Source: Chelativorans multitrophicus
Lineage (GTDB): Bacteria; Pseudomonadota; Alphaproteobacteria; Rhizobiales; Rhizobiaceae
Direction of reading: 5' to 3'
Length of the DNA: 64,000 nucleotides
NCBI RefSeq assembly: GCF_011317445.1
Contig: NZ_JAAAPL010000003.1
Span: forward strand, 62,001-126,000
The notes beneath the pieces are model-generated. The model was not told where the DNA came from. It ran no database searches and saw nothing but the letters and a program-made list of their open reading frames with translations. The position numbers were made by a program, and so were the translations under genes. This document shows, piece after piece, positions 1-64,000 of the stretch (its first letter is position 1; every line of letters begins with the position of its first letter).

Positions 1-255
1 CGGCTCGTGCGGCAACTCCGGGCGCTCCTCCACCCGCAGGAGCTGGAACCGGGAGTCGGTATCAACCGGCAGCGGTATCTCCGCCGTGCGGCGCAGAGGT
101 GATGAGCGAGTGGGGCGTTTGCGCAGCAGATCGACAAGGGCTGCCGATAGCGAAGGGTCGCCGGTGCGCTTGGCGATGCGACGAAGGAAGGTCTGCACGT
201 CCTGGGGGCGGTCAGAAAGCGCGATCCTCGCTAGGTGGACGAAATCACCCCTCAT
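1..255 (-). CDS. N-terminal fragment of an AAA-ATPase-like protein (cut by window edge)
   Basis: The minus strand is open from an ATG at 255 to the window edge, giving 85 residues that begin MRGDFVHLARIAL and contain an arginine-rich helix, a PTRSSPLRR segment and PLPVDTDSRFQLLR. From memory, this resembles the N-terminus of ATP-binding proteins of mobile elements that are often paired with a subtilisin-like protease; that assignment is an inference. An in-frame ATG at 273 is an alternative start, but 255 has a GGAAG 11 bases upstream. The Walker motifs would lie beyond the window, so the ATPase call cannot be checked here. The gene is transcribed away from ardC. Confidence 0.5.
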   Translation of the reverse strand, partial: MRGDFVHLARIALSDRPQDVQTFLRRIAKRTGDPSLSAALVDLLRKRPTRSSPLRRTAEIPLPVDTDSRFQLLRVEERPELPHEP

Positions 256-821
256 GTTTTCAGTGTCTTCCATATGCTCTACGTCGCCTATTTCTCTGCT
301 GAGGCTTATAAAACCACAAAGTGGACGAAAACGCAAGGTAGAAATCTAAAAGTCTTCCACCTCCGTCTCGAACCCTGTCCCCTGGCACTGCACCCTAGCC
401 CCGGCCACCGAGGACGCGAGCATCCCCGTCACCTGTGCGCTCGCCTAGCACTACCACGAGGTCGGGCGCACCGCAGGGACCGGCGAGCCAAGCCTGTTCT
501 CGTCTTCCTCAGAACGGGCACTTCTCTGTTGGAATGTGCGGAAAGCCTTCCCCCTGGCCGGACCCCGTGCCGGTCTCCGGCACACCTCCTTCAGCGGAAA
601 TACCCCGCAACGCCCCAAGTAAAAGCTAAGGGGCTTTGCCCCTCGCGCGGCAAGGGTAAAGTCGCTCCGCTCCCGATTTCCGAATTATTTTCCCCTTCGC
701 CTTCGGCGAATTCCTCGCGAGGCAAAATAACCCGGAAATCGCCCTTGCCTTTGCTACCCCCACCCTCGCCGGGAGGCATCGGTTGCATGCGCAACCTGCT
801 TTCAAAAGGAAGGGAAGGAAG
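256..821. other. Non-coding region between the ATPase-like gene and ardC
   Basis: No credible gene was found. The plus-strand ORFs here are Pro/Arg-rich and low in complexity. The stretch has short self-complementary elements: TTCGCC-TTC-GGCGAA at 696-710 and the palindrome CCTCGCGAGG at 713-722. Together with the two divergent gene starts, this suggests promoters and regulatory structure for both flanking genes. Confidence 0.4.
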
Positions 822-1727
822 ATGAAAACAGATGTTTATGAAAGGATCACAAGCCGAATAGTCGCCGAGCTGGAGCAGGGCGTGCGGCCTTGGCTGAAGC
901 CTTGGAGCGCGGAGCACGCTGCAGGGCGGATCACGAGGCCGCTGCGTTCCAACGGCATGCCTTATCAGGGGATCAATGTGCTGATGCTCTGGGGCGAGGC
1001 TGTCGCGAAGGGCTTTGCCGCGCCGATCTGGATGACCTTCAGGCAGGCGCAGGAGCTGGGCGGGCATGTCCGCAAGGGCGAGCACGGCAGCCTAGTCGTC
1101 TATGCCGACCGCATCAGCAGGACAGAGCGCGACGAGGCAACCGGCGAAGAGGCCGAGCGCGAAATCCCGTTCCTCAAGGGCTATACCGTGTTCAATGTCG
1201 AGCAGGTGGAAGGGCTGCCGCAGCATTTCTATGCGGTGGCCGAGCCCCGGCTTGAGGAGGTAGCGCGCAACGTGCAGGCGGATGCGTTCTTCGTTGCGAC
1301 CCACGCCGATATCCGGCACGGCGGCGACCGCGCTTACTACACGATGGCCGAAGACCGCGTGCAGATGCCGCCCTTCGAGGCGTTCCGCGATGCCGAGAGC
1401 TACTATGCGACGCTCGCGCACGAACTCACCCACTGGACCCGGCACCCCTTGCGGCTTGAGCGCGAGTTCGGGCGCAAGCGCTGGGGCGATGAAGGCTACG
1501 CGATGGAGGAGCTTGTCGCCGAGCTGGGCGCGGCCTTCCTGTCCGCCGACCTTGGCCTGACGCCGGAGCCGCGCGCGGATCACGCCGCCTATATCGGCTC
1601 ATGGCTAGAGGTGCTGAAGAACGATAAGCGGGCCATCTTTGCCGCCGCCAGCCACGCGCAACGCGCCGCCGACTTCCTGCATGGCCTTCAGGCAGGGAGA
1701 CAGGTGGAACAAGGAATCGCCGCGTGA
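822..1727 (+). CDS. ardC: ArdC-type antirestriction protein (zincin-like)
   Basis: This 301-aa protein has an N-terminal DNA-binding region (residues about 1-130, with the conserved NGMPYQGINVLMLW block) and a C-terminal zincin-like metallopeptidase domain with HELTH at 200-204 and a following MEELVAELGAAF helix that supplies the third ligand. ArdC proteins are carried by conjugative and mobilisable elements and protect incoming DNA from host restriction. The start at 822 was preferred over an upstream ATG at 783 because GGAAGGAAG sits directly before it and the family begins near this residue. The stop codon lies in the loop of a strong hairpin. The relaxase and mobC downstream support a transfer role. 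Confidence 0.9.
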   Translation: MKTDVYERITSRIVAELEQGVRPWLKPWSAEHAAGRITRPLRSNGMPYQGINVLMLWGEAVAKGFAAPIWMTFRQAQELGGHVRKGEHGSLVVYADRISRTERDEATGEEAEREIPFLKGYTVFNVEQVEGLPQHFYAVAEPRLEEVARNVQADAFFVATHADIRHGGDRAYYTMAEDRVQMPPFEAFRDAESYYATLAHELTHWTRHPLRLEREFGRKRWGDEGYAMEELVAELGAAFLSADLGLTPEPRADHAAYIGSWLEVLKNDKRAIFAAASHAQRAADFLHGLQAGRQVEQGIAA

Positions 1728-1738
1728 GCGGCGATTCC
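1713..1738 (+). other. Stem-loop overlapping the ardC stop codon
   Basis: GGAATCGCCGC (1713-1723) and GCGGCGATTCC (1728-1738) form a perfect 11-bp stem around the loop GTGA, which in RNA is a GNRA tetraloop. The TGA stop codon of ardC lies in the loop. No T-run follows on the plus strand, so mRNA 3'-end stabilisation is as likely as termination. Confidence 0.55.
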
Positions 1739-1754
1739 CCTCTCAGGCGGAAAA

Positions 1755-1784
1755 TTCGCGGCTGGCCGTGAGGCCAGCCGCGAA
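1755..1784 (-). terminator. Probable terminator for the 59-aa minus-strand gene
   Basis: TTCGCGGCTGGCC (1755-1767) and GGCCAGCCGCGAA (1772-1784) form a perfect 13-bp stem with the same GTGA loop as the neighbouring hairpin. Read on the minus strand it lies just after the small gene's stop (1789) and is followed by a short T-run (AATTTT), as in an intrinsic terminator. Confidence 0.6.
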
Positions 1785-1788
1785 GGGG

Positions 1789-1968
1789 CTAAAGACCCGG
1801 CGGGCGTATCGCCAGCTCGTTCTCGATATTGCGTATCGAGGCCAGCGCGTCGCGACGCTCTTGCGAGCTGCGCGGTGCGGCAGCAAAGGCAAGCATTGCC
1901 TCGCCGAGCAGACCGTTCAACTCAGCGGTGCTGCGGGATGCCGCCTCGAAACGTGAGACGAGTTTCAT
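1789..1968 (-). CDS. Small hypothetical protein, 59 aa
   Basis: The ORF begins at an ATG at 1968 with a near-ideal ribosome-binding site (AAAGGAGGAAACG). The product starts MKLVSRFEAASRSTAELN and looks fully helical, with an Arg/Glu-rich C-terminal half (SSQERRDALASIRNIENEL). It has no membrane segment and no cysteine. The family is not recognised; similar small helical proteins occur between ardC and relaxase genes on alphaproteobacterial elements. It converges on ardC, with a strong hairpin between the two. Confidence rests on the RBS and protein-like composition. Confidence 0.6.
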   Translation of the reverse strand: MKLVSRFEAASRSTAELNGLLGEAMLAFAAAPRSSQERRDALASIRNIENELAIRPPGL

Positions 1969-2106
1969 CGTTTCCTCCTTTGTTTCAGGAGGCCCCGAAC
2001 CACTCAGGGCCTTTCGGCCCCGGCACACATGATCATCGGCCCAGACAAGGCGCTGATGGATCAAGGGACGGCTTGAAACGAAGAAGGAAGGAGACGGAAA
2101 ACCGCC

Positions 2107-2443
2107 TTACGGTTTGAGGTAGGCATAATCGAAGCGCGGCAGGATTGAAGCGGCACTGATCGGCAAGAGGCGGCGCATGTCATTGCAGCCCATCCCGTGG
2201 CGCTGGAAGAGCGTGCCGACGCCTGACCGGATATGGACTATCGCCAGAAGGTTGCTGGCCGGGAACGGCGGGTCTTGACCGAAGCGGATGGCCTTGGACA
2301 GCGGGAATTTTCTGCCCCCGTGCCGCTCATCCTCTCGGCTGGGTGGCTTGCATCGATGACGCCTGGAATCCCTGGCCGGACGCGCCTCTGTCTTTCAATG
2401 GCCTGCCCGCACCACTCCTGCTGCGCAGGACCGTGTTGGCCAT
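2107..2443 (-). pseudogene. Frameshifted small gene of a mobile-element module
   Basis: Two minus-strand reading frames together look like one protein of about 111 residues. The first starts at an ATG at 2443 (MANTVLRSRSGAGRPLKDRG) and hits TGA within GGATGAGCGG near 2330. The other frame continues with DERHGGRKFPLSKAIRFG, through LFQRHGMGCNDMRRLLP, and ends at TAA 2107 with RFDYAYLKP. The second part reads as genuine protein but has no start codon of its own before an internal Met. One extra base near 2330 would explain the break, and the 337-nt span has one base too many for a single frame. Alternatives are a sequencing error or a programmed shift. The function is not recognised. Confidence 0.5.
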
Positions 2444-2514
2444 GATGCCCGATCCTTGCCTCCGGCCTGCACGGGAGGCGTTAGCAAGCCAACCCAAACC
2501 AAGGAGATGAGATC

Positions 2515-2748
2515 ATGGCACGCAAAAACACCGACACCGCCCAGGCCCTGAGCGCACCGCAATACCTCGCCTGGCACGTCGCCCAGAAAGGCGAGAAGTC
2601 CTACTGGAACAAGGTCGGCGCTGCCTGGCCGCACAAGGACGGGAAGGGCTACACGCTCCAGCTTGAAACCTGCCCGATCAATGGCCGCATCGTCCTGCGC
2701 GCGCCGCTGGACGATGCCCCCCAGACCGAAGCCGGGAAGGGCGCGTAA
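2515..2748 (+). CDS. Small conserved-looking hypothetical protein, 77 aa
   Basis: The ATG at 2515 follows AAGGAGATGAGATC, a good ribosome-binding site. The product contains YLAWHVAQKGEKSYWNKVGAAWPHKDGKGY, a compact, aromatic-rich fold with no cysteines or membrane segment. Its composition fits the small accessory proteins carried between ardC and mobilisation genes on proteobacterial elements, but no function can be assigned. A strong intrinsic terminator follows at 2775-2798, so it is probably transcribed alone from the 2444-2514 intergenic space, divergent from the frameshifted minus-strand gene. Confidence 0.65.
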   Translation: MARKNTDTAQALSAPQYLAWHVAQKGEKSYWNKVGAAWPHKDGKGYTLQLETCPINGRIVLRAPLDDAPQTEAGKGA

Positions 2749-2774
2749 GCGCTCTTCCTTTTTTATCCGCAGGT

Positions 2775-2798
2775 AAATGCGCCCTTCGGGGCGCATTT
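2775..2798 (+). terminator. Intrinsic terminator after the 77-aa gene
   Basis: AAATGCGCCC (2775-2784) and GGGCGCATTT (2789-2798) pair perfectly around a TTCG loop (a C-UUCG-G tetraloop in RNA). TCTTCC follows the T-rich 3' arm. This is a textbook rho-independent structure for plus-strand transcription. Confidence 0.75.
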
Positions 2799-2837
2799 TC
2801 TTCCGGCCCGGCAAGGTCAGGTTGTACGATTTCTTCC

Positions 2838-3107
2838 ATGGAAAAACGCAGCGGCGGAAAACCGGCAAGCAACTCGTTCAAGATCAAACTGCGTGGCCGG
2901 GACAACGCGCCCTTGTCCATGACCGAGATGCGGCAGGGACTCTACGAAATCATCCACAAACTTGCGGGCTATGAAGCTTACCGCGCCAAATGGGTGACGC
3001 TCTACCTCACTCTCGTTGATGAGAACGGAAGCGAGGTCCGGATCAACAACAAGGGCGAGTGGACGATCTATCCGTACAAAAGCGCCGCCGACGAAAAAGG
3101 GGCGTAG
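2838..3107 (+). CDS. Hypothetical protein, 89 aa, of the mobilisation module
   Basis: The 89-residue product begins with a basic stretch (MEKRSGGKPASNSFKIKLRG) followed by a helix (TEMRQGLYEIIHKLAGYEAY) and a beta-rich tail (WVTLYLTLVDENGSEVRINN). The basic N-terminus would suit nucleic-acid contact, but that is a guess. The family is not recognised. It ends 6 bases before the next, frameshifted ORF, suggesting a two-gene unit. The RBS is weak; an internal GTG or ATG start is possible. Confidence 0.55.
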   Translation: MEKRSGGKPASNSFKIKLRGRDNAPLSMTEMRQGLYEIIHKLAGYEAYRAKWVTLYLTLVDENGSEVRINNKGEWTIYPYKSAADEKGA

Positions 3108-3113
3108 CGGGCG

Positions 3114-3343
3114 ATGGAGCAGCCCCCGCGATTCGATCCCCGCGCAAAGCCCTTCTTTGAAGAACTCGACAAGCTCACCGGGCGCTATCTGGCGAGGGGC
3201 TTGATCCGGCGCTTATCCTTTGCGGCCTTGCGGCCCTCGCCATCAAGACAGCGCAGGCGAAACCCGAGTACAAGCAGTTGTATCTTGATTATTTCGCTGA
3301 GGTGGTGCGCGGAGCGGGCGGTCTCACCGTCATTGACGAATAG
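3114..3343 (+). pseudogene. Frameshifted small gene
   Basis: The frame from ATG 3114 gives MEQPPRFDPRAKPFFEELDK and LTGRYLARG, then drifts into Ser/Arg-rich nonsense. Another frame takes over exactly there and reads EGLDPALILCGLAALAIKTA, then KPEYKQLYLDYFAEVV, ending at TAG 3341-3343. Inserting one base after CTGGC near 3193 would restore RYLAEGLDPALILCGL, so a single-base deletion (or a read error) is the simplest explanation. The restored protein would have about 76 residues. Its function is unknown. It lies just before the convergent relaxase gene. Confidence 0.6.
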
Positions 3344-3403
3344 GCGGCTGATGCCCTCAGGCCGAAGCCGGGAAAGGGGACGTAAGCGCCCCTCTTTCCC
3401 GCA

Positions 3404-4729
3404 TCACGGGTCGAAGCTGCGCCTGTGGCGATGGGGACGCTCCGGGCGCGGACGCTTCCGGGTTTCAGCTTCGTGCTCTTTCTCGCGGTCGCGGGAGTGC
3501 GGATGATCGCCGTCGTCGCGGTCGATATCCTGGTAGCGGCTTACATCCTCACGCAGCCGCAGCAGCTCCTGCTGCGCCATCGCGCGTTGCGCTTGGATAT
3601 CTCGTTGCAGCGCCTGCCGTTCCTCAATCTGCTTGAAGATCAGCGCGTCCTTTTCCGTGCGGTCGCGGCGATAGGCTTCCAGCGCTTCCAGCTCGTTCTG
3701 CGTCCTGATCCTGGAATATTGCCCGGTCAGGCGATGCCAGATGCCGGAAAACCCCTTCGGCAATCGCTGCGCGCGTTGCCAGGTTTCGGCCTGCCATCGC
3801 TGTTCATGGGCGGCTGACATACGCTGACGCGCATCCTGGTGGCGGGCAGCCATTTCCGTCTTGCGGAACGCGAGAACGGCCTCGCGCTGTCTCGCCTGAC
3901 GCTCGGCCTCCTTGATGAAGGCTTCGAGCTTGCGGGTTATCCCGCCTGCGATCTCGATCTTGGTTTCCTCAACTGAAAGGAGCCGCTTCTGGTCGCCGAG
4001 CCTTGCTTCAAGGTCTTTGGTCTTCACCCCGGCATAGCGGGACAGCGAATAGACCTCCCCGCGATAATCGACGGCGACGAACCCGCGCCGGTCGCCTTTG
4101 GCGAGCCAGAAGCCGCGTTCCCTGAGCGCCCGCTCGAATGATGCCCTGTTGTCGGAAGCCTTCCAGCATTGCGCAAGGACCGTCTTAAGCTCGCGCGGAT
4201 CGAGTCCGGCGCGCTTTGCCTGTTGCCATTCTTCGCGGCTGAAATTCAGCGGATCGCGCAGGCTGGGGTCCTGTAGGCCGCGCGGCATCTCCCAGCCGTG
4301 TTTCAGGTAGAGGCTCCGGGACACATCCCGCAGCTTGACCTTGTAGTGGGGCAGATTGATTGCGCGCATGCGCTGCGAATCGATCCTCGACCAGACGACG
4401 TGAGCATGACGCCGCCCGTCCTTCTCGTGGAACACAATGGCGCGCGGCTGGCCTTCCAGGCCGAGCTTGCGCTCCATATCGGCTATAGCCCGCTCGAAAT
4501 CTTCAACCGCCGCCTGCGCATCCTGCGGCGGATTGAGGCTCGCCGAAAACAGGTAGTTCTTGCAGCGCGTCCCTTTAGCGATGGCGTCGGCTTCGCCGAA
4601 CGCCCCCGGAAGGTCGTCGCTGACAAAGCCGCGCACCTCATGCAGTTCCACATGGTCGTTGTCGCGTATCGCCAGCAGATAGCGGGCGAGCTGCGGACCG
4701 TCCCCGCGCTCTTTGGCCTTGAGGATCAT
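3404..4729 (-). CDS. Relaxase / mobilisation nuclease (HUH type)
   Basis: This 441-aa protein should nick one strand at oriT and stay attached to its 5' end during conjugal transfer. The N-terminal domain has a candidate catalytic tyrosine at residue 17 (LARYLL) and the metal site HEKDGRRHAH, with His101, His108 and His110. The C-terminal half (from about 250) is a long Arg/Gln/Glu-rich coiled coil ending in a His/Arg-rich tail, as in many MobP-type relaxases. Its ATG overlaps the mobC stop by 4 bases (ATGA), so the two are translationally coupled. No type IV secretion genes are visible, so the element is probably mobilisable rather than self-transmissible, or those genes lie to the left. Confidence 0.88.
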   Translation of the reverse strand: MILKAKERGDGPQLARYLLAIRDNDHVELHEVRGFVSDDLPGAFGEADAIAKGTRCKNYLFSASLNPPQDAQAAVEDFERAIADMERKLGLEGQPRAIVFHEKDGRRHAHVVWSRIDSQRMRAINLPHYKVKLRDVSRSLYLKHGWEMPRGLQDPSLRDPLNFSREEWQQAKRAGLDPRELKTVLAQCWKASDNRASFERALRERGFWLAKGDRRGFVAVDYRGEVYSLSRYAGVKTKDLEARLGDQKRLLSVEETKIEIAGGITRKLEAFIKEAERQARQREAVLAFRKTEMAARHQDARQRMSAAHEQRWQAETWQRAQRLPKGFSGIWHRLTGQYSRIRTQNELEALEAYRRDRTEKDALIFKQIEERQALQRDIQAQRAMAQQELLRLREDVSRYQDIDRDDGDHPHSRDREKEHEAETRKRPRPERPHRHRRSFDP

Positions 4730-5142
4730 GGCCCGTCCCCCGGAGACTTGCCGAGCGCGCGCAGCAGCTCATCCCGCAGCGCCGACACTTCGCGGCAGGC
4801 CTCCTTGAGTTCGGCTTCGGTTTCCGGCGTGACGGGCAGCGAGCCGGTGTTTACGGCCTTGGCAAGCTGGTTCAGGTTGGACGACAGCCGGGACTGGCCC
4901 AAGGCCCCCAGGACGCGCCCGAGGGCTTCATGATCCTTGATCGGGCTGTTACCTCGGCGCTTGCGGGGCGCGGTATCCTCCCCGAGCAGCCGTTCCCGGA
5001 TATAGGCCCCGAGCGCCTTGCCAGCCGCTTCGTTTTCCAGTCGCGCCCGTTCCGCTGCGGTCAGACGCAGTGAGAAGGGCGGCGGATGTTTGCCCGGCTG
5101 TTCGCCCGCCGATTTACGGAAATCACGGCGCAGGCTTGTCAT
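4726..5142 (-). CDS. mobC: MobC-like relaxosome protein
   Basis: This 138-aa basic protein carries the ribbon-helix-helix-like start typical of MobC (PFSLRLTAAERARLENEA, then GAYIRERLLG) and the conserved RLSSNLNQLAKAVNTG segment. MobC proteins bind oriT and open the strands for the relaxase. The gene overlaps the relaxase start by 4 bases. A perfect 7-bp inverted repeat just upstream (5154-5168) may be its binding site or part of oriT. Confidence 0.88.
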   Translation of the reverse strand: MTSLRRDFRKSAGEQPGKHPPPFSLRLTAAERARLENEAAGKALGAYIRERLLGEDTAPRKRRGNSPIKDHEALGRVLGALGQSRLSSNLNQLAKAVNTGSLPVTPETEAELKEACREVSALRDELLRALGKSPGDGP

Positions 5143-5332
5143 GGTCGCACCGCAGACCCTTAGGGTCTAGCTGCGCGAGATGGCGCTCCCATTCATCCAG
5201 CACTTCGAAGAGAGTGTTCGAACTTTCTCCTTCGAGGTGCGCCAATAAATTCACATAGATTGAGCCGGGGGAGCACCGTACGCCTGCTCCTCTGACGGGA
5301 TTCTCCCGCATGATGCAGAGCGCTAATGCCAT
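5123..5332 (-). CDS. Possible small ORF upstream of mobC, 69 aa
   Basis: An open frame runs from ATG 5332 to TGA 5123 and overlaps the mobC start by 20 bases. The C-terminal part (LFEVLDEWERHLAQLDPKG) looks protein-like; the N-terminus does not. No good RBS precedes it, and a probable oriT/operator palindrome sits inside it. It may be a real leader gene, a gene fragment, or chance. Confidence 0.3.
   Translation of the reverse strand: MALALCIMRENPVRGAGVRCSPGSIYVNLLAHLEGESSNTLFEVLDEWERHLAQLDPKGLRCDHDKPAP
5154..5168. promoter_or_regulatory. Inverted repeat upstream of mobC (candidate oriT or MobC operator)
   Basis: AGACCCT-T-AGGGTCT is a perfect 7-bp inverted repeat 12 bases before the mobC ATG. 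Downstream lie paired TTCGAA elements (about 5205-5221) and a GGTGCGCC sequence near 5236-5243. oriT regions commonly sit just upstream of mobC-relaxase pairs. The nick site was not identified. Confidence 0.35.
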
Positions 5333-5522
5333 TTTTCCGGCTGCAGGAGCCGGCCTGGCCGGCTGACGGCGACGGGATTGACTTACAATGCGATTCTGAT
5401 GGTCAGATACGGCCTAGCTCACCCAAGAGAAGGGCAAGATGGGCTGAGATACACCGCCTCTACCGTCTGACTTTGGGTTGGGAGAAGCGAAAGAACCCGG
5501 ACACGGGATCAGCCAGGAATCG

Positions 5523-6131
5523 CTATGCAAGTCCAGTGCTTTGAGGTAATTCTGGGAACTTAAACTCCGAAGTGACCTCCAGCGTGCGGTCCTGGCGTGT
5601 CTCAATCCCCTCCAGCGGACGATGTGCGGCAAGCACCTTATCGCGCTCGCGGATCAATCCGGCAATTTTCTGCTCATAAGCGGCGAAGATGGCCGTCAGC
5701 CATCGATTGACGAGGTAGGACGGGCGCGGCATTTCGATATTGAAACGCGGCAATAGCGGGATCGTCCCTTCGGCATCCAGCCAGTCGTCACCGACCACCC
5801 ATTGGTTCACGGTGAATAGCCGCAAAATACGCCCATAAGCATCCACGCCCACGGCCGCAAGGTGGTGGATCGGACCATCGAGTCCCTGTGGGCGCAGAAA
5901 GCAATGGAAGTGGCCATGCTCAACCGTGCCTTCCTCGACGGGATGGCAATGGTAAAACCACTGCGCTCCGCTCGCGGGGTCGTAAACATCGCCGGGCGGA
6001 TAATGCTCCCATGCCGTAATCTGGCTCGTGTCGCGAAAGGTCTCGGTAAGCACATTGAGGCCGCCCTTGGCGAGCAGCCCCTCGCAGAAGACGATTTCGC
6101 GCAGCGCGACTTCTTCCGCGCTTTCAGCCAT
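5523..6131 (-). CDS. Unrecognised 202-aa protein, last gene of the sulfur operon
   Basis: The start was set at ATG 6131 (MAESAEEVALREIVFCEG) because the longer frame upstream is low-complexity Pro/Arg shadow sequence of the preceding gene. The protein has no signal peptide or membrane segment. Conspicuous segments are a His/Tyr-rich block (QWFYHCHPVEEGTVEHGHFH), which could bind metal, followed by FLRPQGLDGPIHHLAAVGVD and NQWVVGDDWLDAEG. I do not recognise the family. It overlaps the 3' end of the Cys/Pro-repeat gene by 8 bases, so it is translationally coupled to the rhodanese-YeeE operon and probably acts in the same process. A role in sulfur handling is inferred from position only. Confidence 0.75.
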   Translation of the reverse strand: MAESAEEVALREIVFCEGLLAKGGLNVLTETFRDTSQITAWEHYPPGDVYDPASGAQWFYHCHPVEEGTVEHGHFHCFLRPQGLDGPIHHLAAVGVDAYGRILRLFTVNQWVVGDDWLDAEGTIPLLPRFNIEMPRPSYLVNRWLTAIFAAYEQKIAGLIRERDKVLAAHRPLEGIETRQDRTLEVTSEFKFPELPQSTGLA

Positions 6132-6519
6132 TTCCTTGGCTCGGCAGTGGTGCTGGGGGCGGAGGAGGCGGAAGCTTCTTCTTCGCCTCGGCCGGAAGCG
6201 GGGCCGGTGGAGGGGGCGGAGCAAGCTTTGTGGGCTGGGCGCTTGGCGTTGCGGGAGGCGGCGGAGGAGCCAGCTTCGGCGCAGCCGCGGAGCATGGTGC
6301 ACCAGCCGCGCATGGAGCCGCCCGGGCAGCGGCCGGGGCCGAGACAGGAGCACCGGCGGCACATGGAGCGGCTGCCGCGCATGGTGCGGCAGAAGCAGGC
6401 GCGGAAGCGGCCGGGATCTCGGCGCGCGGCACCGGATGCGAATAATGATCGACAGCGATACCGGCGGTTGCCGCGGCGAGCGCCGTGCCGAAGAGGAATG
6501 TATTGCGAGCGGTGCTCAT
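6124..6519 (-). CDS. Membrane-anchored Ala/Pro-rich protein with APC repeats
   Basis: This 131-aa protein starts with a short signal or anchor helix (FLFGTALAAATAGIAV). An Ala-rich region follows with four cysteines, each in an Ala-Pro-Cys context (two close pairs), and then three copies of a Lys-Leu-(Ala)-polyproline block with 5, 5 and 6 prolines. The ATG overlaps the YeeE stop codon (ATGA), and its 3' end overlaps the next gene by 8 bases. Such composition suggests an extended periplasmic tether. Cysteines displayed between a periplasmic rhodanese and a sulfur-compound transporter could carry sulfane sulfur, but that is inference. Low complexity makes homology searching hard. Confidence 0.75.
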   Translation of the reverse strand: MSTARNTFLFGTALAAATAGIAVDHYSHPVPRAEIPAASAPASAAPCAAAAPCAAGAPVSAPAAARAAPCAAGAPCSAAAPKLAPPPPPATPSAQPTKLAPPPPPAPLPAEAKKKLPPPPPPAPLPSQGNG

Positions 6520-7730
6520 TTTTTCACGAATCCGTCGAGACCGAAAATCGGGCGAGCCCAAATGCCGACAAGGGATCCTACAAAAGCGGCTGCAAACCAC
6601 AGCCATCCGTGCAGGCTGCCCGATGCAATTCCGGAGAAGAGCGCGCCAATATTGCAACCGAAGGAGAGCCGCGCGCCGTATCCCATGAGCAGGCCGCCTA
6701 CGACCGCGGCAAGAAAGGAGCCGAGCGGGATGTTCGCCTTGGGTGCGAACTTGCCAGAGAGGCTGGCGGCAAGCGCGGCCCCCAGAATAATGCCGAAGTT
6801 CATGACCGATGTGACGTCGGCGAGCACGCTTGACTGTAGCGCCGACTGCGGACCAGGCCAGTTCCAAAACGCCCAGCTCTCGACCGGCACGCCAACCGCT
6901 TGGGCAATCTTGGCGCCCCACAAGCCGAAGCCGAAGGTCACGGACCAGGGATGGCCGGCAAGCAGCAGCGTGGCGATGTTGAGCAACGCCAAAAGCAGCC
7001 CCGCCCCGACCAGCGGCCATGGGCCGTAGAGGATCCAGCTCCAGCCCGGGCGCGAGGGCGCGGGCTCGTGTTCAATGTCGCCATGCGCGCGCCGCTCAAT
7101 CAGCAGCGTCAACAGGGCGACCACGCCGAGCGCGGCAAGAGTGGCGAGGATCGCCGTACCAGCGCCAAGCTGCCGGCCGAGGTCGATGGTCCCGTAGGAG
7201 GGTAACTCCAACCACCAGGGCAGATGGGCCGTACCGATCAGCGCGCCGACGATGAAGAAGATCAACGTCACCAGCATGCGCGAGGAGCCGCCGCCCACCG
7301 TGAACAAGGTGCCGGAGCCGCAGCCCCCACCGAGCTGCATACCCAAGCCGAACATGGATGCGCCCACCAGCACGGAAACACCAACCGGCGCCAGCGCGCC
7401 GACGAGTGGCTGGCCACCGAGATTGCCTGCCGATAGCAGTGGAATCATCACCGACGCGGCCACGCCAATCATCAGCATCTGTGCGCGGACGCCGCGTCCG
7501 CGTCGCTCCACAACCATACGGCGCCATCCGCCGGTGAACCCGAAAGAACCATGATAGAGGGCAGTGCCCAATAGGCCGCCTACTAGGAACAGGGCCGCCT
7601 GCCGAAGGTCAATCAGCTGCGCAATGGCAAGGAAGCCGACCAGCATCGCGCCGCCCGCAATCAAAGCAGGCATACGATCAATCACTGCCGGCGGCAGGTA
7701 TTTGGGCCGATCAAAAGAGATGTCAGTCAT
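6516..7730 (-). CDS. YeeE/YedE (TsuA-like) sulfur-compound transporter
   Basis: This 404-aa polytopic inner-membrane protein has about ten hydrophobic segments. It carries the two family signature loops with conserved cysteines, GGGCGSGTLF and RLSFGCNIGALFSG, which in the characterised thiosulfate transporter TsuA pass thiosulfate through the membrane. ATG 7730 (MTDISFDRPKYLPP) was chosen because a GGA element sits about 7 bases upstream; ATG 7736 is an alternative. The gene lies after a secreted rhodanese and is coupled to two small downstream genes. Likely role: uptake of thiosulfate or another sulfane-sulfur species. The exact substrate cannot be read from the sequence. Confidence 0.88.
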   Translation of the reverse strand: MTDISFDRPKYLPPAVIDRMPALIAGGAMLVGFLAIAQLIDLRQAALFLVGGLLGTALYHGSFGFTGGWRRMVVERRGRGVRAQMLMIGVAASVMIPLLSAGNLGGQPLVGALAPVGVSVLVGASMFGLGMQLGGGCGSGTLFTVGGGSSRMLVTLIFFIVGALIGTAHLPWWLELPSYGTIDLGRQLGAGTAILATLAALGVVALLTLLIERRAHGDIEHEPAPSRPGWSWILYGPWPLVGAGLLLALLNIATLLLAGHPWSVTFGFGLWGAKIAQAVGVPVESWAFWNWPGPQSALQSSVLADVTSVMNFGIILGAALAASLSGKFAPKANIPLGSFLAAVVGGLLMGYGARLSFGCNIGALFSGIASGSLHGWLWFAAAFVGSLVGIWARPIFGLDGFVKK

Positions 7731-7764
7731 AGTCATTCCGACCGGTTCTAGTGGCGCCACTCAA

Positions 7765-7800
7765 ACGACGAATGCCCGGAGGCTTCCGGACATTCGTCGT
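7765..7800 (-). terminator. Strong hairpin between the rhodanese and yeeE genes (attenuator or partial terminator)
   Basis: ACGACGAATG (7765-7774) pairs with CATTCGTCGT (7791-7800). After a single mismatch, the inner stem CCGGA/TCCGG closes on a 4-base loop. On the minus strand TTTGAG follows. It sits in the 108-base gap after the rhodanese stop, so it may terminate part of the transcription or protect the rhodanese mRNA. Confidence 0.55.
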
Positions 7801-7838
7801 GATCTTCTTGCCCCGAAACGGGCCTTGGTGTTCTGCGA

Positions 7839-8750
7839 TCAGCTGCCCGACTTGTTTTCGACCGGGCGTGCCGGATCAGCGGTCCACTCGGCCATTGAAC
7901 CGTCATACATGCTGGTATTCTTATTGCCCAGCACCTCGGAAAGGCCGAACCAGGCGACCGACGCCCAATGGCCGGTATTGCAAAAGGCAATGTTCTTTTC
8001 GTCCGCGCCCAAGCCGACGGCCTCGGTCAGCGCCTTCACCGTCTCCGGACGGGCGAAGAGCGCGTGTTCCGCGCTGTAGAGCTTGGAATGCTCGATATTC
8101 AGAGAACCCGGCAATGTTCCGTAAGAAGCCACGACGGGGCTTTTCGACTTGCCTTCGTACTGCTCGGCCGGACGCCCGTCGACCAACTTCACGCCAGACT
8201 TCAGAGCCTCTGCAACTTCGTCGGTCGTGGCGAGCAGTTCATCGCGAGTCTCCGGGGTGAACTCGGCCAGCTCTGGCTTGGCCGGTTCAGTTGATCGGGG
8301 GCCGCCAGCGGCATCGTACTGACGCCAGCCGCCATCAAGGATCGATACTTCGTCATGTCCAAGATACTTGAACGTCCAGTAGACGCGGGTCGCCCCTCCA
8401 ATCTCGCTGGAGTCGGTACCCCAAGGCACGATTACGACATGATCGTCATTGTCGATGCCGAGATCCGCGATCAGTTTGGTAATCTGCTCCACTGGGGGCA
8501 GCATGCCCGGAACCCCGTTCAGTTCCGTGCGCCAACCCGCCGTGGCATAAGGCGCAACGACCGCACCTTCGATGTACGGCTTTTCGCCGAGATCAGTATC
8601 CGCAACATTGTCGCGGATATCGAGCAGGACGATGTTTTCCTTGCCGGCATTCGCCTTTACCCATTCGGCATCCACCAACGGGCGGATCTCGTCCGCAAAC
8701 GCGACCCCCGAGAGAATGGACAGCAGAAACGCCAAAGAAACTACGCGCAT
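7839..8750 (-). CDS. Periplasmic tandem-rhodanese sulfurtransferase
   Basis: This 303-aa protein has a cleavable signal peptide (MRVVSLAFLLSILSGVAFA) and two rhodanese domains (about 25-150 and 170-300). The C-terminal domain has the active-site loop FCNTGHWAS with Cys257; the N-terminal domain lacks the cysteine, as usual for tandem rhodaneses. It would transfer sulfane sulfur from thiosulfate or a related donor in the periplasm. As first gene of the operon with YeeE and the Cys-repeat protein, it probably prepares or accepts the sulfur species moved by the transporter. A small hairpin lies in its 5' leader (8775-8792). Confidence 0.88.
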   Translation of the reverse strand: MRVVSLAFLLSILSGVAFADEIRPLVDAEWVKANAGKENIVLLDIRDNVADTDLGEKPYIEGAVVAPYATAGWRTELNGVPGMLPPVEQITKLIADLGIDNDDHVVIVPWGTDSSEIGGATRVYWTFKYLGHDEVSILDGGWRQYDAAGGPRSTEPAKPELAEFTPETRDELLATTDEVAEALKSGVKLVDGRPAEQYEGKSKSPVVASYGTLPGSLNIEHSKLYSAEHALFARPETVKALTEAVGLGADEKNIAFCNTGHWASVAWFGLSEVLGNKNTSMYDGSMAEWTADPARPVENKSGS

Positions 8751-9112
8751 TTGGATGACACTCCGTGTTTGTCGTCCGGGTTTCAGCCCGGAGCCAATCT
8801 TGCCAAACTCTACTCCTCACCGAATGCAAAGTCAGAGTATCGGCTGGTCATCGATCAAATCGACGCGGAATACTGTTTCCGGTTCACCGAACCAGCAGGA
8901 ATAGTTTTCCGCCATTGTCGTACTCGGCGTGACGCACTCACCAGGCAGGAAAACTCAGAATACATCAACAGAAGGGTGCCGGGCAAAGGCCCGCCAGGCT
9001 CGGCCAGCGGGGGAGAAGCATCCCGAGGCCACCCTGCGAAGGGATGACAGCAGCCACTTGGCGACGACAGGCTAATGCTGCAGCCATTCCGGCGGCTCCA
9101 AAGGAGTCGTCG
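8751..9112. other. Intergenic region upstream of the rhodanese operon
   Basis: It should hold the promoter of the leftward sulfur operon. TCCGGG-TTTCAG-CCCGGA (8775-8792) is a 6-bp stem-loop 25 bases before the rhodanese ATG. A 27-codon minus-strand ORF (8832-8915) begins MAENYSCWFGEPETVFRV; it could be a leader peptide but has little support. No other gene was found. Confidence 0.4.
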
Positions 9113-10702
9113 TTATTGTTCGCTCATTTTATCCAGTACCGCGCGTTGCCGGTGCATCTCCAGAAACACGCGGTAGTCTCGGTCGAACCGGCCGCGGGCG
9201 GTGGGATCGGGCAGGCGGGCGACACCACCCTGCTGCATCCCCGTGCAGGCCGTCACCAGATCGGAATAATGCCCGGCGGCGGTGGCAGCCACCATCGCGG
9301 TTCCCAGCAGCACGGCATCGTCCGTCTTCGGCTCGATTACCTTGCAGCCGGTCGCGTCCGCATAAAGCTCCATGAGGAGCGGGTTCTTGGTGTGGCCGCC
9401 GGTGATGTGCAGCGTGTCAATCACATAGCCCTTGTCGTTCAGCGCATCGAGGATGTGGCGGACGCCAAGCGCGATTCCCACTGCCGTGCGCCAGTAGAGA
9501 CGGCACAGGCTGTCGAAGGAGGAATCGAGCGTAAGCCCGCTGATGACGCCGACCGCATGCGGATCCGCCAGCGGCGAGCGGTTGCCGTGGAAATCCGGCA
9601 GCACGTGGAGGCGCGGCGCGATTTCCGGTCCCTCCTTCTCGCGCAGTTCCATCACGCGGCTACAGATGCGGGCATGCATCTCCCGGTCCGGTTTGCCGCC
9701 CGCGCCATGCCAGCGGATGATGTGGTCTAGCAGCGCTCCGGTGGCCGATTGCCCGCCCTCGTTGAGCCAGCAGTCGGGAAGCGCCGCGCCAAGATAAGGG
9801 CCCCAGAGCCCGCGCACGGGCCTGGGCTCCCGCGACAGTGCCATGACGCAGCTGGATGTGCCGGCGATGAGCGCCAGATGGCGCTCGATCTCCGTCGAAT
9901 TGCCCGCAAAGCCGCCGAGCACGCCGAGTGCCCCCGCATGTGCGTCGATGAGCCCGACGCCGACGCGGCAGCGCGTGGTCAGCCCCAATTCCTCTGCCGC
10001 CTGCGGCGAAAGTGGGCCGAGATCGCTGCCAATGGCGGAGACCCGTTCGGGCAGGCGGCCGCGAGAGAGCATATCGGCAATCCCGACCCTTGCCAGGAAA
10101 TCCTCTCTCCAGCCGGGCTCCTCATGGGCGAGGAAGGTCCATTTGCAGGTGAGCGTGCATTGCGAGCGGTCGAGCCGGCCCGTGGATTTCCATGTGAGGA
10201 AATCGGCAAGATCGAAGAAATAGCCGGCCTTCTCCCAGCTCTCCGGCAGGTGGCGCTTCAGCCACATGAGCTTTGGCGCCTCCATCTCCGGCGACATGAC
10301 GCCGCCGATGAAATCGAGCACCTTGTGCCCCGTCTCCGTGCATTCGTCCGCTTCCGCCAGAGCGCGGTGATCGAGCCAGACGATCGTGTCCCAGCGCTTC
10401 TCGCCCGTCGTGGAGACAGAGAGCTGATCGCCGTTTCGATCCCGCACCACCAGAGAGCAGGTGGCATCGAAGCTGATGCCGGAGATATCGCCCGGGGCCG
10501 CAGCGGCCGCCCTCAACGCTTCCCGCACGGCGATGCAAACCGCCGCCCATATGTCCTCCGAGTCGTGCTCGGCATGGTTGGGAAGCGGCTTCTGCATGGC
10601 GATGTCCTGCTGGGCGCGGCCAAGCATCTCGCCCCCTGCCGTGAAGATGCCGGCGCGCGCGCTGCCGGTACCGACGTCGACCGCTGCGACCAGACCGCTC
10701 AT
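9113..10702 (-). CDS. FGGY-family carbohydrate kinase (pentulose/hexulose type)
   Basis: This 529-aa protein phosphorylates a ketose with ATP. It has the N-terminal phosphate motif (AAVDVGTGSARAGIF), the second ATP motif (LIAGTSSCVMAL) and the C-terminal adenosine motif (TGGHTKNPLLMELYADATG). Family length is normal (about 500-550). The DFHGNRSPLADP segment places it with ribulokinase/YDR109C-like FGGY kinases rather than glycerol kinases. It is the last gene of the polyol operon and overlaps the HAD gene by 4 bases, so the likely substrate is the ketose formed by the two polyol dehydrogenases (D-ribulose, D-xylulose or similar). Confidence 0.88.
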   Translation of the reverse strand: MSGLVAAVDVGTGSARAGIFTAGGEMLGRAQQDIAMQKPLPNHAEHDSEDIWAAVCIAVREALRAAAAAPGDISGISFDATCSLVVRDRNGDQLSVSTTGEKRWDTIVWLDHRALAEADECTETGHKVLDFIGGVMSPEMEAPKLMWLKRHLPESWEKAGYFFDLADFLTWKSTGRLDRSQCTLTCKWTFLAHEEPGWREDFLARVGIADMLSRGRLPERVSAIGSDLGPLSPQAAEELGLTTRCRVGVGLIDAHAGALGVLGGFAGNSTEIERHLALIAGTSSCVMALSREPRPVRGLWGPYLGAALPDCWLNEGGQSATGALLDHIIRWHGAGGKPDREMHARICSRVMELREKEGPEIAPRLHVLPDFHGNRSPLADPHAVGVISGLTLDSSFDSLCRLYWRTAVGIALGVRHILDALNDKGYVIDTLHITGGHTKNPLLMELYADATGCKVIEPKTDDAVLLGTAMVAATAAGHYSDLVTACTGMQQGGVARLPDPTARGRFDRDYRVFLEMHRQRAVLDKMSEQ

Positions 10703-11397
10703 GAAAAGACCTTCCGGGTAGGAAATCCACGCTCGACGAGGTCCGGCAGGAGCGTCATATCGTCGAAGACGAGATCAGGTTCGGCGCGCGTGATGGCATC
10801 GCGATAGCTTTCCCGACGCGCATGCGAGCCCCCGGCGAAAGCAAAGACTCGCATGCCGGCGCGCCGGGCAGCCTGGATGCCGGCGGGACTGTCCTCCACG
10901 ACCACACAGCGGGCGGGCTCAGCGCCCATCGCCTCGGCTGAATGAAGAAAGAGATCGGGAGCTGGCTTTCCGTTCTTGACCATGGTCGCACTAAAGATAT
11001 GCGGCTCGAACTTTTCGAGAAGTCCCGTCAACCCCAGCGAAAGCCTTATCCGCTCCGGCTGCCCCGAGGAGGCCACGCAAAAGGGCTGGTAAAGCCGGTG
11101 CAAGGCGTCGGCGATGCCGGCGATTGCCGTGAGATTTGCGCGGAAACGACTGTAGAGGCGCTCGCGGAGCGAGTCCAGCGCCGCTGCGGTCATCACGAGA
11201 TCGTATTCTTCTTGCAGGATGCTGCAGGTGCTGGCCAGGCTCACGCCGAGGAAACGCTCATAGGCAAGCTCCTCGCTCAGCGTCAGCCCCGCTTCCCCGA
11301 TCACCTCCAGCAGAACCGACACTGAAATTGGCTCGCTATCGACGAGCACGCCGTCACAGTCGAAAATCACCAGCGCCGTACCGGCCTGCCCGCCCAT
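10699..11397 (-). CDS. HAD-family sugar-phosphate phosphatase
   Basis: This 232-aa cytoplasmic HAD hydrolase of the beta-phosphoglucomutase-like subfamily has motif I DCDGVLVDSEP, motif II CVASSGQPERI and motif IV VVVEDSPAGIQAARRAGM. The start at ATG 11397 has GGAAGG 8 bases upstream; ATG 11403 is too close to it. It likely dephosphorylates a sugar- or polyol-phosphate. Placed between a dehydrogenase and a kinase of the same operon, it may remove dead-end phosphates or act in metabolite repair. Confidence 0.82.
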   Translation of the reverse strand: MGGQAGTALVIFDCDGVLVDSEPISVSVLLEVIGEAGLTLSEELAYERFLGVSLASTCSILQEEYDLVMTAAALDSLRERLYSRFRANLTAIAGIADALHRLYQPFCVASSGQPERIRLSLGLTGLLEKFEPHIFSATMVKNGKPAPDLFLHSAEAMGAEPARCVVVEDSPAGIQAARRAGMRVFAFAGGSHARRESYRDAITRAEPDLVFDDMTLLPDLVERGFPTRKVFS

Positions 11398-11423
11398 CGC
11401 CATTGCCTTCCGCCCGGAATCCC

Positions 11424-12200
11424 TCACCAGCAGGTATAGCCGGCGTCGGCCAGCACGATCGAGCCAGTCATCAGGCTGGAGGCGTCGGATGCCAGGAAAT
11501 GCACGACGGAAGCGATCTCGTCCGGCTGGCCAACGCGCCCCATCGGCGTCATCTCGAGCCATACCTTGTACATCTCCGGGCTTTCTTTGATGCCGAAGGC
11601 CGTCAGCGGCGTCTCGATATAGGTGGGCGCCACGGCATTGACGCGCACGCCGCGCCGGCCCCATTCGGCAGCAAGCGACTTCGTGAGGTGATGCACGGCC
11701 GCCTTCGAGGCATTGTAGAAGCTCTGCGGCTGCGGCTTGTTGACGATGAAGCCCGACATGGAGCCGATATTCACGATCGCGCCGCGTTCCTTCTCCAGCA
11801 TGTGCCGGCCGAACGCGCGGCAACACCAGAACACACCGTCCAAATTGACGTCCATATGGAAGCGCCAGTGTTCGTCGCTGGTATCTTCCGCCCGCACGTC
11901 GCTCTTGGCCACGCCCGCATTGTTGACGAGGATATCGATCCTGCCGTGCTGGCGCGCGATTTCGTCCGCCGCGGCATCTACATCGGCGGATTTCGTGACG
12001 TCGAGTCCAATGCCCTGCGCCTTGATCCCGGCGGTGGAGAGCTCCTTGGCGGTGGCCTCGGCCCGTTCGGCCAGGAGGTCCGCCACGATCACCGTGGCAC
12101 CGGCCTCGCCGAGCGCCCGCGCGCAGGCAGCACCTATGCCCTGCCCGCCGCCGGTGATTACGGCAACCCGCCCGTCAAGCCTCAGTTTTTCCAAATACAT
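11424..12200 (-). CDS. SDR polyol dehydrogenase (galactitol/arabinitol type)
   Basis: This 258-aa short-chain dehydrogenase has the cofactor motif TGGGQGIG near residue 17, the NNAG motif, and the catalytic set Ser (GSMSG) and Tyr-x-x-x-Lys (FYNASK). The SMSGFIVNKPQPQSFYNASK block and the GYTCW C-terminus closely resemble galactitol 2-dehydrogenase-like SDRs of Rhodobacter. It should oxidise a polyol to a ketose with NAD+. It is the second SDR of this operon, which suggests a broader or different polyol range from the SmoS-like enzyme. Confidence 0.85.
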   Translation of the reverse strand: MYLEKLRLDGRVAVITGGGQGIGAACARALGEAGATVIVADLLAERAEATAKELSTAGIKAQGIGLDVTKSADVDAAADEIARQHGRIDILVNNAGVAKSDVRAEDTSDEHWRFHMDVNLDGVFWCCRAFGRHMLEKERGAIVNIGSMSGFIVNKPQPQSFYNASKAAVHHLTKSLAAEWGRRGVRVNAVAPTYIETPLTAFGIKESPEMYKVWLEMTPMGRVGQPDEIASVVHFLASDASSLMTGSIVLADAGYTCW

Positions 12201-12215
12201 TCAGGTCTGTCCTTC

Positions 12216-12988
12216 TCAGCTCATCCAGTTGCCGCCGTCGACATTGTAGGTCTGCGCGACGACGTAATCGCTCTCGGCGCTGGCGAGGAAGATCGCCATG
12301 CCGGTCAAGTCCTCCGCCCGCCCCATGCGTCCATAGGGCACGGCCTCGCCCACGAGCCGCTTCTTCTCGCCCTGCGGACGGTTCTCGTATTTCGCAAAGA
12401 GGGAATCGACGTGATCCCAGTGTTCTCCGTCGACCACGCCCGGCGCTATCGCGTTGACATTTATGCCATGCTTGACGAGATCCAGGCCCGCCGATTGGGT
12501 GATGGAGATCACCGCCGCCTTGCTGGCGCAGTAGACGGCCACCAGCGCCTCGCCACGGCGGCCCGCCTGGCTTGCCATATTGATGATCTTGCCGCCCTTG
12601 CCGCGAGAGATCATCGAGCGCGCCACCGCCTGCAGCGTGAACAGGGTTCCGGCAACATTGACCGAAAACAGCCGGTCGTAGCTCTCGCGAGAAATGTCCA
12701 CGATCGGCGCGAGGTCAAAAAGAGCGGCGTTGTTGACGAGGATGTCGATCCCGCCGGTCTCAGCCTCCACCGCCCTGACCGCCGCATCGATGGAGGCCTG
12801 ATCGGTGAAGTCGAGCTCGACGGCATAGGCCTGCGCGCCGAGCTCCCGCGCGGTGCGATTCGCGGCCTCCACATTGATGTCGCCGATAGCCACCCGCGCA
12901 CCCTCGCGGATATAAGCCTCGGCGAAGGCACGGCCGATGCCCCTTGCCGCCCCGGTGATCAGCGCCGATTTGTCTTTCAGTCTCTGCA

Positions 12989-12989
<1 letters not shown>
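12216..12989 (-). CDS. smoS: Sorbitol (L-iditol/galactitol) dehydrogenase, SmoS-like SDR
   Basis: This 257-aa SDR has TGAARGIG, NNAA, SQAGRRGEA and the catalytic YCASK. Long blocks (VNAIAPGVVDGEHWDHVD and QTYNVDGGNWMS) match, from memory, the well-studied Rhodobacter sphaeroides sorbitol dehydrogenase, which has 256 residues. It converts D-sorbitol to D-fructose with NAD+ and also takes galactitol. The ATG at 12989 overlaps the TGA of the upstream ATPase gene by one base (TGATG), showing translational coupling with the importer. Confidence 0.9.
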
Positions 12990-13987
<998 letters not shown>

Positions 13988-14022
13988 GGTCTCCTCCCAC
14001 GCCTATTCGAACGGCTCGCAGG

Positions 14023-14847
14023 TCATTTCACCGCCCCGAAAGTGAGGCCGCGCACGAGCTGACGTTGCGAGAACCAGCCCATGATGAGGATGGGCGCGAT
14101 CGCGAGCGTCGAGGCGGCGGAAAGCTTGGCCCAGAACAGCCCCTGCGGGCTAGAAAAGGAGGCGATGAAGGCCGTCAGCGGAGCGGCGTTAGCGGCGGAC
14201 AGGCGGATCGACCAGAAGGCTTCGTTCCAGGCCAGAATGATGTTCAGAAGCAGGGTGGACGCGATGCCCGGCACGGCCATCGGCGTCAGCACGTAGACGA
14301 TCTCGCCCACAAGGCTCGCCCCATCCATCCGCGCGGCTTCCAGGATCTCACCCGGAATCTCGCGGAAATAGGTATAGAGCATCCACACCACGATGGGCAG
14401 GTTGATGAGCGTGAAGACCACCGTCAAGCCGATGCGCGTATCGAGCAGCCCGAAATCGCGGAACATGAGGTAAAGCGGCACGAGCACGCCGACGGCCGGC
14501 ATCATCTTGGTGGAGAGCATCCACATGAGCACGTCCTTGGTGCGCTTGGTCGGCGAAAAGGCCATCGACCAGGCGGCGGGAATCCCGATCAGGAGGGCGA
14601 TCACCGTCGAGCCGACGGAGATCACCACCGAGTTCATGAACGGCTTGAAATAGTCCCGCTGCGTCTGCACCTGGACATAGTTCTCGAACGTGCCGGAGGG
14701 AATGAGGCTGATGCCGGAGATGGCCTCGGCTTCCGTCTTGAAGCTGGTGGCCACCGTGTAAAGGATCGGGAAAAAGATCACGAGGGCGACCAGCCAGGCA
14801 GCGATCGTGGCGATGGTCTTCCTTCGGGTGGAAACTGCGCGCGCCAT
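14023..14847 (-). CDS. smoG: Polyol ABC importer permease (SmoG-like)
   Basis: This 274-aa permease of the CUT1 family (MalG type) has six hydrophobic segments. The coupling EAA loop is EILEAARMDGASLVGEIVYV. The start ATG 14847 (MARAVSTRRK) was chosen; the longer frame upstream is the shadow of smoF. It pairs with the SmoF-like permease, whose gene ends 10 bases upstream. Confidence 0.9.
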   Translation of the reverse strand: MARAVSTRRKTIATIAAWLVALVIFFPILYTVATSFKTEAEAISGISLIPSGTFENYVQVQTQRDYFKPFMNSVVISVGSTVIALLIGIPAAWSMAFSPTKRTKDVLMWMLSTKMMPAVGVLVPLYLMFRDFGLLDTRIGLTVVFTLINLPIVVWMLYTYFREIPGEILEAARMDGASLVGEIVYVLTPMAVPGIASTLLLNIILAWNEAFWSIRLSAANAAPLTAFIASFSSPQGLFWAKLSAASTLAIAPILIMGWFSQRQLVRGLTFGAVK

Positions 14848-14857
14848 TCTCAGCCTC

Positions 14858-15730
14858 CTATCGGTCCAGGTTGCGGCCCACGGCGCGCATGAGAAACAGC
14901 GCGACAATGTTGGCGAGGACCACCGCAATCACACCGCCGGCCGACGCGCCGCCGACATCGTAGGAAAGGAGCGCCGTGCGGTAGATCAGGAAGGCGAGAT
15001 TCGTGGTCGCGTAGCCCGGTCCGCCATTGGTGGTGACGAGGATTTCTGCATAGACGCCGAGCAGGAAGATCGTCTGGATTAGGATGACGACCGTGATCGC
15101 CCGCGCCAGATGAGGCAGCGTCAGATACAGGAAACGGTTGAAGACGTTGGCGCCGTCCATCTCCGCGGCCTCCTTCTGCTCCTCGTCCAACGACTGCAGC
15201 GCGGTGAGCAGGATCAGCGTGGCGAAGGGCAGCCACTGCCAGGCGACAATGATGACGATCGAGAAAAGCGGATGCTGCGCGAACCAGTCAACGGGCTGAA
15301 GACCGAGAAATCTGGCGATGTCGGCGAGAACCCCGTAGCCCGGATGCATGATCATGTTCTTCCACACCAGCGCCGCGACCGGCGGCATGACGAAGAAGGG
15401 CGAGATCACCAGGATGCGCACGATGCCCTGGCCGAAGATCGGCTGATCGAGCAGCAGAGCCAGCAGGATACCGCCGATCACGGTAATGGCGAGGACCCCG
15501 CCGACGATGATCAGCGTGTTGGCGATCGACTGGAAGAACGCGGGATCGGTGTAGAAGAACTCATAATTGAGGAAGCCGGCGAAGCCGCGGGTGATCGGGT
15601 TCAGCAGATTGTAATTCTGGAACGAGAACCACAGGGTCATCGCCAGCGGCACGATCATCCAGACGAGAAGCAGGACGACCGCGGGCGCCATCATCGCGCG
15701 GGCTAGGGTACGTGTCTGTCGGGTAGCCAT
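14858..15730 (-). CDS. smoF: Polyol ABC importer permease (SmoF-like)
   Basis: This 290-aa MalF-type permease without the long N-terminal extension has six membrane segments and the EAA loop EEQKEAAEMDGANVFNRFLY. The start ATG 15730 (MATRQTRTLARAMM) follows GGGAGGTCCAGT. Order SmoE-F-G-K-S matches the rhodobacterial/rhizobial sorbitol-mannitol operon. Confidence 0.9.
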   Translation of the reverse strand: MATRQTRTLARAMMAPAVVLLLVWMIVPLAMTLWFSFQNYNLLNPITRGFAGFLNYEFFYTDPAFFQSIANTLIIVGGVLAITVIGGILLALLLDQPIFGQGIVRILVISPFFVMPPVAALVWKNMIMHPGYGVLADIARFLGLQPVDWFAQHPLFSIVIIVAWQWLPFATLILLTALQSLDEEQKEAAEMDGANVFNRFLYLTLPHLARAITVVILIQTIFLLGVYAEILVTTNGGPGYATTNLAFLIYRTALLSYDVGGASAGGVIAVVLANIVALFLMRAVGRNLDR

Positions 15731-15788
15731 ACTGGACCTCCCTTCCTGCCGCGCGGCGGTGATTGCGATCGGGTTTGAAGCCGTTGGG

Positions 15789-15817
15789 GAGCCGCCGGAC
15801 ACCTTGTCCGGCGGCTC
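15789..15817 (-). other. Stem-loop after smoE
   Basis: GAGCCGCCGGACA (15789-15801) pairs perfectly over 13 bp with TGTCCGGCGGCTC (15805-15817) around the loop CCT, starting 11 bases past the smoE stop. Such structures after solute-binding-protein genes usually stabilise the upstream mRNA and lower permease expression. Confidence 0.65.
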
Positions 15818-15827
15818 TCGACATTGC

Positions 15828-17138
15828 TTATTTGATGTAGCCGGCGCGTTTCATCTCACGTTCGGACACGTTCTGCGCCTGGGCAAGCGCGTCGTCGACC
15901 GACATCTGGCCGGCGAGCGCGGCAGAGAAGAGCTGGCCCACCGTGGTGCCGAGCCCCTGGAATTCCGGGATCGCCACGAACTGCACGCCCACATAAGGCA
16001 CGGGCTTGACCGTCGGATTGGTCGGATCGGCGGCTTCGATGGACTTGAGCGTCAGATCCGCGAAGGGCGCGGCCTCCTGATATTCCGGGTTCTCATAGAG
16101 CGAGGTGCGTGTACCTGGAGGCACATTGGCCCAGCCCTCCTCGGAAGCCACGAGCTGGAGATATTCCTTGCTCGTCGCCCAGGAGATGAACTTCTGCGCG
16201 GCCTCCGCCTTTTGCGTACCGGCCGGTACGGCCAGCGACCAGGCCCACAGCCAGTTCGCGCGCTTGCCAAGCCCCTTGTCCGGCGCAAGTGCGTAGCCCA
16301 CCTGATCGGCCACGGTGCTGTCCTCGGGATCCGAGACGAAGGAAGCGGCCACAGTGGCGTCGATCCACATGCCGCACTTGCCCTGCTGGAACAGCGCCAG
16401 GTTCTCGTTAAAGCCGTTGGAGGAAGCCCCGGACGGCCCGGCGTCCTTCATCAGGTCCACGTAGAACTGCAGCGTATCCTTCCACTCCGGCTGGTCGAAT
16501 TGCGGCTGCCAGTTTTCATCGAACCAGCGTGCTCCAAAGCTATTGGACATGGCGGTGAGGAAAGCCATGTTCTCGCCCCATCCCGCCTTTCCGCGCAGGC
16601 AGATGCCGTTGATCTCCGCATTGCGGTCCGTCATCTTGCGCGCGGCATCGGCGACGAAGTCCCAGGTCGGCGCTTCCGGCATTGTGAGGCCCGCCTTCTC
16701 CATCAAATCCTTGCGGTACATGATGAAGGAGCTTTCGCCGTAGAAGGGTGCCGCATAGAGCGTTTCGTCAACCGAAAGGCCGCTGCGGATGGCCGGCAGA
16801 AGGTCATCCGTATCGTAACCTTCCCCGAGATTGTCGAGCGGCAGGAGCCAGTCCTGCTTTGCCCAGATCGGCACCTCGTAGGTACCGATGGTCATCACGT
16901 CATACTGCCCGCCCTTGGTGGCGATATCGGTCGTGACGCGCTCGCGCAGCACATTCTCCTCCAGCGTCACCCACTGGAGATCGATATCGGGGTTCTTGGA
17001 CGTGAAATCGTTCGCGAGCCTCTGCATGCGGATCATATCGCCATTATTAACGGTGGCGATCGTCAGCGTTTCGGCATTGGCGGTGGAGGTCATAAGGCCG
17101 GCAGAGGCCAGCCCGAGCACAAAAACTGATATTCTCAT
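15828..17138 (-). CDS. smoE: Polyol-binding periplasmic protein (SmoE-like)
   Basis: This 436-aa extracellular solute-binding protein of family 1 has a signal peptide (MRISVFVLGLASAGLMTSTANA) and a mature start ETLTIATVNNGDMIRMQ, typical of sorbitol/mannitol binding proteins. A long hairpin follows. It is the first gene of the polyol operon, read from a good sigma-70-like promoter at 17187-17214. Confidence 0.9.
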   Translation of the reverse strand: MRISVFVLGLASAGLMTSTANAETLTIATVNNGDMIRMQRLANDFTSKNPDIDLQWVTLEENVLRERVTTDIATKGGQYDVMTIGTYEVPIWAKQDWLLPLDNLGEGYDTDDLLPAIRSGLSVDETLYAAPFYGESSFIMYRKDLMEKAGLTMPEAPTWDFVADAARKMTDRNAEINGICLRGKAGWGENMAFLTAMSNSFGARWFDENWQPQFDQPEWKDTLQFYVDLMKDAGPSGASSNGFNENLALFQQGKCGMWIDATVAASFVSDPEDSTVADQVGYALAPDKGLGKRANWLWAWSLAVPAGTQKAEAAQKFISWATSKEYLQLVASEEGWANVPPGTRTSLYENPEYQEAAPFADLTLKSIEAADPTNPTVKPVPYVGVQFVAIPEFQGLGTTVGQLFSAALAGQMSVDDALAQAQNVSEREMKRAGYIK

Positions 17139-17164
17139 CGAAATTCCTCCCTATCAAAGGGTGA

Positions 17165-17175
17165 GCATTTGCCTT
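17165..17175 (-). promoter_or_regulatory. Candidate SmoC operator in the smoE promoter
   Basis: The minus strand reads AAGGCAAATGC here. The same 11-mer is found upstream of smoC (18268-18278). It lies just downstream of the -10 box, where a bound repressor would block initiation. A TGAGCA element occurs beside it at 17162 and again at 17181. Confidence 0.45.
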
Positions 17176-17186
17176 TGATATGAGCA

Positions 17187-17214
17187 ATTATTCGGCTTAG
17201 GCCAAAGATGTCAA
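17187..17214 (-). promoter_or_regulatory. Sigma-70-like promoter of smoE
   Basis: Read on the minus strand: TTGACA (-35, 17209-17214), a 16-base spacer and AATAAT (-10, 17187-17192). The expected start of transcription is near 17180, about 40 bases before the smoE ATG. Confidence 0.6.
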
Positions 17215-17280
17215 TGTTGATTCGATGCTGCGTTGCAGCAATCCGTGTGGGAATGGCGGGTTTTTAATGGTGAATCCGGG

Positions 17281-18222
17281 TCAGGCCAGCAGCGCTGCGG
17301 CGGTTCGCTCGTCTGTGATGAGGCCGTTGACCAGCCTCCGCACGAGCGCCGCGTGGATGGCCTTGAGTTTGCGCTCGCCCATGGCGCTGGCGATGACAAG
17401 GTTGCGCTCGCGCGATGGGATCGGCGCGCTCGCCACGCGATCGTTGGTGATGCCTTCGACGAGGCGTCCGTCGCGGTCGAACGCCCAGCCGACGATCTCT
17501 CCGACCGCACCCGTCTTTTGCAGTGCCTTCAGCTCGGCCTCTGAAATGAAGCCGTCGATGAAAAGCGGTGCCTCGGCTCCCAGATCTCCGATGCCGACGA
17601 AGGTCACATCGGCCCGCGCCGCCAGTTCGAGCGTGGCCCGGATCATCGGCTGCTTGTGCAGCATCTCGCGCTCCTCGCGCGAGGAGGCGATCACCGGCAG
17701 GGGCATCGGGTAGCTGCGCGCCTTAGCCCGGTCGGCCATGGTATAGATGACGTTGTAGTAGGCGGCGGAACCGTCCGGCGCGATATTTCCGGTTAGCGAC
17801 ACGACCTTATGCTGCGAGCAGTCCATCGCCGGTAGCTGTTCGATTGCGGCCTTCAGCGTGCGGCCTGTGCCGATCGCCATTACGATCGGGGCAGGCGAGC
17901 TCAGCCGCTTCTCAATCTCGGCCGCCGTCGCCTCGGCAATCCCAATTGTCGTGGATATAGAGTCAGGGTCGCTCGGCACCACCTCGATATAATCGAGAGC
18001 GAAGCGCGATCTCAACTTCGCCGCAAGCTCCAGGCAGCTTGCGATCGAATGATCCAGCCTTACCCTTACCAAGCCTTCCGAAACCGCCAGCGAAACAAGC
18101 CGCTGCGCCGTTTGGCGCGAGATGCCGAGCTTAGAGGCAATCTGGTCCTGCGTATTGCCGGCGACATAATACAGCCACCCGGCACGCGCAGCATCGTCCA
18201 GTCGTATTGTCTTTGTTTTCAT
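17281..18222 (-). CDS. smoC: SorC/DeoR-type sugar-responsive regulator (SmoC-like)
   Basis: This 313-aa regulator has an N-terminal helix-turn-helix (NTQDQIASKLGISRQTAQRL) and a C-terminal sugar-phosphate-binding domain of the SorC family, including the VMAIGTGRTLKAAIEQ loop and FVGIGDLGAEAP. ATG 18222 follows GGTAGGTGAT. It lies upstream of and in line with smoE and likely senses a phosphorylated polyol metabolite to control the operon and itself. GCAAATGC elements in both promoters are candidate binding sites. Confidence 0.88.
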   Translation of the reverse strand: MKTKTIRLDDAARAGWLYYVAGNTQDQIASKLGISRQTAQRLVSLAVSEGLVRVRLDHSIASCLELAAKLRSRFALDYIEVVPSDPDSISTTIGIAEATAAEIEKRLSSPAPIVMAIGTGRTLKAAIEQLPAMDCSQHKVVSLTGNIAPDGSAAYYNVIYTMADRAKARSYPMPLPVIASSREEREMLHKQPMIRATLELAARADVTFVGIGDLGAEAPLFIDGFISEAELKALQKTGAVGEIVGWAFDRDGRLVEGITNDRVASAPIPSRERNLVIASAMGERKLKAIHAALVRRLVNGLITDERTAAALLA

Positions 18223-18267
18223 ATCACCTACCACCCCTAAATTTTTGCAGGTGGCGCTGACGCCGTC

Positions 18268-18298
18268 AAGGCAAATGCCGATTGACTGAGCAAATGCT
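18268..18298. promoter_or_regulatory. Paired GCAAATGC motifs upstream of smoC
   Basis: GCAAATGC occurs at 18271-18278 (inside AAGGCAAATGC) and at 18290-18297 (inside GAGCAAATGCT), 19 bases apart, 46-76 bases before the smoC start. The first extended copy is identical to the one in the smoE promoter. Probable autoregulatory SmoC sites. Confidence 0.45.
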
Positions 18299-18643
18299 AC
18301 ACTTTGGTGGACTACGTCGAGATCGAAAAAGCGGGGTGCCGCGACTGGCCGCGAGAGACTGGACTGTCTGTGGGCGGCAGCGAACGGGCACTGGTGATCG
18401 CGGAATTTCGGGCAGCCACTGCGGCAACCGGCGCGGCGATCTTGGAGTTCTTCGAGACTTGCAGCACCACAGAACGGGCGTGCAGGGTGTCACCTATGCT
18501 CCGCCGGTGGTGCCTATGGCGGCTCTTTTTCAGCCGCCGGTTCTGACATGAACACCGGGGCGAGAGCATGGCGGATTTTTCCGCCACGGCTTCGAAAGGT
18601 TGATGGCGTCTATCCTCGTTTCAAGACGCTCGCAGCGCTCCAG
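18299..18643. other. Intergenic region with two T-loop hairpins
   Basis: No convincing gene. GGCGGCT-CTTTTTC-AGCCGCC (18518-18538) and TGGCGGA-TTTT-TCCGCCA (18569-18586) are two perfect 7-bp stem-loops with T-rich loops on the plus strand, both preceded by ATGG-type context. They lie between the smoC promoter and the 3' end of the next minus-strand gene, so they may terminate the upstream SDR operon or be remnants of a repeat. Confidence 0.4.
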
Positions 18644-19432
18644 CTACGGCATTGCCTGACCGCCATTCACCTCGATCGTTTGACCGGTGATGTAGCCGCT
18701 CAACAAGTCAGAAGCGAGGAATAGGAAAGAACCAACGCAATCCGACGGCGCTCCAAGGCGGCCTTGCGGAATGGTGGCCAGCGCGGCCTTAAGCTGTTCA
18801 GGCGTCGAGTCCCGTTCATGGAACCGCGTCTCGATTACCCCCGGGGATACCGCGTTCACGCGAATGCCGCTGGAGATCACTTCGCGGGCGAGGCCACGGG
18901 TAAAACTCGATACGAAAGCTTTGCTGGAGGCGTAGAGCCCGACTCCGCCTCCGCCCCCGGTGCGCGCAACGATCGAGGATGTATTGATAATGAAGCCCCC
19001 GTTCTTCCGCAGCCATGGGAGAGCGGCGCGGCACGCCACGAGAACGGATTTTGCATTGAGATCCATGACGGCGTCGTAATGCTCTTCGGTCACGTCCGCA
19101 TAGAGGATGCGGCCGAGCATGCTGCCGGCATTGTTGACCAGCCCATCGAGCCTCCCGAAATGGTTTGCCGTCTCATCCACGATCCGACGCATCTCATCCG
19201 GAACAGAAACATCGCCTCTGACGAGGAAAGTCTTGCCGCCGCCAACGGCGATGTCTTCCGCGAGCGCCGAGGCCTCGGCGGCGCTTGTATTGTAGTGGAT
19301 TCCCACGGAACTGCCCTGCTCGGCGAAAGCGCGTGCGACAGCCGCTCCTATGCCGGTCGACGCGCCGGTGACGAGGACGACCTTGCCGGCCAGGTCCGGG
19401 ATCAAGACTGTAGAGTGTTTCGTGCGCTCCAT
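18644..19432 (-). CDS. SDR-family oxidoreductase
   Basis: This 262-aa classical SDR has TGASTGIG (cofactor), NNAG, and catalytic Ser (NTSSIVARTGGGGG) and YASSK. The C-terminus SGYITGQTIEVNGGQAMP is typical of 3-oxoacyl-ACP-reductase-like sugar dehydrogenases. It is the last gene of a minus-strand unit with a lactonase and a CUT1 sugar importer, so oxidation of the imported sugar or of a derivative is likely. The substrate is not evident. Confidence 0.82.
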   Translation of the reverse strand: MERTKHSTVLIPDLAGKVVLVTGASTGIGAAVARAFAEQGSSVGIHYNTSAAEASALAEDIAVGGGKTFLVRGDVSVPDEMRRIVDETANHFGRLDGLVNNAGSMLGRILYADVTEEHYDAVMDLNAKSVLVACRAALPWLRKNGGFIINTSSIVARTGGGGGVGLYASSKAFVSSFTRGLAREVISSGIRVNAVSPGVIETRFHERDSTPEQLKAALATIPQGRLGAPSDCVGSFLFLASDLLSGYITGQTIEVNGGQAMP

Positions 19433-19529
19433 TTTCTTTCCTTTTTCACTTAGCCAACCGCAACCCGCAAATGCGCCGGCGGCCGGCCGTTCCGCTCAGC
19501 CTGACAAAACGAAGGAGGGACAACGGGTT

Positions 19530-20474
19530 TCAGCCCTTGACGCCGCCAGCGGTAAGGCCCTCTACGAACCGGCGCTGCAAAAACAGGAAAGCGATAACGA
19601 CCGGCGCAATCGCCAGCATCGCAAAGGCCATGAACTGCCCCCACCAGACGCCCGTAGGCTCCTGGATGTAACGGACAAGTCCAACCTGCACCGTCCGCAT
19701 CTCTTCCTGTGTGGTCAACATTGCGCCGATAAGAAAGTCATTCCAGACAAACATGAATATCAGCATGGACGTGGCAGCAAGACCGGGCCGCATCAGCGGA
19801 AGCACCACGCGCATGAACGCGCCAAAACGGGAACATCCGTCAATCATTGCAGCCTCTTCGAGTTCGGCGGGGATGCCGTCAAGAAAGCCTCTGATGAACC
19901 AGACGGCTTGCGGAATCATCCATGCGGTGTAGACGACGATCAGGACGAAATATCCATTGAGCAGATTGGCCTGCACAGCGATCGTATAGATCGGTATGAG
20001 AATGGATATGCCGGGGATCATGCTCGACGCCAGCAGGAGAAGCAGGATGCTCGTCTTTCCGCGGAATTTGAAGCGGGCGGCAGCGTAGGCAGCCGGCGTG
20101 GCGACCAACAGGCAGATTACGATCGTGCTGATGGCGAGCAACGCGCTATTCAAGAAGAAGCGCTTGATCTCGGGCCGGATCAAGAGCCCGGTATAGTGCT
20201 CGAGTGTAAACGGACTGGGCCACCAGACCGGCGGATAGGCGGCGATCTGCGACTGCACCTTGAGGGATGTCGATAAGCCCCAGAGAATCGGGGCAAGCGC
20301 GAAGACACAGCCAAGAACAAGAACCACATAGGTCAAGATTTCAGTCAGCTTCCGGCGCCGCGGTTCGGACAACAGGCCGGGTCCCCTTCGGACTGCCTCC
20401 GGCGTCCGAGCCTTCGGAGGAAGGCGCTTTATGCTCACGCGGCCGGAATCCATCACGCTACGTGCGTCCGCCAT
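19530..20474 (-). CDS. Sugar ABC importer permease (MalG type)
   Basis: This 314-aa permease has six hydrophobic segments after an unusually long, basic cytoplasmic N-terminus (about 40 residues). The EAA loop is AELEEAAMIDGCSRFGAFMR. It starts 2 bases after the stop of the other permease gene. It belongs to the CUT1 importer of carbohydrates with the binding protein at 21414 and probably the ATPase encoded apart at 24901. Confidence 0.9.
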   Translation of the reverse strand: MADARSVMDSGRVSIKRLPPKARTPEAVRRGPGLLSEPRRRKLTEILTYVVLVLGCVFALAPILWGLSTSLKVQSQIAAYPPVWWPSPFTLEHYTGLLIRPEIKRFFLNSALLAISTIVICLLVATPAAYAAARFKFRGKTSILLLLLASSMIPGISILIPIYTIAVQANLLNGYFVLIVVYTAWMIPQAVWFIRGFLDGIPAELEEAAMIDGCSRFGAFMRVVLPLMRPGLAATSMLIFMFVWNDFLIGAMLTTQEEMRTVQVGLVRYIQEPTGVWWGQFMAFAMLAIAPVVIAFLFLQRRFVEGLTAGGVKG

Positions 20475-20476
20475 GA

Positions 20477-21346
20477 TCAGCGCTCCTCCATGTGCGACTG
20501 CCGCAACACGCGGATGTACGACATACTAAAGATGATGTTCAGGACGAAGATGATGACGCCCGCGCAAGCGGCGCTGGCAAGTTTGAAGTTAAAGAACCCG
20601 TCCTCGAAAACGAACAGGCTGAGCGTCTGCGTTGTGCCGAGCGGCCCACCACCGGTCATGACGTACAAAAGCGTGACCATGTTCACCACTTGCAGCGTCA
20701 TCACGATCAAAGTAGTCATGATTGTGCTTTTTATCCACGGAATGGAGATGTGCCAGATTTGGCGCCAGCCTGAGCATCCATCGATCTGGGCCGCATCGTA
20801 GAGTTCCTTGGGAACGGTTTGGAGCGCAGCCAGGAAGAGCACCATCGGCAAGGGATAGCTCATCCAAGCGTTCACGGCCGTGACGATCCAGATCGTCCAG
20901 TTCGGTTCGGAGAGGAAGAGAATGCTTGGCAGGCCGAGTTGTTCGAGAATGAAATTGCCCGGCCCGTAGGAGGGATTGAGAATCCACATCCAAAGCATCG
21001 CCGTGACCGACTGGGACAATGCCCAAGGCAAGATGAGCACTGTCCGGAAGAATGCGCTGAAGCGGATGGGTTGGTTCAGCAGAAGTGCAAAAGCCAGTCC
21101 CATCGGGATGATCAGAACGACAGATCCGAACGTGAACTTCATCGTGGCGACAAGCGCCTGCGCGAATTCCGGATTCAGGAAGAGCCTGCGATAATTGTCG
21201 AGGCCGACAAAGTTCAGCTTCTGGAAGAAGGACGTTCTGTGCAGGCTGATATCAACGGCGTAGTAGGCCGGATAGAAAGAAATGCCGAGGGCTATTATCA
21301 ACGCCGGCGCGAGGAGCGCATAGGGCGAGAACCGATTGGTGAGCAT
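20477..21346 (-). CDS. Sugar ABC importer permease (MalF type)
   Basis: This 289-aa permease has six membrane segments and the EAA loop ELYDAAQIDGCSGWRQIWHI. ATG 21346 was preferred to an upstream TTG at 21364; GGAGG lies 11 bases before it. Cognate partner of the MalG-type permease. The hairpin at 21369-21400 separates it from the binding-protein gene. Confidence 0.9.
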   Translation of the reverse strand: MLTNRFSPYALLAPALIIALGISFYPAYYAVDISLHRTSFFQKLNFVGLDNYRRLFLNPEFAQALVATMKFTFGSVVLIIPMGLAFALLLNQPIRFSAFFRTVLILPWALSQSVTAMLWMWILNPSYGPGNFILEQLGLPSILFLSEPNWTIWIVTAVNAWMSYPLPMVLFLAALQTVPKELYDAAQIDGCSGWRQIWHISIPWIKSTIMTTLIVMTLQVVNMVTLLYVMTGGGPLGTTQTLSLFVFEDGFFNFKLASAACAGVIIFVLNIIFSMSYIRVLRQSHMEER

Positions 21347-21368
21347 GGAGCGTCCTGCCTCCAAAAGG

Positions 21369-21400
21369 CGGCAGCAACACCCCTCAGGATGCTGCTGCCG
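21369..21400 (-). other. Stem-loop after the sugar-binding-protein gene
   Basis: CGGCAGCA (21369-21376) pairs with TGCTGCCG (21393-21400) over a 16-base loop, in the 67-base gap between binding protein and permease. It is the same arrangement as after smoE. Confidence 0.5.
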
Positions 21401-21413
21401 AAGAAATTTCCAC

Positions 21414-22679
21414 CTAGTACGGAGCTTGGTACTGCTTCGTCACGCTGTCGAACGCATCTTCAGGCGATACGTCATTCAGGATGACCTGCTGGGCCGCCTG
21501 CGCCATCAATTGGCTGAGCTCGACGAAATTGTCCGGGTAATTGCTTACCACGCCGTGCTTGGTGATGTAGTCTTTCCAGGCAACGACCGCCGCGGCCTCG
21601 GGCTGCTCAAACCATGGATCGTCGTAGGCTTCGAGCCTGGTGGGGAGTTCCCCGCCCTGAGCGATGTTTAGCTGCGCTTCCTTTGACATCATGAACCTGA
21701 TGAAACGCGCAGCCTCGTCGGGATGCTTTGCGTTTACGCCCATGGACAGGAGCCAGCCGCGCACATTGACTTCGCCTTCCTTGCCGGGTTCCACGGTGGG
21801 CGGAGGTGCCCATCCCAGATTGTCCCCAGCGCCCTTGGCCGCAATCGTCGAGAAGCGGTGAGTGCCGATCATGCCCATGCCGATCGTGCCGGCGGCGAGA
21901 CCCTCGGTTACGGTATTGTAGGTGGTCTCGACCACGGCCGGTGTCGCAGCATTGCATTCACTGACGAGACGCTTGAGTGTGGCGAGGAACCCCACGCCAA
22001 TATTCCGGTCGAGGTTCACCTTGCCGTCCTCGCCGAAGAGGCGGCCGCCGGCATTGAGGAAGTAGGTCTCCATCAACTCGTTGAGGATGTTGGCCTGATC
22101 GCTTTCCGAGATGCCAAAGCTGAAACCCATCACCTTGGGGCTTGTCACCTTCTTCGCCTCAGAACAAACCTCGTCCCAGGTCTTGGGGACCTGCGCGCCG
22201 GCGGGATCGAGAAGATCCTTCCTGTAAAGCATCGCGCTGAACCGGTACTCAAGCGGCATGCCATATTTCTTGCCGTCGACCACGCCCGACTTGTCCCAGG
22301 GCAAAAGCCATCCTTCCTTGTCGGCTTCCGTCATGTACTGATCCAGCGGCTGGATCGATCCCGCCGCCACGTGCCGCTGCAGATAGATGTTGAAGACACG
22401 GGTCACGTCGGGAGAATTGCCCGCCGAAGCGCTCTGGATCAGATTGGGATCCAGCAGGGGAGGCGGAATTATCTCGACCCGCACCTTGATGTCCGGATTT
22501 TGGGCTTCGAAGGCCTCCAGGTTCTTTTTAAATGCCTCGCCCCGTGGGGAACCGTCGCCCGGCTGCTGGATGTCCCAGAGCACTATTTCAGTCTGCTGCG
22601 CATGGGCAGGCAAGGCCATGCCTCCCATGAATGCCGCAAGGCCCGCAGCGATCAAGAATTTAGACCTAATGCTTTGCAT
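21414..22679 (-). CDS. Sugar-binding periplasmic protein (CUT1 importer)
   Basis: This 421-aa family-1 solute-binding protein has a signal peptide ending ALPAHAQ and the mature start QTEIVLWDIQQPGDGSP. The body shows the usual family pattern (SPDVTRVFN; ARFIRFMMSKEAQLNIAQGG). It delivers a mono- or oligosaccharide-like ligand to the two permeases downstream. The gene follows the lactonase after a 128-base gap containing a small hairpin. The ligand is not predictable from sequence; the nearby lactonase, dehydratase and aldolase genes suggest an aldose or sugar acid. Confidence 0.9.
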   Translation of the reverse strand: MQSIRSKFLIAAGLAAFMGGMALPAHAQQTEIVLWDIQQPGDGSPRGEAFKKNLEAFEAQNPDIKVRVEIIPPPLLDPNLIQSASAGNSPDVTRVFNIYLQRHVAAGSIQPLDQYMTEADKEGWLLPWDKSGVVDGKKYGMPLEYRFSAMLYRKDLLDPAGAQVPKTWDEVCSEAKKVTSPKVMGFSFGISESDQANILNELMETYFLNAGGRLFGEDGKVNLDRNIGVGFLATLKRLVSECNAATPAVVETTYNTVTEGLAAGTIGMGMIGTHRFSTIAAKGAGDNLGWAPPPTVEPGKEGEVNVRGWLLSMGVNAKHPDEAARFIRFMMSKEAQLNIAQGGELPTRLEAYDDPWFEQPEAAAVVAWKDYITKHGVVSNYPDNFVELSQLMAQAAQQVILNDVSPEDAFDSVTKQYQAPY

Positions 22680-22718
22680 GGTACTCCTCCCTTCATTCCC
22701 TCCCGATCAGTTGATCCG

Positions 22719-22736
22719 TCAACGGCTCGCCGTTGA
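22719..22736 (-). other. Small hairpin between lactonase and binding-protein genes
   Basis: TCAACGG-CTCG-CCGTTGA is a perfect 7-bp stem with a 4-base loop, 40 bases upstream of the binding-protein ATG. It could be an operator or mRNA structure. Confidence 0.35.
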
Positions 22737-22807
22737 AAGACATCCTGGCGAATCCTTATCCCGTTCGCCGGACCCTGAAACCATCTCCCCTCATTGAGTG
22801 ACGCCAT

Positions 22808-23779
22808 TCAGAGACTAAAATGCGGCCTCAGTCCGCCCGTGTGCCAATCGGTCGCCACGACGTCACCAAGCGAGGAGCGCGTGACATAGGCGACTGCGGA
22901 ATCCGCACCACCAAAGCAGATGTTCGTCGTGAATGGGTCGCCCATCGCCACTTCCCTAACGAGCGTGCCGTCTGGCCGAAACGCTACGATGCTGCCGGGA
23001 AACTGGGCGGCGACGCAGATATTGCCGTCTCGGTCGACCGCCAGGCTGTCGAAACGGCGAAAGCCCGGAAGGCCTGCGACCAGGCGTGCGCCCGTCGGCG
23101 ACGGGAATGGTTCTTTACGAACCTTTCCCGGCGAAAGGATTTCAAACGCCCAAAGCCGTGCCGTTTCGGTCTCGGCAACGTACAGTTCGCTGTCGTCCGG
23201 CGAGAGGCCTATTCCGTTCGGCGTCAGGAATCCGTATGCCACCTCTATGATCGAACGCCCGTCCGGAGTCGCATAATATACCCCACCATGGTCACGATCA
23301 CGGGCGCGTGCCTTGCCCATATCCGTGAAATAGAAGCCGCCAAACCGATCGAAAACCAGATCGTTCGGGCTTCGCAAGGGATGGCCGTCGCAGCTGTCAT
23401 AGAGCAGGGAAACCTCGCCCGTGTCAGGAACAATTCTCTGAATACGACCGCCCTTGTAGTCGGGCGGCTGCCCAGCCGGTCGCCTGTATCCGTCCTCCTG
23501 ACGCCAGGCGACGCCTCCGTTATTACATAGGTAGAGTGCGCCATCAGGGCCGAAGGCAAGCCCGTTGGGTCCACCCTCGACCTCGGCCACGACGGTGCGG
23601 CGTCCATTTGGGTCGAAGGAAAGTACGGTGCCACCGGCAATCTCGACCACGAAAAGCGTACTGTCCGACAGGACAACCGGACCTTCGGGAAAGCGCAAAC
23701 CATCGGCCACGCGCCGGAGTGCCGGGTCGCCGGAATACTGATCAGCGCGCAATACGGAAGAAGTCAACCCTGCATACAT
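22808..23779 (-). CDS. SMP-30/gluconolactonase-family lactonase
   Basis: This 323-aa six-bladed beta-propeller of the SMP-30 family has FPEGPVV (metal-ligand Glu), RSPNDLVFDRFGGFYFTD (Asn/Asp) and TPNGIGLSPDDSELYVAE. Members hydrolyse sugar lactones with a divalent metal. ATG 23779 was used; a GTG at 23812 would add 11 residues. No signal peptide. In the same direction as the sugar importer, it probably opens the aldonolactone made by a neighbouring SDR. SMP-30 proteins are functionally diverse, so the substrate is tentative. Confidence 0.85.
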   Translation of the reverse strand: MYAGLTSSVLRADQYSGDPALRRVADGLRFPEGPVVLSDSTLFVVEIAGGTVLSFDPNGRRTVVAEVEGGPNGLAFGPDGALYLCNNGGVAWRQEDGYRRPAGQPPDYKGGRIQRIVPDTGEVSLLYDSCDGHPLRSPNDLVFDRFGGFYFTDMGKARARDRDHGGVYYATPDGRSIIEVAYGFLTPNGIGLSPDDSELYVAETETARLWAFEILSPGKVRKEPFPSPTGARLVAGLPGFRRFDSLAVDRDGNICVAAQFPGSIVAFRPDGTLVREVAMGDPFTTNICFGGADSAVAYVTRSSLGDVVATDWHTGGLRPHFSL

Positions 23780-23919
23780 TCTGTATGATCCAGTTGTCTG
23801 TAGCCGCTTCACCCGCGGCCAACTGTAAAATTATTGTTGCATGGTGCTCCCATGGTGCCGTGAACGTAGTCGTCAAACTATATAACAAACTCGCCATCCA
23901 CCTCGATATTCGCCATCGA

Positions 23920-23933
23920 CCTGACCCGTCAGG
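23920..23933. promoter_or_regulatory. Palindrome in the lactonase/SDR divergent promoter
   Basis: CCTGAC-CC-GTCAGG lies in the 281-base divergent region (23780-24060), extended outward by GA/GGTC pairs. A candidate operator for a regulator of both directions; the cognate protein is unknown. Confidence 0.35.
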
Positions 23934-24060
23934 CTGGTCGACAGTCTGCTGAACTTTGTCGCTTTCGTTCAGGACGTTCCCTGCTGCCGCCTGCATCTAC
24001 TCAGGGCATCCGAATGCTTTCGCGTTCGGGGGAAATTTCAAGGGAAAGTGAAAGAGACTG

Positions 24061-24804
24061 ATGAGATTCCTGGCAGACGAGACAGTGGTTGTAACCGGAT
24101 CATCGAGCGGAATTGGCGCTTCAGTTGCCCGTGCCTTTGCACGGGAGGGCGCTAAGGTCGTCATTACCGGAAGACGCAAGGAACGTCTGGACGAACTTGC
24201 GCAGGAACTCACGAATGACGGCGGACAGATCGAACCGGTTGCGGGGGATATCACCGTCCGCGAGGAGGTGGATCGTCTTTTCGAGCGCTGCAAGCAGCGC
24301 TTCGGACCGGTTTCGATCCTGGTGAATTGCGCCGGCATTATGCTCGCCAGCCGGTTCGAGCGCGGTCAAATCGACGACTGGGAGTACATGAACAAGCTCA
24401 ATGTCATGTCGCTCTTCTACACGTCCTATCGCGCAATCGATCAGATGAAATCGAACGGAGGCGGCAGCATCATTCATATCGGCAGCAGCGCAGCCCTTCG
24501 GCAGAGGCCGCTCACTGGCGCATATGCAGGCACCAAGGCAGCGATCCGCGCCGCGGCGGATTCAATGCGGCAGGAAGTGATCGAGCACAAGATACGTGTC
24601 TGCACGATTATGCCGGGGGCCGTTGCCACCGATCTTGTCAGTCACATTACCGATCCCGAGTCTCAGGCGGGTTTCGCACAGGTGCTCAAGATGGAACGGC
24701 TTCAGGCCGAGGATATCGCAAACATCGTGACGTTCGTGGCGCGGCAGCCGGCCTATGTCAACATCAACGAGGTCGTCGTGCGCCCCTTAGCGCAGCAACT
24801 GTGA
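24061..24804 (+). CDS. SDR-family dehydrogenase
   Basis: This 247-aa SDR has TGSSSGIG, NCAG, GSSAALRQ and YAGTK. It resembles the NADP-dependent YdfG-like branch (IMPGAVATDL, then VNINEVVVRP at the C-terminus). It is divergent from the lactonase and 96 bases upstream of the importer ATPase. Likely oxidises or reduces a pathway sugar, 3-hydroxy acid or aldehyde intermediate. Confidence 0.83.
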   Translation: MRFLADETVVVTGSSSGIGASVARAFAREGAKVVITGRRKERLDELAQELTNDGGQIEPVAGDITVREEVDRLFERCKQRFGPVSILVNCAGIMLASRFERGQIDDWEYMNKLNVMSLFYTSYRAIDQMKSNGGGSIIHIGSSAALRQRPLTGAYAGTKAAIRAAADSMRQEVIEHKIRVCTIMPGAVATDLVSHITDPESQAGFAQVLKMERLQAEDIANIVTFVARQPAYVNINEVVVRPLAQQL

Positions 24805-24900
24805 GCAGGCACTTTCAGGCGGATCCAAGAAGGATCGCCACGCGGGATCGGGCCATAGTCTGCGAAGAGGTGTGGAAGAAGAACCAAGGGAGGAGCAGCA

Positions 24901-25956
24901 TTGGCGACAGTAGATATCGATGGTGTGCAAAAGCACTTCGGCGCGCTGCATATCATCCGGGACATTTCCATACACATCGACAACGGTGAGTTCATCATTC
25001 TGGTTGGGCCTTCTGGCTGCGGAAAGTCCACGCTGCTGAGAATGATTGCCGGCCTGGAGAATGTCACTGGCGGCCAGATTCGCATTGGGAACCGGGTGGT
25101 CAACGATCTGGCTCCCAAGGACCGCGACATTGCCATGGTTTTCCAGAACTATGCGCTCTATCCGCACATGACTGTGCAGAGAAACATGGATTTCTCCTTG
25201 CGGATGCGCAATGCGATGGACGCAGAAGCGGATCAGCGCGTGGCAAATGCCGCATCCATTCTAGGTATCGATCACCTGTTGGACCGCTTTCCCAAGCAGC
25301 TTTCCGGCGGCCAGCGCCAGCGGGTGGCCATGGGCCGCGCGATCGTGCGCAACCCGCAGGCCTTCCTCTTCGACGAGCCGCTCTCCAACCTGGATGCCAA
25401 GCTGCGCGTGGCGATGCGTGCCGAGATCAAGGAGCTGCACCAGCGCCTCGGAACGACGACGATCTATGTCACCCACGACCAGATCGAAGCCATGACCATG
25501 GCCGACCGCATCGTCGTTATGAACGGCGGTATCATAGAGCAGATTGGAAAGCCGCTCGATCTCTACGACAATCCACGCAACGTCTTCGTGGCCTCGTTCA
25601 TCGGCTCGCCTTCGATGAATCTTGTAGAGGGCCGGATAACTGGTGGGATGTTTCAGGCAGGCGACGGCATCCTCTCGCTCAAGCTTGCAAGCGGCCCAGC
25701 GAATATGGAAGGGCGCCCGGTAACCTGCGGCTTCAGGCCCGAACATCTCAACATAACGAGCACCGGTTCGCCGGCGACGGTGGCTATCGTCGAGCCGACG
25801 GGATCCGAGACGCAGATCATACTACGCGCGGGAGACAAGGAATTGGTCTGCTTGTCCCGCGAGCGCGTGTCGCTAAGGCCGGGCGATCCGGTGACGATCA
25901 ACGTCGAGCCCAAACATCTGCTTCTCTTCGATTCCAAGACTGGCCTGCGCCTCTGA
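24901..25956 (+). CDS. Sugar ABC importer ATPase (MalK/UgpC type)
   Basis: This 351-aa ATPase has Walker [12 protein letters not shown], signature [14 protein letters not shown], Walker [11 protein letters not shown], switch His in VTHDQIEAM and a C-terminal regulatory OB domain. The start is TTG 24901, preceded by GGGAGGAGCAGCA; no ATG lies in a suitable place. It is the only unassigned importer ATPase near the CUT1 binding protein and permeases at 19.5-22.7 kb, which lack one, so it most likely completes that transporter although it is encoded on the other strand. Confidence 0.92.
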   Translation: MATVDIDGVQKHFGALHIIRDISIHIDNGEFIILVGPSGCGKSTLLRMIAGLENVTGGQIRIGNRVVNDLAPKDRDIAMVFQNYALYPHMTVQRNMDFSLRMRNAMDAEADQRVANAASILGIDHLLDRFPKQLSGGQRQRVAMGRAIVRNPQAFLFDEPLSNLDAKLRVAMRAEIKELHQRLGTTTIYVTHDQIEAMTMADRIVVMNGGIIEQIGKPLDLYDNPRNVFVASFIGSPSMNLVEGRITGGMFQAGDGILSLKLASGPANMEGRPVTCGFRPEHLNITSTGSPATVAIVEPTGSETQIILRAGDKELVCLSRERVSLRPGDPVTINVEPKHLLLFDSKTGLRL

Positions 25957-25986
25957 CGGCCAGCGGACGCGCCGGATAGATCGCGG

Positions 25987-27009
25987 TCAGTTATCCTCCG
26001 AGGCGGCAGAATGCCCGGACTCCGAGCTCTTTTGGCGGGTCAAGGTGGGTGGCTCGCCGAAGGCTGCCCGATACTGTCGGCATAGATGGGAGCCGTCGGA
26101 AAACCCGCAAGCGGCTGCAATCCGCGAGATCGATTCAGTTGTGCTCTTGACCAGTTCCCTAGCGTATTGGAGCCGGATCTCGGAATAAACCTTGAGCGGC
26201 CGCTTTTTCATGTATTTGGCAAACAGGCGCTCCAGTTGCCGTTCCGACACCGCTGAAGCGCTGGCGATCTGTGTGAGCGACAATGGCCGTTCCAGATTGG
26301 CTTCCATCATCTCGAGCGCGCGGATAAGGCGGGGTTCCGTGACCTCATATCGGATCTTGGTGTCCATGCGCTGGGCCTCGTTGTCGCTGCGGAGGCGCGC
26401 CAGGAGCGCCTCCTCGGCGACCTGCTTCGCGAGCGTCGAGCCCAGACCCCTGCTGATGATGGAAAGCCCAAGGTCGAGGGCGGAAAGGCCACCTGCCGCA
26501 GTGAGCCTTTCACGGTCGACGCAGTAGAGACCACGGCTCAGCCTGACACGCGGGAAGCGCTCGAGGAATTGTTCATGATGTTTCCAGTGCGTCACGCACC
26601 GATAGCCGTTGAGCAGGCCTATTCGGGCCAGCAGCACGGCTGCCGAACCGATCGGCGCAAGCAACTTGCCCTTGGCCGCCTGCGCCTGGAGCCAGACTTC
26701 GAGCCGCTGGTCGCGGAACTCTGCCGAATTGAGGCTGGAAATGACGAAGGTAATATCGAAGGACGGATCGTCGGCCACCTCCTTATCGGTCTTCACGATA
26801 ATATCGTTGCTCGACCGAACTTCGCGTCCCGTCACTCCAACCGTTTGGCAAACATAGGTTGCCGCGCCGGTTTGGGAATTTGCGAGACGAAACCCTTCCC
26901 AAGCAGCGCTCAAGGTGAGAAGGCTGAATTGGGGAAGAAGTACGAAACCTAATCTTCTCGCCGTATCGAGCTCTCGACGAGAATTGCCGGGCGGCGATGC
27001 GTTTAACAT
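25987..27009 (-). CDS. GlxA-like AraC-family regulator
   Basis: This 340-aa protein has an N-terminal DJ-1/PfpI-like domain (RLGFVLLPQFSLLTLSAAW) and a C-terminal double helix-turn-helix of AraC type (SLTQIASASAVSERQLERLF; ISRIAAACGFSDGSHLCRQY). Regulators of this class control amine, carnitine and sugar-acid catabolism. ATG 27009 with AAAGGG upstream fits family length; the longer frame begins at 27126. It is divergent from the ALDH operon and is the best candidate to control it. Confidence 0.86.
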   Translation of the reverse strand: MLNASPPGNSRRELDTARRLGFVLLPQFSLLTLSAAWEGFRLANSQTGAATYVCQTVGVTGREVRSSNDIIVKTDKEVADDPSFDITFVISSLNSAEFRDQRLEVWLQAQAAKGKLLAPIGSAAVLLARIGLLNGYRCVTHWKHHEQFLERFPRVRLSRGLYCVDRERLTAAGGLSALDLGLSIISRGLGSTLAKQVAEEALLARLRSDNEAQRMDTKIRYEVTEPRLIRALEMMEANLERPLSLTQIASASAVSERQLERLFAKYMKKRPLKVYSEIRLQYARELVKSTTESISRIAAACGFSDGSHLCRQYRAAFGEPPTLTRQKSSESGHSAASEDN

Positions 27010-27213
27010 CCCTTTGCTTTCCAAAGCCGGTCCAAGTTCTCTTTTAGATTTCCCGCTTGAGGGCCATACGTCTTTCGGTACGAACCACCGGGTTCCCGCC
27101 ATTGGTACACCGGTTGTCGGAATCATTCAATATATTGTCGCGAAGGTCCGGGACATTTGCCTGCTTTCAAAACAAAAACGCTTAGGCACAAAGACAACGC
27201 TGAGGCGCCACCC

Positions 27214-28665
27214 ATGAGCGGTCGCAAATATCCCAACCCTTCGCTGTTCATAAACGGCCGGTCCGTCACGGGCCGGGGTGCGAAGGAAGAGATGGTCATC
27301 GATCCTTCGAACGAAGAGGTACTCGGCAGCTATCGCTCGGCTGCACCCGAGGATTTGCAGGAGCTGTTGGACTCCGCAGCTGCGGGTTTCGAGAAATGGC
27401 GGAGGACTTCTGCATATGAGAGATGTGAGATCCTTCACAAGGTCGCGGCCGCGCTGCGCGAAAATGCGCAGGAGATAGGATCTCTGCTGACGCTTGAAAC
27501 GGGCAAGATTCTCTCCGAATCGATAACGGAAGTGCGCGGCGCTGCCGACCATTTCGACTGGTCAGGCGAAGAGGGGCGGCGGCTTTATGGCTACACCGTT
27601 CCGGCCCGCCGCGCGGAAAGCCGGCTCCGCGTCGAGCTGGAGCCGCTTGGGATCGTGTTTGCGCTCATCCCATGGAACTTTCCCCTCGGAACCTCGGCGC
27701 GCAAGGTTGCCCCCGCTCTCGCGGCGGGCTGCAGCGTCATCCTGCGCCCGCCCGAGGAAGCGCCGGCCACTGTAGAAGCGTTTGTTCGCTGCTGCCAGGA
27801 GGCAGGTCTTCCTCCTGGTGTGCTCAACATGGTGCTTGGCAGCCCGAAGGATGTGGTTGAACCCCTGATGGCATCCTTCTCGGTGCGGGCCGTAACCTTC
27901 ACGGGCTCGACGCGCGTCGGCAAGATTCTGATTCAGCAAGCCGCGGACACGGTCAAGCATCTCGTCCTCGAACTGGGCGGACATGCGCCGGCAATCGTGC
28001 TGCCGGATGCCGACCCCAAGAAGGTCGGCGTTGCAGCGGCACGGGCCAAGTTCCGCAATGCGGGCCAGGTGTGCGTGTCCCCCAGCCGCTTCATCGTTCA
28101 CGAGAAGATCGTCGAGCCCTTCACCCAGGCAATGGTCGAGGAAACGCGCTCCATCAAGCTTGGAAGTGGGTTTGACGCGGGAGCGCAGATGGGACCGCTC
28201 ACCACCGCACGTCAGCGCGAGCGGGTGGAAAGGCTGGTCGAGGACGCACGCTCGAAAGGTGCGCGCATCCTTGCCGGCGGCCAGCGCCCATCCGGATTTA
28301 ACCGTGGCTTCTTTTTCGAGCCCACGGTTCTGGGAGACGTGCCGGATACGGCTCTCATCTTCGAGGAAGAACCGTTCGGGCCGGTAGCACCGATCATCCC
28401 CGTCCGGTCCGTGCAAGAGGCGGTCGAGAAGGCGAACGCGGTCAAATGGGGGCTTGCGGGCTACCTGTTCACCTCATCGCTAGCTGATGCGACGAAAGTT
28501 TCCGAAGCCATGCAGGTGGGCATGGTGGGCCTGAACACCTTCGCCGCGGCCGCTCCCGAAGCTCCGTTCGGAGGCGTCAAGGAGAGCGGTTACGGCCGCG
28601 AATGTGGCCTCGAAGGCATTCGCGAGTTCGTCTCTTCAAAACTCATCCACACGGATATTGGCTGA
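27214..28665 (+). CDS. NAD(P)-dependent aldehyde dehydrogenase (semialdehyde type)
   Basis: This 483-aa ALDH has a Rossmann segment (IPWNFPLGTSARKVAPAL), Glu253 in LELGGHAP, and the catalytic Cys287 in RNAGQVCVSPSR. It is closest in feel to succinate/2-oxoglutarate-semialdehyde dehydrogenases. The conserved Lys of the usual KPxE cofactor motif is Arg here (ILRPPEEAP). ATG 27214 matches family length; an in-frame ATG at 27157 is less likely. As first gene of the rightward unit it may oxidise 2-oxoglutarate semialdehyde or another aldehyde from the sugar-acid or monooxygenase steps. Confidence 0.88.
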   Translation: MSGRKYPNPSLFINGRSVTGRGAKEEMVIDPSNEEVLGSYRSAAPEDLQELLDSAAAGFEKWRRTSAYERCEILHKVAAALRENAQEIGSLLTLETGKILSESITEVRGAADHFDWSGEEGRRLYGYTVPARRAESRLRVELEPLGIVFALIPWNFPLGTSARKVAPALAAGCSVILRPPEEAPATVEAFVRCCQEAGLPPGVLNMVLGSPKDVVEPLMASFSVRAVTFTGSTRVGKILIQQAADTVKHLVLELGGHAPAIVLPDADPKKVGVAAARAKFRNAGQVCVSPSRFIVHEKIVEPFTQAMVEETRSIKLGSGFDAGAQMGPLTTARQRERVERLVEDARSKGARILAGGQRPSGFNRGFFFEPTVLGDVPDTALIFEEEPFGPVAPIIPVRSVQEAVEKANAVKWGLAGYLFTSSLADATKVSEAMQVGMVGLNTFAAAAPEAPFGGVKESGYGRECGLEGIREFVSSKLIHTDIG

Positions 28666-28720
28666 ATATTGGAAGCTGCCCCCTGGGGGGTCCTTTCGAA
28701 CAATCCAAGGAGTACGCAAA

Positions 28721-29779
28721 GTGAGGCTCCATGCATTTCTGCTTGGGCAGTCCGCCGAGCAGACAATTGATACGCGGCACATCTACCCGACGCTGATCGA
28801 AGACGCGAGGCTGGCGGAGAAGTTTGGATATGATGGCGCCTGGTTCGCCGAGCACCATTTCTCCAACTACGCGATTGTGCCCAATTCTTTGACGCTGGTC
28901 GCCGCAATCGCGCAGGCGACGAGCACCATCCGCCTTGGGACGAGCATCATTCTGCTGCCATTGCGAAATCCGATATTCGTTGCTGAAGAGATCGCCATGG
29001 TGGATCAGCTCGCCAACGGACGTCTCGAGGTCGGCTTTGGTCGGGGATATCAGCCTTACGAATTCAAACGCCTCGGGATCGACTTCAAATCATCCGGGGA
29101 GCGGCTGAACGAAGGATGCGACTTTCTCATCCACCTGTTCAAGAACCCTGACGCGCCATTTTCGTCCAGCTTTTATTCGGTGGACGGCGTGACGATCACT
29201 CCTTCCCCCCGCCAGGAGCCGCATCCGCCATTTTGGCTCGCCTGCGGCTCTCCGGCCTCGATCGGCATGGCGCTCGACAAGGGTATGTCGGTGGTGATGA
29301 ACATCGGCAACAACGGCAGTGAACTCGCAGAACGATCGGCTCAGATGTTCAGGGATGTATGCCGCGAACGGGGCATTGATCCGAAATCCGTGCGGTTCGC
29401 GATGCAGACGCACGGTTATCTCATCGAGGGCAGCCAGGATGAGGACGTGATCGTGCGCTCCGGCGGCTATCTCCATCGCGTTCAGCAGCGGCTGCGGGAG
29501 GAACGTGAAAGGCTCGTGCGGGGCATCAACGACGCCAGCGGAGGCGAGAAGGGCGAGCCCACATTCGAGGGATGGTCCAAAGCCAGCCTGATTGGCTCAC
29601 CGGACCACATCCGCCGCCAGATTGCTCGCTTTAGCTCGCTCGGCGTAACCGATCTGTTCGTGACCTACCGCTACGGATTCGTCACCACAGAGGGCACGCG
29701 CAAGAGCCTTGAATTCATCGCCAATGAGGTCAAGGCATTCAACGCGTCAAACAACCCGGCAAGGAGGGCTGCAAGCTAG
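28721..29779 (+). CDS. Luciferase-like flavin-dependent monooxygenase
   Basis: This 352-aa LLM-class protein has the TIM-barrel landmarks of the bacterial luciferase family: DGAWFAEHHFSNY, the RLGTSIILLPLRNP strand, and GRLEVGFGRGYQPYEF. It uses reduced FMN from a partner reductase to oxygenate a substrate. GTG 28721 with AAGGAG 8 bases before it is the clear start. The AEHHF form resembles the alkanal/limonene-type clade rather than alkanesulfonate monooxygenases. A flavin reductase gene lies at 38370 in the same island and may be the electron donor. Confidence 0.85.
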   Translation: MRLHAFLLGQSAEQTIDTRHIYPTLIEDARLAEKFGYDGAWFAEHHFSNYAIVPNSLTLVAAIAQATSTIRLGTSIILLPLRNPIFVAEEIAMVDQLANGRLEVGFGRGYQPYEFKRLGIDFKSSGERLNEGCDFLIHLFKNPDAPFSSSFYSVDGVTITPSPRQEPHPPFWLACGSPASIGMALDKGMSVVMNIGNNGSELAERSAQMFRDVCRERGIDPKSVRFAMQTHGYLIEGSQDEDVIVRSGGYLHRVQQRLREERERLVRGINDASGGEKGEPTFEGWSKASLIGSPDHIRRQIARFSSLGVTDLFVTYRYGFVTTEGTRKSLEFIANEVKAFNASNNPARRAAS

Positions 29780-29818
29780 AAGTTTGCAGGCCAAGGCTTC
29801 GGTATCAGGAAACGAACA

Positions 29819-30121
29819 ATGATCGTTCAGGTGTCAGCCGGCAAAGTTGCTTTATTCGAACCCGACGACTTCCGTAAGTTCAAGGTGACGTTGGATTCCA
29901 GTTCCGAAGACGCGGCTGCAAATGTCTTGAAAGGCCCCCTCCTTAGGTTGGAGGGGACCGATACTGCCTGGGTCGACATCGAGTCCCTGGTGGCGCTCTC
30001 CGGGAAGGCAAGTGAGGATATCTGGGTGGCATCCCTTCAAAGGATGATCGAGGGAGCGCGTGCACACGGCTGGATCTCGGCAGACGGCAAGGAGATTCGC
30101 GCTCACATCGAACGCGTCTGA
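29819..30121 (+). CDS. Hypothetical protein, 100 aa
   Basis: The ORF follows the monooxygenase by 39 bases with AGGAAACG upstream of ATG. The product (MIVQVSAGKVALFEPDDFRK, then KASEDIWVASLQRMIEGARA and HGWISADGKEIRAHIERV) is acidic, soluble and looks alpha/beta. No family is recognised. Its position suggests a small partner or modulator of the monooxygenase, by inference only. Confidence 0.6.
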   Translation: MIVQVSAGKVALFEPDDFRKFKVTLDSSSEDAAANVLKGPLLRLEGTDTAWVDIESLVALSGKASEDIWVASLQRMIEGARAHGWISADGKEIRAHIERV

Positions 30122-30475
30122 GCGTGACTGGCGAATACGCAGGGAATGCTGCTGACCGGGCGGCAAGTGGGCGCGCTGACGCAGCCGGATATGCCGGGCT
30201 GGATAAAAAAGCGGCCTCCAAAAGCAGCGAAACTAGCGTCTCAATTTATTATCGGTAGGCCGCTCGCGGTATCACCGTTGCGCTGCCACAGTCAGGCGGC
30301 TTCGCAGTAACAGCATTTCTCTATCGTGGGCTGGGTTTCATCCCCGAGAAATTACAAAACAGCTCCTGAGAAACCTTAGCTGCGGCGTTCGCGCCCTCTG
30401 CCTACGGCGATGGCAACCCGCCTCACAGGCGCTGATCTCCCGCGCGGCCTCTAGCGTGCCCCACCAGGCTGGCGC
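30122..30475. other. Convergent intergenic region
   Basis: No gene recognised on either strand. It holds an 8-bp inverted repeat, AGCGGCCT (30210-30217) and AGGCCGCT (30257-30264), with a 39-base AT-rich spacer, which could be a decayed element end or terminator-like structure between the rightward monooxygenase unit and the leftward AKR unit. Confidence 0.35.
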
Positions 30476-31528
30476 CTAGTCGCGAATGAAGTCCTGCAGG
30501 AATGAGATATCCGCAGGACCCAGACGGGCTTTTGCTGTCCGGACCTGGTGCCAATAGGGGTAAGGCAGCGGTAGCGCGCTTACCTTTGAAAGGCGTGCGT
30601 TTTCCTCATCGCTAAGCACGAGGTCGGCGGCCGCGAGATTATCGGCCAGCTGCTTTTCGCTGGTTGCACCAATTATGAGGTTGGAAACCCCGGGCCGTCG
30701 CATGGTCCAGGCCAGCGCGACCTGCGCCGCCGTGGCGCCACGGCTCTGCGCGACATCGACCAATTCTTCCACGATGCGATAAAGGCGGTCAGTATCGTGC
30801 ACCGGAGGCGAGCCCCAATCACGCAGATGACGGCCCTCAGACGGCGACTGCGAGCGACGATATTTGCCGGAGAGAAGTCCGCCGGCAAGAGGACTCCAGA
30901 CGGTTATCCCTACCCCCTGGTCCACGGCAATCGGCACAAGTTCGTATTCGGCCTCGCGCGCCAGGAGCGTGTAATGGATCTGCTGGCTGCAAAATCTCGG
31001 AAAACCGTGGCTCTCAGCAACGCCGAGGGCTTTCATTACATGCCAACCGGAAAAATTCGAGCAGCCTGTGTAGCGGATCTTGCCGTGTTCCTGCAGCGTC
31101 TGCAGCGCCCCAAGCGTTTCCTCCAGCGGCGTCAGACCGTCCCATGCATGCACATAGTAAAGGTCTATATGGTCGGTTTTCAGCCGCCTGAGACTCGCCT
31201 CGCACTGGGCGATGAGATGCGCGCGTCCTGATCCGCGTTCATTCGGGCCGTTTCCGGCCGGCATGCCGGCCTTGGTTGCAATCAGGAGCTTGTCACGCTT
31301 GCCCTGAACAACTTCGCCGACAATCTCCTCGGATGCTCCAGAAGAATAGACATTCGCCGTGTCGATGTGGTTGACGCCTGCATCGACGGCCATGTCTACG
31401 AGACGCGCCGCACTGCGAAGATCCGTGGTCCCTACCTTGGCGAACACGCCCTCGCCGCCGAATGTCATGGTTCCGAGCGTGAGCACTGAAACACTCAGTC
31501 CGGAAGACCCTAGCTGTCGGTATTCCAA
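30476..31528 (-). CDS. Aldo/keto reductase
   Basis: This 350-aa AKR of the YajO/Tas-like class has GTMTFGG, the catalytic Asp/Tyr pair in DTANVYSSGASEE, a Lys in ATKAG and His in YYVHAWDG. The start is most likely TTG 31528, giving MEYRQLGSSGLSV, because GGAGGAG stands 6 bases upstream; ATG 31543 would place the RBS inside the gene. Last gene of the dapA-like-gntR-cmd-dhaK-dhaL unit; it probably reduces an aldehyde or ketose intermediate with NADPH. Confidence 0.86.
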   Translation of the reverse strand: MEYRQLGSSGLSVSVLTLGTMTFGGEGVFAKVGTTDLRSAARLVDMAVDAGVNHIDTANVYSSGASEEIVGEVVQGKRDKLLIATKAGMPAGNGPNERGSGRAHLIAQCEASLRRLKTDHIDLYYVHAWDGLTPLEETLGALQTLQEHGKIRYTGCSNFSGWHVMKALGVAESHGFPRFCSQQIHYTLLAREAEYELVPIAVDQGVGITVWSPLAGGLLSGKYRRSQSPSEGRHLRDWGSPPVHDTDRLYRIVEELVDVAQSRGATAAQVALAWTMRRPGVSNLIIGATSEKQLADNLAAADLVLSDEENARLSKVSALPLPYPYWHQVRTAKARLGPADISFLQDFIRD

Positions 31529-31594
31529 AACCCACTCCTCCATGACTCGAAAGTTGCGACATCGATTATGTCAGAACGCTCAACCATGAATGCG

Positions 31595-32209
31595 TCAGCG
31601 GGAAGTAACTTCCCCGCAGACTGCTTCGACAAGGCGGGTGAATGCGAGCATGCCCGGGTCGTCAATGCCCTTGCTCCTGTCACCAAACATACGCGCCCGG
31701 CCGAGGCGGCAGGGCCTGTCGCGGAATTCGACGAGCATCTGGTTCGCTGCCTTCTGCGATCGCACCTTCGCCTCCGCCCCATCGTCCAACCCGTCAATCG
31801 CGCGGCCCACGGCATCGATCGAATCGATCACGGTCTTGTCCCCGAGCGCACCTCCACCCCGCGACAGCATGGCATCCCGTGCTGCGAGCATCACTGCCCC
31901 AAGCCCGCCCCACGGGACTTCGCTCCTGCCCTTCAGGCGATGGGAGGCAGCAAGAAGAGCGGTCATCAGAAGCGTGCCAAGGCTCGAACCGGTTGCACCC
32001 GCTGCCGCCGTAGCCAGGCTCTTGAACGCATCGCCGAGGTCGTGCGGCAATGAAACCGCATCCAACCGCTCGAATAGGCGTCTGAGCATGATGCCCGTGT
32101 CACCGTCTCCAAGCTTGCCGTCGGCGGCATTCAGTTCGCTTTCGAATTGGGCGGCCGCGACCGCGGCTCGGTGGACTGCGGCATTCAGTTCGGTATGGGT
32201 AAATCCCAT
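31595..32209 (-). CDS. dhaL: Dihydroxyacetone-kinase-like ADP/ATP-binding subunit DhaL
   Basis: This 204-aa helical-barrel subunit has the conserved nucleotide/Mg site LNAADGKLGDGDTGIML and GSSLGTLLMTAL. ATG 32209 is preceded by GGAAGGTG within the end of dhaK. DhaL supplies the nucleotide to DhaK. No PTS partner (DhaM) is nearby, so a free-ATP kinase, as in tetrulose kinases, is plausible. Confidence 0.88.
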   Translation of the reverse strand: MGFTHTELNAAVHRAAVAAAQFESELNAADGKLGDGDTGIMLRRLFERLDAVSLPHDLGDAFKSLATAAAGATGSSLGTLLMTALLAASHRLKGRSEVPWGGLGAVMLAARDAMLSRGGGALGDKTVIDSIDAVGRAIDGLDDGAEAKVRSQKAANQMLVEFRDRPCRLGRARMFGDRSKGIDDPGMLAFTRLVEAVCGEVTSR

Positions 32210-32211
32210 CG

Positions 32212-33207
32212 CTACACCTTCCAGAAAGGGCAATCCGCCGGCGCAGCGAGCAAGCTTTCGAGCTCCTCGTCGACCGCAAGGATGCTCACCGAGAAGCCGG
32301 CCATCTCCATTGAGGTCGCGTAGTGGCCTACCAGCGGGCTCACGATTTCGATGCCGCGCTCCTTGAGGAGGGATGCGATCGAACGATAAGCGATGAACAA
32401 TTCCTCCAGTGAAGTCGCACCGAGGCTGTTGACGAGGACGGAAGCGCGGCCGCCGTTCTTGACGAAGCTGTCCTCAAGGAGGCGAGCGACCATCTCCCCG
32501 GTAAGTGCATCCGCCGGTTTCAGGCGATCGCGCCAAATTCCGGGCTCGCCGTGAATGCCGATCCCCATTTCGACCTCATCGTCGCCAATCGTAAAGGTAG
32601 GGCCAGCAGCCCCCGGGATCTGGCAAGCCCCCCAGGCGCAGCCGATGGTGCGGCAGCGATCAACGGCTGCCTCCGCCACGCGCGTGACCTCCTGCAGGTC
32701 CGCGCCTTGGGCCGCCTTCGCACCGGCCACCTTGTAGGCATATATAATTCCCGCGACGCCGCGCCGTTTTTCACGTTCGTTTTCGGCACCACTGGCAATG
32801 TCGTCGCGGCCAAGTACGGTGGTCAGTTCGATACCTTCGCCTTCCAGTAATTCTCCGGCGAGATTGAAATTCATGCGATCGCCGCCATAATTGCCGAACA
32901 GACGCAGGACTCCCCTCCCTCCATCCGCCGCTCGAATGGCGTCCATGCACGCTTCAACACTCGGTCCCGCGAAGATATCGCCGATCGCGCAGGCATCGAG
33001 CAGGCCTTCTCCCACATAGCCCGTGAAGAGAGGCAGATGCCCGGAGCCTCCGCCGGACACGATTCCGACCTTGCCCTTCACCGCCCCGACAGCCCTCGCA
33101 ATGACTCGTCCGTTCGATCCCGTCCGCACGAGCGCAGGGTGCATGGAACAGAGCCCATCCAGCATCTCGTCGACATAGTCGTCGGCAGCATTCATCAGTT
33201 TCTTCAC
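32212..33207 (-). CDS. dhaK: Dihydroxyacetone-kinase-like substrate subunit DhaK
   Basis: This 331-aa subunit has the family motifs GIVSGGGSGHLPLFTGYVG, NYGGDRMNF and the covalent substrate histidine in GIHGEPG. GTG 33207 (read MKKLMNAADDYVDEML) is preferred: it matches the usual KKLINxxxDxVxEMLxG family start and has GAGGGG upstream. The downstream dhaL is nearly adjacent. The partner enzymes (aldolase, AKR) suggest a triulose or tetrulose substrate such as dihydroxyacetone or erythrulose; the exact sugar is unresolved. Confidence 0.88.
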   Translation of the reverse strand: MKKLMNAADDYVDEMLDGLCSMHPALVRTGSNGRVIARAVGAVKGKVGIVSGGGSGHLPLFTGYVGEGLLDACAIGDIFAGPSVEACMDAIRAADGGRGVLRLFGNYGGDRMNFNLAGELLEGEGIELTTVLGRDDIASGAENEREKRRGVAGIIYAYKVAGAKAAQGADLQEVTRVAEAAVDRCRTIGCAWGACQIPGAAGPTFTIGDDEVEMGIGIHGEPGIWRDRLKPADALTGEMVARLLEDSFVKNGGRASVLVNSLGATSLEELFIAYRSIASLLKERGIEIVSPLVGHYATSMEMAGFSVSILAVDEELESLLAAPADCPFWKV

Positions 33208-33267
33208 AGCAGCTTTCCCCTCGAGAACAATAGCCGGCACCGTCGCGCCGACAGGGCGGCAGCGGCC

Positions 33268-33609
33268 TCAGGCCCCCTTTGCCGCCTTGATTTCCGCATC
33301 AATGTCGTCCAGCCACTGTATTGCCCTGGCGACCTGGAACAGCGTCGATGTCGAGCAGAGCGTGACGAGGACGGCGTGTTCAACCGCCGCCCTGGACGTG
33401 CCGGCCTCGATGAGGCGGCGCGCATGGGTTTTGAACGCATCCTCATAGCCCAGGAGGGCGAGCCCGGAGATCACGATGAGCTCGCAGGTAACCTTGTCCA
33501 ACGGGCCTGCCGCGACCACCGCGGCCCGCATCGCGCGGAAGCCTGCAGCCGCATCCGCCGAGGCCTCTTGCAGGTATGCAGAAGTGAGTTTGTTAAGGGT
33601 TCTGGGCAC
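33268..33609 (-). CDS. Carboxymuconolactone-decarboxylase-like protein
   Basis: This 113-aa helical protein of the CMD/AhpD-like family has the pattern ELIVISGLALLGYEDAFKTH and ARRLIEAGTSRAAVEHAVLV. The CxxC of AhpD-type members is absent (FKTH instead), so it should not be a thiol peroxidase. GTG 33609 with AGGGGAGACAATTC upstream is the start. In sugar operons such proteins are usually accessory and of unknown role. Confidence 0.75.
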   Translation of the reverse strand: MPRTLNKLTSAYLQEASADAAAGFRAMRAAVVAAGPLDKVTCELIVISGLALLGYEDAFKTHARRLIEAGTSRAAVEHAVLVTLCSTSTLFQVARAIQWLDDIDAEIKAAKGA

Positions 33610-33727
33610 GAATTGTCTCCCCTGCGATCCGAACCAGAAACTAATGGTGGGCAGGGGATTGTCCTGAACACTTCCGACGAGTCTTTGGCTGGACCCGTCA
33701 TCTCCAGCCGTGGTCCAGCGGTGGCAT

Positions 33728-34417
33728 TCAGCGCAGCGGAGACGCGATCCCCGCTCGTTCCAGGTAGTGCTGCCTCGAGGGATTGAGGTGCGCGACGCAC
33801 AGCTCCGCAAGCAACCAGTTGTCCCTTCCCCGCAGCATGTTGATCATCAGGCGATGATGTTCTGTCGAAATCGTCCGCATCCCAGCGTCCGCAATGCTGC
33901 CCGCCCTCACAGGAAGGCTCAGCAGCATGAAGCGCCTGATCTCCTCGAGCAGATATTCGTTGCCGCATTCGGCGAACATAGTCAGGTGAAAAAGATCATT
34001 CGCCTCGTGAACCCCGCGCAGGTTCCCTTCCGCGGCATGGCGTTCATAGGAGGCCTGGATGACGGACAGCCGTTCAATGAGCGTCTCCTTGGCGGGCAGC
34101 CTTATCAGCATCGCCGCCTTCCTGTGGAGCAGCTCACGGATCTCGTAGATCTTGTTGACCTCGTCGATGCTAAGCGTTCGCACGACGGCGGATTTGTTGC
34201 GCTCCCGCACAACAAGACCGGTCCTCTCTAACTGAACCAGTGCCTGCCGGATGAGGTGACGCGTGCCGCCAAACCTGGCGAGAAGGGTATCCTCGACAAG
34301 CCTCGTCCCCGGGGGGAGTCTACCGAAGATGATGTCTTCCTCGATCGCTCTGGCGGTTTCGGCCTCGCGCCCGATGTAATGGGCGAACTCCGACTGCTGC
34401 AAAATTTCGTCGTCCAT
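33728..34417 (-). CDS. GntR-family (FCD/FadR type) regulator
   Basis: This 229-aa regulator has an N-terminal winged helix (LPPGTRLVEDTLLARFGGTR, then HLIRQALVQLERTGLV) and a C-terminal FCD domain with metal-binding His/Asp positions (NDLFHLTMF; STEHHRLMINMLRGRD). ATG 34417 follows GGAGAACGTC. It sits inside the leftward unit it probably controls, downstream of the DapA-type gene, and may bind the large inverted repeat at 35519-35590. Confidence 0.85.
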   Translation of the reverse strand: MDDEILQQSEFAHYIGREAETARAIEEDIIFGRLPPGTRLVEDTLLARFGGTRHLIRQALVQLERTGLVVRERNKSAVVRTLSIDEVNKIYEIRELLHRKAAMLIRLPAKETLIERLSVIQASYERHAAEGNLRGVHEANDLFHLTMFAECGNEYLLEEIRRFMLLSLPVRAGSIADAGMRTISTEHHRLMINMLRGRDNWLLAELCVAHLNPSRQHYLERAGIASPLR

Positions 34418-34537
34418 GACGTTCTCCGAACCGCGCCTGGCACGCTGGCTTTCGGAACCAATAATGTCATCCCGACAGCGATCGCAATCGCCGTTGCCGA
34501 TACCTTTCGTCGCCACACCGCCGGCCTGACATACCGC

Positions 34538-35425
34538 TCAAACCGAGGAGACGATGCGGTCGTACTCAGAAAAGAGGCTCCGCTCGGCGGCGTCGCTCCA
34601 TCGGACGAGTGGCGGCATCGGGTCGGCAATTGTCGGCTCCCGGCGCATGTGGGATACCAAGGCCTTCACGCCCGCGACCAGCGGTTTGCCGGTGAAAAGC
34701 GCGCGGATCGAGACGGCTGCGCCGAGCGCGCCTTCATCACCGTCGCGGAATGCCCTGCTGCAGAACGGGGCGTTCACGTTTGCGGTCGCTGATATGCAGC
34801 CAGCAAATGAACCGTTCCGCGCTTCGAGCAGCGTGGCTTCGTTGGAAGGAAACACGTCGAAATCGGCTTCCAATTGCGCTGCCTCGTTCGCGTAGTCCAT
34901 GTTGCCGGAGGAATCCTTGAGTCCGGCGATACGGCTTCCTAGCTCCGCCCGGAGCCGCTTTATGAGGTCGATGCTATAGGGGACGCCTGAAAGGGCGGGG
35001 AAGTTGTAGAGGTAGATCGGAATGGGGGAGCTGGTGCGGTCGGCTATAGTGGCAAGGTAGCGGACGACCCCCTCGTCCGCCACGTCCTTGTAGTAGAATG
35101 GCGGTAAGATAAGAGCTCCTGCAAATCCAAGTTCGCCGGCGAGTGCGGTAAGCTGGCTCGCATCAGCCACAGACGCGGCGCCCGTGCCGACCATCATCCG
35201 GTCGAGCGGCAAGCCGGAACCCGCTATGGCCGTCATCAGCTGCTGCCGTTGCGCCAGGCTGAACGAGGTGGCCTCGCCCGTGGTGCCCAGAACGTTCAGT
35301 CCGTCGCAGCCTTCGTCAAGAAGTTGACGCGCAAGCGCGATGAAGCGCGTTGCGTCCGGCCCGTTGGTAGACAGGATGGGAGTAACGATAGCGGCAATGA
35401 CACCGCGCAAGCGCTTTGGGTGCAT
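34538..35425 (-). CDS. DapA-family lyase/aldolase (sugar-acid or KDG-type)
   Basis: This 295-aa TIM-barrel of the dihydrodipicolinate-synthase/N-acetylneuraminate-lyase family has GTTGE (47-51), the catalytic Tyr140 (YLYNFP) and the Schiff-base Lys170 (AGLKDSSGN). Members cleave or dehydrate 2-keto-3-deoxy sugar acids. Divergent from the IlvD/Edd dehydratase with a shared operator region, it is probably the next enzyme after it: either an aldolase giving pyruvate and an aldehyde, or a dehydratase giving a 2-oxoglutarate semialdehyde-type product. Confidence 0.88.
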   Translation of the reverse strand: MHPKRLRGVIAAIVTPILSTNGPDATRFIALARQLLDEGCDGLNVLGTTGEATSFSLAQRQQLMTAIAGSGLPLDRMMVGTGAASVADASQLTALAGELGFAGALILPPFYYKDVADEGVVRYLATIADRTSSPIPIYLYNFPALSGVPYSIDLIKRLRAELGSRIAGLKDSSGNMDYANEAAQLEADFDVFPSNEATLLEARNGSFAGCISATANVNAPFCSRAFRDGDEGALGAAVSIRALFTGKPLVAGVKALVSHMRREPTIADPMPPLVRWSDAAERSLFSEYDRIVSSV

Positions 35426-35518
35426 GATTGATTTTCCCGTTTACCGATGCAAGCGACGAACGCGATCCGGTCTTGGACTGCGCTTCGTCCATACCACCCG
35501 CCGCTTAGAATATGAGGC

Positions 35519-35590
35519 GCAAATTGTCAATAATCTATGGCCTTTTTGGGAGAATTCCCGAATTTGCGGTGATCATTATTGACAATTTGC
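35519..35590. promoter_or_regulatory. Perfect 16-bp inverted repeat in the dapA-like/ilvD-like promoter
   Basis: GCAAATTGTCAATAAT (35519-35534) and ATTATTGACAATTTGC (35575-35590) are exact reverse complements with a 40-base spacer. Each contains a near-palindrome ATTG-N-CAAT; the centres (35527 and 35582) are 55 bp apart, about five helical turns. This is the layout of a looping or cooperative operator serving both divergent genes. The GntR regulator of the cluster is the obvious candidate ligand. Confidence 0.75.
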
Positions 35591-35671
35591 CCCGTCAAGC
35601 GATAACCCGAGCCTACCGAGCTGCAAAATCGAGCGCGTTTAGTGCCTGCAGAGGGTGGAGGAGAAAAGTCG

Positions 35672-37384
35672 ATGGAGAATGGGCTTCGCAAGGGCTTGAC
35701 CGACTATGGGGACAAGGAATTTTCCCTGTTCCTTCGCCGCGTATTCATCAAGGCAATGGGCTATTCCGACGAAGCTCTCGATCGCCCGATCGTCGGGATC
35801 ACGAACACCTTCAGCGACTACAATCCCTGCCATGGCAACGTTCCTGCCCTGATCGAAGGTGTGAAACGCGGGGTGATGCTTGCGGGCGCCCTGCCCATGG
35901 TTTTTCCGACCATCTCGATTCATGAGAGCTTTGCTCATCCGACATCGATGTTCCTTCGGAATCTGATGTCGATGGACACCGAGGAGATGATCCGCGCCCA
36001 ACCAATGGATGCGGTCGTCCTGATCGGCGGGTGCGACAAGACCCTACCCGCACAGATGATGGCGGCGGTAAGCGCCGGCATCCCCTCCATCGTACTTCCA
36101 GTCGGACCGATGGTGGTGGGGCACCACAAGGGAGAGGTTCTGGGCGCCTGCACAGACTGCCGGCGGTTGTGGAGCGGTCATCGGGCCGGCCGCATCAGCA
36201 AGTCCGAGATCGACGAGGTGAGCGGGCGACTTGCCCCGTCGGTGGGGACGTGCATGGTCATGGGTACGGCCAGCACCATGGCCAGCATGTGCGAAGCGCT
36301 GGGATTTTCACTGCCGATGAGCGCAAGCATCCCGGCGACTCATGCCGAACGGATCCGATGCGCCGAAGCGACTGGGAAGCGAGCGGTTGAAATGGCCCGC
36401 AGCGGCGGGCCCCTGCCGCACGAGATCCTTACGCAGGATTCCCTTCACAACGCGCAGGTTTTGCTGCAGGCCCTTGGGGGTTCGACCAACGGCCTAATCC
36501 ACCTTGCCGCGATCGCTGGTCGCGCCGGCCTTTCGGTCGACCTGGAGGAGTTCGATGCCTTGGGACGTTCAGTTCCGGTGCTGGTCGACCTGAAACCGTC
36601 CGGAATGCATTACATGGAGCATTTCCACCATGCGGGCGGCGTACCACGCTTGCTTGCCGAGTTATCGGACCTACTGCGCCTCGATGCCCGGACGGTCACC
36701 GGCGGGATTCTCGCCGATATCGTCTCGCAGGCGGAAATCGTTCCCGGCCAAACGGTGATCCGGCCGAGATCGGCACCGATCAGTCCGGAGGGCGGCATGG
36801 CGGTGCTGCGGGGCAACCTGGCTCCTGACGGGGCGATCATCAAACAGTCGGCGGCCTCCAGCGCCCTCGCCCGTCATCGTGGCGTCGCCCTCGTGTTCGA
36901 TTCCCTGCCCGACCTGATGGCTCGCATCGATGCGCCCGATCTTGATGTCTCCCCCGGCACCGTGCTCGTGCTCAGAAACGCCGGCCCCAAGGGCGCGCCC
37001 GGTATGCCGGAGGCAGGCTATATACCTATCCCCAAGAAGCTGGCCAGCAGCGGGGTCACAGACATGGTCCGCATTTCCGACGCACGCATGAGCGGCACCG
37101 CTTTTGGAACGGTCGTCCTGCATGTGGCCCCTGAAGCCGCGGTCGGCGGACCATTGGGGCTTGTCAGAACCGGGGACGAGATCGAGCTTGACATACCCGG
37201 GCGCCGGCTTGAGCTTCTCGTCAGCGAGGAGGAATTAAGCAAGCGGACACCGTCAGCCCCACCGCAAGACCTTCCGCAACGAGGATACGCGAGACTTTTT
37301 CAGGAGCAGATCCTTCAGGCGGACAGAGGCTGTGATTTCGAATTCCTCATCCCTCCTCCGGATTCGCGACATGATGGCAGATAG
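35672..37384 (+). CDS. IlvD/Edd-family sugar-acid dehydratase (arabinonate/xylonate type)
   Basis: This 570-aa dehydratase has the three iron-sulfur cysteines at Cys53 (NPCHGN), Cys121 (IGGCDKTLP) and Cys194 (GTCMVMGTAS), the proton-transfer serine block RISDARMSGTAFGTVVLH, and family length (about 570-600). Members with this Cys pattern act on pentonates/hexonates and carry a [2Fe-2S] cluster. ATG 35672 follows GGAGGAGAAAAG. Next to a DapA-type lyase, it should form 2-keto-3-deoxy acids from the lactonase product. Confidence 0.9.
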   Translation: MENGLRKGLTDYGDKEFSLFLRRVFIKAMGYSDEALDRPIVGITNTFSDYNPCHGNVPALIEGVKRGVMLAGALPMVFPTISIHESFAHPTSMFLRNLMSMDTEEMIRAQPMDAVVLIGGCDKTLPAQMMAAVSAGIPSIVLPVGPMVVGHHKGEVLGACTDCRRLWSGHRAGRISKSEIDEVSGRLAPSVGTCMVMGTASTMASMCEALGFSLPMSASIPATHAERIRCAEATGKRAVEMARSGGPLPHEILTQDSLHNAQVLLQALGGSTNGLIHLAAIAGRAGLSVDLEEFDALGRSVPVLVDLKPSGMHYMEHFHHAGGVPRLLAELSDLLRLDARTVTGGILADIVSQAEIVPGQTVIRPRSAPISPEGGMAVLRGNLAPDGAIIKQSAASSALARHRGVALVFDSLPDLMARIDAPDLDVSPGTVLVLRNAGPKGAPGMPEAGYIPIPKKLASSGVTDMVRISDARMSGTAFGTVVLHVAPEAAVGGPLGLVRTGDEIELDIPGRRLELLVSEEELSKRTPSAPPQDLPQRGYARLFQEQILQADRGCDFEFLIPPPDSRHDGR

Positions 37385-38261
37385 CGACCCTGTCCCACCC
37401 GGTGCTCCTCGCTGCCTGCCGCCTCGACGGCTGGAGCGCACACCGCACTTTCTTCCGCCCCCCGGCAGCTGCGATGCGCATGTCCACGTCTTTGCACCCG
37501 ATAGCGCAGGCCATCTGGCCGCCAGGCGCAGCTACACGCCGCATCTGGTGACACACGAGCAGTATTCCGGACTGGCCGAAAGACTCGGACTGGAACGCGC
37601 GGTACTCGTCCAGCCAAGCGTCCTTGGAACCAACAACTCCGCCCTGCTCTCCGCCTTGTCCGAACATCCTGATCTATGGCGCGGGATTGTCGTCATACCA
37701 CCCGGATTGCCCGACCGAGAACTTGCCGACCTGCACATGCGGGGCGTACGCGGCACCCGCATCAATCGCATCAACCCGGGTGGTCTGGAACTGACGGACA
37801 TAGCAGCCCTGGGGCGCAGGCTGGAACCCTTTGGCTGGCATATCCAGCTTCAGATCAATATCGAAGAGATCCAGGACCTGTCGGCACTGGCCCGACAATG
37901 CCCCGTCCCGCTCGTAATCGACCACTTGGGATTTGCACGGCCCGAAGCCGGCGCGAAGGCTGGTCCGTTCCAGTCGCTGCTGAGGGAGGTCGAAGAAGGT
38001 CGTCTCTGGGTGAAGCTTTCGGCACCATACAGGCTTAGCCGCTCCAAAGACTATGAGGACCTTCTTCCCCTGATCGACGCTCTGGTCGCCGCACGCCCGG
38101 ACCGCCTCCTATGGGCCACGGACTGGCCTCACACCGGATTGTGGTCGGACATGCCCGACGATGCGGATCTGGTCGATCTCATACCGGTATGGCTACCCGA
38201 CGAGGGACTGCGCCGGATGGTTCTGGTGAATAATCCGAGCGATCTGTATTGGGCAACGTAA
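37371..38261 (+). CDS. Amidohydrolase-family lactonase (PDC-hydrolase type)
   Basis: This 296-aa TIM-barrel hydrolase has DAHVHVF (metal-binding HxH), VIDHLGFARPEAG and the late Asp in WATDWPH, matching the 2-pyrone-4,6-dicarboxylate hydrolase/sugar lactonase subgroup (COG3618). The start overlaps the dehydratase by 14 bases (ATG 37371 or 37374). Likely opens a lactone of the same pathway, in parallel with or instead of the SMP-30 enzyme. Confidence 0.85.
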   Translation: MMADSDPVPPGAPRCLPPRRLERTPHFLPPPGSCDAHVHVFAPDSAGHLAARRSYTPHLVTHEQYSGLAERLGLERAVLVQPSVLGTNNSALLSALSEHPDLWRGIVVIPPGLPDRELADLHMRGVRGTRINRINPGGLELTDIAALGRRLEPFGWHIQLQINIEEIQDLSALARQCPVPLVIDHLGFARPEAGAKAGPFQSLLREVEEGRLWVKLSAPYRLSRSKDYEDLLPLIDALVAARPDRLLWATDWPHTGLWSDMPDDADLVDLIPVWLPDEGLRRMVLVNNPSDLYWAT

Positions 38262-38369
38262 CGGTGCCTGGACCCGAGTCCGAATCATTCAAGAAGTAGG
38301 CGGGAATATTCAGGACAGAAACACAGGCTCCTACCTATATGGTAGTTGTCTTTGACGGTAGGACTTCCA

Positions 38370-38873
38370 ATGATCATAGAGGACATTCAACACGGGTTTC
38401 GCGGCGCAATGCGGCGATTGGCAAGCACTGTAAGCCTTATCAGCTGCTCGGATGGCGCCGAGCGCTACGGCATAACAGTTACAGCCGTGACCTCGGTCTG
38501 CGCCGAGCCTGCTGCCGTCCTGGTATGCGTAAACAAATCTGCGTCGATACACGATCCGCTCGTTGCAGAAGGGAATTTTTACTTAAACCTCCTCTGCAGC
38601 AATCAGATTTCCCTGTCCGAGGCTTTCAGCGGCAAGATGAAGGGCCGCGAGCGTTTCGAACTTGGAAAATGGGAGACGGGGCGCAATGGGCAGCCGTTCC
38701 TGGTGGATGCGCAGGCCAATCTTTTTTGCCTCATCGACAGTGTCGTGCACTACGGGACGCATTCCGTGGTCATAGCCCGGGTAAAGGAAGTGCGCCTCGC
38801 CGAGGGCATCGCGCCACTCATTTATCAGGACGGCAAATATGCGGCGACCGCCCCTCTGCCGGAGTTTACTTGA
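38370..38873 (+). CDS. Flavin reductase (HpaC/SmoA-like small subunit)
   Basis: This 167-aa member of the flavin-reductase-like domain family has RRLASTVSLISCSDG, the TVTAVTSVCAEPAAVLVCVN strand pair and GNFYLNLLCSNQ. It reduces free FMN or FAD with NAD(P)H for a separate oxygenase. ATG 38370 with TAGGAC upstream was chosen. No oxygenase is adjacent; the luciferase-like enzyme at 28721 is the only partner in the window. Confidence 0.87.
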   Translation: MIIEDIQHGFRGAMRRLASTVSLISCSDGAERYGITVTAVTSVCAEPAAVLVCVNKSASIHDPLVAEGNFYLNLLCSNQISLSEAFSGKMKGRERFELGKWETGRNGQPFLVDAQANLFCLIDSVVHYGTHSVVIARVKEVRLAEGIAPLIYQDGKYAATAPLPEFT

Positions 38874-38976
38874 CCGATGACAGAACCGACGCCAACCATT
38901 ACCCGAGGATCACATCGCTCGTCGGTCCTAATCCGGCGCCGGTCGGCCTCACAGAAGGCAAATCTGGACTAAATCG

Positions 38977-40635
38977 ATGAATGCTTCGGATGCGTCGGTT
39001 TACGACTATATCGTGGTCGGGGCAGGATCCGCGGGCTGTGTGCTCGCGAACAGGTTATCGGAAAACCGTCAGCTGCGGATCTTGCTGATCGAGGCGGGCG
39101 GCTTGGACTGGAACCCCCTGATCCACATCCCCATGGGTTGCGGAAAGCTGATCCGGACACACATGCATGGCTGGGGCCTGGTGGCGGAACCGGACGAAGG
39201 GCTTCTCGGCCGTCGTGATCCCTGGCCGCGCGGGCGCGTCCTAGGCGGCACCTCGTCCATCAATGGGATGCTGTACGTTCGCGGAAACCCAAGTGACTAC
39301 GATCTCTGGTCGCAGATGGGGAACCGGGGCTGGGCGTTCGACGACGTCTTCCCCTATTTTCTTCGCTCCGAAGGCAATGTCGACCGACGCGACCGCTGGC
39401 ACGGCAATGACGGGCCGCTGGTCGTCCAGAAAGCGCGGTCGCAGCATCCGCTTTACGAAGCATTCGTTGAGAGCGGTGCGGCGGCCGGTTTTCCGCTCAA
39501 CGATGATTTCAACGGGGCCCGCCAGGAGGGATTTGGGCGCTACGATTTCACCATTGACCGGGGTCGGCGTTGTTCCTCGGCCGCCGCCTATCTAAACCCG
39601 GTGCGAGATCGTCCGAACCTGGATGTCATGACCTCCGCGCACGTATCTCGGATTTTGATCGAAGACGGCGCCGCAACTGGCGTGGAGTATCGTAGGAAGC
39701 AGGAAACCAGGCGTGCAAATGCCACACGGGAAGTCATCGTTTCAGCCGGAGCGATTCATTCCCCTGCTATCCTGATGCGGTCCGGCATTGGTGATCCCGC
39801 CATACTGACCAGGTTCGGCATTCCAGTGCACATGTCACTGCCGGGCGTCGGCAAGAACCTTCAGGACCATATTTCCATCTCGGTCCAGTTCGGCTGCAAT
39901 CGGCCGATCACGCTGCACAGCATGGCCCGTATCGATCGAGCGGCATTCATGATGACGCGAGCGGTTCTGTTTCGCACGGGGGAAGGCGCAGTTTTCCCCG
40001 CCGAGGCCGGCGCCTACACCCGCACCAGGCCCGACCTCGAATACCCGGATCTGGGCTGGGTGTTTTTCCTTGGGCTGGGCTCCTCACGGGTCCGCATCCC
40101 CTTCCTTTCGGCGCTGCGGCCAGATCCGCTTGAACAGGAGGGGTTCATGGTCAAACTGCTGTTGCTCAGGCCCGAGAGCCGCGGCGAGATAACCCTCCGT
40201 TCGGCTGACCCAGCCGACGCGCCGGTGATCTACGCCAACGCACTTTCCGCGCCAAGCGACGCGGAAGCCTTGATCAGAGGCGTGGAGCAGGTACGCCTGG
40301 TCGCCTCGAAGGCCCCGCTGTCCGAATTTATCAGCACCGAGCTCGGCCCTGGTACGGAAGCCGTTTCGTCGGCCCAGATCGAAAAATTCGTCCGCAGCAC
40401 GGCGACCACCGGACATCATCAATCGGGCACATGCAAGATGGGATCGGACCCGATGGCAGTCGTGGACGACGAACTGCGTGTGCATGGCTTGCAGGGGCTG
40501 CGTGTCGTGGACGCATCCATCATGCCCAACATCGTCAGCGGCAACATCAACGCCCCCGTCATGATGATCGCGGAGAAGGCGTCCGACCTCATTCTCGGAC
40601 GGGCCGCACGTCCGTTGGAGGCGCGAGCGGCCTAA
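38977..40635 (+). CDS. GMC-family FAD oxidoreductase (choline-dehydrogenase-like)
   Basis: This 552-aa flavoenzyme has the FAD Rossmann motif VVGAGSAGCVLANRLSE, the GMC signature GRVLGGTSSINGMLYVRG, and the active-site His481 (TGHHQSGTC) and Asn525 (SGNINAPV). It oxidises an alcohol and passes electrons to an acceptor or O2. No signal peptide. Followed by a hydroxyacid dehydrogenase; together they may process a hydroxylated side product. A second GMC gene lies at 63042. Confidence 0.9.
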   Translation: MNASDASVYDYIVVGAGSAGCVLANRLSENRQLRILLIEAGGLDWNPLIHIPMGCGKLIRTHMHGWGLVAEPDEGLLGRRDPWPRGRVLGGTSSINGMLYVRGNPSDYDLWSQMGNRGWAFDDVFPYFLRSEGNVDRRDRWHGNDGPLVVQKARSQHPLYEAFVESGAAAGFPLNDDFNGARQEGFGRYDFTIDRGRRCSSAAAYLNPVRDRPNLDVMTSAHVSRILIEDGAATGVEYRRKQETRRANATREVIVSAGAIHSPAILMRSGIGDPAILTRFGIPVHMSLPGVGKNLQDHISISVQFGCNRPITLHSMARIDRAAFMMTRAVLFRTGEGAVFPAEAGAYTRTRPDLEYPDLGWVFFLGLGSSRVRIPFLSALRPDPLEQEGFMVKLLLLRPESRGEITLRSADPADAPVIYANALSAPSDAEALIRGVEQVRLVASKAPLSEFISTELGPGTEAVSSAQIEKFVRSTATTGHHQSGTCKMGSDPMAVVDDELRVHGLQGLRVVDASIMPNIVSGNINAPVMMIAEKASDLILGRAARPLEARAA

Positions 40636-40698
40636 CCCGGCGGCCGCGCCGGCAATATCCGGTCGGCGCCAGCAACATAGCTTTCCAGGAGGGTACAA

Positions 40699-41622
40699 AT
40701 GGATGACGAGATTGTCATTCTTCAGGCTACGAGTCTTCCCGCACCCACAGTCAACACGTTGCGCGAGCACTTTTCAGTTCTAGAACTGCCTTCCCAAGGG
40801 GCAGAGCGCGATCGACTTATCGAGGCCAATCGGGACAGGATTCGCGGTATCGCCACACTCGGGGCCGGCCCCGTGGACGCCGCCCTCATCGGCCGCCTGC
40901 CGGCGCTTGAAATTATCGCATGTTTCAGCGCCGGCATGGACGGCATAGATCTTGAGGCCGCCAAGGCCCGAAACATCGCCGTGACGAATACGTCCCCAGT
41001 GCTGGCCGATGACGTGGCTGATCTTGCGGTGGTGATGCTCTTCTCGCTCCTGCGCGGCATAAGCAGGGCAGAACGCTATGCGCGCGCCGGCTTGTGGCCC
41101 GACGGCAATCTGCCTTTGGCTCGCACCGTACGCGGGTGCCGCGTTGGCATCATAGGTCTTGGCCATATCGGCAAGGCGGTGGCGCGCCGCCTCGAATGCA
41201 GCGGCGCCGAGATCGCCTATAATGGCCCGCGGCGGAAACCGGACAGCGCCTACACCTATTTCCCTAGTCTGATCGAACTCGCCAATTGGTCCGATGCGCT
41301 TATCGTCTGCTGCCCCGGAGGCGAGGAAACCAGGAATTTGGTGGGCTCAGCGATATTGGAAGCGCTCGGCCCGGAAGGATGGCTGGTGAATGTGGCGCGC
41401 GGCAGCGTCGTCGACGAAGCCGCCCTTGTGAAGGCGGTGGTGTCTGGTCGCATTGCTGGCGCGGCACTGGACGTGTTTGCGAAGGAACCGCACGTCCCCG
41501 CGGAGCTTCGCGACAAGGAGAACGTGATAGTGCTTCCGCACATAGGGAGCGCAACCAGAGAGACGCGCGATGCCATGGGCCTGTCTATGATCGCTTCGTT
41601 GCGGTCGCATTTCCGCCATTAG
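40699..41622 (+). CDS. D-isomer-specific 2-hydroxyacid dehydrogenase (glyoxylate/hydroxypyruvate reductase type)
   Basis: This 307-aa enzyme has GLGHIGKAVARRLE (NAD(P) motif) and the catalytic triad Arg (NVARGSVVDE), Glu (FAKEPHVP) and His (LPHIGSATRET). It interconverts 2-oxo acids and D-2-hydroxy acids. It could reduce glyoxylate or hydroxypyruvate formed from the C2 product of the aldolase. The start follows GGAGGGTACAA. It converges on the crotonase gene. Confidence 0.9.
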   Translation: MDDEIVILQATSLPAPTVNTLREHFSVLELPSQGAERDRLIEANRDRIRGIATLGAGPVDAALIGRLPALEIIACFSAGMDGIDLEAAKARNIAVTNTSPVLADDVADLAVVMLFSLLRGISRAERYARAGLWPDGNLPLARTVRGCRVGIIGLGHIGKAVARRLECSGAEIAYNGPRRKPDSAYTYFPSLIELANWSDALIVCCPGGEETRNLVGSAILEALGPEGWLVNVARGSVVDEAALVKAVVSGRIAGAALDVFAKEPHVPAELRDKENVIVLPHIGSATRETRDAMGLSMIASLRSHFRH

Positions 41623-41707
41623 GCCGGCAGCGATGCTCTGGGGATTCTGCGGTCCGCGGCCTTCATGACTAACGGAGACCGCAACACCGTGGCAGGGGCA
41701 AGTCCAA

Positions 41708-42478
41708 TCAGCGGCCCTTGAAAATTGGCTGACGCTTCTCAATGAATGCGCGTTGCGCTTCATTCGCGTCCTCGCTTTTTGCCAGATCGGACGTGATCGA
41801 CTGCTCATATCTATAAGCCTCGCGTACAGGCATCGTTTCGATTACAGCCAAAGCTGCCTTGATCCGACTGACCGCGAGCGGGCTCTTCGAAGCAATGCTC
41901 CGTGCTACCCGTCTCACCTCGCGCCACATCTCATCGGCAGGCAAGGCGGCCTCGATTACGCCGAGGCGGTAAAGCTCAGAAGCTGGATAGCGATCGCCCG
42001 TCAAATACATCGCATTTGTGCGTGACTTGCTGAAATGCTCGGATATGAACTTAACGCCCCCGGCAAGGCCCACATTGATTTCCGGCATGACAAAGTAACT
42101 GTCCTCAGTGGCATACATGATGTCGCAGGCCAGCATCAGGGCGAACCCGGCTCCGAATGCCGGGCCGTTTACGGCCGCGATCACCGGTTTCGCGCAATCA
42201 CGAACGGAATAAAAGAACTCCCGCGTCAAGCGATTATGGGCAGTGTACTCGCCCTCCGAGCCTTCAAAGGACTGCCGCTCCTTAAGGTCGGCACCTGCAG
42301 AAAAGTACTTGCCGGCGGCAGTCAGGATCACCACGCGGACATCGTCGCGATCCCCCAATGAATCGAAGGTTTCGATAAGCTCCCGGCGCAGCTCGCGATT
42401 CTGCGCATTGACCGGCGGCCGGTCGATCGTCACCGTCGCCATGAAATCTTCTATCTTGACGCTGTGGGTCGCAGGCAT
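41708..42478 (-). CDS. Enoyl-CoA hydratase/isomerase-family protein (missing one catalytic Glu)
   Basis: This 256-aa crotonase-fold protein has the CoA/oxyanion segments SAGADLKE and NGPAFGAGFALMLACD. The first catalytic Glu of hydratases (GGGCELA) is Ala here (GAGFALM); the second (MPEINVG) is kept. It may therefore be an isomerase or another crotonase activity. ATG 42478 has GGAGATGATT upstream; ATG 42484 is too close to it. It is downstream of the bifunctional FadB-like gene in the same direction. Confidence 0.85.
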   Translation of the reverse strand: MPATHSVKIEDFMATVTIDRPPVNAQNRELRRELIETFDSLGDRDDVRVVILTAAGKYFSAGADLKERQSFEGSEGEYTAHNRLTREFFYSVRDCAKPVIAAVNGPAFGAGFALMLACDIMYATEDSYFVMPEINVGLAGGVKFISEHFSKSRTNAMYLTGDRYPASELYRLGVIEAALPADEMWREVRRVARSIASKSPLAVSRIKAALAVIETMPVREAYRYEQSITSDLAKSEDANEAQRAFIEKRQPIFKGR

Positions 42479-42570
42479 AATCATCTCCGATCGTTCGGCC
42501 TCCTCTTGGCGACCGGTTCTTCCCAGTTCTCACCCCATTGGCACAAAGCGGCTTCGCAAGATGCGGGTGC

Positions 42571-44604
42571 TCAGGTAAGCGCCGCGATGAGGGACTCAAC
42601 ATCGCCGCGGGTGAAGCCGTAACCGTTCGCATGAGCGACAAGATCAATCATGAGAGTGCGCTCGTCCGACGACAATCGTGATGCCTGCCAAAGGGGACCG
42701 CCACGCTCGCGCGCGAAACCGTAGCCGTTCACCAGAACGACATCGATGTCCGACGCGGCGGCGGCGGTGCCGTCCTCGAAGGCGCGCGCGGCCTCGTTTA
42801 GGATCGCTCCCATGGCACGCTGCCGGATGGTTTCGGCATCGGGAGCAGCTATGCCGGCGCGGGCGTTTGTGCGGACCAGCCTCTCCACCTCAGGATCGGG
42901 TTGGCCGTCAGGACAATCAGTGCTGTAGGCGTACCATCCAGCGCCGGATTTTCGCCCGAGCCTGCCCATTTCGTAGAGCGTGTCCGGCAGCGCGAAATAG
43001 CGCTCTCGCGGATCACGCGTTGCATCCCGACTGCGGCGGAGCGCCCAACCGATATCGAGGCCCGAAAGGTCGCCCACCTGGAAAGGACCCATACGGAAGC
43101 CCTGTTTCCGCAGTTCGGCGTCGACATCCCAAGGCATTGCGCCCTCCTCGACGAGAAGCTCGCATTCTCTCCTATATGCGGCATAAATCCGATTTCCGAG
43201 AAACCCGTTGCAGGGGCCAGCGCGCACCGCGACCTTGCCCATGTCGCGCACCAACTGCGTAGCAACGGTGAGCGTATGAGACGAGGTCTCCGGCAGCGGC
43301 ACCACCTCTACAAGGGTCATCACCGGAACCGGGGCAAAGAAATGCAGGCCTAGAAAGCGATCGGGACGGCCACTGGCGCGCGCGAGTTCGGCAATATCCA
43401 GGTAGGAAGTATTGGATACCACCATTGCGCCGGGTGAAAGGCGCGCGTGGAGGTCCGAGAGAACAGCCGACTTGACCTCAAAGCTTTCCACTACGGCCTC
43501 GATCACCACCTCGCAGTTTTCGACCGCGGAAAGCTCCTTCGAGGCAACCAGACGTGCCAGCGCAGCGTCAGGGGCCTCCTTCAGCTTACCGCCTCTTTCA
43601 AGACGGGCGAGCCCAGATTTCACCGCAGCGCTGGCACGGGTAAGCGCAAGATCGTCCTTATCGATGAGCACGACGGATTTCCCGGCTGCGAGAAGGCTCA
43701 CTGCCAATCCCACCCCCATGGTGCCAGCGCCAATGACACCGAGACGCGTAACGCGTTTTTCTTTGTCGAACCTGGGCAGCGCGCGCGCGGCGGTGCGCTC
43801 TGCGAAGAACAGATAGCGTAACGCAGCCGATTGCTCACTTTTGCGCAGTGCCTGGAAAACAGATCGTTCCTCGGCCAAGGCCTCAGCCGTGCTGCCTATG
43901 CCCGCTCTCGTGATTAACGCGATTGCTTCAACGACCGCGCGGCTTTCTCGCGCCTTGGCAAGGGCTGCCCGCGCCGCAGCCTCGATCACCTCGGCAGACT
44001 CCTTGGGGACAGCGGCGTCGTCGAGGCGCCGCTTGCCCGGGAGCGACAAGGCAAAGTCGCAGGCTGCAGAAATGAGATCGTCTTCCGCGATCCGATCTAC
44101 CATGCTTTTTGCCAGCGCCTCATTCGCGGGTACACGGATCGCTCCACAGATCAGGCGGATCGCCTCGGCTCGCCCGGTGAGGCGCGGAAGACGCTGGGTT
44201 CCCCCCGCACCCGGGATGATACCCAATGCAACCTCCGGCAAGCCGACCACCGCGTCGGGTGCTGCGATACGGCCATCGCAGGCAAGCGCCAGTTCATAAC
44301 CGCCGCCGAGCGCTGCGCCTTCGATGGCCGCCACCACGGGAATGGGGCAATTGCCGATTGCGCTGAATACTTCTGGCCATTCGGGAGGTGAAAGCGGGCC
44401 CTCAAACTCCCGCAGATCGGATCCGGCTACAAAGTTTCCGTTCGCGCCCTGGATGACCACGGCCTCGGCGTTGCTCGCGCCGGCCTCGCCTATCGCCTTT
44501 AGCACGCCCGCACGTACAGGCTGCGATCCGGCGTTGACTGGAGGATTGTCGATCAGGACGTGGAGAACCCTCCCGCGCAGTTCCCATACCACCGGCCCGT
44601 CCAT
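42571..44604 (-). CDS. Bifunctional enoyl-CoA hydratase/3-hydroxyacyl-CoA dehydrogenase (FadB/FadJ-like)
   Basis: This 677-aa fusion has an N-terminal crotonase domain (1-190) with both Glu residues ([33 protein letters not shown]). The 3-hydroxyacyl-CoA dehydrogenase follows, with [14 protein letters not shown] near residue 290, the catalytic His in [11 protein letters not shown], and two C-terminal dehydrogenase domains. It catalyses two successive beta-oxidation steps. With the CoA-transferase (divergent) and the crotonase, it forms a compact acid-degradation module. No thiolase or acyl-CoA dehydrogenase is present nearby. Confidence 0.92.
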
Positions 44605-44806
44605 AACGAATCTCCCGTCGAAACGGCCGGTAGTCTAGTCCTAGGACAGCGTGTGGATGTTTAAAGAATCGGAAAACCAGCCTTACCTGGATCCGGTGGG
44701 CTGTCCGGCTTTGCCTGATCCGCAAAGGAATTATACCCACTCAACCAATATCGGCGCCTTCCATAAGAATGCTAGCTCGGCAGGAAAAAGCAGGAGAAGG
44801 AGCGCT

Positions 44807-46024
44807 ATGCAGAATCTTCTGGACGGAATACGGGTTCTGGATTTCACGCGCGTATTCGCGGGTCCAGCGGCAACTCAGGTTCTGGGCGATCTCGGCGCCG
44901 ATGTGGTCAAGATAGAGCCCCCGGCGGGCGATGAAGCTCGCTATTACGGGGTATCGGCGGAACAATTGGCCGAGTTGGGCATGAGCCCGTCGTTTATAGC
45001 ACTCAACCGCAACAAGCGCTCTATATCGCTCGATATGCGCAACCCGCAGGGAAAGGCTCTGGCTAAGCGGCTGGCGTTGAGCTCCGATGTAATCGTCAGC
45101 AATTTTCGCCCCGGCGTGATGGAACGCCTGGGGCTCGGTTATGATGAGCTATCATCCGAGAACCCACGACTGATCCAGGCAGAATTCACGGCCTACGGGC
45201 GCACGGGCGACCTCTCCGAGGTTGGCGCCAACGATCTGGCATTACAAGCATATAGCGGGCTAATCTCGGTCACGGGAGAGCCAGGGCGGCCGCCGGTCCG
45301 CTGCGGAACTGCCGTCATCGACATGCACGGGAGTCTTGCGCTCGTCGCCGGAATCCTTGCGGCGATCTTGCACAGATGGAAAACCGGGCGCGGGCAGCGT
45401 GTCGACAGCTCTCTGCTGATGAGCGCCGCCCACCTGCTGGGCCATTTCTACACCGAGTATTGGATGACGGGAATCGAGCGGAAGCCAATGGGCACCGCCA
45501 ACCATTTGACGGTGCCCAACCAGGCGTTTCCAGCGCTCGATGGCGAAGTGGTCATCATCGCTTCCACGGACGAGCAGTGGCGGCGATGCGCGCATGCTCT
45601 CGATGCAGCGACGCTGGACGTGCCGGAGTTTGCAAGAGTTTTCGACCGCCAGCAGAACCGTGAGGCTTTGGTCGAGGCGTTATCGGCCGTCACGCGGAAG
45701 CTAACCACTACCGAATTGGTCCGCCGACTTGGTAAGGAGAAGGTCGTCGTGGCAAAGGTGAACTCGGTTGGCGAAGCAGCTTCATCGCCACAGCTCGCCG
45801 CGATCGGCGGACGCGTCATCTTGGAGCAGCAAGGAAAGCATGTGCCGACCGTCGCATCGCCATTTCACATGAGCGAATTTGATCTGAGGCACGCCCGCCC
45901 CGCTCCGGCGTTAGGTCAAGATACCCATGCAATCCTGGCAGACTATGGCTTGGATCCTGTCGAGATCGGACGCATAGTGATGTCCGGAGCGCTGGGCGAG
46001 ACCGCATCAACCGGCACGGACTGA
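44807..46024 (+). CDS. Class III (CaiB/BaiF) CoA-transferase
   Basis: This 405-aa enzyme moves CoA between carboxylic acids. It has LDFTRVFAGPAATQVLGDLG, ADVVKIEPP, the LNRNKRSISLDMRNPQGKAL block and the active-site Asp172 (AVIDMHGS). ATG 44807 is preceded by AGGAGAAGGAG; the longer frame upstream is not protein-like. Divergent from the FadB-like gene, it likely activates the acid that FadB then oxidises. Confidence 0.9.
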   Translation: MQNLLDGIRVLDFTRVFAGPAATQVLGDLGADVVKIEPPAGDEARYYGVSAEQLAELGMSPSFIALNRNKRSISLDMRNPQGKALAKRLALSSDVIVSNFRPGVMERLGLGYDELSSENPRLIQAEFTAYGRTGDLSEVGANDLALQAYSGLISVTGEPGRPPVRCGTAVIDMHGSLALVAGILAAILHRWKTGRGQRVDSSLLMSAAHLLGHFYTEYWMTGIERKPMGTANHLTVPNQAFPALDGEVVIIASTDEQWRRCAHALDAATLDVPEFARVFDRQQNREALVEALSAVTRKLTTTELVRRLGKEKVVVAKVNSVGEAASSPQLAAIGGRVILEQQGKHVPTVASPFHMSEFDLRHARPAPALGQDTHAILADYGLDPVEIGRIVMSGALGETASTGTD

Positions 46025-46046
46025 GTTGGAGGTGCGACCCCTACCG

Positions 46047-46550
46047 CTATTTCCATCTGTCGTAGAAACCCGGCCGCGAAGTCGCGCGGTCGACTTCGGG
46101 ATTGGGTGCCAACCGGTCCGTCCCCCGCACCGCTGCCAGCGACGCAGCGGCAGTAACACAATCCAGCAATGGGAACAGAGAAACAAACACCGGCCCCTCG
46201 CCGTTGCTTTGGCATAAAGCACCGGCCAATATGCCGTCGAGCGCCAGCATCTCGCCCATATGCCTGTCGACGTAGAATTGCCTGAACGCATCCTCTCGCC
46301 CCGCGAGCGGATTGGCCATCACTACAAAAAGCCCCTGTGCGCGGGCGAGGCTATCACCGAAATCCCCGCCCCTGGTAGCCAGCACTGAAAGCAACAGGCG
46401 GGAGCCACCCGCAGGCTCCTTCGCATCAAGAACGATAGCAGCCGACGGTAGACCGTCGTCAAAGCGCTTGGTCGAGGGGGTGAGAACCCCCCGGAAAACA
46501 CCGTCAGCGATAGGAACTTCCGGAAAAAGGTCGATTGTGAGGGAAATCAT
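46047..46550 (-). CDS. Unknown 167-aa protein with an EthD/Dabb-like C-terminal half
   Basis: Last gene of the molybdoenzyme operon, overlapping the preceding gene by 4 bases (ATGA). The C-terminal half (FVVMANPLAGREDAFRQFYV, then DRHMGEMLALDGILAGALCQ) has the pattern of ferredoxin-like EthD or antibiotic-biosynthesis monooxygenase-type domains (NPxxGREDxFxxWYxxxH). The N-terminal half is not recognised. Such domains bind or convert small hydrophobic metabolites. Function inferred only broadly. Confidence 0.65.
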   Translation of the reverse strand: MISLTIDLFPEVPIADGVFRGVLTPSTKRFDDGLPSAAIVLDAKEPAGGSRLLLSVLATRGGDFGDSLARAQGLFVVMANPLAGREDAFRQFYVDRHMGEMLALDGILAGALCQSNGEGPVFVSLFPLLDCVTAAASLAAVRGTDRLAPNPEVDRATSRPGFYDRWK

Positions 46551-47512
46551 TCCATATCCCCGGTGTGCAAGAACACCTCGTCTGCCCTCAAGCGACGAGA
46601 GGTGAGACCTTGTGCATGTGCGTAGTCGAGGAATGCCTCTATCCCCAAACGAGCCTCAGCCTGGCCACAGGGCCAAATCGATGGTCCAAGCAGGGTCTCG
46701 GCTTCTTCTATTACGCGCGGCAGGAAGGGTATCGACGCCGTAAGACAAGCCGTTTCGCGCAAGCGTGCAATGGCGATGTCGCGCGCCTGCCTGAAGGCAT
46801 GAACGAGCTCTCGCGCCAGCTTTGGATCGGCGCTGGCGCGACTTGTACGTAATATCAGGAGATGAAGCAGCGGTGCCGATCCCGTCTGCGCCATCCAATC
46901 CCGCTCGGCAACCGGCACATCTGTGATCAGACGACGCATCTGCCCCTCTCGAAGCTGCCGCGGCGGAACATATGAGAGGATCGCGTCCAATTCACCACGG
47001 TCCACCTTCGCTTCAAGGCTGTCGCCCGGCTCCAGATAAACTACCCTGGCGCCATCTGCGTGGTGACGGCGGATTTCGCCGGCTGGACGCGAGAGCGGAC
47101 CGATTGTCCAATCAACAGCGGAAAGATCGAGGCCGTACTGGCGTTCCAGCATCGCCTTTATCCAAATTGTGGTGGTACCGAAATATTGCGTTGTGCCGAT
47201 CCGTGCGCCCTGGAGATCGGCAAGGGTGCGCACCGGGCCACCGGCAACGGCAAAGACGCTGTCGTGGCGAAAGGCGACCGAGGGGAAGATCGGCAAGCCG
47301 AGATACCGACTGTCGCCCGAATCGAGCTTTTCAAGAAGTTGGCCGAAAGCGACCTCGGCCAGATCGAGATCCTCCGTTCCCCAGACGGCAGGAGGTATTT
47401 TTCTCACGTGCATATAGTCGAGCGAGAGGTCATAGCCGGGTATCGTCACCTCGCGGTCGGCGATCGGCATGACACGATCATAGCGCCCCGTACCGATGCG
47501 GAGCATGGTCAT
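46547..47512 (-). CDS. 4,5-dihydroxyphthalate-decarboxylase-like protein
   Basis: This 321-aa protein, without a signal peptide, has the periplasmic-binding-protein II fold pattern seen in Pht5-type decarboxylases and NMT1-like proteins: GRYDRVMPIADREV at the N-terminus, DLDLAEVAFGQLLEKLDSGD, FPSVAFRHDSVF, then LQGARIGTTQYFGTTTIWIK. It could be an enzyme acting on an aromatic or other acid, or a cytoplasmic ligand-binding protein. It is coupled to both neighbours by 4-base overlaps. Confidence 0.72.
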   Translation of the reverse strand: MTMLRIGTGRYDRVMPIADREVTIPGYDLSLDYMHVRKIPPAVWGTEDLDLAEVAFGQLLEKLDSGDSRYLGLPIFPSVAFRHDSVFAVAGGPVRTLADLQGARIGTTQYFGTTTIWIKAMLERQYGLDLSAVDWTIGPLSRPAGEIRRHHADGARVVYLEPGDSLEAKVDRGELDAILSYVPPRQLREGQMRRLITDVPVAERDWMAQTGSAPLLHLLILRTSRASADPKLARELVHAFRQARDIAIARLRETACLTASIPFLPRVIEEAETLLGPSIWPCGQAEARLGIEAFLDYAHAQGLTSRRLRADEVFLHTGDME

Positions 47513-48381
47513 TTCGAACCTCCTTCAGCCCGGCTGATTACCTTTGGAGTATCGGGCTGCTGTACCCATTCATTCCATGAACCATCATAGAGCCGCCAAT
47601 CGCGCCCGAGCTGTTCCAGCATCAGTCCCGGGACCAGCGCCGAGATGCCCGAACCGCAGGTTACGACGACCGAACCGCTCTCGGGCACACCGTGCTCGGC
47701 AAAGATGCGGGCAGCGGTTTCTGGACTGACGAATCCGCCGTGTTCGTCGAGAAATCTCCCATAAGGGATGTTTACGGCGCCGGGCATGTGTCCGCCCGGC
47801 AGGTCGCCGTGGCTCAATCCTGCTTCGCCAGTAAATCGCGGCGTGTTGCGGGCGTCGACCACGGCTGCGCTTCCCGTGGCTATGATTTCCTTCATTTCAT
47901 GCAGGGCGACCACGCGTTCCGTTTCAGGAGCCGGAATGTAAGATCTCGGCTCGACCACCGGCGGTTCCCCGGCCTCCAGCGGGTAGTTCTTAAGCGCCCA
48001 GGCGTCGTTGCCGCCTTGAAGGATACGCACCCAGGGATGACCCATCACACGAAAGAGGAACCAACCGCGGCCGGAGGTATAGCCGTCGGCGGTGACGACC
48101 ACGCGGGTATCGCGCGATATTCCAAGCTCCCCCATGGCGGAAGCGAATACCTCCGGCGTCGGCAGCATCGTGGCGTAGGGCGAGGCAGTGTCCGCCACCT
48201 TCTCAATGTCGAGAAAGCGGGCGCCGGGAAGGTGCCGGTCGAGGTAGAGTTCCCGCCCCCGCCGAGCGGCATCCTTCAGCGTCCAGGTGCAGTCGACGAC
48301 AACCAGATCGGGATCGTCCAGGTGCTTCAGCAACCAGTCGGTATTCACCATCAGGTCGATAGCTGTCTTTCGTGCGGCCAT
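47509..48381 (-). CDS. sseA: 3-mercaptopyruvate sulfurtransferase (SseA-like)
   Basis: This 290-aa tandem-rhodanese has the active-site loop CGSGIS (Cys242), the form typical of mercaptopyruvate sulfurtransferases rather than thiosulfate ones. Unlike the rhodanese at 7839 it has no signal peptide, so it acts in the cytoplasm. It moves sulfur from 3-mercaptopyruvate to a thiol or protein acceptor. In an operon with a molybdoenzyme it might feed sulfur to the cofactor or deal with sulfur released from the substrate. Confidence 0.88.
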   Translation of the reverse strand: MAARKTAIDLMVNTDWLLKHLDDPDLVVVDCTWTLKDAARRGRELYLDRHLPGARFLDIEKVADTASPYATMLPTPEVFASAMGELGISRDTRVVVTADGYTSGRGWFLFRVMGHPWVRILQGGNDAWALKNYPLEAGEPPVVEPRSYIPAPETERVVALHEMKEIIATGSAAVVDARNTPRFTGEAGLSHGDLPGGHMPGAVNIPYGRFLDEHGGFVSPETAARIFAEHGVPESGSVVVTCGSGISALVPGLMLEQLGRDWRLYDGSWNEWVQQPDTPKVISRAEGGSK

Positions 48382-48407
48382 TTCGAATTTCCCTAGATAG
48401 TTCAGCC

Positions 48408-49214
48408 TCAGCCAGTGATGCCTCTCAGGCCGTAGAGGCGCTCGATGACGAAAAGCAGCACGACAGCGATGATCAGCTGCACCGTGCTCGCCGCGGCAAT
48501 CGAGGGATCGAACGAACTCTCGAGGTAACTCAGCATGACCACCGGCAGGGTCGCGGTGGTGGGACTGGAAAAGAAGAGAGAAAGCGAGACGTTGTCGATG
48601 GAAATAATGAGGGCGAAGATAGCGCCGGCAAGGATTGCTCCGCGGATCATGGGAAAGGTGACATACCAGAATGTTTGCCAGCCGTTGCAGCCGAGTATCA
48701 TCGCAGATTCCTCGAAGCCCGGCGTCATGCTGCGGTACTGCCCGCCCACAGTGCGCACGATGTAGGGGATGGATGCCACCACATGGGCGATCAGGAGCGA
48801 TATGAAGCTGACGCCGAGACCGATACGCGACAGATAGAAGAGCATGGCAAAGCCGAGCACAATGGAAGGAATGGAGAGAGGCGACAGCATGAACGTCATG
48901 ACCGCATTGGCAAACTTCCCGCGGCTTCGGGAGAGGACCAGCGCGGCAGGCACGCCAAGGAGACAGGCGAAGAATGCCGACAGTACGGCGAGTTTCAACG
49001 TTACAACAAAGCTATCGAAATAGGGGCGGTACTCATACAGCCGCTGGAACCATCGCCACGACCAATTCTCGATTGGGAAACTGACGTAGGAATTGGCCGA
49101 GAAGGCAACAATCACTACAATCAGGATGGGCGCCAGCATAAAGATCGAAAATGCCAGTGTGTAGAACAGGAGACCGCCATTGATCAGGCGTTCGACAGCG
49201 CGATGAGTCAGCAT
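48408..49214 (-). CDS. ABC importer permease (PotC type)
   Basis: This 268-aa permease has six hydrophobic segments and the coupling loop PGFEESAMILGCNGWQTFWY. It begins immediately after the other permease's stop. It belongs to the spermidine/putrescine/iron importer class (CysTW fold) with the ATPase at 51239. Confidence 0.9.
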   Translation of the reverse strand: MLTHRAVERLINGGLLFYTLAFSIFMLAPILIVVIVAFSANSYVSFPIENWSWRWFQRLYEYRPYFDSFVVTLKLAVLSAFFACLLGVPAALVLSRSRGKFANAVMTFMLSPLSIPSIVLGFAMLFYLSRIGLGVSFISLLIAHVVASIPYIVRTVGGQYRSMTPGFEESAMILGCNGWQTFWYVTFPMIRGAILAGAIFALIISIDNVSLSLFFSSPTTATLPVVMLSYLESSFDPSIAAASTVQLIIAVVLLFVIERLYGLRGITG

Positions 49215-50117
49215 CTACCGCGCCTCCGCTCCTCGCCGCTGGATCAATGATATCTGAAGCCAGAGGCAGATGATTGCTATTGCGAGGAGAACATTTGACA
49301 TCGCGGCTCCAAAGCCAAAATCGCGGGTCAGGTTAAACTGCTGGTAGATCAGCAGCGGCAAGGTCTGTACCGCGCCGCCACCGAGAATCTGCAACGTCAC
49401 GAAGCTTCCGTTTACCATCATGAACACGAGGATCATTCCCGTCGCGACGCCGTCGAGGCTGAGCGGAAATGTCACCGTGAGAAAGGTGCGAATGCGGCTG
49501 GCGCCAAGTATGCGTGCCGACTCCTCAAGGCGGGGATTTATCGCCTGGATTGCCGGCGCGATGGACAACACCATGAATGGAATCATCACGTGGACGAGCG
49601 CGATCGTCACCGGCAGGAGCCCGGCGGACATGCGAATTGGCCGATCAATCAGCCCCATATCCAATAGCACTCCGTTGACGAGGCCCTGCCGCGAGAGCAG
49701 GACCAGCCAGCTGAAGCTGCGCATGATGATGGAGGTGAGGAGTGGCGCAATGACAATGAAGACCAGCACGCCGCTCCAGCGACCGGAGTGGCGCACAAGC
49801 GTGTAGGACACCGGGTAAGCGATCAGGAGACACAGCACCGTGACGCCAAGGCTGAGAGCCAGCGTTACGGCTATCACCTCAAGGTAATAAACGTCGGTGA
49901 AGATCTTAACGTAGTGCTCGCGCCCGGTTTCCGGATCGAAGCTACGGAAGACATTCTCCGCCAGTGGCAGTACGAAGAACACGATCAGGAAAAGGACGAT
50001 CGGCAGGACGAGGCTGCGAGGCACAAATTGAATGGCACGGCGGCGCGGCCGCCGTACCACCGATATTCCGGCATCAAGTGCGCCGATCAAAGTCGCGCCC
50101 TTCCCATCGCCCATCAC
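49215..50117 (-). CDS. ABC importer permease (PotB type)
   Basis: This 300-aa permease has a basic N-terminus, six hydrophobic segments and the loop PRLEESARILGASRIRTFLT. It starts 4 bases after the binding-protein stop. Partner of the PotC-type permease. Confidence 0.9.
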   Translation of the reverse strand: MMGDGKGATLIGALDAGISVVRRPRRRAIQFVPRSLVLPIVLFLIVFFVLPLAENVFRSFDPETGREHYVKIFTDVYYLEVIAVTLALSLGVTVLCLLIAYPVSYTLVRHSGRWSGVLVFIVIAPLLTSIIMRSFSWLVLLSRQGLVNGVLLDMGLIDRPIRMSAGLLPVTIALVHVMIPFMVLSIAPAIQAINPRLEESARILGASRIRTFLTVTFPLSLDGVATGMILVFMMVNGSFVTLQILGGGAVQTLPLLIYQQFNLTRDFGFGAAMSNVLLAIAIICLWLQISLIQRRGAEAR

Positions 50118-50121
50118 GCTG

Positions 50122-51159
50122 TCACGCGCCGATTTCTTTGTTCCAGCGCTCGGTCCATTCGGGGATACGCGCGGAAATCTCGGAGAAAGGAGGCACAGTT
50201 AGATCGCGCCAGTCGACGCGGCGGGCCGCGAATTTGTCCGGATAAACCGTTGTCTCGTTGGTCATCCCATAGTTCATCCGGTCCGCAAAGGCAGCCTGTC
50301 CCTTCGGGTCGAGCAGTTCGTTGATGAACTGCCAGGCCTCGGGCTTGGCGTTCAGCGGCTTCGCGGCAGCTGTCGGGCCGAGCACCCCACCCTCTTCCGG
50401 CGAATAGAAGCCCAGCCAGTCGGCACCGGCATCGACCATCGCCCAGGCCCGGCCGTCAGGGAACAGCGAAATATCGATTTCGCCCGTCTGCATCTGACTT
50501 TCGAAATCCGAGAAATTCGCCCAGAAAACGGTATTCTCACGCATTTCCTTCAGCGTTTCGATGACCGGCGTTATGTCGTCAATCTCCCCGCCGAGAAGCT
50601 GATTCAAACGCCAGATGACCACGGTAAAAGTAGCGGGATAATTGATCCCAGGAAGGCCTGCCATCCAGTCACCAGCCTTGGTCCGTTCGATAAACTCGAT
50701 GAAGGTCTTCGGGGGCTCGGCCACTCGTTCCTTGTGGTAAGCGATTCCGTGAAAGCCGTAGTTGAATGCGACCGCGCCGCCAGCATTGGCCTTGACGAAG
50801 ATCGGATCCACATGTGCCATATTCGGCACCTTCTCAACCGACGGCGCCTCGAAAAGACCCTTCTCCGCAGTGTCGTTCATCAATGCGGAACTTATCAGCA
50901 CCACGTCGATGGGCGGGTTCTGCGGGCTTGCTTCAACCTGTGAGAGCCATTGTAGGCTGTTGCCCATCAGGAAATCCACCTGAATGCCGGTACGCTCGAC
51001 GAACGGCTTTACGAAGGCGTTCTGCATCGCCTCGTCAAAGGCGCCGGCATAAGTGGTCGCAGTGATGCGCTTATTCTGTGCTCGCCCTATGGAAGGTACG
51101 AAGCTGAGGAGCGTCGCGGCTCCTGCGGATGTCATGACCTGGCGTCTGGAGATTTTCAT
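50122..51159 (-). CDS. Substrate-binding protein (PotD/AfuA type), Tat-exported
   Basis: This 345-aa family-1 binding protein has a twin-arginine leader, MKISRRQVMTSAGAATLLS, with cleavage near IGRAQ. The body (TATTYAGAFDEAMQNAFVKP) is the PotD-like class that binds polyamines, Fe(III) or organic cations and acids. ATG 51159 with AAGGGGAGTGTGC upstream replaces an in-frame GTG at 51165. Tat export means the protein folds in the cytoplasm first, which is unusual but known in this class. Confidence 0.87.
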   Translation of the reverse strand: MKISRRQVMTSAGAATLLSFVPSIGRAQNKRITATTYAGAFDEAMQNAFVKPFVERTGIQVDFLMGNSLQWLSQVEASPQNPPIDVVLISSALMNDTAEKGLFEAPSVEKVPNMAHVDPIFVKANAGGAVAFNYGFHGIAYHKERVAEPPKTFIEFIERTKAGDWMAGLPGINYPATFTVVIWRLNQLLGGEIDDITPVIETLKEMRENTVFWANFSDFESQMQTGEIDISLFPDGRAWAMVDAGADWLGFYSPEEGGVLGPTAAAKPLNAKPEAWQFINELLDPKGQAAFADRMNYGMTNETTVYPDKFAARRVDWRDLTVPPFSEISARIPEWTERWNKEIGA

Positions 51160-51238
51160 GCACACTCCCCTTTTGCTTGGACTGGTTTATTCGTTTGGAC
51201 ATCAATGGCTTGCCGGCTGCTTCCGGAAGGCTCCACAT

Positions 51239-52351
51239 TCATGCACGCCCCTCCCGCTCTGCAGGGAACACGAAGGCATCCTCGGGCCGCCAACCGATCC
51301 AAACTGAAGTTCCCAGCGAATAGACGCGCGTATCATGGCGGCTGTTCGCCTGCTCCAGAACCTGGACCGGTGCGAGATTGGGGCCGACCTCCACCTCGTA
51401 AACATGCGCGGTGCCGCGAAAAACGTGGCCGATAACTGTTCCGGCCACCGCGTTGCCACGGCTGTTTCGCTCTCCCGATATCCACATCTTCTCAGGACGG
51501 ATGCCAAGGAGTACAGCGCCGTCACGCAGTTCGGGCTGGGCCGCGAGCACCTCAGTACGATCGCCCAAAGCAACTCGTATGGTGTGGCGGTCGGCGACGC
51601 CTTCGAAAATATTGGCGGTACCCAGAAACTCGGCGACGACGCGATTTGCGGGACTCTCATAAACCTCAAGCGGCGTGCCGACCTGCAAAACGCGACCGTC
51701 GACCATCACCGCAATCCGGTCTGCAAGGGTCAGCGCCTCCTCCTGGTCATGCGTCACCATCACCGTGGTGATGTCCATCGTCCGCTGGATCCGCCGCAAT
51801 TCGAACTGCATATTCTCACGCAGATTTTTGTCGAGTGCGCCTAAAGGCTCGTCCAGCAACAGGAGTGAAGGCCGCATGATCAGCGAACGGGCAAGCGCCG
51901 CCCGCTGCTGCTGGCCGCCGGAGAGCTGCGTCGGGAAGTAGTCGTCGCGACCGCTCAACTGTACGAGTTTCAAGGCTTCGCGTACCCTCTTCGCTATCTC
52001 AGCACGCGCAAGGCCGGCAATTTTCAGTCCGAAGCCCACATTCTCGGCCACGGTCATATGGGGGAATAGGCTGTAGTCTTGGAACACCATGCCTAAACCG
52101 CGGCGGTTCGGCGGCAGATGCACTACATCTTTGCCGGCGATCAGCACCTTTCCGGTATCTGGCTGCTCGAATCCAGCAATGATCCTCAATGTGGTGGACT
52201 TGCCACAGCCTGACGGTCCCAGAAGGGCCATCAGCTCGCCCCTCGGCACCGACAGGTCCATTCTGCTCAATGCCTGGAGATTTCCGAAGGATTTGCTTAT
52301 CCCGCGAAGCTTTAGGCCGGCACCATCTATATCGGACGCGGTCTCTCTCAC
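51239..52351 (-). CDS. ABC importer ATPase (PotA type)
   Basis: This 370-aa ATPase has Walker [11 protein letters not shown], signature LSGGQQQRAALARS, Walker B LLLDEPLGALD, VTHDQEEAL and a C-terminal TOBE domain. The start is GTG 52351 with AGAGG upstream. The 125-base gap from the molybdoenzyme gene has a 6-bp stem (CTGCCG 52444-52449, CGGCAG 52458-52463). It energises the importer encoded in the next three genes. Confidence 0.9.
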   Translation of the reverse strand: MRETASDIDGAGLKLRGISKSFGNLQALSRMDLSVPRGELMALLGPSGCGKSTTLRIIAGFEQPDTGKVLIAGKDVVHLPPNRRGLGMVFQDYSLFPHMTVAENVGFGLKIAGLARAEIAKRVREALKLVQLSGRDDYFPTQLSGGQQQRAALARSLIMRPSLLLLDEPLGALDKNLRENMQFELRRIQRTMDITTVMVTHDQEEALTLADRIAVMVDGRVLQVGTPLEVYESPANRVVAEFLGTANIFEGVADRHTIRVALGDRTEVLAAQPELRDGAVLLGIRPEKMWISGERNSRGNAVAGTVIGHVFRGTAHVYEVEVGPNLAPVQVLEQANSRHDTRVYSLGTSVWIGWRPEDAFVFPAEREGRA

Positions 52352-52476
52352 TGAAAACCTCTGCGCGATGGGCGTCTAGACTGCGAAACCGGCTGCTTCT
52401 GCCGATTGTATCCTAGCTACCACCTTCAAATTATCCCCGGCACCTGCCGGTTCGGGACGGCAGCTTTACAATTTGA

Positions 52477-54801
52477 TTAAAGATCCCCGTCCGGCTGTAC
52501 GATCTCCGGTGGAGTGTGAGCTCGAATCTCGGGCAAAGGCCCCTCAAAACGCTCTATCTGTATGAGGCAAAGCTGGCCGGTCGACCCCTGCGTAAGGGCC
52601 GAAGTTCCAACGTCGCGCGTAACCGTATTCGGATTGCCGTGAACGCAGACGTGTCCAACTCCCTCTATCAACCGTGGATCGAACCAGGCGCCGGTGGCGA
52701 TCTGGGCAACGCCGGTTATCAAATCATTTGAAAGCCGCGCCCCAGCCAGGAATGCACCGCGAGCGTTGCGCACCAGAACAATATCGCCCTCTGCAATGCC
52801 ACGTTCCGCAGCGTCCATGGCGTTCAGCGTGATCGGCTCGCGTCCTTTGATTTTCGAGGCGAGGCTGATCCGGCCGAAATCGAGTTGACTGTGCAAACGG
52901 GTGGCCGGCTGGTTCGCGATCAATTGTATCGGAAACTGCTTCGCAGCCGGGGCACCAAGCCACTCCTCCGGCTCCAGCCATGCAGGATGTCCGGGGCAAT
53001 CCTCTTCTCCAAAACCGGCAATGGTCCGCGAAAAGATCTCGAGGCGTCCCGAAGGCGTGGGCAGCGGAGCAGCCACCGGATCAGCGCGGAAGCGCTCGAG
53101 CGGGCCGGGATCCTGGAGAACGGGCAGTTCTATCTCGCCACGCTCCACGAACTCCGCAAAATCAGGAGCGTCCAACCCCCGCTCAATCAGCGCAGCGCGG
53201 GTTTGATCATAAAGATGCGAAAGCCATTCATCGATGTCGCGGCCCTCGGTGAACTCCAGTTCACGTCCTAGCCGGCGGGCAAGCTCGCTGTAGATTGCGT
53301 ACTCATCGCGCACCGCCACTGGTGGCTCAACCACTCGACGCATAGCGAACATCCGAGGATCATTTGCGGCAGCGCCAATGTCGTCACGCTCTAGCGTGAC
53401 GGAAACGGGCAGCACGATGTCGGCCCGGCGCGCGCTGGCTGTCCAATAAGGCTCGTGGACGATGACAGTATCAGGACGCTCGAAGGCCTTCATAAGACGA
53501 TTGAGGTCCTGATGGTGATGAAACGGATTGCCGCCCGACCAGTAGACGAGGCGAATGTCCGGATAAACGCGAGTTTCCCCACGATAGCGATAGCGCTCAC
53601 CGGGATTGAGCAGCATGTCGGCGATTCGCGCCACGGGGATAAAGCTATCAGACCCGTTGATACCCTGCGGCAGCGTAGGAAGAGGTACAGCAAGCGGCGG
53701 CTTACCGACATTCGCCAGGGAACCAAGGCCGTAGGAGAAGCCACCGCCTGGCAATCCAATCTGGCCGAGCATTGCCGCGAGGGCGAAGGCCGCCCAGACG
53801 GGTTGTTCCCCGTGTTCAGCCCGTTGAAGGGACTGGCTCACCGTGACCAGTGTTCGACCCGCCGCCATTTGGCGCGCGAGATCACGGATCGATGAAGCGG
53901 CGATACCAGTTTTAGATGCTGCCCAATCAGCATCCAGTGCCGGACCGCCGGCAAGCCCGAGCAGGTAGTGCTCGAAGATATCAAATCCCTCGCAGTGAGA
54001 ATCCAAAAAAGTGCGATCGAGAAGATCCTCCTCAACCAGCACATGCGCCAGACCAAGCATCAGCGCCACATCGGAAAGCGGGCGAACCGGGAGCCATTCG
54101 ACGCCGCGATGCGCATCGATGTCGCTCCGCAACGGACTGACCAGCACAATGCGTCCGCCACGCTCCAGCATTCGACGAATGCTGCTGGAAACGGTGTGCT
54201 GCGATACGCCGCCCGAACTCACCGCAGCATTCTTCGATGCCATGCCGCCGAAGCAGACCATCAAGTCACAATCGGCCTCCACCCCTGCCCATATGGCGGA
54301 ACTGCGGTTTGTCCAATCTATGTTGCCGATGATAAAGGGAGCGAGTATCTGCGCGGCACCAGCACTGTAGTTGCCCACCGAGCGCGTGTATCCACCTACA
54401 GCTTTGTTGAGAAATCTATGGAGCTGGCTTTGAGCGTGATGGAAGCGGCCAGCACTCGACCAGCCGTAGGAGCCCCCGTAAATCGCGTCAAGGCCGCAGC
54501 GATCGCGCACCCTGACCAACTCCGCTGCGATGAGATCAAGCGCCTTATCCCAAGATACTGGCACGAAGGGCTCCCGGCCTCTGTTCGCATCAGGACCAGG
54601 CCCCTTCTCTAGCCACCCGCGGCGAACCATCGGTCGGTCGATACGGCAGGCAGGACGGACCGCGTCCGCGACATTCCCGATCAAGATTGAAGGGTCCGGG
54701 TCACCCCGCAGGGGCATGACATCCAATACGCCGCCTTGCAACGTCGCGGTGAATGCTCCCCAATGAGAACTTTGGATCAGGCGCCTGTTGGTGGTCGACA
54801 C
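52477..54801 (-). CDS. Molybdopterin oxidoreductase, BisC/TorZ-like (S- or N-oxide reductase family)
   Basis: This 774-aa DMSO-reductase-family protein has the bis-MGD enzyme landmarks of the BisC/TorA branch: HWGAF near residue 13, the serine Mo ligand Ser111 in YGGSYGWSSAGRFHHAQ, GGYTRSVGNYSAGAAQ, QSLQRAEHGEQPVW and HSQLDFGR. There is no N-terminal Fe-S cysteine motif and no Tat leader, so it should be cytoplasmic like BisC. It would reduce S-oxides or N-oxides. GTG 54801, with GGGAGCGCAGG upstream, was preferred to TTG 54855. First gene of the importer operon. Confidence 0.9.
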   Translation of the reverse strand: MSTTNRRLIQSSHWGAFTATLQGGVLDVMPLRGDPDPSILIGNVADAVRPACRIDRPMVRRGWLEKGPGPDANRGREPFVPVSWDKALDLIAAELVRVRDRCGLDAIYGGSYGWSSAGRFHHAQSQLHRFLNKAVGGYTRSVGNYSAGAAQILAPFIIGNIDWTNRSSAIWAGVEADCDLMVCFGGMASKNAAVSSGGVSQHTVSSSIRRMLERGGRIVLVSPLRSDIDAHRGVEWLPVRPLSDVALMLGLAHVLVEEDLLDRTFLDSHCEGFDIFEHYLLGLAGGPALDADWAASKTGIAASSIRDLARQMAAGRTLVTVSQSLQRAEHGEQPVWAAFALAAMLGQIGLPGGGFSYGLGSLANVGKPPLAVPLPTLPQGINGSDSFIPVARIADMLLNPGERYRYRGETRVYPDIRLVYWSGGNPFHHHQDLNRLMKAFERPDTVIVHEPYWTASARRADIVLPVSVTLERDDIGAAANDPRMFAMRRVVEPPVAVRDEYAIYSELARRLGRELEFTEGRDIDEWLSHLYDQTRAALIERGLDAPDFAEFVERGEIELPVLQDPGPLERFRADPVAAPLPTPSGRLEIFSRTIAGFGEEDCPGHPAWLEPEEWLGAPAAKQFPIQLIANQPATRLHSQLDFGRISLASKIKGREPITLNAMDAAERGIAEGDIVLVRNARGAFLAGARLSNDLITGVAQIATGAWFDPRLIEGVGHVCVHGNPNTVTRDVGTSALTQGSTGQLCLIQIERFEGPLPEIRAHTPPEIVQPDGDL

Positions 54802-54907
54802 CCCTGCGCTCCCTTGCCTCGACCCTTTAGCATGAGAGTAACAGTTGCGGACCAACGGCGTCTTTTTACATTTCGGAAAGGTGCCCTTGCATCAATCACA
54901 AGACCGG

Positions 54908-55846
54908 TCAGGCGGCGTACACATTCAACGGACCGCCCGCGGATTGAGAAAAACAGGATTTCAGATGGTCGATAAATAGCCGTGTCTTAAGCGCTTGATG
55001 CCGATCGCGCTGCCAGACGCAGTAAACGCCGTTATCAAAATCATAGCCGATGTGGCTGACCCTATGGTCAGCGAAGAGCCGCACCAGCCGCCCGGCTGCC
55101 ACGTCCTCGAATACCGACCATTCGGGCAGAAGAGCCAGCCCGAATCCGGCAACCGCTAGAGTTTTCAAGGAAGGGCCATAGTCGGTGGTATAGCGCCCGC
55201 TCACGCGGACATCGGACCGCAGCCCATCCTTGTTGATGAAGGACCAAACGGAACTGCCGATGTGCTTGGTATAGACGAGGCAGCTATGCTGGGAAAGATC
55301 GGCTGGGGAGGTAATAGTGGGCGCTGCATCCAGGTATTTTGGCGAGGCAACAACGCAACGTTCCGTTTCAGCCAGTTTTGAGACAATGAGGTCCGAGTCG
55401 TTGAGCTTACCGAGCCTTATATCGAGATCGACATTGGATTCCGCGAGATTGATTTCCTCATTCGAAAGCATCAGAACGAGATTTATGTCGGGGTACCGCT
55501 TTAGGAATTGCGGTACGTAGGGCACGATAAACTGGCTTCCGACGAAGATGCGGCTGTGCACGCGCAAGGTGCCACTGGGCGTCTTGCCCAGTTCGGCAAC
55601 CCTTGTTTCCGCCGCTGCCAACTGCTCGATAACGCTCGCGGCAGTGGCAAGATATGCTTCACCCGCCTCGGTCAGGGTCAACGACCGGCTTGTGCGATTT
55701 AGAAGCCGCGTGCCAAGCCGGTCCTCCAGTGCATTCACGTAACGTGAAACCGATGCGGGAGCCATTCCGAAGTGCCTCCCGGCCGCAGATAGGCTGCCCC
55801 TCTGAACTGCTAAGACGAAAAGCTCCATTGATTTGAGGCTGTCCAT
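54908..55846 (-). CDS. LysR-family transcriptional regulator
   Basis: This 312-aa regulator has an N-terminal winged helix (MELFVLAVQRGSLSAAGRHF, GMAPASVSRYVNALEDRLG, TRLLNRTSRSLTLTEAGE) and a C-terminal ligand domain. ATG 55846 was chosen over frames starting up to 56002. It is divergent from the dipeptide-type importer operon and probably controls it. A 17-bp palindrome lies 44-60 bases upstream of its start. Confidence 0.88.
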   Translation of the reverse strand: MDSLKSMELFVLAVQRGSLSAAGRHFGMAPASVSRYVNALEDRLGTRLLNRTSRSLTLTEAGEAYLATAASVIEQLAAAETRVAELGKTPSGTLRVHSRIFVGSQFIVPYVPQFLKRYPDINLVLMLSNEEINLAESNVDLDIRLGKLNDSDLIVSKLAETERCVVASPKYLDAAPTITSPADLSQHSCLVYTKHIGSSVWSFINKDGLRSDVRVSGRYTTDYGPSLKTLAVAGFGLALLPEWSVFEDVAAGRLVRLFADHRVSHIGYDFDNGVYCVWQRDRHQALKTRLFIDHLKSCFSQSAGGPLNVYAA

Positions 55847-55889
55847 GGCACGCTCAACTTTGCAGATTCCGAAAACAACATGATCGCAT

Positions 55890-55906
55890 TTGCGTGTGAT
55901 ACGCAA
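55890..55906. promoter_or_regulatory. Palindrome in the LysR/dpp-type divergent promoter
   Basis: TTGCGT-GTGAT-ACGCAA is a perfect 6-bp inverted repeat with a 5-base centre, a length suited to a LysR-type recognition site, near the LysR start in the 288-base divergent region (55847-56134). Confidence 0.45.
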
Positions 55907-56134
55907 GATAGAAATTTGGTACCTTCTCGGACATGCTGAGTTTTCGAACACATCGATGCGGTGATCCAGACGGAGAACATCCGGCAGGCCAAGCGTTGTC
56001 ACTTGGCTTCCTGCCGCATGCCGATCGTGGCGCTACGCTGCCCGAAAGGCTTGCAAAAAATTGAGGAAACGAGCTCCATGCGCACTACTGGCCAACCACT
56101 GATCCTGGTCGTCTCGCGTCGGGAATAATCATAG

Positions 56135-57103
56135 ATGAGCACCTCTGCCCCCTCCCGCAAACTCCGCTATCGGCCCCCGGTGACACTCCCTTACCTGCTC
56201 AGCCGATCGGCAGGAGCTGTCTTTGCGATCTGGGGTGCCCTGACAATCGTGTTCCTCGCCCTTAATTTGGGCGGAGACCCGGCTTCCTCCCTGGTATCGC
56301 CGTCTGCAAGCGTCGAGGATATCGAGCGTGTGCGCCGCCTCTACGGATACGACCAGCCGCTCCTCGTGCAGTACCTGATCTTCTTCAAGAATGTGGCAAC
56401 CGGCGATTTTCCAAACTCGCTGCGATACGCCACCTCGCCAATGGCATTGGTGTTCGAACGGTTTCCCAACACGCTGATCCTCGCGCTCTGCGGGATGTCT
56501 CTAGGAACCGTCCTGGGCCTTGCAATAGGCTATGCCTCGGCCTTCGCGAAACATTGGATGTTGCGTGAAATTCCGATGGCCGTCGTGATGGCGCTGCAGG
56601 CGTTCCCGCCGATTCTCCTAGGCGTGCTGCTGGTCCTGGCTTTCTCGATCAAGCTGCGCTGGCTGCCGAGCGCGGGCGGGGGCAGTCCGCTGCATCTGGT
56701 CCTGCCATCTCTGACGCTAGGCATTTATGTAGCACCGGCAATCGCTCGCGTGTTCCGCACTTCTATTCTGGATGTCCAGAATGCCGATCATGTCCGCACG
56801 GCACTTGCCAAAGGAGTGTCGCCGCGAATGGTCCGGTTGCGCCACGTCGCCGCTAACGCGCTTATTCCCGTTCTCAATCAGATTGGGCTGCAGCTTGGTG
56901 CCATGCTTGGTGGAGCAGTCGTTGTAGAGACGATCTTCAGCTGGCCGGGCATCGGGCAGCTCGCCGTAGGCGCGCTTAACAATCAGGACTTCCCGGTTGT
57001 CCTGGCAAGCGTGAGCTTCGTCGCGATCGTTTTCGTCCTGGTCAATCTGCTCGTCGACATCCTGAGCGCGATACTCGATCCGCGCCAAAGGAGCGTTCAG
57101 TGA
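56135..57103 (+). CDS. Dipeptide/oligopeptide-type ABC permease (DppB class)
   Basis: This 322-aa permease has six membrane segments, an N-terminal LLSRSAGAVFAIWGALTIVF helix, and the coupling loop near VRTALAKGVSPRMVRLRHVA. It contains VVVETIFSWPGIGQLAVGAL, diagnostic of the DppB family. First gene of the operon. Confidence 0.92.
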   Translation: MSTSAPSRKLRYRPPVTLPYLLSRSAGAVFAIWGALTIVFLALNLGGDPASSLVSPSASVEDIERVRRLYGYDQPLLVQYLIFFKNVATGDFPNSLRYATSPMALVFERFPNTLILALCGMSLGTVLGLAIGYASAFAKHWMLREIPMAVVMALQAFPPILLGVLLVLAFSIKLRWLPSAGGGSPLHLVLPSLTLGIYVAPAIARVFRTSILDVQNADHVRTALAKGVSPRMVRLRHVAANALIPVLNQIGLQLGAMLGGAVVVETIFSWPGIGQLAVGALNNQDFPVVLASVSFVAIVFVLVNLLVDILSAILDPRQRSVQ

Positions 57104-57978
57104 TAGCCGCTACTCAACCGCAGCGCGGTCGCATTCGAATCGGCATGACAGTGCCCGGCGCCATCGGCATTTCGCTTGTCGTGCTTATTGTCGGCCTGAC
57201 AATCCTGGCGCCCTCGATCTCTCCTTTCTCGCCCTCTGATCAGGACCTCTACAACCTTTACGCTGCGCCAAACCTGAACTCGGCGCATATCCTCGGAACC
57301 GATGCGATCGGGCAGGATTTGCTGTCGCGCATTTTATACGGCGGGCGAATGCCGCTTTTAATCGCCGGCAGCGCCTGCCTGCTTTCCGCAATCGTCGGCG
57401 TGGGGCTGGGAGTTCTCGCCGGAGCGCGCGGAGGCTGGATCGACCAGTTTTTGGGCCGGCTCGCCGATATTCAGCTCGCCATGCCATCGATCATTTTGGC
57501 GCTCGTCCTCCTCGCCTTCGCAGGAGTAAACCTCATCAATCTGGTTATCGTCATCACATTAGCGACCTGGCCATCGCAGTTCCGGCTGACGCGCGCCCAT
57601 GCGATGAGCTTGCGCCGGCAGAATTTTATCGAAGCCGCGGAAATGGGGGGCGGATCAACCGGGCAGATCATCCTGCGCCATTACCTGCCGAACGTAATGC
57701 CGCTTGCTATCGTCACGACCACTCTGAACCTGTCCACAAGCCTGCTTTTGGAAGCGTCGCTCAGTTATCTTGGTCTAGGCGTCCAGCCGCCAACGCCCGA
57801 CTGGGGCCAGATGGTCGCCGCGGGTCAATCGCAGCTTGGCGCCGCATGGTGGCTGTCGGTCGCTCCTGGTGTCATGCTGATGCTCCTCATCCTAGGCATT
57901 CAGCTCTCCGGGGACTGGCTTGCCGGCCGCCTCTCCGTCCGCGGGATGATCCGTTTTCAGGGCTGGAAAAAGTCATGA
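57100..57978 (+). CDS. Dipeptide/oligopeptide-type ABC permease (DppC class)
   Basis: This 292-aa permease starts with GTG 57100, overlapping the dppB-type stop by 4 bases. It has ILGTDAIGQDLLSRILYGGR and the loop FIEAAEMGGGSTGQIILRHY. Partner of the DppB-type permease. Confidence 0.92.
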   Translation: MIAATQPQRGRIRIGMTVPGAIGISLVVLIVGLTILAPSISPFSPSDQDLYNLYAAPNLNSAHILGTDAIGQDLLSRILYGGRMPLLIAGSACLLSAIVGVGLGVLAGARGGWIDQFLGRLADIQLAMPSIILALVLLAFAGVNLINLVIVITLATWPSQFRLTRAHAMSLRRQNFIEAAEMGGGSTGQIILRHYLPNVMPLAIVTTTLNLSTSLLLEASLSYLGLGVQPPTPDWGQMVAAGQSQLGAAWWLSVAPGVMLMLLILGIQLSGDWLAGRLSVRGMIRFQGWKKS

Positions 57979-60017
57979 GCGGACCCGTTCTGGATGTGCA
58001 GGGGCTCGTGACCCGACTTGATGGCTCGGCCGGACCGATCATCGCGGTCAACGGCATCTCCTTCTCTATTGGGCCAGGAGAGTGCCTCGGGATCGTGGGT
58101 GAATCCGGTTGCGGGAAAACCATGTCGGCGATGTCGATCGCGGGGCTTCTCCCGGAAGGCGGATTTATTGCCGAAGGGCGGATCGCACTTGACGGTGTCG
58201 ATTTGGCGAGTCTGTCGCCGGATGCCCGCCGCAAATTCCGCGCCGAGCATATTGGCGTCGTATTCCAGAACCCCGCCACCGCGCTAAATCCGCGAATGAA
58301 CATTGGCGCGCAGCTGCGAGAGGCGTTGCCCCTGAGAGGTGATGCCGCCAACCGGCGCGCAGCCGAGCTTCTGGACATGGTGGGGGTGCCACGTGCCTGG
58401 GACCGCCTGGTCGATTTCCCGCATGAACTTTCGGGCGGACTCGCGCAGAGAGTGGTGATCGCCCTCGCGCTGGCTCGTAGCCCAAAGCTGCTGATTGCTG
58501 ACGAACCGACGACGGCGCTTGACGTATCGATCCAGACGCAAATTCTGGATCTGATTGATGCGTTCCGCCGCGACCTTCAACTGGCCGTGTTGCTCGTCAC
58601 GCATGACATCGACGTGGTCGCGGACCGCGCCCAACGGGTCGCCGTTATGTATGCCGGCAACATCATCGAGGAGGGTCCTACCAAAGCCCTGCTCAATGAC
58701 CCAATCCACCCCTATACGGCTGGGCTGCTCGCCTCGACCCCGAACAAGGTGTCCCCCGGAACGGTGCTCAATCCCGTCGAAGGAGCGCCGCCGAGTCTGG
58801 CAAACCCGCCTTCCGGCTGCCGCTTCGCGCCGCGCTGCGCCCTGGCCACGGCCCAATGCGAACTAACGCTTCCTGCGGCGAGCATTGCCGCCGACGGCCG
58901 TATGTTTCGCTGTATCCAACCGCTGAGCAAGACCAATCGTCTTCCCGACCCGCCAATCGACGTCGTTGCGCGGTTGCCGGCCGCCAGTCGAGTGCCGCTG
59001 GTCAAGAGCGAAGCGGTCAGTCGCTCTTTCATATTGTCGCGCCACCTCGTTACGCGGGCACCGCTCAAGCAGCGGCAGGCAGTAGCTGGAGTGACGCTCG
59101 AGATTTTCGAAGGCGAGTCGCTTGGCGTCGTCGGCGAATCCGGCTGCGGGAAATCCACGCTGGCGCGCCTTATCGCAGGTATCGACCATCCAACCCAAGG
59201 CCGGATTATCTATCGCGGCCAGCCGCTAAGCGATCTGGGTTCTGGTCGCCGGCAATGGCGGCGCGATGTTCAGATGATCTTTCAGGACCCGTATTCCTCG
59301 CTCGATCCGCGCATGACCATAGGAGAGATCATTGCCGAGCCGTTGAGCTATAACGGACTGGCAAAAGCCGAGCGCCGCAAACGTGCTGCGGCACTGATGG
59401 ATGAGGTCGGCCTTTCGCAGGAATTGATCGATCAGCGCCCAGCGCAAATATCTGGGGGCCAACGCCAGCGGGTGGGCATCGCGCGGGCGCTGTCGCAAGA
59501 CCCCAAACTAATCATCGCGGATGAAAGCGTCTCAGCGCTCGACGTTTCAGTTCAGGCGACGATCCTTAACCTCTTCCGAAGACTCCAGCGGGAGCGCGGA
59601 CTGACATATTTGTTCATATCGCACGACCTGAACGTGGTGCGCTACATGTGCGATCGCGTTGCGGTGATGTATCTTGGAAAGCTGGTGGAGTTGGCGCCAA
59701 CCGATGCGCTTTTCAGGAACCCTGCCCATCCTTACACACGAGCGCTTCTTGCCTCCATACCGGGCGCCAAGATGATGGGCGAAAGGCTGCGGGGCGACTT
59801 GCCATCGCCGGACCAGCCCCCCGCCGGCTGCAGGTTTCATACCAGGTGCCCGCAACGCCAGGTCATCTGCGAAAGCATCGAGCCGAGCTTGGAGCATCTA
59901 GGCGGGGGAATTTCGGTCGCGTGCCATTACCCCGTCAGTCGCTCCCAAACGCACAAAAAGAAGCTGGAGAATCAACAAACCAGCTCGCCGTATAAAGAGG
60001 AAAGGAACATGAAATGA
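57975..60017 (+). CDS. Fused DppD-DppF ABC ATPase
   Basis: This 680-aa protein joins two ATPase domains. The first (1-330) has GESGCGKTMSAM, LSGGLAQRVVIALAL and LLIADEPTTALD; the second (about 340-680) has [31 protein letters not shown] and LIIADESVSALD. In most systems these are separate proteins. Each half ends in the oligopeptide/dipeptide C-terminal region with clustered cysteines (GCRFAPRCALA; GCRFHTRCPQ). ATG 57975 overlaps the upstream stop by 4 bases; its own stop overlaps the next gene by 4 bases. Confidence 0.92.
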   Translation: MSGPVLDVQGLVTRLDGSAGPIIAVNGISFSIGPGECLGIVGESGCGKTMSAMSIAGLLPEGGFIAEGRIALDGVDLASLSPDARRKFRAEHIGVVFQNPATALNPRMNIGAQLREALPLRGDAANRRAAELLDMVGVPRAWDRLVDFPHELSGGLAQRVVIALALARSPKLLIADEPTTALDVSIQTQILDLIDAFRRDLQLAVLLVTHDIDVVADRAQRVAVMYAGNIIEEGPTKALLNDPIHPYTAGLLASTPNKVSPGTVLNPVEGAPPSLANPPSGCRFAPRCALATAQCELTLPAASIAADGRMFRCIQPLSKTNRLPDPPIDVVARLPAASRVPLVKSEAVSRSFILSRHLVTRAPLKQRQAVAGVTLEIFEGESLGVVGESGCGKSTLARLIAGIDHPTQGRIIYRGQPLSDLGSGRRQWRRDVQMIFQDPYSSLDPRMTIGEIIAEPLSYNGLAKAERRKRAAALMDEVGLSQELIDQRPAQISGGQRQRVGIARALSQDPKLIIADESVSALDVSVQATILNLFRRLQRERGLTYLFISHDLNVVRYMCDRVAVMYLGKLVELAPTDALFRNPAHPYTRALLASIPGAKMMGERLRGDLPSPDQPPAGCRFHTRCPQRQVICESIEPSLEHLGGGISVACHYPVSRSQTHKKKLENQQTSSPYKEERNMK

Positions 60018-61567
60018 GCTTCTCACGCTGCGACTTTGGCCGGCGAGCATTGCTCCGCCTCGGCCTTGCCTTCTCGATCGCACTGTCGATGCAGTTCGGG
60101 TCACTACAATATGTGGGATCGGCTGCAGCGCAGGACAGCAGCACCGTCAGAATCGCCATCCCGCTTGGGTTTCGTGGTCTCGATCCCCATGAGGGCGTCA
60201 ATCCTCGGGCCGAAGTCACACTTCAAAGCAACATCTATTCCAGCCTGACCCGGATTACGCCGGAGTTGGAGGTCGTCGGCGACCTCGCGACGCAATGGGA
60301 GCAGCCAGAGCCTTTGATATGGGAGTTCGAGCTGAATCTGGCGGCCCGGTTCGAGAACGGAACGCCGCTGGACGCCGACGAGATCGTGGCGAACTTTTCC
60401 CGCATGTTCGACGCCGAACTGGGCTTTACGTTCGCAGCCGATCTGAAGCCGGTCATCAAGAGCGTCGAAGCGGTGACGCCGACCCGCGTGCGCTTTACGC
60501 TTTCAAGCCCGTATCCGGACTTCCTGCGCCGGATGTCCTATATCTACTTCCTCGATACGGAATGGGCGAATAGCCACAACCCCAAGCTGGAGGCGAATGC
60601 CTCCGGTCCTTACAGGCTGGTCAGTTTTGATCCGGAAGCGGGGGCGGTCCTCGAAGCCAACCCCGACTACTACGGAGAACAACCCGCTTTCAGCAACGCC
60701 GAGATGAAGGTGCTGCGCTCGCCGGCGCAGCGGCTGACCGGGCTTCTGGCCGGCGAGGTCGACGTCGCCACCATCCTTGATCCACAGGATCTGAAGCAGA
60801 TCGAGGCAACTGGCGAGTTCAATGTAGGCGCCATCGACAGTTCGCGCAGCGTCTATCTCTGGTACAACACCACTAAAGAACCGTTCGATAATAAGCTGGT
60901 TCGTCAGGCACTCAACTACGCAGTCAACGTTCCGCAGATCACGGAAACGCTGTTGAGCGGCTATGGCAAGGCGCTTGAAGGTCAAGTGTTTAGCCCGATC
61001 TATACGGGCTACAATCCCGATCTCAAAGCCTATCCCTATGATCCGGAGAAGGCAAAGGCTCTCCTGGCCGAGGCTGGATACCCTAACGGGTTCACGACGA
61101 CGATGAGCGTGCCGACCGGCGCCTATGTGGCGGGCGATCAGATCGCCCAGGTTGTCGCCGCGCAGCTCGCCCAGATCGGAGTGAAGGTCAATATCGAGCA
61201 GATGCCGATGCAGACCATGACGCAGCAGGGAAACAACCCGGAAACCGCAGCGCCGATGCGTTTTGTAGGCTATGCGGCCTACGACATGTCGGCTCGAGGC
61301 TTTCTGATCTATTTCCGCTCGGCGGGAGCGTCGAACCAAGCGAAGGATCCAGGCTACGACAAGCTCTATGAAGCCTATCTGAACGCTGAGACAGACGAGG
61401 AAAAGGCCAAACTGGTGGCCGAGATCACCGAATATATGCGTGATTTTGCGCCGATGCTGTTTCTCTATTCACAACCGACGACCTATGCCGTGCGCAACAG
61501 CGTCGAATGGACCCCGCGTCCAGACGACTGGCTGCGCGCCTTCGACATGACTCCGGTCGCGAATTGA
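60014..61567 (+). CDS. Dipeptide-type substrate-binding protein (family 5)
   Basis: This 517-aa extracellular family-5 protein has an N-terminal signal with an RR pair (FGRRALLRLGLAFSIALSMQ), probably Sec or Tat, and cleavage near AAAQ. The core has VRIAIPLGFRGLDPHEGVNP and VRQALNYAVNVPQITETLL. It gives the importer its specificity: peptides, nickel, glutathione-like or opine-like compounds are all possible. With a C-S lyase encoded next, cysteine conjugates are a reasonable guess. A 10-bp hairpin follows its stop. Confidence 0.9.
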   Translation: MSFSRCDFGRRALLRLGLAFSIALSMQFGSLQYVGSAAAQDSSTVRIAIPLGFRGLDPHEGVNPRAEVTLQSNIYSSLTRITPELEVVGDLATQWEQPEPLIWEFELNLAARFENGTPLDADEIVANFSRMFDAELGFTFAADLKPVIKSVEAVTPTRVRFTLSSPYPDFLRRMSYIYFLDTEWANSHNPKLEANASGPYRLVSFDPEAGAVLEANPDYYGEQPAFSNAEMKVLRSPAQRLTGLLAGEVDVATILDPQDLKQIEATGEFNVGAIDSSRSVYLWYNTTKEPFDNKLVRQALNYAVNVPQITETLLSGYGKALEGQVFSPIYTGYNPDLKAYPYDPEKAKALLAEAGYPNGFTTTMSVPTGAYVAGDQIAQVVAAQLAQIGVKVNIEQMPMQTMTQQGNNPETAAPMRFVGYAAYDMSARGFLIYFRSAGASNQAKDPGYDKLYEAYLNAETDEEKAKLVAEITEYMRDFAPMLFLYSQPTTYAVRNSVEWTPRPDDWLRAFDMTPVAN

Positions 61568-61579
61568 AAGCCCTGGACG

Positions 61580-61603
61580 AGGCCAAGCCGCTTGGCTTGG
61601 CCT
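61580..61603 (+). other. Stem-loop after the family-5 binding-protein gene
   Basis: AGGCCAAGCC (61580-61589) pairs with GGCTTGGCCT (61594-61603) around GCTT, 13 bases past the stop codon. No T-run follows, so mRNA stabilisation or partial termination ahead of the lyase gene is likely. Confidence 0.6.
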
Positions 61604-61631
61604 TCGTTGACCATCCCCTTTGAAGGACGCC

Positions 61632-62810
61632 ATGAATCTGCAAGATGATCTGTTCCTCGATGCCGAGTTCCTTCGCGCACGCCGCAATTCAAAATGGAGG
61701 AGATTTCCCGACACCATAGTCCCCTCATGGATCGCCGATATGGACCTCAAGGTGGCGGACGTCGTGCAGAACGCGGTGGAGGGGACCACGAAGCAGCGCG
61801 ACTACGGCTATCCTCGCCGCAGCGCGATCCCGGCCGAGCGAATTGCCGCGGATGCTTGGGCTGGTTGGGTGTCGCGCCGTCATGGATGGAACGTTGATCC
61901 CGCCGACGTGGTCGTGGCGACAGATCTCATGCAGGCCTGCTCTGCGGCCATCCTTACCTACTCCGAAGAGGGGGACGGCATCCTCCTGCCGACGCCCTGT
62001 TATCCGCCGTTCCGCGCCTGCATCACAGAAGCCAGGCGCACCTTGATCGATTGCCCGATGATCGAAGGTGAAGACGGCTTCCGGTTCGATTTTGAGGCAA
62101 TGGAAGCGCAAATCGATGACCGCACTCGGATGATCCTCCTCTGCAATCCGCACAACCCTACCGGTCGTGTGATGACCAGGGAAGAACTGTCGTCAGTGAT
62201 TGCGATCGCCGAACGACACGACCTGATCGTCTTCGTTGACGAGATCCATGCCGATATCATCTATCCAGGCCACCGGCACCTTTCCCTTGCAAACCTATCA
62301 CCCGAGGCCGCGGCGCGCACCGTCACCGCAAGTTCGGCTACAAAGTCGTTCACCACACCGGCTTTGCGGCTCGCCGTCATGCATTTTGGCTCCCGTCCCC
62401 TGCGCGAGCGCTTCGACCGTCGCATCCCCAAAGCGCTTATGGGAAAACCTGCTATCACCGCGATTGACGCCAGCTACGCCGCCTGGACGGAAGGCGACGA
62501 TTGGTTTGATGCTACGCTAGGGTATCTAACTACCGCCCGCGAAAAAGTGGTGAAGACCGTCGAGGCGGTGCCTAATCTGAGGCTGCATCAACCGGAATCG
62601 ACGTATCTCGCCTTTATCGATTGTCGCGGATTGAAACTGAGCCGGCCCGCCGCTGCGTTCTTTCTCGACACGGCCCGGATCGGCTTCAGTGAAGGCGAAA
62701 GCTTCGGAACCGGTTATGAGGGATGGGTTCGGCTGAATTTTGCGACCGCCCCCGATGTCTTGGGCGAAAAGCTGGCACGCCTGAAGGCCGCATGTCTTGC
62801 CGAGGCCTGA
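61632..62810 (+). CDS. PatB/MalY-type PLP C-S lyase (cystathionine beta-lyase-like)
   Basis: This 392-aa fold-type I PLP enzyme has PSWIADMDL, TPCYPPFRA, CNPHNPTGR, VDEIHADI (Asp203) and the PLP lysine Lys238 (SSATKSF). The IADMDL and DEIHADI signatures mark the PatB/MalY group, which beta-eliminates cystathionine and S-substituted cysteines to pyruvate, ammonia and a thiol. ATG 61632 follows AAGGACGCC; the frame upstream begins at a TTG. It is co-directional with the importer, suggesting uptake and cleavage of a cysteine conjugate. Confidence 0.9.
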   Translation: MNLQDDLFLDAEFLRARRNSKWRRFPDTIVPSWIADMDLKVADVVQNAVEGTTKQRDYGYPRRSAIPAERIAADAWAGWVSRRHGWNVDPADVVVATDLMQACSAAILTYSEEGDGILLPTPCYPPFRACITEARRTLIDCPMIEGEDGFRFDFEAMEAQIDDRTRMILLCNPHNPTGRVMTREELSSVIAIAERHDLIVFVDEIHADIIYPGHRHLSLANLSPEAAARTVTASSATKSFTTPALRLAVMHFGSRPLRERFDRRIPKALMGKPAITAIDASYAAWTEGDDWFDATLGYLTTAREKVVKTVEAVPNLRLHQPESTYLAFIDCRGLKLSRPAAAFFLDTARIGFSEGESFGTGYEGWVRLNFATAPDVLGEKLARLKAACLAEA

Positions 62811-62865
62811 TCACGATCGACGCGTAGACCTGGCTTCGACGGGGCAACTCACGAGGAAGGATCCC

Positions 62866-63045
62866 ATGGTCGATGGCATAGAGCCGACTAGCTTTTGGAA
62901 GGCTACAGGCAACTTCGACATCGGCGCCTTCGGCCTTTCCGCAAGGCGTGTTTCAGCAACACCGCCGACCATGCCGACATTAGTCGACGCGGTGCCCTCG
63001 GCGGCCGCCTTTGCGCTCGCGATAATCAGGAAGAATCGGCGATGA
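62866..63045 (+). CDS. Small ORF, 59 aa, coupled to the second GMC gene
   Basis: ATG 62866 follows GAGGAAGG at a normal distance and the TGA (63043-63045) overlaps the ATG of the GMC gene (63042). The product (MVDGIEPTSFWKATGNFDIG, a hydrophobic middle SAAAFALAII, and a basic RKNRR end) matches no family I know. It could be a small partner, a translational-coupling leader, or a remnant. Confidence 0.45.
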   Translation: MVDGIEPTSFWKATGNFDIGAFGLSARRVSATPPTMPTLVDAVPSAAAFALAIIRKNRR

Positions 63046-64000
63046 GCAACCAGGTCGAAGCCGACGAGGATTTCGGCACCTACGATCATATCGTGATTGG
63101 CGCCGGTAGCGCGGGATGCGTGCTGGCGAACCGACTCACACGCGACGGATCGCGCAGGGTGCTGCTCCTGGAAGCCGGTGGCAGCGACAATTGGCACTGG
63201 ATCCGAATTCCCATCGGGTATGTCTATTGTATCGGCAATCCGCGCACCGATTGGATGTACAAGACGGAGCCGGAGCCGGGATTGAACGGTCGATCCATCG
63301 GCTATCCGCGTGGGCGCGTGCTTGGCGGCTGCTCGTCAATCAACGGGATGATCTACATGCGCGGACAGGCGCGTGACTACGATCACTGGCGTCAGCTCGG
63401 CAATGTGGGCTGGAGTTGGGAGGACGTACTGCCGCTGTTCAAGCGAGCCGAGAACTATTATCGCGGTGAGGATGACTATCACGGCGCCGAGGGCGAACTT
63501 CGCGTAGAGAAACAGCGCCTGCACTGGCCGATACTGGATGCCTTCCGTGATGCGGCCGAGGCGGCGGGCATCCCGCGAACCGAAGACTTCAACCGCGGAG
63601 ACAACGAAGGTTGCGGCTATTTTGACGTCACGCAACGCGGCGGCTTCCGGTGGAACGCGGTGCGGGCCTTTCTTGCCCCTGTTCGTAACCGGCCTAATCT
63701 TCGGATTCAGATCAATGCACAGGTGGACCGGCTCATTTTTGAAGGTAATCGCGCCACAGGCGTGCGTTTCCGTCTCGGTGGCCGTGACCGGATAGCCAAG
63801 GCCCGGGCCGACATACTGCTCGCGGCCGGGGCTATCGGGTCGCCTGTAATCCTACAGCGTTCCGGGATAGGCGATCCCGACCATCTGGCTGCTCTCGGAA
63901 TCGAGACACGTCGCGCTCTGAAAGGCGTGGGCGCGAACTTGCAGGATCACCTCCAGCTTCGCTGCATCTACGCGGTCAGCGGCGCCTCAACGCTTAATGC
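63042..64000 (+). CDS. GMC-family FAD oxidoreductase, N-terminal part (cut by window edge)
   Basis: The visible 319 residues contain the FAD motif VIGAGSAGCVLANRLTRDG, the GMC signature GRVLGGCSSINGMIYMRG and the second signature region (AAGAIGSPVILQRSGIGDP). The catalytic His/Asn region lies beyond the window. It is a paralogue of the GMC at 38977. ATG 63042 is coupled to the upstream 59-aa ORF. Likely an alcohol dehydrogenase of the choline/PEG/polyol type, perhaps acting on the side group released by the C-S lyase. Confidence 0.9.
   Translation, partial: MSNQVEADEDFGTYDHIVIGAGSAGCVLANRLTRDGSRRVLLLEAGGSDNWHWIRIPIGYVYCIGNPRTDWMYKTEPEPGLNGRSIGYPRGRVLGGCSSINGMIYMRGQARDYDHWRQLGNVGWSWEDVLPLFKRAENYYRGEDDYHGAEGELRVEKQRLHWPILDAFRDAAEAAGIPRTEDFNRGDNEGCGYFDVTQRGGFRWNAVRAFLAPVRNRPNLRIQINAQVDRLIFEGNRATGVRFRLGGRDRIAKARADILLAAGAIGSPVILQRSGIGDPDHLAALGIETRRALKGVGANLQDHLQLRCIYAVSGASTLN

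Follow-up and report, generated by a model that had tools for sequence, protein, structure and literature searches.

A four-gene operon for an exported rhodanese, a YeeE-type transporter, a tethered Pro-Cys protein and a DUF6969 protein, with a possible role in extracytoplasmic sulfur handling

The window, i.e., the whole stretch of 64,000 nucleotides of Chelativorans multitrophicus DNA that was analyzed, contains a four-gene operon on the minus strand (8750-5523). It encodes, in this order, an exported tandem rhodanese, a YeeE protein (Sulf_transp), a 131-aa protein with Pro-Cys motifs (APC) and a 202-aa DUF6969 protein. Parts of this set are found again in many bacteria and suggest that reactive sulfur, or possibly metal, is handled outside the cell membrane in a way not yet described. 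We tentatively read the operon as the junction of two modules, a sulfane-sulfur relay and a DUF6969 protein preparing the repeat protein, a reading to which we give slightly less than an even chance. The features are:

7839..8750, minus strand: 303-aa exported tandem rhodanese with a catalytic-type cysteine, Cys257, in CNTGHWA
7766..7799 (approx.), minus strand: intergenic RNA hairpin in the rhodanese/YeeE gap, 15-pair stem
6516..7736 (approx.), minus strand: sulfur transporter of the YeeE/YedE type (Sulf_transp) with about 406 aa and two cysteines only
6124..6519, minus strand: Pro-Cys protein (APC), 131 aa, four A-P-C motifs, three polyproline blocks
5523..6131, minus strand: 202-aa DUF6969 protein with six invariant His and without an evident signal peptide

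Conservation of the gene order and of the intergenic hairpin

The preliminary description of this DNA had listed a signal-peptide tandem rhodanese with Cys257, a hairpin, a YeeE gene and two gene overlaps, and the whole set exists at 8750-5523 as seen. The YeeE and APC genes are joined by an ATGA overlap, the APC and DUF6969 genes by an 8-base overlap. Of the 80 nearest relatives, 71 have the four genes in the same order, and a contig end interrupts it in 6 of the remaining 9. In addition, the 4-base overlap at the APC start is identical in 71 of 72 extracted orthologues. Since both the order and this overlap are kept, the arrangement is beyond chance. All four genes were also found in Sinorhizobium meliloti 1021, where they are located on pSymB; therefore both roles proposed below are testable in a tractable plant symbiont. 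This strain has a further P-C/DUF6969 pair, an orphan one, on pSymA. Deviating loci contain the rhodanese, the P-C protein and DUF6969 without YeeE (L088) or DUF6969 with the other operon genes not in place (L081, L096). DUF6969 is absent from all 16 same-family genomes listed. Relaxase-like genes adjoin the operon.

The hairpin (approx. 7799-7766) consists of 15 gapless paired positions. The 106-nt stretch containing it folds with -44.7 kcal/mol (z -3.25), and 1 of 200 shuffles was equally good. A stem of at least 9 pairs within 130 nt 3' of the rhodanese stop was found in 59 of 70 relatives, compared to 51 of 216 control stretches taken inside YeeE genes. An Rfam search with the hairpin gave no convincing match.

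Rhodanese, transporter and tethered Pro-Cys protein

The rhodanese has a signal-like N-terminus and belongs to PF00581 (E 2.3e-21, 76.6 bits against a cut-off of 22.2). Thiosulfate sulfurtransferases are among its PDB relatives, and Cys257 is conserved in all 72 aligned sequences. It shows a partial likeness to ExtH, the rhodanese of a selenite/tellurite reduction operon (NCBIfam model NF040901), over residues 22-199; with 76.1 bits, far under the cut-off of 200, an assignment as ExtH was rejected.

YeeE is a member of PF04143 (E 3.8e-76, 257 bits against a curated cut-off of 27), and TsuA structures are distant relatives. It was not assigned as TsuA, as it reaches 61.9 and 43.6 bits against NCBIfam cut-offs of 400 and 645. 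TsuA has three conserved cysteines according to the excerpt used here (PMC11582611). The window protein does not show this set and contains C140 and C362 only (numbered from window positions 6516-7739), which are kept in 72 and 73 of 73 YeeE sequences, respectively. By alignment range, C362 corresponds to TsuA C293, named as the first relay cysteine in an excerpt of PMC11073785. C140 resembles TsuA C91 by motif only.

In the class sample, a small anchored P-C protein is located 3' of 11 of the 13 rhodanese-YeeE pairs, including one (L147) with the P-C protein 111 bp away, which was counted by eye. By contrast, among 35 YeeE genes that lack a rhodanese gene immediately before them, none is followed by a protein with at least two P-C motifs (Fisher 3e-9). 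If one P-C is enough, two of the 35 are (L168, L177; Fisher 2e-7), both by longer exported proteins of a different kind. The P-C protein of this first module is sometimes minimal, with 52-71 aa and one or two P-C motifs. Such minimal proteins carry the motif MPCGLGG, which is conserved in 11 of 13 database relatives, or CAPCGAPC, and most of them end with HKH. At L253 no P-C protein was seen next to the pair, and at L284 the cysteine of the small protein falls outside P-C; both genomes (G053 and G057) hold DUF6969. DUF6969 is present in 6 of 6 genomes with repeat forms and in 0 of 5 with minimal forms (Fisher 0.002, from a small sample and ignoring kinship).

The APC protein consists of a hydrophobic N-terminal segment, D-H, four A-P-C motifs and three polyproline blocks, the last two as described before for a small anchored protein. 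Searches of Pfam and NCBIfam with E values of up to 1 allowed gave no family for it, and it matches no bufferin family. The earlier proposal had been staked on the conservation of the Cys repeats, and these are conserved: in 73 APC orthologues, including that of the window, 485 of 485 cysteines follow Pro. It had also proposed a stiff polyproline arm, which is not general, as runs of at least three Pro are missing from 23 of the 73. If the protein were a slippage-prone low-complexity Ala/Pro/Cys linker without chemistry of its own, a passenger in a mobile operon, its G+C-rich repeats, the neighboring relaxase-like genes and the lack of DUF6969 in the 16 listed same-family genomes would be in line with this. 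The strict Pro-Cys pairing argues against it, as do the 550 [ASNTG]-P-X-[ASG]-A units, in which X is Cys in 469, the four invariant positions of the N-terminal segment among the 73 proteins and the gene position kept at 71 of 80 loci. A passive linker is thus very improbable.

The number of cysteines per orthologue varies from 2 to 17 and their spacing from 5 to 24. Such variation would suit a redox or stress sink, in which the tethered cysteines shield those of rhodanese and YeeE from oxidation by going into disulfides or adducts with glutathione, and in which it makes little difference how many there are and how they are arranged. Placing every cysteine in P-C would be superfluous for a general thiol sink, and the persistence of single-motif versions, with MPCGLGG unchanged in 11 of 13, speaks against it as well. 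We consider it rather unlikely.

For the sulfur relay, we infer topology, direction and chemistry of transfer as follows. The first module, i.e., the rhodanese, YeeE and the tethered Pro-Cys protein, would take up sulfane sulfur. A persulfide would form on Cys257 of the periplasmic rhodanese, and the sulfur would be accepted by one of many equivalent cysteines of the membrane-tethered Pro-Cys protein. This protein may then hand it to the outward-facing C362 of YeeE, which would move it inward. With more Pro-Cys motifs, a single carrier may become a store of bound sulfur. Of the carrier between rhodanese and transporter suggested earlier, the place as third gene behind 11 of 13 pairs and the conserved cysteines stand, and the sulfur transfer itself is a proposal.

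Import of sulfur into the cytoplasm is called poorly understood in the abstract of PMC11582611. An anchored, conserved Cys protein beside an exported rhodanese and YeeE is a concrete candidate for periplasmic delivery of sulfane sulfur to YeeE-type transporters. The YeeE/TsuA and YeeD system likewise combines a PF04143 transporter with a small Cys protein as sulfur-handling partner (PMC11073785, in part). However, YeeD is a CPxP protein of the TusA family located at the cytoplasmic face, whereas the operon has an anchored, presumably periplasmic P-C protein and an exported rhodanese. YedE1E2 imports zero-valent sulfur and requires two conserved cysteines (PMC10812762, in part); unlike the window YeeE, it consists of two short proteins. 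SoxT is a YeeE-like protein from an alphaproteobacterium (PMC11582611). The portions of these two descriptions considered here contain neither a tethered P-C protein nor DUF6969.

DUF6969 and exported Cys-repeat proteins

The 202-aa protein is His-rich, as had been noted, but it is not of no known family: it belongs to DUF6969 (PF22308; E 2.2e-69, 233.5 bits against a curated cut-off of 27), with residues 9-191 covering profile positions 3-200 of 201. The Pfam search returned PF22308 only, and the protein is not an MNIO. H61, H63, E71, H72, H74, H76 and H90 are invariant across 98 aligned DUF6969 sequences. The AlphaFold2 model has a mean pLDDT of 93.5, and a PDB search with this fold gave no match with E ≤ 0.001. 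With one distant DUF6969 member as query, 5102 database proteins were found.

Of 91 further, distant DUF6969 loci, 42 have a dense P-C ORF no more than 2.5 kb away and 49 have none, compared to 0 of 49 control regions (944 kb) with such an ORF. The 42 include loci of the operon type (L136, L138, L147). With operon-type loci left out, a dense P-C ORF occurs at 39 of 87 (Fisher 5e-10). Other Cys-repeat peptides, of the KCGAK/KCAPK, GACGG and CCAAEG types, were found near DUF6969 at L134, L137, L140 and L157 (all four by eye), at L311 and in Burkholderia glumae.

DUF6969 loci themselves show a weak link to sulfur. Sulf_transp occurs at 8 of 91 distant loci and at 0 of 49 controls (Fisher 0.05), or at 4 of 87 without operon-type loci (Fisher 0.30), with two of these four in the same genus. 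Exported single-domain rhodaneses occur at 7 of 91 loci and 2 of 49 controls (Fisher 0.49). Commoner neighbors among the 91 are FGE-type proteins (28), cytochrome c (28), P460 (23), DUF2336 (19) and TRAP parts (15 each), which are not sulfur-specific. The earlier proposal had also been staked on the two small genes not occurring apart from YeeE and rhodanese, and this partly fails. As DUF6969 and P-C repeat proteins mostly occur without YeeE, DUF6969 seems to partner Cys-repeat proteins rather than the sulfur pair, which gives this family a testable role.

We infer for the second module that the cytoplasmic DUF6969 protein, probably metal-binding through its invariant His, would act on Cys-repeat proteins before their export, most likely by modifying cysteines or holding them in a defined state. 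A bolder extension, which we regard as doubtful, is that DUF6969 represents a new metal-dependent class, comparable to the MNIO enzymes but with its fold lacking a PDB match, which prepares exported P-C, KCGAK, GACGG and CCAAEG repeat proteins in the cytoplasm. The finished repeats would serve as extracytoplasmic persulfide carriers, here for YeeE and rhodanese and elsewhere for SoxA/TsdA-type and P460 cytochromes.

The main rival to the sulfur relay is a metal buffer, in which copper or a different soft metal is bound by the Cys-repeat proteins in the periplasm, as in bufferins, DUF6969 acts as a metal-dependent maturase or as a partner in handling the metal, and YeeE and rhodanese supply or protect thiols. 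The several kinds of exported Cys-repeat peptides paired with DUF6969 are consistent with it, as are the HKH terminus of most minimal P-C proteins and an MNIO (PF05114) gene near one DUF6969 locus (L151). At 3 of 80 near loci, the operon is flanked by a protein with GMTCASC motifs, which presumably resemble those of a heavy-metal P-type ATPase. Bufferins are MNIO-modified and chelate copper, and like APC they are exported, rich in Cys and encoded next to the gene of a conserved enzyme (PMC12452194, in part). In contrast, DUF6969 is not an MNIO, the repeats are mainly P-C and APC falls in no bufferin or other Pfam family. Moreover, all 11 small anchored P-C proteins of the class sample follow a rhodanese-YeeE pair, and no copper gene family was seen among the annotated distant flank clusters. 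A metal buffer is therefore possible, but on the unlikely side.

In line with the proposed sulfur role, three loci from other classes encode P-C repeats in one protein with a cytochrome domain of the SoxA/TsdA type; these domains reach 27-31 bits, far under the NCBIfam SoxA cut-off of 110. Against this role, one DUF6969 gene is located in an annotated arsenosugar cluster.

Gene content and conservation of the sulfur operon

The operon is located on the minus strand of the window and consists of four genes:

8750-5523, minus strand: four-gene operon
first gene, minus strand: tandem rhodanese, 303 aa, signal-like N-terminus
second gene, minus strand: YeeE/YedE transporter, Sulf_transp family
third gene, minus strand: proline-cysteine repeat (P-C) protein, 131 aa, with a hydrophobic segment at the N-terminus and, after it, four Ala-Pro-Cys motifs as well as three polyproline blocks
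fourth gene, minus strand: DUF6969 protein, 202 aa, His-rich

The preliminary description had assigned the 202-aa protein to no known family, which is wrong, since it matches DUF6969 in the Pfam search (PF22308, E 2.2e-69). The family name itself denotes unknown function, and no mention of it was found in the papers searched. For the P-C protein, the Pfam and NCBIfam searches matched no family.

Gene order was compared in the best 80 of 212 relatives that a contig scan with the DUF6969 protein as query had confirmed. The order rhodanese-YeeE-P-C protein-DUF6969 is present in 71 of these 80, a figure valid for this branch only because the 80 are the nearest relatives. Six further loci are interrupted by a contig end and three deviate from the order (L081, L088, L096). 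Cys257 of the rhodanese is kept in all 72 aligned sequences, and the two cysteines of YeeE in 72 and 73 of 73. TsuA and SoxT each have three cysteines according to PMC11582611, whereas the operon YeeE has no third. A two-cysteine YedE1E2 is described in PMC10812762 as carrying zero-valent sulfur.

Of 72 orthologues of the P-C protein, 71 start at an identical overlap of 4 bases. In these orthologues and the window protein, every cysteine is preceded by proline (485/485). The 73 sequences contain 2 to 17 cysteines each, mostly spaced by six residues (245 of 412 intervals). At least two runs of at least three prolines occur in 50 of the 73; 23 are free of such runs, and 21 of these carry 9-17 cysteines. 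Four positions of the hydrophobic N-terminus are invariant (N, L, F, D). We infer that the protein is membrane-tethered, although this segment might be a cleavable signal peptide.

The gap between rhodanese and YeeE folds into an RNA hairpin with 15 pairs (z -3.25 for the whole stretch). A stem with 9 or more pairs was found no farther than 130 nt past the rhodanese stop in 59 of 70 relatives, versus 51 of 216 control stretches. The hairpin is probably an element of RNA processing or differential expression, because among the listed examples the stem sequence varies, yet the pairing is retained.

In the DUF6969 protein, the positions invariant over 98 aligned sequences of both branches include H61, H63, E71, H72, H74, H76 and H90 as well as W41, D51, Y60, R80, N142, W144 and R163. 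The structure model is confident (mean pLDDT 93.5) and places the six histidines on or adjoining three successive strands; judged by strand pairing, they probably face the same side. Comparison of the fold with the PDB gave no match at E ≤ 0.001, and no VIA Z was above 3.4. The protein is probably cytoplasmic, since a signal peptide is not evident.

Small P-C proteins behind rhodanese-YeeE pairs

Among the 385 genomes of the class sample, YeeE matches (E ≤ 1e-30) were found in 47 genomes at 51 places, 50 of which were inspected for their neighbourhood. A same-strand rhodanese lies directly upstream in 13 genomes, and in 11 of these the pair has a small anchored P-C protein behind it:

6 of 11 cases: window, L136, L147, L252, L254, L263
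5 of 11 cases: L265, G216 (pieced from two contig ends, L138 and L275), L280, L281, L286

At L284 the pair is followed by a small anchored protein with a single cysteine not within P-C, and at L253 no P-C protein was seen after it. YeeE has no rhodanese directly upstream at 35 loci, including two with an opposite-strand rhodanese nearby (L268, L292); at none of the 35 does a hydrophobic-segment protein with at least two P-C motifs occur within 100 bp after YeeE. At L168 and L177, YeeE is followed by an exported-looking protein of 163-164 aa with one P-C each.

The smallest versions, at L263, L265, L280, L281 and L286, are anchored proteins of 52-71 aa with one or two P-C motifs, in the form of one MPCGLGG or one CAPCGAPC stretch; MPCGLGG is present in 11 of 13 database relatives of the minimal protein. 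L263 and L265 come from 1.2-Mb genomes. DUF6969 is present in all six genomes whose P-C protein has at least four motifs, in four of them next to the unit and in G267 and G247 elsewhere, versus none of the five whose P-C protein has one or two motifs (Fisher 0.002, kinship ignored). Both rhodanese-YeeE genomes without a P-C protein of this kind (G053, G057) contain DUF6969.

A function of the P-C protein in sulfur handling is suggested mainly by the fixed trio of rhodanese, YeeE and P-C protein and by the conserved cysteines of all three. A function in metal handling would fit the likeness to bufferin clusters, as described in PMC12452194, and the Cys/His-rich peptides. Judging solely from gene order, conservation and co-occurrence, we put sulfur first and metal second.

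At L079 (7853-10348), a GMTCASC-motif protein, which we take to resemble a heavy-metal P-type ATPase, lies near the operon. Its cluster spans three near loci. At L151, an MNIO gene (PF05114; 2760-3638) is located about 4 kb from DUF6969, with an exported-looking His/Cys-rich peptide between the two.

DUF6969 and neighbouring Cys-repeat proteins

DUF6969 is present in 90 of 385 class-sample and 20 of 398 phylum-sample genomes. We analyzed 91 distant loci (L112-L202) for dense P-C ORFs (at least four P-C within 60 residues). Such an ORF lies within 2.5 kb of DUF6969 at 42 loci, three of them of the operon type, and is absent from this range at 49. Close to DUF6969, 51 dense ORFs occur in 428 kb, versus four in 763 kb farther out at the same loci and none in 49 control regions (944 kb, genomes of the same sample; Fisher 2e-10). 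With operon-type loci excluded, 39 of 87 loci remain (Fisher 5e-10). Four of the 49 (L134, L137, L140, L157) have another exported Cys-repeat protein at or near DUF6969; these were chosen by eye, because a looser scan also gives 150 control matches.

In other classes, a Cys-repeat protein was found at four of seven DUF6969 loci (L306, L310, L311, L312), with L307 interrupted by a contig end. At L306, L310 and L312, the protein adjoining DUF6969 is a fusion of N-P-C repeats with a cytochrome c domain, which scores above the Pfam cut-off for SoxA/TsdA and under the NCBIfam cut-off for SoxA. Burkholderia glumae offers a further case, with the KCGAK peptide 100 bp upstream:

L304, plasmid NZ_CP100304, 5577-6669: DUF6969 directly after an exported KCGAK/KCAPK Cys-repeat peptide

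The annotation of this cluster includes a sigma-70 family factor, an MFS transporter and arsenosugar-type glycosyltransferases.

The simplest account of these sequence patterns is that a cytoplasmic, His-rich and probably metal-binding DUF6969 acts on exported Cys-repeat proteins; in the operon, the repeat protein would work between the exported rhodanese and YeeE.

Other neighbours were counted at the 91 loci only, without control counts: an FGE-sulfatase-like protein at 28 (median 21 bp), cytochrome c at 28, cytochrome P460 at 23, DUF2336 at 19 and TAXI-TRAP parts at 15 each. The FGE-sulfatase-like protein, both cytochromes and the TAXI-TRAP transporter form a recurring unit around DUF6969, in which cytochrome P460 often bears N-P-C repeats. 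Sulf_transp occurs at eight of 91 loci (four operon-type, L168, L177, L182, L184) versus 0 of 49 controls (Fisher 0.05; 0.30 with the operon type excluded), and single-domain rhodanese at seven of 91 versus two of 49 (Fisher 0.49). Because these counts are weak against the controls, a tie of DUF6969 to sulfur beyond this operon is suggestive only.

Origin and incomplete copies

The operon was likely gained horizontally, since DUF6969 was found in none of the 16 listed same-family genomes, relatives in Chelativorans and Sinorhizobium show 79-80% identity and relaxase-like genes adjoin. Directly downstream (window 3404-5142, minus strand) lie a 441-aa and a 138-aa protein, presumably relaxase-like and MobC-like, which suggests a mobile element.

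L142 looks decayed: YeeE is split in two pieces and DUF6969 is retained, while neither P-C protein nor rhodanese was found. In Sinorhizobium meliloti 1021, pSymB (L273) carries all four operon genes. On pSymA (L272), the P-C/DUF6969 pair is an orphan, with 19 residues left of YeeE. Orphan pairs with 19 YeeE residues left are also found on other S. meliloti replicons (L274, L295, L297, L298, L302, L303). The DUF6969 match is in two pieces in four of these seven orphan pairs (L297, L298, L302, L303) and in one piece in all five whole operons (L273, L296, L299, L300, L301).
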